Source of the DNA: Antennarius striatus
Taxonomy: Eukaryota > Chordata > Actinopteri > Lophiiformes > Antennariidae
Length of the DNA stretch: 64,000 nucleotides
Assembly: GCF_040054535.1 (NCBI RefSeq)
Contig: NC_090780.1
Coordinates: forward strand, 15,199,001-15,263,000
Direction of reading: 5' to 3'
In this document: positions 1 to 64,000 of the stretch, one piece after another
Layout: each line of letters starts with the position of its first letter
Position numbering within the stretch: the stretch's first letter is position 1
The notes under the pieces: model-generated
Database searches by the model: none
What the model was told of the DNA's origin: nothing
Seen by the model: the letters and a program-made list of their open reading frames with translations, nothing else
Translations under genes and position numbers: made by a program

Positions 1-186
1 CTCTCTAAAAGGACTGCTGAATGATGGTGATACTTCTGCATGATGGACAGTTAGAAGAGTGATTCTGGTGTTTGGTCTTCATGAGGGGGGGGGGCATGTT
101 CTGACTGACGTAACTGGGGGACTTTAAGTTTCTTGCTTCGCCTGCCAGTTTCTTTTTAATGCACCGATGGGTGGGGAGGATGACTT

Positions 187-202
187 TGTGTGTGTGTGTG
201 TG

Positions 203-267
<65 letters not shown>
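187..267. repeat. (TG)n microsatellite
   Basis: An almost pure TG dinucleotide run of about 80 bases with one TGCG interruption. It lies in the last intron of the upstream gene, 140 bases before that gene's terminal exon. The histidine/threonine and cysteine/valine ORFs over it are repeat translations, not genes. Confidence 0.95.
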
Positions 268-270
<3 letters not shown>

Positions 271-406
271 GTAATGGGGGGGTGAATCATTACCTTTTCC
301 TGTTGCTTTCGAATATAAAAGACATGCACAGTCACACAAACACAGATATAATACATGTAAACGACCCTTTCTGAGTTTGATTCTGATGTGTGTCTTTTTT
401 TCTCAG

Positions 407-482
407 GGCCAGAGAGCAGAAAAAGGCCAGGGGTCCTGAGAGCCCAACACCAGGCCCCACACATAGCCCCCTCAGCCTGTGA
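407..482 (+). CDS. terminal coding exon of an unrecognised upstream gene (partial)
   Basis: A pyrimidine-rich acceptor (TTTTTTTCTCAG) ends at 406. It is followed by a frame that, after one carried-over base, reads AREQKKARGPES and ends THSPLSL with a TGA stop at 480-482. The basic then Pro/Ser-rich tail looks like a disordered protein C-terminus. Earlier exons lie left of the window, so the protein cannot be named. The assignment rests only on the acceptor, an open frame and the long A/T-rich downstream stretch that would suit a 3' UTR. One other frame stays open to 540, so the frame choice is an inference. Confidence 0.35.
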
Positions 483-3400
483 GCAACCTATAATCCCTAC
501 CCACCCTTCATCTTTTCCCTTTTCTTGTCATGCATCCTTCTAAAAACTCCTTCCTTTTTCCATTCCCCTAAACCCTTCTCCTGCTCATTTCTTTCCCCTC
601 TTTCTCTCACTTTGTCTCTTCCCTCTTCTCTCAAGAGGGAATGAAAACTCTTCCCAGACAGACTGAGGACAGGATAGGTGTCCATCATGGCAGCTCAGAC
701 AGACAGACTGCTGGGCAGAGCCCAGGGACCTGGCTCTGCCCACAGCACTGATCCTCCACAGTTTCACTGGGAGGCCATCACATTAACCTCATGGCATTTT
801 TTGCACTCTTCATGGATATGTTTCTTTGCAAGAGCAAGTCGACAAGTCAAACAGGAGGACACATGGAAGCCCCTGACGCCAACATCCCAGGGTTCATAGC
901 AGCAACTGGATGTACGTGAAGGCTGCAGTGATGAACAGCTGACTCGAGATGAAAGCTACTTTGACATGCAGAAAATATACAAAACATTTTGTGTTTTGTA
1001 TCCAAACAGTGATCCATGAAAGAATAAGAAAACATAAACCAAAAAAACACATCTTTATGTTGCATTTGCATGCAAAGATTTTTTTTCTCGCTTATGCCTC
1101 CTCCACATCATCTAGAAAATAGTGGCAAGTCATTCAGCAATGTATCGCAATACCACCAACCACTCTGACTCACAGGCTTAGAAACCTTCTTATTAGTCAC
1201 CTCATCATAAAAGGAGGAACTGCACTTGAATGTAAGAGGAGCATTGTTCGATAAGGGTCGGGGTCTGAATAATGATGTCTTAATTTGTTACATGGACTTT
1301 GTATGGAGTCGTTCTCAGAGGCAGCTTTTGCTCGCCTGATGTGGTGTGTCTGTGTTTGTTCAATTCAATGCATGTGTTTGAGCTACAAGCTCCTGCATGC
1401 TTGCCAAACTGCTTTAGTGTTGTTTCTTTTGTATTTCTGTGTGTAGTTGTGTCCCACTTACGTCCTCATCAACTGATCCTCGCCCTGTGTAATGTGAACT
1501 CTGTAAGGACAAATGACTTGTTTTGGGTGCTTTTTTTACTCTATTTATTTAAGGGTCTGATTATTTATTTAAGTGGCTCAAGAGTGGTTTAGCTTGAGAC
1601 TTATTCCCCCCTCCCCCCGTGTGGTTATATATGACATGTTCTAACGGTTAAATGTCTCTGTTAGTTTGTTCTTTGCGTGAACCTCTAAATCCTGACTGTG
1701 GTTTTGAGGAGGGAGTCACATACCATTGCCTTGACTTTGTCTTGACTCTGAGAGGTCTCTATGCTTGCTCTGTACAGGACATGGGTTCTATACCTGTCCC
1801 TAAAAAGGGCATTGGTCCCCATATTAGCCCTAAAGGGTGATCAAATCCATATTTTGGACTATTGCATATTCCTGTATATAAACTGACGAGGTAAGGGGAT
1901 ACAAGGACCCTGAAACTTTTTCATAAGAGGACTGTATTTAAGATTATAAATTATTTTACTCCCATATTAAAAACTTAGAACAGAGACCTGGGTACACAGG
2001 ATGGCTGTATTGCTTGTAAATAATGTAGATAATGCAAACGGGATAATTTGCATGAGATTTAAGACAAAGAAACAGCAAAAAGAACATGTTAGTGGCTATG
2101 GACTGTGACCAGATTTTAACTGCTTCACTTTAAGATTATCCAGTGTAAGTGTTACTGAAATTAATATTTTGTTAAAGCATGCAACTGAAAACTCTAATGT
2201 TAGAATTATAAGTGGGAAAACAAAGTTAGCTGAAACTGATCTTTCAGACAAAACATCTACACTTTGTGCTTTTGTTTCTTGGCTAGCAAAAATCTAACCC
2301 TTTTGCCAGTAGTGCCAACTATTATGAATGCTTCTTCTGCCTAACAATGTATGTTGGGGAAACCAACATCCAAAAGATAACAGTAAGATCCACAGAGGCA
2401 ACACACAGACAGTAACAGTAGAAGAAATCTAGTTCTAGCTCACCTGTAGACCTACACGTTCTGAAGTCTTTCATGTAAATGATGATGATGCAATTGTGAT
2501 GATGATACTAATGTGATGAAGATCATGAGGGTTTTTAATATGAATGCAGTGTATGATTTTCTGAAAAAAAGGGAAGAGGGCGCTACATTCTTTTAAAATG
2601 TGGTTGTGCTTCAGCAACATACTAGCTTTTATTCAGACTACTAATCACACCTACAGCAGATCCAGCCTGGCCTCCAGACAAAGCTTTCCATCTACAAATA
2701 GAATGTCTCCTCCCCACTTTTAACATATCATTTGTTTCATTTTTCTCTTGTCATTGTCACTGCCATTATTGTATGATGTGTACTTTAGACTTCTGGAAAG
2801 TTCTGTTTAGAAAGTGCCTGCTCAACAAAAAATTACAAGCAAATATCAGGAAATATCTATTGTATGTCCTCTAAAAGTTAACAGTTACCTGTTTATTTTC
2901 CTAAATTGTGTGTTAAAAATGAACTTGACAGTGTTAAACTTGATCTGAGTCTAAGTTAAAAGTTTTAATTTGTCAGTGGTATGAATGGATGATCATGGCC
3001 TGATTGATGCTGTGTGTCGCTTTCTGAGACGGTAATTACAGTATCACTATATCCCCACTTGTGTGTCAGTTTTATATCATTAGAAAAAGTAAACCTTAGA
3101 ATTAAGCACCTATGTGTGAAGGGCACTGTCAAAGAGTCTATTGGAAGTTGTGTGTTTCTTGCATGGACTCTATTCGTCTGTCTTTCCTTAGAAAGAGTTT
3201 TGCGGCATTTAAACGAAAGCAACCATTTTCCAGAGGACAAAATATCTATCATATGCACTTTTGTTTTTTCACTCACTGTCTCATGAAGATATGCACGCAC
3301 CCAAAAACACATACATGCACGAATGAACACATTCAGGCAAACAAATGTGCTGCACTCTTTCTCTCTGTGCTTTTGTCTTTGGGAACAATTAAATCTCTCC

Positions 3401-5226
3401 CTTAGATTTTACTCAGGGTTGAAGAACAGGGAGATGGTTTGTGGAGTGTAATGATCGCTAACACAGTTGTCTGTGGACATTTATCTGTGCGTGTATGTGT
3501 AAATGTTTGTGGATGTTAGGGAAACTCCAGTTGTTCATTCAGTAACCCTCCTCATTACTGTTTAAATCATCTTCTTGATTGATGCAGTCATGATATTCCT
3601 CTCCGGTGATGTGAACCAGCAAATGTGATCTGTTTGATTCATCCGAGCTGAGTTTGCATCACTTTTTCTAGAAAGAAATGAATCCCCGAATCTTGTATTT
3701 AACAAGGTTGTTTTGAATATAAACCAAACTCAATAGAAGTGAAAAGTGGTGCTTTTATTTCTACACATGCTCTTGTCTTAAACGCACAAGATTTTTAAAA
3801 CGACGCTTAAATAATGCAAGGAAGTATTGAGTATATATCACCTCAATTTGCTTCATTTAAAAGGGTTGTAACAGAAAGTACACTGAAAGATATACAGTAC
3901 AATTGGAGGATCCCTCATATGTATATTTCACGTTTTCTGAATTTGTCATACTGAGAAACAGTCACAGTCAGGACAGTGCTGTCAGAAGCATTCCATCTCC
4001 AGCCGCACCTGAACCTCCTCTTAAACTGCGTCTCCTTTCACATCAGCGCAGTATATATCACAAAGAACATTACTTTGGACTCCTTGATGTACGCTATAAA
4101 CATACTACAAAAGGAAAATGCTTATGCATATCAACACACAAATATATACACACACAGATTGCATAATATTTCATCAATATGTTCATATTTTTGGGGAGGA
4201 TGGTTACTGTAAAAAAAAATATAGAATAGAAAATGAGAAAATAAAATATTGCAATAGTAGACAGCAGATAGACATGCACAGAGGTGGCCTCTGCCTAGAG
4301 ATGAATGGCATTACCCTTCAGGCCTTGTTTTGAGAGAGCGTGGCCAAACACCACATTGCATGCTAGAATGGTGGACCCTTATAGATAACCTATGGCTAGA
4401 CCTCTCCCTGCCGTCCTCTTCTTTCACCCTGTCTTCGCTTTGTCATTTCCTGCAGTATTCCCACCTTGCCTGCTGTTGTGTTTTCCATGCCTATCTCAGT
4501 CTTTCATTCCTCTTTTTTGTAGCCTAGATTTTACTTTGTTTTACAAATGTGCATGCACAAGCATCACTAAAATGTTGATGTTTTTAAAAGAATATTTTGT
4601 TGCTGAGGCCATGCAAAGTGTTTTGAATATTGCCCTTATATGTGGAAAATGTCTTCTGAATGCTTTACATAATTTCTGCTGTAAAATGAAATCAGAATAA
4701 AAAGAAAATTTGCACTTTAAATTGTGTTTTTGTTTTTCACAGATATTTATTTCTCCAATTGGTCTTGAAGACAAATTTTCAACTTGTCTCATCCAGCATG
4801 CCTACTACAGACTGTATTTCACACAAGTGCAATTCTCCCGACACAACTGTTATCAGAAGCCTAACAGTTGTGAATAGTAGCTTGTACTTGTTCTAAAACT
4901 TGATATTGATAGTCTGAGATCTCCTTGTTCAAGATAATGTGACATTTTTGAATGAAGAAATTAAAGTATACCTGAATTGGGTTCTCAAATTAAAGATGTA
5001 TATGCAGTAATCTGGTGTCCAGTACATTTAGATTGTACTCAGTGTTTTCATAGTATTTTCAGCCACATTTTAAACACTTAGAAGACAATGACAGACATGA
5101 GGGCAAAACCGATTCTGACAGCCATGTGCTTAAGATACTTTCAGAAATATGGCAGTCCTGTTTGTGTATTTTTTTATCACTTGTAAATATTGTGCCTTTA
5201 CGTTGATTTAGCCTAGTTATTAATAT
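483..5226 (+). other. probable 3' UTR of the upstream gene, then spacer
   Basis: No convincing coding exon is visible in these 4.7 kb; the ORFs are short and lack domain signatures. The first part resembles a 3' UTR. Two AU-rich nonamer-type sites, TATTTATTT (1542-1550) and TTATTTATTT (1561-1570), lie close together, and a Pumilio-type TGTAAATA is at 2015-2022. A canonical AATAAA at 4696-4701 could be the poly(A) signal, which would make a very long UTR; an earlier non-canonical signal is equally possible. The rest is AT-rich and unremarkable. Confidence 0.35.
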
Positions 5227-5520
5227 AGCGTGAATTGTCTGTGTAGGTTCTCAGTTATCCAGGCCATGGTTATCCAAAGCTGTTTAAATCAGTCCACTGG
5301 ACTTTAAGAAAGTTTCTTGAACACGTATTTTCATATCTCATCCGAGAGGCCTCTTCAGTTCTGAAGGTGGCTGGGTGTGGTCACCATGGGTGTAGTCAGT
5401 GCTATTCACATCCAGCGACCATAGTTGACACCCATTTGGCTTCCCAACAGTGGGGTTGACCAAGACGATCGTTGAAATCTGAGTTTCACCAAAAGGACCT
5501 GACTGTAAAAAGGTGAAAGG
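5227..5520. repeat. dispersed teleost repeat, truncated copy
   Basis: It begins TGTGTAGGTTCTCAGTTATC and includes a segment reading like 'ACTGGACTTTAAGAAAGTTT ... CTTGAACACG ... GAGGCCTCTTCAGTTCTGAA'. I recognise this as a motif found repeatedly in fish genomic sequence, but I cannot give it a family name. The same start motif recurs at 7150, where the larger inverted-repeat element begins. The copy ends near a poly-C run at 5526-5540. It is degenerate and has no coding capacity. Confidence 0.55.
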
Positions 5521-5926
5521 TGATCCCCCCCCCCCCCCTTCAGAGATGGCTTCTCCACTTTGACATTTTTTTTTAACTCAATTCAATTTTTTATACTTGA
5601 TTAATGGCCAAAGGCAAATTAGTGGCACAGTCTAGTTAGTTAAATCAAATCACATTAAAAAAAAATATGTATTGCTTTTTTTTCTTGATGTTGTTTTTTG
5701 TCTCATCTGTCTTCAACAGCCCATATTTTCAGACGCAAAATTTGCACTACTATACTTGCAAATTACCAAGAACTACTTGCAGCACATCAGCTTCCACCAC
5801 CAGTGTAAAACAATTACAGAGAGGACTGCATCAGTTTTACGACAGTTACGACATCCAGTGAGAACATGGTGAAATCTCTATGCGCGTCGCTGACAAATCA
5901 ACGGTAACTGCAGCGCAAGCTGGAAA

Positions 5927-5985
5927 TGACGTCAGAGTCGCAGCTGATATAAAGACGTGGTTGTTCCGGGGAAACCGGAGTACGC
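5927..5985 (+). promoter_or_regulatory. hipk1: hipk1 core promoter: palindromic CRE plus TATA box
   Basis: A full consensus cAMP-response element TGACGTCA sits at 5927-5934. Thirteen bases later a TATA-like TATAAAG occupies 5948-5954. A start site would be expected about 25-30 bases downstream, near 5978-5984, at the beginning of a GC-rich stretch that leads into a good splice donor at 6286. Sequence is direct; use as the promoter is inferred from position relative to the first coding exon. Confidence 0.6.
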
Positions 5986-6285
5986 TGCTCCGGGAGCGAC
6001 GAATTTGTACAGGATTTTTGTTATTTTTTTAGGCCATAAATTTACACAGTTTGTCACTAGATGAGCTAGCGTAACATTACAATGAGACCCATGCGTCTTT
6101 CTTGTGGAAACCCAGCACTTTGACGCCTTTCGCCGCTGCCTAGCCCTCCATCGACTGAGGAAACAATGCAGGCCTAGCTACCATCTAATGTTAGCAAGCG
6201 GAAGCTAATCGACTAACGGCAGTCTGCAGTGGGATTTAAACCTCGGAGAAATAAGTTCTTCGACGTTGTGATAACATCCAGCCCG
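5980..6285 (+). other. hipk1: hipk1 non-coding exon 1 with three short uORFs
   Basis: The exon runs from the inferred start site to the donor CCCG|GTATGT (GT at 6286). It contains three upstream ATGs, each followed by a prompt in-frame stop: 6061-6069 (ATG AGC TAG), 6082-6123 (13 codons beginning MRPMRLSC, with TGA at 6121-6123) and 6166-6177 (ATG CAG GCC TAG). No long frame is open, so it is 5' UTR. The uORFs could damp translation of the main frame that starts at 8245. The 5' boundary is an estimate. Confidence 0.5.
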
Positions 6286-6346
6286 GTATGTCACTAAATA
6301 TTCCTTGTCTATTTTGTTTTTTTACACTTTCTACTTGATTTAACGT

Positions 6347-6411
6347 AACGTTAACTTTATTTTGACATGTAAACTGCTGATAATCTAACACCCTATTTTC
6401 GCAACGTTAGC
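6347..6411. promoter_or_regulatory. AACGTTAGC-type motif cluster downstream of the hipk1 start
   Basis: AACGTTAA (6347-6354) and AACGTTAGC (6403-6411) lie in the first 130 bases of intron 1. Related GCTAGC (6065-6070) and AATGTTAGC (6187-6195) lie in exon 1. The same word family recurs at the ube2j2 promoter (34885-35241) and near the acap3 internal start (47001-47009). Function is unknown. Confidence 0.4.
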
Positions 6412-7146
6412 CCTTTAGCTCAGTAGCAGTGGCGGGTTAGGTAATGTTACCCTTGTCGCAAATTGTTGACTGGATCCAAAAAGTGGAAGTAACATAATTA
6501 AATTGATGTTCTGCTTTTGCTACAGACATTTAACAGGGGGTGGTGATTGATTGACTTGTCTGTAGTTCACTTAGTTCCCCAAAGAGTCACCCTGTAGGTA
6601 CCCATCACACACACAGCAGATTATTACTGTACATGCTGTTGCTGCGCAAGTATTGAAACGATAAGAATTAACTCTCAAGATTTATTTCAATTTTCCAGTG
6701 AGGGAATCAATCAGATAAAGCAGGCTTATTTAGTATTCAATATATGATTTCTGATCATGGTATAACTATGATGAAACGTTATCGATTTTGGCAACATATA
6801 CTAGTAAACAGTCCTTGTCCAGGGTCAGGCTCAGCTGCTCCTTTAGTTGAAACAGGTTCGTTCCTGTAATCCTGAATCAATTGACTGGTTGGTGTACTGC
6901 TGTCATGTTGGACTTTATTAACAATTATATTACTAAGATCGTATATTAAGTGAAATTCCTACATTCGTAATTATAAATTTTGTTATAGTTTTTTTTAAGC
7001 TATACCATATGAAGTAAGTAGGGATCACCGTTTCTTCAGTAGACTGATAATGGCTACATCAGCAACTCCATCTTTGACTGCATATATTTAGTAAATAAAC
7101 ATGTCACAATGCAGTATATGCTGTGTCTTGTTCATAGTTAAACAAC

Positions 7147-8130
7147 ATGTCTGTGTAGATTCTCAATCATCTAGGTTGAGGTAAATCAAGAAGAGCAAAA
7201 AAACTGCATTAACTGGACTTGCTCAAGATTGGTTGAAAACTTACACTCCCGTTGGAGTGGAAAAACAAACCGACGACGGAAACCACCATGACAATAAGTC
7301 TTGTTTGAAGTCGTTAGCGTTAATAATGGAGTTGATGTCCCACCCACCCTTGTCTGAGCTGTTATGGTCACACAAGGGTGTGAATGACTCTTCTGGTTTC
7401 TGGGGGTGGTGGTCAGTGCTGCATTGTAGGTGGCTGATAGATGGGGTCTTAATCCTCATCCTCTGTTCAGAGATGGTTTGACAAAAGTTTGACAAAAATG
7501 GCTTGTTTAACCCTTCTCTCAAGCCCTCCCCTGTGGTGAGTCCTAAGCTTGTGGAACGCTTGTTTGGGCTACCGAATGAACAAGTCACTGCGTCCCTCAC
7601 TGCACTTGGCAACACACACTGCGTTGCTCTGCTTGTGTCATGGTGTTTGTCCTTAGGCTGGACCAACTTCTGTCTTAGTCTGTTACTAGGATTGCAGTGT
7701 GTGGAAACCTTGTGTTTACTGAAAACAATCATCATTTTTTTCTGAAACACCAGTACTGTAGGAGATACAAACAATTTTCCGTTTGATAAAGGCCCAGTTC
7801 AGTTAGCCACATGTCTTAAGAGCATTTGCGTTTCTGCTCTTTGACCTTTGGCACAACTTTGTTTTTGTCAGTGGTAGTTTACTCTGTATGGAAATAGGGG
7901 ATGGTCATATGGAGGCAGTTTTGGTGTGACATGGGTTCACCTTTATCTCCTGTATAGGGTGGGCAGGACAACGACTCTCCTTTGAATGGTAACGACTCCA
8001 AACAAGACCCATTGTCTTGGTGTTTTCGGTTGTCTATTGCTTTCTGTTCCAACAGGAGTAACAATCTGGACTTGGTTACAACTGAAGGAAGCCTCTTTGA
8101 CCAGAAGTGAAATGTCTTCTAACAACCTTA
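7147..8130. mobile_element. inverted-repeat (foldback-like) dispersed element in hipk1 intron 1
   Basis: The left part at about 7205-7360 (plus strand) matches the reverse complement of about 7970-8100. Shared words are ACTCC(C/T)GTTGGA, a CGACGGAAACCACCATGACA-like stretch, TCTTGTTTGAAGTCGTTA and CCCACCC. The element therefore has imperfect terminal inverted repeats of about 150 bases around a unique centre. Its left start (TGTCTGTGTAGATTCTCAAT) resembles the repeat at 5227. The 177-codon minus-strand frame over it (7241-7774) has no recognised domain and is treated as repeat-derived. Exact ends and family are not established. Confidence 0.5.
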
Positions 8131-8166
8131 AGAAAGTCTAATTGATTCTTTTTGTGCTCTTTTTGA

Positions 8167-18777
<10,611 letters not shown>

Positions 18778-20285
18778 GAGGCCGCACACTTTGAACAAAG
18801 GAGGATTAAATGTATACTTCCCCCACATACTATTACAAAGGGACATTTAATCTCTATTCTAGTAGTAGAACTGTTTTGTCTATTATTCAGTTGCTGCTTT
18901 CAGAATCTAAGGCAGCGTTTCACCTCCAACTCATATCACACACTCTTGTGTTCATGATTTTTAAGTCATTGATATTGTATCGATTTATTTTCCTTTTAGA
19001 TTTGTGTTCTTAAGCCCCAGCGTATCTGTATGTATAATTAACATTTTGCGGTTAATGTATTTTACTCCTGTTTATCTTGAGGTTTTGTGAGAAGAGAGAC
19101 GATGCTCCTGTCACACACTGCGATGACACTTTAGGCGAACCTTAAGACACCTGACTCACACGGCTAGCAAAAGACTAGCCAATAGAGTTAAAAGTTGTTA
19201 ATTTTTAATGAGCCTTTTTCAAAAAGTTCTCACACTAATCCAATGAGACCCTTTGTTTTTTTGCCTAACACAACCATGACTGTATCTTAATCATGTCTGT
19301 TTATTCTCCAAAGTCTTTTACCATGTTTAAATTATAATTTGTTGTGGCATAAGAAGAGGAAAGTCCATGAAGATGTTGAATATGGTTAAGGTGTGGTTAA
19401 AAACTGTGATGGATATGCGTTTTATTTAAGTGTATGTGTGATAGTCGATGTAGTGATAGTGTTAGGCGAGGTTAATCATTTCCTTATGCAATAGAAACTT
19501 GTGTTTTATTCCCATCAACTGAGTGTTGAATGTATTTATGAAGTACAGAGGAGTGGGATCACCGTCATCGGGACTGACATGAAAAGCTTTTGATGGAAAT
19601 GGAATAAGGACCCTTACTTTCTCTCCTTTGAAATATGTGAGGGGGGGGGGGGGGGTTCTGTTGGCTGAAAAAAAAAATCATCTGTGAATCCTGATTGTGT
19701 TACCGTCTCACTATGCAGATAGATTCATGGCCAGTTTTATCTTTTCATATTGATATTGTTATATCCCCTTCACACTTGGAAATGCTCCATAGGAAGTTGG
19801 GACAAACTCCCCGCACTGCTGTATGACTGGTGAAAAACACAAGCCTTTTGTAAACCATTGTCCCATGTATGTATCGAGGTATATGTCCTACACTTAGAGG
19901 TGGTGCTGTTCACTGAACACACTGCTTATATCGTTCCACACATAAAATGTGCACAAGTGACTTACTCATATAGATTGTCAAAAATCATTGTTTTTCACAA
20001 GGGATCATTCAATGTGATCCACACCGTGACTTCAGCTGAGAGACTTCTATTTCCACCGGTTCTGGTTAAAGGAGGTTGATCTGTGGATGGTGTGTGGGAT
20101 TTCTGTTATTTAGAAAGTCCTCCCTGTTGTGTTTGATTTACCTTTGTGTTGTCTAAATATTTAACTGTATTTCATCTAAACATAGTATAGTCAAGAGGCT
20201 ATTTGGTAGAACTAATTCAGGGAAAAAAGTCAGCTAAAATAATCCAGTCACTGTTTTCAATAAACGAAAAAATTCGAATGGTTTG
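18778..20285 (+). other. hipk1: hipk1 3' UTR with poly(A) signal
   Basis: About 1.5 kb without a coding frame follows the TAG stop at 18775-18777. A canonical AATAAA at 20259-20264 is followed by a GT-rich stretch (GGTTTGTGTCG), as expected at a cleavage site near 20280. A run of about 16 G residues at 19640-19656 could form a G-quadruplex in the mRNA. Recognisable repeats begin directly after this point. Confidence 0.7.
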
Positions 20286-20509
20286 TGTCGTTATTCCTCA
20301 CGCTTTACCAGAAGTATTCATTCATCATAAACCCGAAGTGTGTGTGTGTGCGCGTGCGTGTGTACGCACGTGCATACACTAAGGAAGACCTGCAGCTCAC
20401 AATTTTTTTTTAATGTCAATATAAACAAGGAACAAACATCAAGGAGGAATTCTTTGTTACCGTACAATATCATCCACTGGCCCTGACAAGCAAGTTTTGC
20501 TAAGTTTGA

Positions 20510-20553
20510 CTGATTGTTTGGATCCAAAGACACTGTTGGATCCAAACAATCAG
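20510..20553. repeat. perfect 18-bp hairpin
   Basis: The arms CTGATTGTTTGGATCCAA (20510-20527) and its exact reverse complement (20536-20553) flank an 8-base spacer, AGACACTG. It marks the edge of the SINE-like repeat that follows and lies 245 bases past the hipk1 poly(A) signal. Confidence 0.9.
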
Positions 20554-20665
20554 TCTATCAATCTTTTATTTGTAAAGCGCTTAATCACATCAGCAGGCAT
20601 TTCAAAGTGCTTCAACAGAGAGAAACCCAACAGAACCCTTAAGAAACCCTTATCATTCACACTGT
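20554..20665 (-). mobile_element. SINE-like repeat fragment
   Basis: The stretch TTTATTTGTAAAGCGCTTAA followed by TTTCAAAGTGCTTCAACAGA is the reverse complement of the tail region of the repeat at 22726-22920. The '...GCGC-TATACAAATAAA' type of tail is typical of fish short interspersed repeats. It is a fragment without a defined 5' end. Confidence 0.55.
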
Positions 20666-20807
20666 CAAAATGAACATTGAAATCTTATATTAATATAACC
20701 TCATCTTTGGTCACAGCCAAATTGAATACAAATTCAAAAAAATCTACCAGAAAAAAAGAATATGGTCCAGCAGGATGATATGCAATTACAAATTCAATGG
20801 ATTCAGT

Positions 20808-21035
20808 TCATTTATTTGCAGACTGTAGCACAGTCATGATAAGACTATCAAAAGTAATGTAGCTGGACCCAGGTTTAGGGATAATCGCTAAATTAGAATT
20901 GTAAATGGCTGCCACGCAACCTCCCCGTCCATGATCACGCGCAATGTGAGTGTTAATATGGCTGGGAGGAGAGGCTTCATTAAGACTAACATACTCTTTC
21001 TTATGTAGCCATGTTTCTGTTGGTCCGAAAAGCAA
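20808..21035 (-). mobile_element. non-LTR retrotransposon fragment, AP-endonuclease region
   Basis: The minus strand reads TETWLHKKEYVSLNEASPPS, then HIARDHGRGGCVAAIYNS. This matches the conserved TETWL ... RGGGVA block of the apurinic-like endonuclease of CR1/L2-type LINEs in fish. The fragment is about 75 codons, has no reverse transcriptase attached and is flanked by unrelated repeats, so it is a dead remnant. Confidence 0.75.
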
Positions 21036-21290
21036 TATGACTACACATTCATTTATCTTTTATTTTGTGTCGCATTATTCAGACTTTCAATTAAATGTTG
21101 TCCTCAAATCAAGAAAATCACGACCCCGTCTGTTCAGATGCACGACTTTTCTTACAAATACAGCTATCCCATTTGGTAAATTTTCCTGGAGACAAACCCT
21201 TCAGAATCATCAAATAGGAGTTCCACAGGATTGCAGGTGAATGACGTAGAAATCTGATAAATTAAATCGAAATTATATTCTCTTAATGAA
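21036..21290 (-). mobile_element. Harbinger-associated non-coding remnant
   Basis: Read on the minus strand, 21175-21280 contains CACCTGCAATCCTGTGGAAC, then GATGATTCTGA(A/C)(A/G)GGTTT. This matches the plus strand at 28190-28265, next to a Harbinger transposase fragment. The shared block shows both belong to one dispersed family. No frame is preserved. Confidence 0.45.
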
Positions 21291-21330
21291 ATTGTGCTAC
21301 AACCTCAGATTTGGATTATTATCTTTAATT

Positions 21331-21905
21331 ACATCCCGCGGAGCGGTGAGGTATTGTAATTGTCAGTGTTTGTGTGTTCGTCCGTCCGTCTGTCCACCAA
21401 ATATCTTCGCAACCGTTGCAGATAGAAAGATGAAACAAAAAGCACATTACTCGGGTGGCAAAGGGGATGAAAATGAGATGACCACCTTGACCTTGAGAAA
21501 ACTAGGTCAAGGTCAAATTTCAACTTTGGTACACTCAGGAACCGGATTAGAGAGACGAGGGAGAAGGCCGGTGTGAGTAAAATCATAGAACAAAGCACTA
21601 GCTTTGATCTATGGTCTGAGATATTTTCTATCCTGAGATATGTTTGCACATATCTCAGAAAAAGGATAAGATAGAAAGATGAAACAAAAGGTTTGATATT
21701 CAGGGAGGCAAGGGGATGAAAATTAGATCACAACCTTGACCTTGAAAAAGTAGGTCAAGGTCACATTTAATACCTTTTTTGGTACAAATCTCTGAAAACC
21801 TATGAAAAATAGAATGCTCCAGTTACATGTTGGATCATGGGTCTTTTATCAAATCAAATAAAATTTTAAATTCAGGGGTATCGCGGGATGTTGCAGTCTA
21901 TGACT
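21331..21905. mobile_element. non-autonomous Harbinger-like element, copy 1
   Basis: It starts TTACATCCCGCGGAGCGGTG and ends near GCGGGATGTTGCAGTC, giving inverted ends ACATCCCGC / GCGGGATGT next to a TTA that would suit the 3-bp target duplication of PIF/Harbinger elements. Inside are ATCTTCGCAACCGTTGCAGA and two blocks with AGGTCAAGGTCA (21504-21515 and 21752-21763). The same family occurs truncated at 25238-25500 and inverted at 62295-62880. Its 106-codon ORF is incidental. Confidence 0.6.
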
Positions 21906-22330
21906 GCCTTGTTTCTTTTGGGATTTCCCAATAGAATTGGCTCCATAGATGGCACCCACATTCCTATCAAGGCTCCCTCACATAATGAGGCTGATGGTGT
22001 GAATATTGCCACTATCAGAGGGTAACAACACCCTGCCCTACAAACTGAAGACCCCAATGACGACCACATCCACCTGCCAGCTATATCCAAGACAGCAGAG
22101 CAGTGAGACACCATCTGCCATAATCCTTTCACAGTCTAAGTCACCATCACCACCACAGTGGACAATAAAAAGATACAAATCACATTTCATTTGGTCGACT
22201 TTATTTCTTACAAATACAGTTAGTGTTTTTATCGTTCCAATAGTTAGCATGATTCCCTATTGTTAACATAACGAATAGTTAGCATGATTCATCACCCACC
22301 TCTAACGTGTGCTCCAGTATTCTATTTCCA
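21906..22330 (+). pseudogene. PIF/Harbinger transposase fragment
   Basis: The plus strand at about 21928-22021 reads FPNRIGSIDGTHIPIKAPSH followed by NEAD and then a stop at 22022. IG(C/S)IDGTHIPIKAP is the conserved core of the DDE nuclease of Harbinger transposases (HARBI1-like), including the first catalytic aspartate. Only about 35 codons survive. The downstream CCACCATCACCACC-rich region has no open frame. Confidence 0.7.
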
Positions 22331-22389
22331 GATCTGCCCTCCTAGTCTGGCGGTCCAAGTAAACCACTTCTTTATGTTTTCTGTATTTT

Positions 22390-22500
22390 GTTTAGAGTGT
22401 TCATTCATCTTCTAAACCTGTGTCATTCACTGTCGCGGGTTTGGGGTTTCTGGAGCCTATCCCAGCCGACTGGTGGCGTGAGGCAGAATGTGAATATAAA
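22390..22500. repeat. dispersed teleost repeat fragment
   Basis: CTGTCGCGGGTTTGGGGTTT then GGAGCCTATCCCAGCCGACT resembles a very common fish repeat (CGCGGGG ... GGAGCCTATCCCAGC). A better-preserved member is at 62070-62250. It ends where the ube2j2 duplication block starts. Confidence 0.5.
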
Positions 22501-22725
22501 CTATAGCAGAACAATAGTGCATTTTTTGCTACACCCTTCAACAATCCATGAGCCAAGTTTGTTCCTACTGCAGTCACAAACGACTGAAGCAGAGTGGATC
22601 GCAACCATTTTAAGAAACCCCTTCTGCCCCCCCAGCCCAGCTGCAATTCCCACCCACTCCCCCACTTCCTCTCAACTAAAAGCCTGGGTTGGCGTCTAGT
22701 TTCCATCACCCAGGATTGAACATCA

Positions 22726-22920
22726 AGGGCAGTCAAGGCGAATGGCAGACCTCGGGAGTCTGGGTCCTGCCCGGAATTTGTTCCTCAATGTGGGAGTTTT
22801 TCCCCACCGCTGTTGCTTCTGCTTTCTCTGGAGGGTTCAGTTGGTTTCTCTGTCTGTTGAAGCGCTTTGAAATGTCTGCTGTGGTGATTAAGCGCCATAC
22901 AAATAAAAGTTGATTGATTT
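22726..22920 (+). mobile_element. SINE-like repeat abutting the ube2j2 copy A stop
   Basis: This block is absent from unit B and ends AAGCGCCATACAAATAAAAG then TTGATTGATT and a T run. It has replaced the sequence directly 3' of copy A, about 10 bases from its stop codon. It contains the box-like CTGTTGAAGCGCTTTGAAAT shared, inverted, with 20554-20665. Confidence 0.6.
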
Positions 22921-22934
22921 TTTTTTACCAGCAC

Positions 22935-25681
22935 TCACTCCTGGGCTATTGTCCACAGCACAAACTTGACTACAAAGGCAAACGCCGCAAAGCCTGCAAA
23001 CACAAACGGGTTGGCTAGAGCCCCGCCTAAAAGTCTGTGGTTGTGGTTGGCCTGCTGTAGACCAGGATCAGGGTTGGCACCCCTAAGTGGTATAGGACCT
23101 CCATTGAGTGCGTGGTGAGAAGCTTTTTGTTTCTGTTTAATCTCCTGGTGGAGGGAATGAGACAAAATGATCCACATTAGGCCAAAAAACACACAGCAAT
23201 GGACGAGAAGCTACCAGACATCAGAAGACTTACATCGACTACGTCAGGAAACAGCTCGCAAAACACCTCGTCCTTGAGATTAAAGACCAGACTTTCCACT
23301 GACAGCTGTCTTTTCTGGAGAAAACAAAGTAAGTAAATAAATAACTAAATAATGCCCATCACATATCTGGGAGACTACAGATCACTTATCATGTTAGATG
23401 TTTGTGCTCACTGTATTGTCAGAGGTCTCGATGCTGCCGAGGGTGGGGCCTTTCTCCACCATAAAGCTAAGCAGACCTGTGAGGATGGTAGAAACTGACC
23501 ACGCTGGGTTCCACGTGTCTGGATGGAAGTCTGTGATGGACAAACATAACCTGAGGAAAAAAAACAGTTAATGTTATATGAAAGATCTACACCAATGACC
23601 CAAGATTTTTCAGAAATTTTAGTTGGAATCTCTAATAAGAAACATAATTCTCACCTTGTGTTACACTTAAATCTCCCATTTGGTGTTATCATATAGATAC
23701 TTGGTGGTTTAAAAGGAAATTCCCGGGGAAATATAATTTTTCCATGATAATATCCTCCTATAGAAAAGATTGACAAGTTGGATTGTATCATATCACTATG
23801 ATATCAGCTTCCCCCCGAAAAAATATAGAATAAAAAAAAGTGAAGACATATTCAAATATGAAACTTTCTTGTAAAGCAGGAAGCAGAAACTTCTTATAAG
23901 GTGTGTGCTAGATAACTGTGGCAAATTTCTACCTTCATATGGCGTTTTCTCAGGACCTCTGACGACATAGTGCCTGGAGGAGACATGAAACGACAGAATA
24001 CTTTTGAATAAACTTTTTTTTTTTGAATATCCATTCATATATTGCCGTGCACATTGCATGACATACAAAACTACAAGGAAAAAAAGAACAATAAGAACAG
24101 AAATAAATGCACTCCTCCGTTCTAGCTGGCTGGAGGAAAGTCTTTTCCTTTCAGCGTTTCCCTTCAGGGGTCGCCACAGCGAATCAGTTGCCTCCATCTA
24201 ACCCTGTCTTCTGGATCCTCTTCTCTCACACCAAGTACCTTCATGTCCTCTTTCACTACATCCATAAACCTCCTCTTTGGTCTTCCTCTAGGCCTCCTGC
24301 CTGGCAGTTCAAAACTCAGCATCCCTCTACCAATATATTCACTATCTCTCCTCTGGACATGTCCAAACCATCTCAGTCTGGCCTCTCTGACTTTATCTCC
24401 AAAACCTCTAACATGTGCTGTCCCTCTGATGTACTCATTCCTGATCCTATCCAACCTGGCCACTCCCAAAGATAGTCCCACCATCTTCATCTCTGCTACC
24501 TCCAGCTCTGTTTCCTGTCTTGTCCTCATTAACACTGTCTCTAGACCAAACAACATCACTGCTCTTACCAGTTTTGTACACCTTTCCTTTCATTTTAGCT
24601 GAAACTCTTCTATCACACATCACATCTTTTCTCCACCGCTCTCACATACTTCTCTGCCACTCCAGACTTCCCCATAGAATACCATAGTTCCTCTCTGGAC
24701 ACCCTGTCATAAGCTTTCTCCAGATCTACAAAAACACAATGCAGCTCCCTCTGGCCTTCTCTGTACTTCTCTATCAACATCCTCAAAGCAAATACTGCAT
24801 CTGTAGTACTCTTTTTTGGCATGAAACCATACTGCTGCTCAGAAATTCTCACTTCTACCCTTAGCAGCTTCAACTACTCTTTTCCATAACTTCATTGTAT
24901 GGCTCATCAGCTTTATTCCTCTGTAGTTGCCACAACTCTGCACATCTCCCTTGTTCTTAAAAATGGGCACCAGCACACTTCTCCTCCATTCCTCAGGCAT
25001 CTTCTCACTATCTAAGATCCTGTTGAACAACCCAGTCAGAAACTCTACTGCCACCTCTCCTAGACACTTCCACACCTCCACAGGTCTATCATCAGGACTG
25101 AGTACCTTTCCACTCTTCATATACTTTCTTTTTTAAACAAGAGCAACAGAAAAATAATTTATCTATATCCCCTTTTTTATTTTCTGCATGTTTGGAGAGT
25201 TAGGAGATTAAGTTCCTGCTTTTGTTTGGCTCTGTTTTGTTATTACATCCCGCTTCAAAGCGGTCTATTGTAATTGTCAGTGTTCGTGTGTTCGTTTGTT
25301 TGTTCGTCCATTCGTTCATCCGTTACTATGTCCACCAAATATCTTTGCAAGCATTGCAGATAGAAAGATGAAACAGAAAGCAGATTACTCAGGCAGCACA
25401 AATTTCTCAAGACCTTGACCTTGAGAAAACTAGGTCAAGGTCAAATTTCAAGTTTTGTACACTCAGGAACCAGATAAGATGGAAAACTGAAAAGAAGTTC
25501 AGTGCTTTAGCGACTTCTGATGATAAGCCTCAATAATATGGAGACCTTACCATTCTAGGATGTTGGAGGGTAGAGGTTCTGCACGGATGTAAGGCACAGG
25601 GTCTTGCTTTATTCTGAGGTAATCCTTCGTAAGTCGTTGAGCGGCTGTGGTCGACACTCTTTTTTTCCCGTTATTGCTCAT
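22935..25681 (-). CDS. ube2j2: UBE2J2-like E2 ubiquitin-conjugating enzyme, tandem copy A
   Basis: Tail-anchored ER E2 enzyme used in ER-associated degradation. Exons in gene order: 25681-25551 (ATG 25681-25679), 23973-23933, 23757-23655, 23550-23412, 23314-23234, 23144-22935. All junctions are canonical and frame is kept throughout: 234 codons and TGA, against 261 in copy B. Active-site Cys94 in [12 protein letters not shown] is present. Differences from copy B: nine substitutions in the first 43 residues ([10 protein letters not shown] start), Y to N at the end of exon 5, an in-frame loss of about 27 residues of the linker after EIKQKQKA, and a changed anchor ([15 protein letters not shown], ending VLWTIAQE). 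An RTE fragment sits in the intron after the first coding exon. No promoter exon like that of copy B is found. It could be a young functional paralogue or an unexpressed copy not yet broken. Confidence 0.8.
24160..25135 (-). mobile_element. RTE-type LINE fragment in the ube2j2 copy A intron
   Basis: The minus strand gives reverse-transcriptase pieces in order: [20 protein letters not shown] and [20 protein letters not shown]; then [20 protein letters not shown] and [20 protein letters not shown]; then the C-terminal [11 protein letters not shown] and [20 protein letters not shown] up to [11 protein letters not shown]. These match fish RTE elements. The segment with the FADD catalytic box is missing between about 24603 and 24613 and the frame shifts, so the element is dead. 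It is in the same orientation as the host gene and absent from copy B. Confidence 0.85.
25238..25500. mobile_element. non-autonomous Harbinger-like element, truncated copy 2
   Basis: TTATTACATCCCGCTTCAAA starts the copy. It then shares ATATCTTTGCAAGCATTGCA and ACCTTGACCTTGAGAAAACT with the element at 21331, including AGGTCAAGGTCA at 25432-25443. It breaks off after a GGAACCAGATAAGAT stretch, so the second inverted end is missing. Confidence 0.6.
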
Positions 25682-26021
25682 CTGTGGATATAGATGACAA
25701 ATTAGCTATTTCAACTTACGTTACTGGTTAAGTTTTGCTAAAACCATTGGAGAGCTGAGATAAAGCAGTCTAATGAAAAATAGATTGTGACCAGAGAGTT
25801 ATGACAAAACATATGGTACTCTTAAAGTATATTGAACTGTTGGCTATTGCATGAAGTCCCTACTTTATCGCCGTCCACTAATCTACATCACAGTCACGAA
25901 GATGAATGGAACCTAGGACACTAAAAACTATACATACCTGTGTATACATTTTTATTCTCTTATCTATTATCTATTTATTATGATTTATTTTAGTTCTTCA
26001 TTCTTAAATTCTCCTTATTCC

Positions 26022-26058
26022 GTGTATGTGTGTGTGTGTGTGCGTGCGTGCGTGTGTG

Positions 26059-26090
<32 letters not shown>

Positions 26091-26092
26091 AA
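26022..26092. repeat. (TG)n microsatellite
   Basis: TG-rich run with CGTG interruptions, in intron 1 territory of unit A. Confidence 0.9.
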
Positions 26093-26529
26093 CGTATCCA
26101 CTCTTTGTCTCTCACAAGGCTGGGAATGAGTGATAATTTCAGCTCTTGATTTCTGCCTGGATTATTTCACATGCAGCGTTTAGGTCAAGTTGAACATAAC
26201 CCTTGACCGGTGACAGTTAATATGTTAGGCTATAAATAAAGGCTGAGGCTGTTTGGTAATGGGCTGTGTTGTCAGTTTGGATACACTCAGCTCTCAGATC
26301 ACTTAGAAGAGCTGAAGTTGCTTTAATTCATCAAAAACCAGAAAACAGTTCTGAGTTAGTAGTGTCTGAAGCAGAGCCAAATAGCCAAATGCTAACTGAT
26401 ATCAACAGCTTGTGAGGAACTTTCAGTGTATAGCTCTGACTGCTACCTTAGCCTGAACACAAACTCAACGTCAGGGATGACCAAACCTTATCCTGGTGGA
26501 CAGTCAAAAATTTGACTCAGTATAGGTCA

Positions 26530-27575
26530 AGGTCATAGGCTATGGGTCCAGACAACATTAGCTCCAGGCTACTGAAATCCCGTGCAGACCAGCTGAGTGG
26601 GATTGTTGAACACATGTTCAACCTGAGCCTCAAGCTGAGGGTCCCACAGCTGTGGACAGCTTCCTCCATGGTTCCTGTATCCAAGACGCTGCACACAAAG
26701 GACCTTAACAGCTACAGGCCGGTCGCGCTAACATCCACCCGATGAAGACTCTAGAGCGGCTGGTCTGTAGTCATCTCCGCCCCCTGATGAGCCCGTTATT
26801 GGATCCACTCCCGTTTGCTTTCCAGCCTACCATCGGGGTGGATGACGCCATCGTCTTCCTCCAACAGTGGGCCATCTCTCACCTGGAGAGACCTGGGAGC
26901 ACTGTGAAGATCATGTCCTTAGATTTCTCCAGCGCTTTTAACACGATAGCGTCAGCACCTCTGAGAGACCATCACCTCAACTTGGACCATCAACTCTTCA
27001 ACGTGTCACCTGCAGAAGTTCTCTGATGACTCTGTAATGCCTCATCACTGACGGGGACGACAGGGAGTACAGACAACTGACCTAGGACTGGTGTCAGCTG
27101 AGCCGCTTCCAGATCAACACTGGGAAAACCAAGGAGCTGGTGGTGGATTTCCGCAGGCGATCACTCTGCCTGGCGACACCAGTGACCTTCCAGGGATTGG
27201 ACTTTGAGATGGTGATAAGTACCTGGGTGTTCACCTGAACAATAACTATCTGAACTATCACCTGAACTATTGCAGGTGTTTCCTCCGGGATTAATTAAGT
27301 ATCTATCTATCCTGCAGCTGTCAGACTATATAACCAGCACTGCTCGCAATCAACCACACTCAGAAAATCAATCTCAGAATCTGTATGAGCAGTGTAGGTT
27401 GCAAATTGTAACCTGTACATCCCTAAATATGTATCTCAGAATGTCTGTATGTATGAAGCTGTGGTACTACTTTATCCTACTGCCGTCTATCCTATTCTTC
27501 CATTCTATCTGGATACTGCTGCCACAATCATGAAATATTCCCCACTGTGGGTCGAATAAAGGATTATCTTATCAT
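26530..27575 (+). mobile_element. internally deleted CR1/L2-like LINE
   Basis: The plus strand reads GPDNISSRLLKSRADQLSGI, then PVSKTLHTKDLNSYRPVALT and MKTLERLVCSHLRPLM, up to MSLDFSSAFNTI. It then jumps to pieces near DGDDREYRQLT and GKTKELVVDFRRRS. The palm region with the YxDD box is deleted and stops are present. The 3' end is preserved as CCACTGTGGGTCGAATAAAG then GATTATCTTATCATT, the usual tail of such elements. Non-functional. Confidence 0.75.
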
Positions 27576-27899
27576 TAAGCTTCTAAGTGTAACATAAACA
27601 AAGTGTAGGCCACCTTAAAGCGTAGATTGAAATCGTCGGTGTCACAGCTATGTTCCTGCTTCTGGCTTTGGACATGAGCCACGTGTGTGACTGAAAAGGT
27701 TGTTTTATGCTTGTTTTATGGCTTTTATACTTTGATGGCTTTTATGTATTGAAGCTTTAAAGTTTTTTATGGTTTTTCAGTAATTAGTCTGTGCACTATT
27801 CTAGATGCGTTACCCTCAGTTTAACATACGCGCGAGAACGTAGATAGAAAATTGACAGTACATAACGAAACCAGGAAATTTATTAGACTACCGATGTAG

Positions 27900-28065
27900 T
27901 CCCAGGACCAGGTGGAGGGATTATATCTCAACACTGGCTTGACCTTGGGAGCCTCCAGTCAGAACTAGTTGATGTGGCTGGGAAAAGGGAAGTTTGAGGT
28001 TCCCTGTTGAAGCTGCTTCCTCCCCGACCCGACTACGGATGAGTGGATGAAGATGGATGGCGGCA
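27900..28065. repeat. dispersed teleost repeat
   Basis: CCAGGTGGAGGGATTATATC, then GTTGATGTGGCTGGGAAAAG and CCGACCCGACTACGGATGAG ending GATGAAGATGGATGG. I know this string as a very common fish repeat, probably the 3' part of a non-LTR element. No frame is open. Confidence 0.55.
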
Positions 28066-28069
28066 AGTG

Positions 28070-28960
28070 CAGATATACAGTATCTTTAAAAATGTAGACT
28101 CCATCTGGTGGCCTGAGAAGGTATTGACTACTCATCAACATTATAAAGTAATATACAGTAATTTCAAATTAATTTATCAGATTTCTAAATCATTCACCTG
28201 CAATCCTGTGGAACTCCGCATTGATGATTCTGACAGGTTTATCTCCAGGGAAATTGACAAACGGGTGAAAGTCGTCACAAGGCGAGGCACACTGAGTATC
28301 CCTCACATTGTATCGAAAACTACTGTTTGGAAATAAGTAAAAGATGAAACACAGCACTACACACAGTTCCTGCTGGGATGTGAGAGCATGACTGATTTGT
28401 TATTCTGTAAATGTGAGGATTGATTAGGTCGTGGATGTGTGTGATGGATCGGTACATGAACCAGTACCGATCATAAAGAAAATTGTCTGGATATGAGGGG
28501 ACATCTGAACGAAATACAATAATATTTAGTTCTCTCTGAATTAATGCCAGACCTTCACCATGGGATCCTCGCCAAATGGACATACCATGTTTGCATATTA
28601 AAATACAGACTGAGTTTCCTTTTAAAGATCAAACTGAACTTTAGTAAAACTCTCTGATGGAAAACAGGAAATGAAACGGTGTGAGCGGCTTTGAAAGAGG
28701 GTGGAGTCAGAGGAAACCCTGGGTTCATGAAGTAAAACCTGCTCCTGACTAAGTTGGTTCCAGAGAGTCTGTTACTATGGTAACAAATGCAGAGGTTCAG
28801 TTACCTCGCTTTGTGAAACAAGTTACTTCTCTGACTCTGGGTTAAGTTACTAGGGTTAAGCCATGTATTCGTTTCAGACGAGTATCCGGTACGGATATAG
28901 CATTTTGGATGAGTACGAGCATGATACAAGTAAAACTCGTCAGTACTCCTGCTTGTGTTA
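28070..28960 (-). mobile_element. Harbinger-like element, left part with transposase N-terminal fragment
   Basis: The minus strand 28583-28338 reads SDVPSYPDNFLYDRYWFMYR, then SITHIHDLINPHIYRITNQS. This matches the (Y/F)LY(E/D)RYRF ... I.YLNDLLRPYI.N(I/V)T block at the N-terminus of HARBI1-type transposases. The neighbouring 28190-28265 block recurs at 21175-21280. The element continues to about 28960, where a LINE interrupts it, and appears to resume at 29835. Confidence 0.55.
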
Positions 28961-28962
28961 AA

Positions 28963-29780
28963 GGAAACACGTGCTCTCCCCCATTCTCTTCACCCTCTAC
29001 ACATCGGACTTCAAGCACAACTCGGATACATGCCACATACAGAAGTACTCAGATGACACTGCGATTGCGGCATGTATCCGGGAGGGTGATGAGGGGGAGT
29101 ACAGGGGTTTGGTGGCTGACTTCGTGGAGTGGTGCCAACAGAACCAGCTCCAGCTCAACGTCTTCAAGACAAAGGAGATGGTGCTGGAGTTCCGGCGGGC
29201 ATCTCCCTCTCCACAGCCAGTGATCATCGAGGGCAGTGAGGTGGAGGTGGTAGGAAACTATAAGTACCTGGGACTGCAGCTAGACAGCAGACTGGACTGG
29301 TCACTCAACTCGGACTGTGTGTACAAGAAGGGGCAGAGCAGGATGTACTTCCTGAGGAGGCCAGCCTCCTTCTACATCTGTCCTAAGCTCCTTCTCATGT
29401 TGTATCAGTCCGTAGTTTCCAGTGTGCTGTCATACGCCATTGTGTGTTGGGGTGGCAGGGCCAGGAAAAGAGATATGGACTTAACAGACTCATTCGCAGA
29501 GCGGGCTCAGTGGTCGGGCTGAGCCTGGACTCTGTGGAGACAGTTCTGCAGAGCAGGACCATGTCTAAAGTTAAGGCTATCATGAACAACACCAGCCACC
29601 CCCTGCACACCACCTTCTCCCAGCAGAGAAGCACCTTCAGCGACAGACTGCTGTCACACAGCGCCTCCAGAGAGGCTGAGGTCCTCCTTCGTGCCCCGTA
29701 CCATCAGGGGGTACAATGACTCTCTCAGGAGGAGCGGGGTGGAGGTGGCGAGGTCAGCACGGGGTTGAATGGATTTTATT
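28963..29780 (+). mobile_element. 5'-truncated LINE (reverse transcriptase C-terminal half)
   Basis: The frame opens in the palm domain: LSPILFTLYTSDFKHNSDTC, then QKYSDDTAIAACIREGDEGE carrying the YxDD catalytic box, then EVVGNYKYLGLQLDSRLDWS and LMLYQSVVSSVLSYAIVCWG. A frameshift near 29470 moves the remaining C-terminus (LIRRAGSVVGLSLDSVETVL) into another frame. The sequence resembles the LINE at 26530. The insertion sits inside Harbinger-like sequence. Confidence 0.8.
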
Positions 29781-29834
29781 TAATTCTATACTGTTTATAT
29801 TTTAAACAGCATAAAATTAAATTAAAAAATTAAA

Positions 29835-29935
29835 TTACCTCCCTTTGTGAAACAGCAAAATGCGTTTCCCTAATTCCAGGTTTACCATACCCAGGGTTTC
29901 CTCTAAACCTGCTTTGTGAAACGGACCTCTGGACA
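29835..29935 (-). mobile_element. Harbinger-like element, right part after the LINE insertion
   Basis: TTACCTCCCTTTGTGAAACA and CTAAACCTGCTTTGTGAAAC echo TTACCTCGCTTTGTGAAACA at 28800-28820 on the other side of the LINE, consistent with one element split by insertion. The exact terminal repeat cannot be fixed. Confidence 0.4.
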
Positions 29936-30134
29936 CGACCCGTCTCACACTCAATGCCAGCTTGGATTGGTTTTAGAACTATGACATCAATCTGGACAAA
30001 CACCTCAGATGAAGGAATGAATGAGCAGACAGATCATAGGCATCTGAAAAGTATGGGGGTGTTATGATTTTAACAAGTTTGTATTTTATAGTTTTCAATG
30101 CAGTCATGGAACAAAAATTCTTCAAATGACAGTA

Positions 30135-30135
<1 letters not shown>

Positions 30136-30204
<69 letters not shown>
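30136..30204. repeat. (CA)n microsatellite
   Basis: A pure CA run of about 68 bases between the two ube2j2 units. Confidence 0.95.
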
Positions 30205-30206
<2 letters not shown>

Positions 30207-32064
30207 TTCCTTCTTTGTAGGGTCAGACTTGACAACTCAAATTTCGTAATTTTCCAACAGAATCAGATAAAATGAAGGTTTTCTAAAATGCCTTGCCAAG
30301 CAAGGAAATTTATTTGCATTTACTATGAAAACATACAATGTCACACAAGATTAACTGAAGCATGGAAATTTGGGCGTTTTCTGTAGTTAGGCAAACACAC
30401 TCTTATCAGCAGTTTGTCTTTTTTAAAGATGCTGCCAAGAAAAGAGCAATAAAGATGCAAATCATCTTTTTTTTTTTTTTCAGGTGAAACATTAGATACA
30501 CAGTAGAACCATCTTCACTACCTGCAAAACAACACAACGGTAAATTATTAGCAAATCTGTGCGCCTGAAACACAGCCTGCCTTTTAGTTTGCAAACCTGA
30601 TAAGCAAACACTAGACTTTGAGGCTGTCTATAAATAGGAAGGATGAAACACAAGCTGAATTTATAAAAAATTTAAATTTGGAAAAAAACCCCCCAACAAA
30701 ATCAATATTAAGATTAAAACCAGTTGTTTTTTTTTTGTGAGTTCTAAATTGGACCAATAAAGTTTGACAGTATATTTGTTAGCTAAGCCAATTATCAAAG
30801 TGCAGTTCAATTTACTTTTTGGCAGACATTCGGTACACTTGTTGGCTCATGGGTTGCCAGGAGGGAATGTCTGGACTTGTACCAAAAGATCTCAAGGTAG
30901 TGCTTTTTGTTTTCCCCAAGGAGACACACACATGAATCCACTTTCCGATGCTCGGCTGTCGAAAGACAACGTTCTTCTGAATTTGCTCAACCTGTGATGG
31001 ATCATCTGCTTCGGTGTAGAAATTAGACTCTAATAATGAGTTACAGTATTACTGTAGGCAAATGTCATTCTTCATTTCCAACATTTGTGGGTGCTGTTTT
31101 TAATCATTCTTTACACTTTACAAGTTTGTTTTCACACGTCTTCTCATGGAAACTTGTCACTGGGTGTCAGTGATCTCAAACAATTTTCACAGATAATAAA
31201 CCTATCTACCACCCTTTCATGTTGCTTGACATTGTCCAGGATGTGGTGATGGGGACATACGATGTACAAACGTACAAACGAATGCCCTTCATGCTGTAGT
31301 TCAACACGTGTGTGTGTGTCTGTGTGTGTGTGTGTGGAGAAACAGAAGCACGGCTCTTTTCAGACGTGCTGCTTGGCTCAAATCACGTCGCTTTCTGAGA
31401 GCCTCGACAGGTTAAGATAGGTAACCATGGTAACCCATGGAAATGTGAACAAAATAAAAACAAAAGTTACAAGGTGAAGCCTGATACTTACAGTATTCAA
31501 GTGTTACAGACAAGCTACCTTGGCCACTGTCTGTCATGTTGTTGCTGTTGCCATGACAACTCCATTCTGCCACTGAACTAACAATATTAAGTGCTTGCAT
31601 CCAATAATATTTCCCTACGAATAGTACATATTTAACATAAGATTGATTTGGTGATTGATTGTAAGATTCCAGAGAAATTCCAGAGACTATGTCAACACTC
31701 TAAGTGGTTTGGAACTCTCAGACTGCTATGTTTTTAGAACCTTTTCCTAAGAACACAACCAAACCTGACACAAGGAAGGTGGAAGTAGAGGATTTGGTTC
31801 TTGAACTGCAGCTGCAGGTTGATGAAACCTGATGCAGTAAAAAAAGTGTCAAAAACAGTTGAAATTTGCTTCAAACACACATTTATAAAGCAGAACCACA
31901 GGAATGATTTCTGTAGCACTCATTGTCTCGTGAATGAAAGCATCTAGCACTGAAACAGTGTAAGGTCCCACCCTGAGGTGTCCAGGATTTTATAACTGAC
32001 AATGAAAAGGGAAATTGTTTTTGTAGTAGGACTTGGGACCGGGGAATTTAACAGGCTCGTCAGT
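30205..32064. other. spacer between ube2j2 units, nothing recognised
   Basis: AT-rich sequence with a short TG repeat (31306-31337). ORFs are short, in all frames and without motifs. No repeat family is recognised. Confidence 0.6.
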
Positions 32065-35000
32065 CCAGCAGAACAACAGTGCATTTTTTCCCTGTCTCAT
32101 TTAAGCTTATTTCTGTTGTGCCCATCCACCAACATGGTGCAACAAATGCTAATAAGTTCTACACCCTTTAACAATCCATGAGCCAAGTTTGTTCCTACTG
32201 CTGCCACAAACGACTGAAGCAGAGTGGATCGCAACCATTTTAAGAAACCCCTCCTGCCCCCCAGCCCTGCTGCCACTCCCACCCACTCCCCCACCTCCTC
32301 TCAACTCTTCCTAGGTGGGTTGGCTTTTAGTTTCCATCTTTCAAAGTCCTTAGTGGTGGTGGTGGTGGTGGTAATGGAGGGGTTTAACCCAGGATTGAAC
32401 ATCCCTCCCCCACGTAATGTGTTTATAGAATGTGGAGTCCACTAGCTGGCTCACCTGCAGGGGGAGCGTTGCTCTACATCACCAGCACCTCTCACTCCTG
32501 GGCTATGCTCCTCAGCACATACTTGACTGTGTAGGCAAACGCCGCAAAGCCTACAATCACAAACAGGTTGGCTAGAGCCCCGCCTAAAAGTCCATGATTG
32601 CGATTGGCCTGCTGTAGACCAGGAGCGGGGTTGGCACCCTCAAGTGGGATAGGACCTCCATTGAGGGCGGGGAGGCCATAGTGGGCGTGGTGAGGGTCAC
32701 CATCAGGCACCACGTCGGGTAAGGGGAGGGGCTGCATGCGGGCGCTCAACTCCTCTTGAGCTTTTTGTTTCTGTTTAATCTCCTGGTGGAGGGAATGAGA
32801 CAAAATGATCCACATTAGACCAAAAATAAAAAAAGAGCAACGGACGAGAAGCTACCAGACATCAGAAGACTTACATCGACTACGTCAGGAAACAGCTCGC
32901 AAAACACCTCGTCCTTGAGATTAAAGACCAGACTTTGGGCTGACAGCTGTCTTTTCTGGAGAAAGCAGAGTAAATAAATAACTAAATAATGTCCATCACA
33001 TATCTGGGAGACTACAGATCACTTATGTTAGATATTTGTGCTCACTGTATAGTCAGAGGTCTCGATGCTGCCAAGGGTGGGGCCTTTCTCCACCATAAAG
33101 CTAAGCAGACCTGTGAGGATGGTAGAAACTGACCACGCTGGGTTCCACGTGTCTGGATGGAAGTCTGTGATGGACAAACATAACCTGAGAAAAAAAACAG
33201 GTCATGTTATGTGAAAGCTCTACACCAATGACCCAAGATTTTTCAGAAATTTTAGTTGGAATCTCTAATGAGAAACATAATTCTCACCTTGTGTTACACT
33301 TAAATCTCCCATTTGGTGTTATCATATAGATACTTGGTGGTTTAAAAGGAAATTCCCGGGGAAATATAAGTTTTCCATGATAATATCCTCCTATAGAAAA
33401 GATTGACAAGTTGGATTGTATCAACCAAAAATGGAATAGAATACAAAACAAAAAAATATATTCAAATATAAAACTTCCTTATAAACCAGGAAGCAGAATC
33501 TTCTAACAGGGTGTGTGCTAGATAGCTGTGGCAAGTTTTTACCTTCATATGGCGTTTTCTCAGGACCTCTGACGACATAGTGCCTGGAGGAGATGAGAAA
33601 TATTTCTGACAGTAAACACTTTTGAATCAACATTTTTTTTCCATTCACGTATCATCGGGCACATTGCAAAACTGGTACAAAACTACGTGAAAAACTAGAC
33701 AATGGGAAGAGAAATAAATACACTTCTCCGTTCTAACTGACAGGAAAACGCACAGGTATAAAGTGTCCTGAGGGCACGGATACAATAAGTCATTATGGTT
33801 ACACCTGAATATCTGACCCATGACAGTGTGGGTCATTCCAGCCTTGTAGGCACGAAAGGTTTGTTTCCTGACTGGGCTGCAAACAAACAAACAAAGTGAC
33901 CACTGAGGATAAGGACGGAGACCATACCATTCTAGGATGTTGGAGGGGAGAGGTTCTGCACAGATATAAGGCACAGGGTCTTTCTTTATCCTGAGGTAAT
34001 CCTGCTTAAGTCGCTGAGTGGCTGTGGTCGGCGCTCTCTTATTCCCGTTATTGTTCATCTGTGGAAAGAGATGACAAATTATCTCTCTCAAATTATGTTA
34101 CAGTTTAAGAACTGCTTTAAACAGTCTCAGAGCTTGACCTCAATGAAAACTGATGACTGCAGGTGATCTTGATCTTTTTAAACAAATATAGTGTCATTCT
34201 GAAGAGTAATCCAATATGGAGTGAGAGGTTTGAAAAATTATGCTGTACTGCAACTGTTAATTGAGATATAATCACATTTAAATGCCTTAGTTGGCATATA
34301 GAAATGTATAAGTTAGAAGATGCCGTTCAATGTATAACCTATGCAAAAAAATAGTTGCAAAAGCAGTTAATTTACAATAATACCAAACAGACAAGAAACA
34401 AAATATCACATTAGAAGCAAGAGGCTTTAAAAGGGCTCATGATTAGCTATTTGCACTTCAATACAACATAAACAATTTATAATGAATTAATAATTTGGTG
34501 CAGACACCTGAACCAGAAACGTATTGCTGTGACATAACCCACTGGCTCACTGCCCGCCAGTCTCACATTAAATATTTTCCTTGTGATTTATGTGGCTCTT
34601 TATTTACGTGTGATTTAAATGAACATGCTATTGAACAATACTGTACAGATTGATGTGCCGTGTGTAGCTACGTATAAAAGTGAAAGCAAAAGATGAAGCA
34701 TTAAGTACAAACTTAAAATGGAAATAAAACTAGCTTGACACTACATTAGGTAAAGACTTTCTATGTACCTCACATTGTCGTCCCGCCTTAATGAACTCAA
34801 CATCACTGTCAAACCTGCATCTCTGCCTCCTGATAACCATCATGTGGCTAACAGCTGACAGCACAAAGCTAGCCCGTGTATTGTAACGTTAGCGTCCAAA
34901 TGATGGCACTGCACTTCCTAACAGATGCCAGGCTGATCGGTGTGGAGCCAAATGTTACACGGAAAAAATCCTCTTCTTTGCAAGCCATGTTAAGTTATAA

Positions 35001-35125
35001 TTACATCTCTAACTAGCCAACCTGATCACTTAGTTAGCTCCAAGTCACCTACTCAGCCGCTGACAGTAACATAAACAAGGTGTAGACCACCTTGAAGCTG
35101 CAGATTGAAATCGTCGGTGTCTGAT
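32065..35125 (-). repeat. segmental duplication, unit B (contains ube2j2 copy B)
   Basis: Counterpart of unit A. It shares the 3' flank beginning ACAATCCATGAGCCAAGTTT (32170) and the intron-1 segment at 35080-35122. Unit B lacks the inserted mobile elements and joins directly to a promoter region, so it is taken as the ancestral locus. Confidence 0.85.
32492..34058 (-). CDS. ube2j2: UBE2J2, ER-anchored E2 ubiquitin-conjugating enzyme, copy B
   Basis: Transfers ubiquitin in ER-associated degradation, with its catalytic domain in the cytosol and a C-terminal membrane anchor. Exons: 34058-33928 (the ATG is the first base of the exon after the acceptor), 33583-33543, 33390-33288, 33184-33046, 32955-32875, 32782-32492; 261 codons (human 259). 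It starts [23 protein letters not shown] core motifs [40 protein letters not shown] and the active-site [15 protein letters not shown] with Cys94 are all present. A Pro-rich linker follows [12 protein letters not shown]. The tail [20 protein letters not shown] then [13 protein letters not shown] matches the human tail as I remember it. Upstream is a non-coding exon ending at 35345. Confidence 0.95.
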
Positions 35126-35241
35126 GGCTTAAAACGAACCACTGCATAACAATACATGATGTCTAAATAGCTAACGCTAGCAGGGCGAGCTGTGTGGAAC
35201 TACGTTAATATGTTCGCAGCTAAATGCTAACATTAGCTAAC
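34885..35241. promoter_or_regulatory. AACGTTAGC-type motif cluster in ube2j2 intron 1
   Basis: AACGTTAGC (34885-34893), GCTAACGCTAGC (35170-35181) and GCTAACATTAGCTAAC (35226-35241) lie within the 460 bases downstream of the promoter exon of copy B. The words are near-palindromic and related to those at the hipk1 promoter. Confidence 0.4.
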
Positions 35242-35344
35242 TTGGGCCAAGGCAATGTTTAGCTCAACACCGTCAGCGCTACCACTTGTGACAATAACGA
35301 AAGCAGAAACAAAAATATCTAAAAGCCGCCTAATAAACACATAC

Positions 35345-35500
35345 CTTTCCAAAGACCACAGTGGAAGCAAGTATTCGTGACCGGACACGAAACACGGCTG
35401 TTGTTTCGGCAGCCAGTCCCCAGACCGATTAGACGATGGCACCGACTTAGCTTTAGGTAATTTACCGTCAGCAGCAGGAAAAACTCTTGCTTCCGGTTTA
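35345..35500 (-). promoter_or_regulatory. ube2j2: ube2j2 copy B promoter and non-coding exon 1
   Basis: On the minus strand a donor GGAAAG|GTATGTG ends an exon at 35345. Upstream lies CCGGAAG (35496-35490), an ETS/GABP-type site common in TATA-less housekeeping promoters, and no TATA box is seen. The exon would be 5' UTR, since the coding exon at 34058 begins exactly at its ATG after the acceptor. Start site not determined; no counterpart exists in unit A. Confidence 0.5.
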
Positions 35501-38150
35501 CTTCTTCGTTGGTGTTAAACCGGCTGAAATATTGCCTAGAACGTACATTACCGCCACTATATGTAATTTACAACCCTAATACCCTATTATTCTCTATCAT
35601 AATATGAACAGAAATTTGTCACTAGTGGAAAATAAGTATCTGTGCTCGCATCACAGAGTAGAGGGATAAGAGTGGATTTATCAATCTTGAGTCTAGGTTG
35701 ATGTTTGGTATATATTTGTGCAGATGCACCATTGCTATTTCACTGACCTGGTGACAAGTAAGGTGATGCATCCTGCGTTCCAGTCACATTATCATGGTCA
35801 TCGTGCCCTATTTCTGACATTCATCAAGCTATTTTGTTAATAACACGAGTATTCTTCAAAAACGATCCTCTGGTCCATATCTAAAAGATGACAAACCCAC
35901 ATAAAACTTGTTGACACATTTTTTTTTTTTAAAGATTAAAAAAATACAAATTCAAAAAAATATTCACTGGGGATGTTTATTTTAAACTGTTTTATTTGTG
36001 ATAAACTGCATACAATTTAAAATCATTCAATGTGATCTTTGACAGTGAAAAACTAAAATTCAAAACATTAACGCGGCACTTCACTGAGTCAAAACATCAA
36101 GTATAACTAGCCCACCGTAAAGAGTGCAATTAACACCATGGAGATATTTGCATTTTTCTATGGAGGAAGCTAGACATTATCTAAAAATTAATCCAGATGA
36201 TATTATCAAGGTTATTTCAGGTTTAACTTTGAGATTATATGGGAACTCCAACAAAATAATCTTCTGAATTGTTGTATTAATTGAGTTCAATTTCTGACCT
36301 TTTGGAGGCATCTCGACCAACATATGAGTGAAATTCTTAGCCTCTGCTACATCATTTTGGAGAATTCTTTTTATACATGAGTGAAAACTCCTAAGTGTTT
36401 AACGCAACCTGATGCTTCTTCATTGCCATTACCAAAACTGGTGTCACTTCAGCAGAAATAACATCTGTGCAAAATAATTGCTTGACCTACAGCTGATTTA
36501 ACTTTTTGACAAGAGTAAGGTCTTTCATATTAACCTAAATGTCCAAACATATATTTACACTAGCAATTGTGAATAAGTCTTGTGCTGAGGCCATTGGCTT
36601 GTGCTTGCAGTGTTGACCCTATGGAATCAGAAATTGCTTTATAAAGTCATGTGGCCTCCTCTCTGACTACTGGAAAAATAAAGCAGTCATTGGTCACTGT
36701 GGCTTCTTGCAGTAGCTGAAGTGTGTGCTCCTTCTCCTCAACTTCTCGGGCTGGAGAGACGCAAGGAGAGAAAACTCGCGAAAGACATCAACACTGGAGA
36801 CATGATCTGCAAAAGGGGACATTAAGGTCAAGCTAGAGATTGTCCCATGGTAGAACTCTGTTAAGACTGCAGTGACAATCCTTTTTTGCAACTTTAACAT
36901 CAGTTGTTAACTTTAGTTAAAGTTACAAAACACAACAAATGTTTTTCACGTCTTAATCCATTGAAAATCAGCTCACACTTTACTGCTCGCTAAGAAAGAA
37001 GAATTGTCAAACATGACACAACAAAGTCCCAAAAGTATAAAGACGATGGGAAGCTCCTGAGTTTTTTTTTATTGACATCGGGATATTTTTAACTCATTTT
37101 GTTTGAGAGCATAATTTATTATCCTTGTTTATCTTCCTTCACAAACCGTCCATTCATTACAGAGCCAAGACTCCTGTATTCATTCGCTTTGATATTCTAA
37201 TCACATCACATCAATAGAAGTATTACTTACCCTTTCTATGTGCCCTACTAATTGTAATTGCTGGTCATATTTTTCCTGAGGACACAATCATCCTTTTTTC
37301 TTCTGAATGCCTCATTGTTCACAAGGGATCACAAAAATTTGCAAACATTAAGACAGCACCGCCTCTTTTCCCAGAATGTGTGTGTGTGTGCGTGAGAGAA
37401 GGAGGAACAGATGTGGACACCCTAAACACCACCACCACAGCAGAGAAATCACATAATCACACTGATTCCCTAGTAAGACGGCCCAGAATGCTTCACTCAC
37501 TCTATCCTTGGGTTTAATGCTCCTGCTGCGTGTGGCAACCCCTGTGGTAACAGAAGTAACGGTTGTCAGTGTTTATTTACTCAAGTGGACATGTGTTGTT
37601 TGCCTTAACTGTAAGGCGAAAAAGCATTAATGTATAAAATAGTTAGACATTTATGGCATGAGAGAACATTTTTTCAGTCGCTGTGTATTAATGCTCACAT
37701 AAATGTTTTACACACTGGAGACACTGAATTATTCAAGAGCCGGTGTTTCTGCCCTCGACCAGAAAGTGAGAAACTATTTGAAAAAACGAAACCATAAGGA
37801 CTAACGTGATCTTGAAACAATTAGTTGACACTTATCTGTCAGTGTGGAGATGTCCATGTGTACACCTTTAATATAGTTCTTATCATGAAGAAAATTGTTT
37901 TATTGCTTTGAATAAGCTGAATGTTGCCCAAAAGATTGTTATAGACCAAAAGACATCAATGGACATTCTCTCAACATCACAATATGTATCTACATTGCCA
38001 CATTTCTTTGAATGAGTATTTGACTAAGGTAGTCCACAGAGCAACTTTTTTTTCCAAACATATTGCTGGGATGCTGAGAGAATGTTATGCAAAAAGAGAT
38101 GAATAAGAAACCGACATGAGAGCAACAGGCAGGAAGCAGGGTTAGTTTTT
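35501..38150. other. spacer between ube2j2 and acap3, nothing recognised
   Basis: 2.6 kb of AT-rich sequence with no exon-like frames, RNA genes or named repeats. Transcription of both flanking genes is on the minus strand, so this is the acap3 terminator side and the ube2j2 upstream side. Confidence 0.6.
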
Positions 38151-40482
38151 TAATAGGTTCTCAGTTTTATTGTATGGGTTTTGTTTTTTTTCCCCCCTCA
38201 GTGTGTATGACAAGGAAGAAAGTATTCCAAAGATATCTAAATGTCAGAAGAACGCCTTCAGGTAGTGCAGAGCTGTGTTACACTTCTGTCTGACAGGTTG
38301 CTTTTTTGGGGGGGGGGAGAATAAAAAGACAAACGTAAAACAGGAAAGACAGGATTCATGATAGAATATTGAGAGGCAGGCAGTTGGTGTTTAGTTAAAA
38401 TACACAAGTGTACTATATACATCATTTTTACTTTAAACAGCACCTGTAACCACTCCTATGTCAATACACACAATGGACACAACATTTAATACTTCCACAT
38501 TGGGACAGGGCCCTTAACAGTTGGTCACAGTAGTGTTATATAACACCCTAGAGAGGTTCTACTTGCAGTACATTGAAATATTGCAGAATATCTCCTGCAG
38601 TATCAAAATCTCTCAGGTCTGTTACATTTCTGCAACCCCTTTTGAACATGTGAGTATACCAACAGTGTTTCTACCACTCTTTACAAAGCATGGTAAGACT
38701 ATGCTGCATCTACTGGAACAAAAAAACAAGTGATATCATACAATGTCAGACACTTTCCCTTTAAAAAGTCTTTGGTTGAGGAAAAGAAACTAGAAAAATA
38801 ATCAAAATCATAGAGAAAGTCACCACAGATTGCATGGATGGAAGAATGGCACAGAGGTGTAAAAAGAAACGCCCGAGGGGGTCACAGTGGTACATGCTTA
38901 CTTCACAGGACTTTACGATGTGATCAAACCATAGAAAGATATTTATCATGCTCAGAATGCAAACAAAGTTAAACCTCCCAAAAACAGTTCTGGCAAAGCA
39001 TGCGGAAGATGCCGAAAGCACTGAGCAGTGAAGAAAGCCAGGTATAAATGTACGTCTTCTGACCCCACACGTGTTAACTGTCTCAAAATCATTTGCTTAA
39101 TCCTTTATTTCATCGCAGATATTCTAACATTATCATTAAATTGGAGGCGCCATGAGTCTCCTTACTTCTGTAGTGACTGAACAGAAGAACTGTGAAAACT
39201 GTATGATGGAAATTCGTTTTTACACACTCCTTCAAAGCAGACCTTGCTTTTCTGGTTCATTTGCACCTCAGCTTTCGCTTCCTTCTAACTAGTAATTGAT
39301 GACTGTAATGAATAAAACTGTATATTTTAGTAATTTCAAACATAGGCTTGTAAAATCTCTGTCAGTCGTGTCATTGAATGCCAATAATGGGACACACAGC
39401 AACATAAGGCCATTCCAAAGGGAAAATGAACGCAGAATGTCTAACATAGAATACACAAGTCCTGTTACACTCCTTTCAGATTAAAATGACAATCATTAAG
39501 AAAAATGTAGAATAAACTGCATCTACAAATGCATTGCACTGGTCCTCTGGGGATTAAGCATAAATAAAATAGACAATAGTTAAAATATATAATGACTATA
39601 CGTGAACAATCTAGGAAGATTGTTCGTACATGAAAATAACTAAATTATAATACTGTGGGTGGGAAAAGTGCAGTTTCCTTTATTCCTTTACACAATGTAC
39701 CAAATATCATGTGATTAACTCTGTCTCTCCGTCTTCTTTAACACATGCACTCATTTACTCTCCCTTCCACTCGTTCACTCACTCATCATGTCACAAAATA
39801 TCTTACAAAGCAAGCAAGGGCCTTTTCTCCACGGGCCCATCAGTATTTTTGTCACAGTTTTACATTAATTTCAGTCCTGACCACTTTAATACACAGTAAA
39901 CAGGACCGTCCACCCAACTGCAGCACGCCAACTCCTCAGTCGCTTTAAATAATGGAACATATACCATGTTCTTCACCTCATGCCACAGCACATAGTTCAA
40001 AAATTACCCTTATAACTTTTAAATATGTATATTTACATCTCTGACTAAGAAGAATGGGATGTAACACCGATGTTCTGGAGGGATATAGTGTAAGGGGGTT
40101 GATGCAGTGAAATCTGAGGTAAGAGCTGTTACCCATCCATAAACTGCCAACCCTCAAACAAGAGGTACACCACAGTATGATAAGTTAGAGGATAACCCTG
40201 GAAACACCAGAAAGCAGATGTCAGAGATGTGCAGCTAGGATAGCATGAGTGGTGCTGAGTAATGGCAAGAAGAGACATGGTGGTGATGCAGAAAACACAT
40301 TGTGTCAGTACAGTTAAAGGTCCATCAGGGGTACACCAGGGTTTCCCTACGACACACCCCAACCTTTGATCTCTCTCTGCAGAAGACCCCAAGAATCCCC
40401 ATAAGCCTAGATCTACATGAGATGCGTGTGTGTGTTTGTGTGTTTATGAGAGAGAGAGAGAGAGAGAGAGCGAGAGCGAGAG

Positions 40483-40541
<59 letters not shown>

Positions 40542-40547
40542 TGACCA
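38150..40547 (-). other. acap3: acap3 3' UTR (extent inferred)
   Basis: No coding frame follows the acap3 stop on the minus strand. Candidate AATAAA signals on that strand appear at 39684-39679 region, 39109-39104 region and 38171-38166; the last would give a UTR of about 2.4 kb. Which is used cannot be told from sequence. Confidence 0.4.
40447..40537. repeat. (GA)n microsatellite next to the acap3 stop codon
   Basis: About 90 bases of GA repeat with a few CGAG interruptions. In the acap3 mRNA it is a UC-rich pyrimidine tract beginning about ten bases after the stop codon. Confidence 0.95.
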
Positions 40548-59049
<18,502 letters not shown>

Positions 59050-59175
59050 CTGCAGAGAGAACACAGAGACACATCATTTATCAAACCTGCTCATTAACAA
59101 TGTCAGCCTCTGTTAACAAGATGAACCACATGTCTGAATGAAAAAGCCTCACAAAAAAATAAAATAAATAAAATT

Positions 59176-59210
59176 ATCACCTCCTTCTTTATTTGAAAGA
59201 AGGAGGTGAT
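59176..59210. repeat. perfect 15-bp hairpin
   Basis: ATCACCTCCTTCTTT, 5-base spacer ATTTG, and the exact reverse complement. Flanked by A-rich and T-rich runs on either side. Confidence 0.9.
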
Positions 59211-62049
59211 GTTTTTTCTTGCATTGGTAGAACTTTAAAAAAGCAGATGGAAAGACAGGAAGTCAGAGATGAAAGAGGAAAGAGAAGAGGTGAAACGTGT
59301 TAATTCATTGCAGGCTTTCCAAAGGTGTGTCTCATTGTATTAAAATGTAGTGTCTACATCCCCCTGAACATTAAGCTACAATCAGTCACATACACTTACA
59401 TCCAACCTGAGTGATGGATTGACAGGAGGCATCACTTTGGAATTAGATTAGTGCTAAATGCTAAAATTCAAAATCAATGAACGACGTCATGCACAGATGT
59501 CTGCTGGTACTTAAACATTAAAAATGTAAAAGTTGAAAGAGGGGGCAGTAACACAAAAATATTCTACTGCAAATCAACAACTTTGACATGAATTCGCAAC
59601 CATAAATACAGATCTCAGTCACAGAACATGAGGAGGTTGTGTGTGTTTGTGAGTGGCCTCTCATGCTTACCCAAACACAAACACGCACATATACACACAC
59701 ACACATACAGGCCCAGTTGTTGTGGCAACCCCTTGTGTCTGGACCCCAGCTGTAACTGGGGTAAATGTGGTGCCAAATTGTATTTTTTTTAGTCCTTTGA
59801 CATGAAAACCTTTATACAGCAAAAGTTAATTGAAGTGAAAAATCTTCCTAAAAGCCACACACACACACACACACTCATCTTCACTCTCTACAGCTGGAGC
59901 TTATTGGAGAACAATGTTGCACCCATTCGTGCAAAACATATTGGCTGGAATGCCATAAAACTGGGAGATGATGATTTCATCACAGTCTCAACCTCACCCT
60001 CATCTTCATCCGTTACATGTAGGAGATGGAGGAAGAACATGTAAACACTTAGGCAACAACTTCTGCTCAGCCAGTTTATTCAGTAACACATCATAAACTG
60101 TGCAGGAGGGCCTGGCATGTGACTTTACTTCCTCTCCCAGAAAAAAAAAACCTACTACCTGAGTATTTCTGCCACCACTGGAGGTATTCAGCTGATTCTT
60201 GGCTTGTGTCTGTGTTGCACCTGTCTCTTTCTTTATCTCTCATCTAGAAACACTGTTTATTCCACCTGCACCGCGACATGGCACTGAGACAACAGGCACA
60301 CCAGTGTGGTAGAGAGAGAAGGCGCAGTCGTATTGCTTGGAAGAGAGAAACATGGTTTGTAGAAAACTGTTGAGGTCAATTGTTGCATTAAGTGTTGCTG
60401 TTGCAAAATTTGTACATATAATTTAATCCAGCTACATTACACTGTCTGCTCTTTTGCCAAATGTCAATTAGAAATCCAGCATCACACACACAAGCTTCAC
60501 TTACTAACAGCATGTCTCCACAAAGCCACACATCACAAACAGCCGTTCAATCAGGGGAAAGCTCATTAAAACATGCTGTGTCTTTGAGTGCACACACCAC
60601 CAATAAAGAGTGATTGACATTGACACACACACACCCTATTGATCTAATGGCTAAATTCAATACCTAAGAAAACGTGGTGCCAGTTGTGCTTTGTGTTACA
60701 GGTCATGTGTGTACATGTGTGTCAAAGCATATTTGGAATTATAGACGGATTTAAAAAAAATCAGTAGACTAAGAAGATTGTCAACTCTGTCATGGATAAA
60801 TACTGAAAATAAAAATAGCATTGCACAGGAAAATGTGAGTAATTCAGTGTGTGTAAGCATGTTAGTGTGTATGGCGCCCTTATTTGTCCTTCTCAAAGAT
60901 TAGCCAACGTGTGATGCTGCAAGACATAATAAAAAAGCAGCAAAGACAACGTATGAATTTCAAAAATTTGTCTCAATGACATCAGTTCCTCTGTGGGGAT
61001 GCCCCAAAGCTGCTCCACTTATGATGATGATGAAGCTCAATCTGGAGGGGGGGATGGGCTCCTATTGCCAGTAGTCTGACATCACCAGTGAGGGGGAGGG
61101 GGGGGGCGACTCACATGCACAAGATCCACGTGCACTCCCATCAACCCCTGTGACCATTCTCATCGGCGTACTGGGTCTATTCTGGTTCCCCATGCTGTGT
61201 GTACTGTAGCATGAGGCTCACACAGCTATCTTCTCACACACACATGCATGCACACACACGCATACACTCACACACTCACCCATGTCTTCCAGACCCATTT
61301 GGCATCCCGTTACATGGCACATCACATCCACATCAGCATCACTTCATAGACCAGAGGGGCCGTGGCAGAGGGAACAACATACACCAGCATTGGGCCCCAT
61401 GGCTAACGGAGTGACAGGCAGCGAGACGTTAGCAAAGACGTACACTGGAGATGACATAATGTGTGTTTGGTGGACATGATGCACTTTGAATAAAACAAGT
61501 GTTCAACTCAGTCCAGTGAGAGGAGACATGCTAATCTGTTCAGTAAAGGGGACTCGACCAATGGTGAACAAACTACATTTGGAAAAATACCAGTGTTAGA
61601 AAGCAGCTCATCAAATGTTTCCATGCTTTTTTTTTGTTTTGCATTATTCCTGAGCTGACACAGCAAATCAGGCTGTGGGGGCTACGACCTCATTCTGTAT
61701 TGAAATCAGGTGGATGGAGAGAAAATCCAATACCTAATGCGCAGTGCACACACACACACGCACACACACACGCCAGCATTAATGCTTCATTGTAGTAATA
61801 ACAGTTCCAGGTTGTCTCGTACACATGCATGTAGTTAATGGCCTGATGGGCTTAAACACTATTATCTCTGAAGCCATCAAGAATGAACATGTCAGACTTC
61901 TGTTATACATGTATAGTCAAATGATGAGGCTTTTAAAATGTTGTTCATGACTTTGATGAAATGTTTTGGAGGGACAGGGTGTGGTTCCAAAAACAGTCTT
62001 TTACATCTTATTGATGGTCTAGATAGTCGTTTAGATTCAGATTTGTTTT

Positions 62050-62260
62050 TTAATGGGTGTCAGTCAGTCAGTCATCTACAGATTACCACCGCTTTATCTG
62101 CCGCAGCGGGTCATGGGGAGCCGGAGCTTATCTTGGCGGCATAGGGCGTGAGGCGGGGGACACTCCGGGCACGACGCCAGTGCACCGTAGAGCCACACAC
62201 AAAGACATACAACCATGCACACACACACTCATTCCTAAGGGCAATTTGGAACGGCTTAAC
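62050..62260. repeat. dispersed teleost repeat
   Basis: TACCACCGCTTTATCTGCCG, GGTCATGGGGAGCCGGAGCT, GTGAGGCGGGGGACACTCCG and GCCACACACAAAGACATACA follow the order of a common fish repeat (CCGCTTATC ... GGAGCCTATCC ... GGCGGGGTACACC ... CACACACAGAGACAAACAACC). Non-coding. Confidence 0.65.
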
Positions 62261-62294
62261 GGGTGTCAATGTCAAGATTTTCACTTCTAACGTC

Positions 62295-62880
62295 AAAAGA
62301 ATAGCAATGCAGTCACAGACTGCAACATCCCGCGACGCCAATGAAGTTAAAATTTAACCTGACCTACACATTTCTGTGGCGCTGGGTTCCTGAAAATACT
62401 GCTTTTTTTTGTTAATTATTATATCTCATCAGGTTTCAAAGATGTCGCTCCTCGCGGTCACGAAGTGACGAAATATTTATTATTTACGGTTATTTAAACA
62501 TTTATGAACCTCCCCATACTGATATTAAACCACACTCTTATCGACTGTTTAAACTACTTTTGTGTCTCATGTAAGTCCGAGACTCACAGAACGTAGTGCA
62601 CTTCCGGACGCTGTCAGCCAATAAAATGCGCGTACGGTATCACGTGACTGCCTTCCAAAAATCCACGATGACTACAAAAGTTGAAATTTGACCTTGACCT
62701 AGTTTTCTCAAGGTCATCTCATTTTCATCCCCTTTGCCGCCCGATTAATGTGCTTTTTCTTTCATTTTTCTATCTGCAACGGTTGTGAAGATATTTGGTG
62801 GACTAATGGATGGACGGATGAACACAAACACTGATAATTACAATATATCACCGCTGTGTGGGATGTAATTACAGTAATGC
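62295..62880. mobile_element. non-autonomous Harbinger-like element, inverted copy 3
   Basis: GACTGCAACATCCCGCGACG at the left and GTGTGGGATGTAATTA at the right are the inverted ends of the 21331 element. ACCTTGACCTAGTTTTCTCA, ATCTGCAACGGTTGTGAAGA and TGACCTTGACCT (62689-62700) match its interior in reverse orientation. It includes a CpG-rich internal section (62600-62650) not seen in copy 1. Confidence 0.6.
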
Positions 62881-63434
62881 TTAGCCAAAAAATATACAGC
62901 AATGTTTCCGTAATATCTGACACACATCAAAATCTGATGTTGACAAAAGCACCCGAGAAATGGTGAAGCGGAACATTTCATTTTATTGTCAGTGACGTGT
63001 AAGTTAGGCATAAAATTTAATTTCTTCAGAAGTTACTGATCTGGAAGAAAACTGCTCACAGCGGCAAAATGTGTTCTTGTATCAAAACAACTAAGATAAA
63101 AAAATGTGATTCCGAATGTAAAGGCATGAGTGGGAAACTGTGCGGCCCTCAGGAGGTTTGTGCTTCCGGTGTCTAGTTGTATGATTGTGTCTTCCTGACC
63201 AGGCAGCAATTTCAACAATGACCAGTCCTAAAAGGTTGAATCACAAAACCACTTCAGACCTTCAGCAGAGGTCTGGCAGCTTCTGGTTTCACCTTTGAGG
63301 ATTAGTCATTGTTGTTTTTTTTTGTTGCCTGTGCTACATGAAAACACACCATACAGATTCAACTGCTACACTCTCTTTTCATAACATAACCGCTTTCATC
63401 ATTCTCCGGCCACAAGTTCAGATGGTATACACTC

Positions 63435-63670
63435 ACATCAGACTCAGAATCAGAATCAGAATCAGAAATCAGAATCAGAAAAGGTTTTATTGCCAAGAAC
63501 AGTAAAAATTACTGTCAAGGAACTTGACGCGGTGTCCGTGCATAGAAAGGCGGAAGAGAATAGTAGTGAGTGAGGAATAGGATAAGAATACAAAAACTAT
63601 TTACAATTCACATTACGGTGTGTTTAGATACGGTATAAAGATGGTGATTGCGGGTGAAGAAAATAAGTCC
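63435..63670. mobile_element. 3' end of a non-LTR-type repeat
   Basis: A short (AGAATC)n run (63440-63478) leads into AAAAGGTTTTATTGCCAAGA and AACTTGACGCGGTGTCCGTG. The pattern 'ATCAGAATCAGAA...TTTATTGCCAAG' is typical of 3' ends of fish LINE/SINE copies, here read on the opposite strand. Non-coding. Confidence 0.5.
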
Positions 63671-64000
63671 AAACAGAAAACTGTCTTTGCATAGTGGTGA
63701 GGGGCGGATGGTTACCGGGGGGGGGGGCGGGCATTGTTCATGATGCATGCAGAGATAACAAAAAATCCCTTCCCAGAATTCCAGGTAGTAAGCTCCGTGG
63801 CAACCGTTCATTGATCCAAATCACCATGGAAACAGGCATCAGCATTACATGAGCTTTTTTTGACTGACCAATTTCCTCTTTGTGTGATGTGTCTGTCCCT
63901 GAGTGTCTGCCTCTCTTACCAGCTCTGCCTTTTGTCTGTGAGGTTCTCCTTTTTCTTTTGGGAAATCAGCCCAAAAGATGGCTGTGTGGCCTGATGTATC

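Follow-up and report, generated by a model that had tools for sequence, protein, structure and literature searches.

The window, a 64,000-nucleotide stretch of Antennarius striatus DNA, carries a pair of ube2j2 genes, hereafter named copy A and copy B, arranged head-to-tail on the minus strand (Table 1). Copy A is a ube2j2-like gene with a coding region at 22935..25681 (minus strand; 705 nt including the stop codon, 234 amino acids), and copy B is a canonical ube2j2 at 32492..34058 (minus strand; 786 nt, 261 amino acids). GT-AG borders were found at all 10 introns between coding exons (five per copy), AG is present at the acceptor preceding the ATG exon in both copies, and the splice consensus of copy A resembles that of copy B. 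No disabling mutation was found in the frame, start codon, coding sequence or splice sites of copy A. An earlier reading made from the letters of the DNA (hereafter the sequence-only reading) had described tandem same-strand copies of matching exon structure and a 234-codon copy A with retained Cys94, and both statements agree with the open exons 2-7 and the spliced translations.

Table 1. Coordinates of the features of the ube2j2 pair (positions in the window)
Feature	Position	Strand	Basis or remark
Copy A, coding exons 2-7	25681-25551, 23973-23933, 23757-23655, 23550-23412, 23314-23234, 23144-22935	-	open spliced translation
Copy B, coding exons 2-7	34058-33928, 33583-33543, 33390-33288, 33184-33046, 32955-32875, 32782-32492	-	open spliced translation
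Copy A, Cys94 codon (catalytic Cys)	23544..23546	-	derived from exon coordinates; within the putative converted tract
Copy A, codon 137, Asn (Tyr in B, Phe in human UBE2J2)	23415..23417	-	derived from exon coordinates
Copy A, putative converted low-divergence tract, late intron 3 to start of exon 7	23121..23800	-	edges approximate
Copy A, junction of two in-frame deletions (63 + 18 bp) shortening the linker	23111..23121	-	alignment
Copy A, altered tail anchor and lumenal tail, from residue 203, [32 protein letters not shown] + stop	22935..23033	-	
5' limit of A/B similarity, 56-bp intron 1 remnant	A 27593-27648 = B 35066-35121	-	alignment
3' block, presumably UTR	A 22529..22707 = B 32159-32338	-	10 substitutions/172 sites
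Copy B, probable non-coding exon 1 and promoter region	35345..35480	-	CpG; exon 1 inferred by eye; left edge = donor AAG/GTATGT, right edge a guess

As a duplicate gene, copy A is ordinary and already annotated: over its own length it is 100% identical to an A. striatus protein named 'E2 J2-like' (P0056). Copy B is 96% identical to UBE2J2 of Maylandia zebra. The best PDB match of copy A is human UBE2J2 (2f4w, E 3.6e-106), which is also the best fold match of its predicted UBC fold (85% identity). On sequence and predicted structure, copy A can be assigned to the UBE2J2/Ubc6 family of E2 enzymes, as it contains a UBC domain with the catalytic Cys, family-specific sequence and a predicted C-terminal anchor. 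It shares the UBC fold, Cys94 and a predicted C-terminal anchor helix with the ER tail-anchored enzymes human UBE2J2 and yeast Ubc6, and differs from them in its linker and in carrying Asn at position 137. In PMC12511567, C94A is described as catalytically inactive UBE2J2.

Identity in the matching blocks of the two copies is 86-91%, over as many as 1030 aligned columns, far above chance. The outermost 5' match is a 56-bp element that is flanked on both sides by sequence unrelated between the copies; no Rfam family was matched at its gathering score in the whole window, and the element is best read, from the alignment, as a surviving edge of the duplication. The sequence-only reading had extended the duplicated region to 35125, but no coding-exon match lies there and similarity stops within intron 1. 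Since homology ends inside intron 1, copy A is without the probable exon 1 and promoter of copy B, where the CpG observed/expected ratio reaches 0.88 (intervals 35000-35499 and 35250-35749) against 0.10-0.62 in the other 40 intervals covering 26.0-36.7 kb. A copy of the upstream sequence of B was sought in the approximately 4.4-kb spacer and was not found. Copy A may have arisen without the original exon 1 region or may have lost it later. An exon-like stretch upstream of copy A, at about 28.19-28.34 kb, was considered as a new first exon and rejected as a repeat because part of it (28159-28265) matches 21168-21275 on the opposite strand (87% over 108 columns). Regarding the transposon insertions that had been described in the introns of copy A, intron 1 holds a reverse-transcriptase-like sequence (26709-27023; RVT_1, 20.6 bits, under the Pfam cut-off of 29.6), but two frames in the long intron 2 gave no Pfam match above cut-off.

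Divergence between the copies is mosaic, amounting to 1-6% in exons 4-6 and their introns versus 11-22% in exon 2, the linker/tail exon and introns 1-2, with a change point in intron 3 (0/5000 permutations). Noncoding sites differ at 14 of 282 positions in introns 4-6, inside the low-divergence tract, and at 36 of 202 in introns 1-2, outside it (Fisher P 7e-6); synonymous differences, as entered, number 12/77 outside and 2/83 inside (P 0.004). One trivial source of such a pair would be an assembly artefact in which two haplotypes of a single gene were placed side by side. We consider this very improbable and rejected it on divergence, judging that the level of A/B differences in introns 1-2, together with the different intron contents, does not fit two haplotypes of one gene. 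The spacer, lacking a detectable copy of the upstream sequence of B, also speaks against the artefact, as does the published chromosome-level assembly, which is HiFi-based and haplotig-purged (PMC11192929) and may not be the assembly of the window; nothing was found in its favour.

Homogenisation of tandem duplicates by gene conversion is a general phenomenon. The A/B pair resembles this class in its block-like shift of divergence across exons and introns, a mark of gene conversion which suggests that the catalytic core of copy A (exons 4-6) was recently refreshed; we infer that conversion ran from B to A. Exons 4-6 and Cys94 lie within this recently converted tract, and their intactness is therefore weak evidence of use, although Cys94 and the intact frames had been taken as a sign of it. 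The locus illustrates clearly that a drifting copy can, through gene conversion, look conserved at the active site, the first place checked.

Outside the core, the linker of copy A is 31 residues long versus 58 in copy B. A loss of about 27 linker residues in frame had been noted; the loss is confirmed, but not as a single event, as it is best explained by deletions of 63 and 18 bp. Both coding deletions inferred in copy A are multiples of three, with no frameshift. The membrane anchor is changed in sequence as had been quoted, and a helix is predicted at residues 211-233. Its mean Kyte-Doolittle value is 1.98, compared with 2.01 in copy B, so that hydrophobicity is unchanged and gives no pointer to the altered localisation that had been suggested. 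An altered reach of copy A through the shorter linker is possible, judging from its length. This part of the proposal of a second ER E2 has the linker in its favour, and against it the report (PMC12511567) that human UBE2J2 stays lipid-responsive when its linker and anchor are swapped.

We then evaluated selection on copy A. Of 26 amino-acid differences, 22 were polarised to the A branch and none clearly to the B branch, the ambiguous sites 2, 195, 213 and 218 being excluded from the 22. In the protein tree, A and B group together (93/93, under the tool's own mark of 95), with branch lengths of zero for B and 0.36 for A, which was flagged as a long row of unsure placement. Pairwise dN/dS is 0.57 overall (bootstrap 0.31-1.16) in the two-deletion alignment, which replaced an alignment with a single 27-codon gap (0.59). 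On the A branch, omega is estimated at 0.64-1.1, with a synonymous split that is assumed and not polarised with fish outgroup DNA; no value is clearly above 1, and no replacement rate above neutral was found. The working count of 24 missense changes, against 18.9 or 29.3 expected, fits neutrality. A neutral dN/dS, which the sequence-only reading had named as a refuting result, is thus nearly reached on this branch. The chemistry of the replacements on copy A was indistinguishable from random by BLOSUM62 (P 0.18), as was that of the anchor (hydrophobicity P 0.19; absence of a strongly polar residue P 0.38), and anchor chemistry was set aside as proof of selection at P 0.19. With chemistry close to random, purifying selection on amino acids is not demonstrated. 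Replacements include radical ones at conserved sites (C33R, R256W and L238P) and others at sites that hardly vary among homologues with 80% or more identity to B (T14A, K18T, Q19K, K26Q, V242A, Y249F and T250V).

These replacements, the near-neutral omega and missense count, and the end of similarity short of the exon 1 and promoter of B would suit a copy A that is effectively dead: promoterless, neutral and unbroken so far because it is young and its core was recently wiped clean by conversion. Against this stands the simulated neutral survival of its frame, start codon and splice sites, 0.000-0.033 over six rate settings (0.033 in one of them; indel rates taken from less than 1 kb of alignable noncoding sequence), which makes chance survival of the gene structure unlikely and upholds the expectation that an unused copy would probably have broken. 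The in-frame nature of both deletions, the B-like splice consensus and the public annotation as a protein also argue against a dead copy, which we regard as a serious but clearly weaker candidate. We favour, with a probability of roughly 55%, a young lineage-specific tandem paralogue whose frame was maintained by relaxed selection and conversion. Copy B has preserved the ancestral protein, and nearly all replacements fell on copy A, at a near-neutral rate. Under this paralogue reading, weak and relaxed selection favouring some protein product, with conversion contributing, may have held copy A in frame for much of its lifetime. A translated copy A would be a tail-anchored ER E2 like UBE2J2/Ubc6, with the catalytic core intact, the cytosolic tether shortened, and both the N-terminal helix and the anchor altered. 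Copy A is a possible second enzyme.

A more specific function is suggested by residue 137. Among 141 informative homologues, this position is Phe, Tyr or His in 131 and Asn in none; the others have Ala (3), Ser (2), or Cys, Thr, Leu or Arg (1 each), plus one misaligned row. The aromatic at 137 that is used in sensing lipid packing, and that copy A lacks, characterises human UBE2J2 and is not strictly a trait of the UBE2J2/Ubc6 family. According to the available part of PMC12511567, human UBE2J2 loses its sensitivity to lipid packing with F137E and keeps it with F137Y. On the premise that the aromatic switches UBE2J2 off in loosely packed membranes, Asn137 and the halved tether could have neofunctionalised copy A into a constitutively chargeable, lipid-blind ER E2 beside the regulated one. 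The absence of Asn elsewhere, the effect of F137E, the retention of Cys94 and Phe100, and the fact that Y137N is one of only four core replacements since conversion would fit this proposal. The residues reported at 137 are, however, Glu and Tyr rather than Asn, other homologues are also non-aromatic there, a given codon would be among four changes in 128 codons with chance odds of about 3% (our own arithmetic), and omega is not clearly above 1. We hold neofunctionalisation to be improbable. Still more doubtful is a full split of UBE2J2 into two enzymes, in which copy B (Tyr137) would be the lipid-regulated one and copy A (Asn137), on its short tether, would be lipid-blind and constitutively charged, a natural counterpart of the laboratory F137E mutant. 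If expressed, copy A would offer natural variation at the very position that is reported to link human UBE2J2 to lipid packing in membranes, and that mechanism would then be testable outside engineered mutants.

Protein searches with copy A revealed no orthologue or second A-like protein among the matches listed; a tail-only search also missed canonical UBE2J2 tails and is therefore insensitive. No tandem copy of fish ube2j2 was found in the literature, judged mostly by titles and abstract openings. Diverged J2 or J2-like proteins are present in other fish, namely Megalobrama (P0076), Leuciscus (P0079, unnamed product), Xyrauchen (P0107), Doryrhamphus (P0053), Dunckerocampus (P0105) and Eucyclogobius (P0120). 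Like copy A, all six keep Cys94 and have an altered or lost linker and/or anchor; unlike copy A, they carry Phe, Tyr or His at 137, and P0053, P0105 and P0120 are without a full anchor.

The ube2j2-like duplicate (copy A) starts about 6.8 kb downstream of the stop codon of the canonical ube2j2 gene (copy B). The sequence-only reading had described both copies as intact, and this holds: the six coding exons are open in each copy, and the five intervening introns are GT-AG in each. The copy B protein is 96% identical to that of Maylandia zebra and has a zero-length branch in a tree of 24 proteins. The copy A gene is already annotated, its protein being identical over the full length to the public-database entry P0056, "ubiquitin-conjugating enzyme E2 J2-like [Antennarius striatus]". 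Besides P0056, no protein closer to copy A than canonical UBE2J2 is was found among the matches listed in a whole-protein search (best 120 of 2806). With copy A residues 165-234 as the query, P0056 was the sole match; canonical tails were also missed, so this search was insensitive.

Coordinates of the features (window positions)
Feature	Position	Strand	Remark
Copy B CDS	34058-32492	minus	261 aa; ordinary ube2j2
Copy A CDS	25681-22935	minus	234 aa
56-bp intron 1 remnant	A 27593-27648; B 35066-35121	minus	5' limit of A/B similarity
3' block	A 22529-22707; B 32159-32338	minus	3' end of A/B similarity
RVT_1-like match in A/B spacer	28962-29519		above Pfam cut-off
acap-like gene	at least 44235-52641 (ArfGap 44235-44534, BAR 52357-52641)	minus	upstream of copy B; domain matches
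Protein kinase-domain gene	Pkinase 8167-9051, 10203-10535	plus	domain matches; first below, second above cut-off

Neutral mutation was simulated from copy B with 6000 runs at each of six rate settings. The chance of retaining the start, frame and splice sites with no stop ranged from 0.000 to 0.033, a result not to be pressed since the indel rate was drawn from few events, and it supports the expectation that an unused copy would probably break. The three settings that best approximated the divergence measured in noncoding sequence gave survival of 0.006, 0.0015 and 0.000; the three slower ones gave 0.033, 0.015 and 0.0008. The reported in-frame loss of about 27 linker residues was confirmed in size (31 residues remain in copy A vs 58) and most plausibly arose through two separate deletions, one of 63 and one of 18 bp, each preserving the frame. 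Together, the low neutral survival and the two in-frame deletions amount to moderate evidence that, during part of its existence, copy A made a useful protein.

The two copies do not diverge evenly along their length. The alignable parts of introns 1-2 differ at 36/202 sites vs 14/282 in introns 4-6 (Fisher P 7e-6), and a change-point scan of 631 noncoding sites placed the best break in intron 3, which none of 5000 permutations matched. Likewise, dS is 0.18 for exon 2 and the linker/tail vs 0.025 for the catalytic core. The simplest cause of this central block would be gene conversion over roughly 23.12-23.80 kb, taking in exons 4-6. Because Cys94 sits inside this putative tract, its conservation is no independent sign of use, which weakens the argument previously drawn from the intact cysteine. 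Conversion probably ran from B to A, judging from the ancestral state of the copy B protein. Two unusual residues, V148 and E154, are common to both copies, so an origin before the duplication, or transfer in the other direction, is possible. A single tract would leave unexplained the low divergence of the 3' block (10/172, 5.8%, the upper range of the core introns), which lies outside the converted core and adjoins exon 7 (12.8% diverged). This block may have undergone a conversion of its own or, alternatively, be a 3' UTR under constraint.

The two proteins show 26 amino-acid differences; by our reading of a table polarised with 82 homologues that share at least 80% identity with copy B, 22 are changes on copy A, four are ambiguous and none is clearly on copy B. 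The dN/dS (omega) comparison proposed in the sequence-only reading gave a pairwise value of 0.57 (bootstrap 0.31-1.16), which by reasoning is close to the expectation for one constrained and one free copy. Omega for copy A was 0.64-1.1, with 50-70% of synonymous changes assumed to lie on A. Replacement chemistry in copy A was indistinguishable from random. Given these values, constraint on its amino-acid sequence is not detectable.

For copy A, AlphaFold2 predicted a tail helix with a mean pLDDT of 77.4 and a UBC domain that is confident for the most part, dropping to block pLDDT values of 64 and 58 near the active site (residues 91-110). Among solved structures, human UBE2J2 (2f4w) is the closest match. 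Copy A retains both the catalytic Cys94 and Phe100. Residue 137 is Asn, found in 0/141 homologues, 131 of which carry F, Y or H; Ala, Ser, Cys or Thr in a few others indicates that the aromatic has also been lost elsewhere in nature. According to PMC12511567, ubiquitin loading of human UBE2J2 ceases to depend on lipid packing with F137E but not with F137Y, and the lipid response persists when the linker or anchor is swapped. Copy A, like the human enzyme in Cys94 and predicted UBC fold but unlike it at residue 137, could, as a prediction, be lipid-blind.

Similarity between the copies spans the 3' block to the intron 1 remnant and then ends. The probable exon 1 of copy B and the surrounding raised-CpG stretch (observed/expected 0.88) lie outside this limit, and a search upstream of copy A turned up neither. 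Copy A would therefore have to use a different promoter or be spliced from the probable exon 1 of copy B, located upstream in the same orientation. On the 3' side of copy B (window 27700-32492, minus strand), the nearest AATAAA is at 30309 and the nearest ATTAAA at 31099. No AATAAA was found within about 2.2 kb downstream of the copy B stop, so copy B may carry an extended 3' UTR or terminate weakly in the direction of copy A. The transposon insertions reported in copy A introns were confirmed at least in part: intron 1 holds an RVT_1-like sequence (below the Pfam cut-off), and a second RVT_1-like match lies in the spacer.

In copy B intron 1, a short open stretch (window 34769-34843, minus strand) begins with ATG ATG, is read by eye as MMVIRRQRCRFDSDVEFIKAGRQCE, and ends at what may be a GT donor; this may be a chance occurrence or an alternative first exon of ube2j2.

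Six hand-picked teleost J2 or J2-like proteins (Doryrhamphus P0053, Dunckerocampus P0105, Eucyclogobius P0120, Megalobrama P0076, Leuciscus P0079 and Xyrauchen P0107) keep catalytic Cys94 with the linker or anchor altered or lost. If these are paralogues, anchor change or loss with Cys94 kept is possibly a recurring fate of ube2j2 duplicates. From their domain matches, we take the ArfGap/BAR neighbour to be acap3-like and the kinase gene to be HIPK-like; ACAP3 adjoins UBE2J2 in human too.
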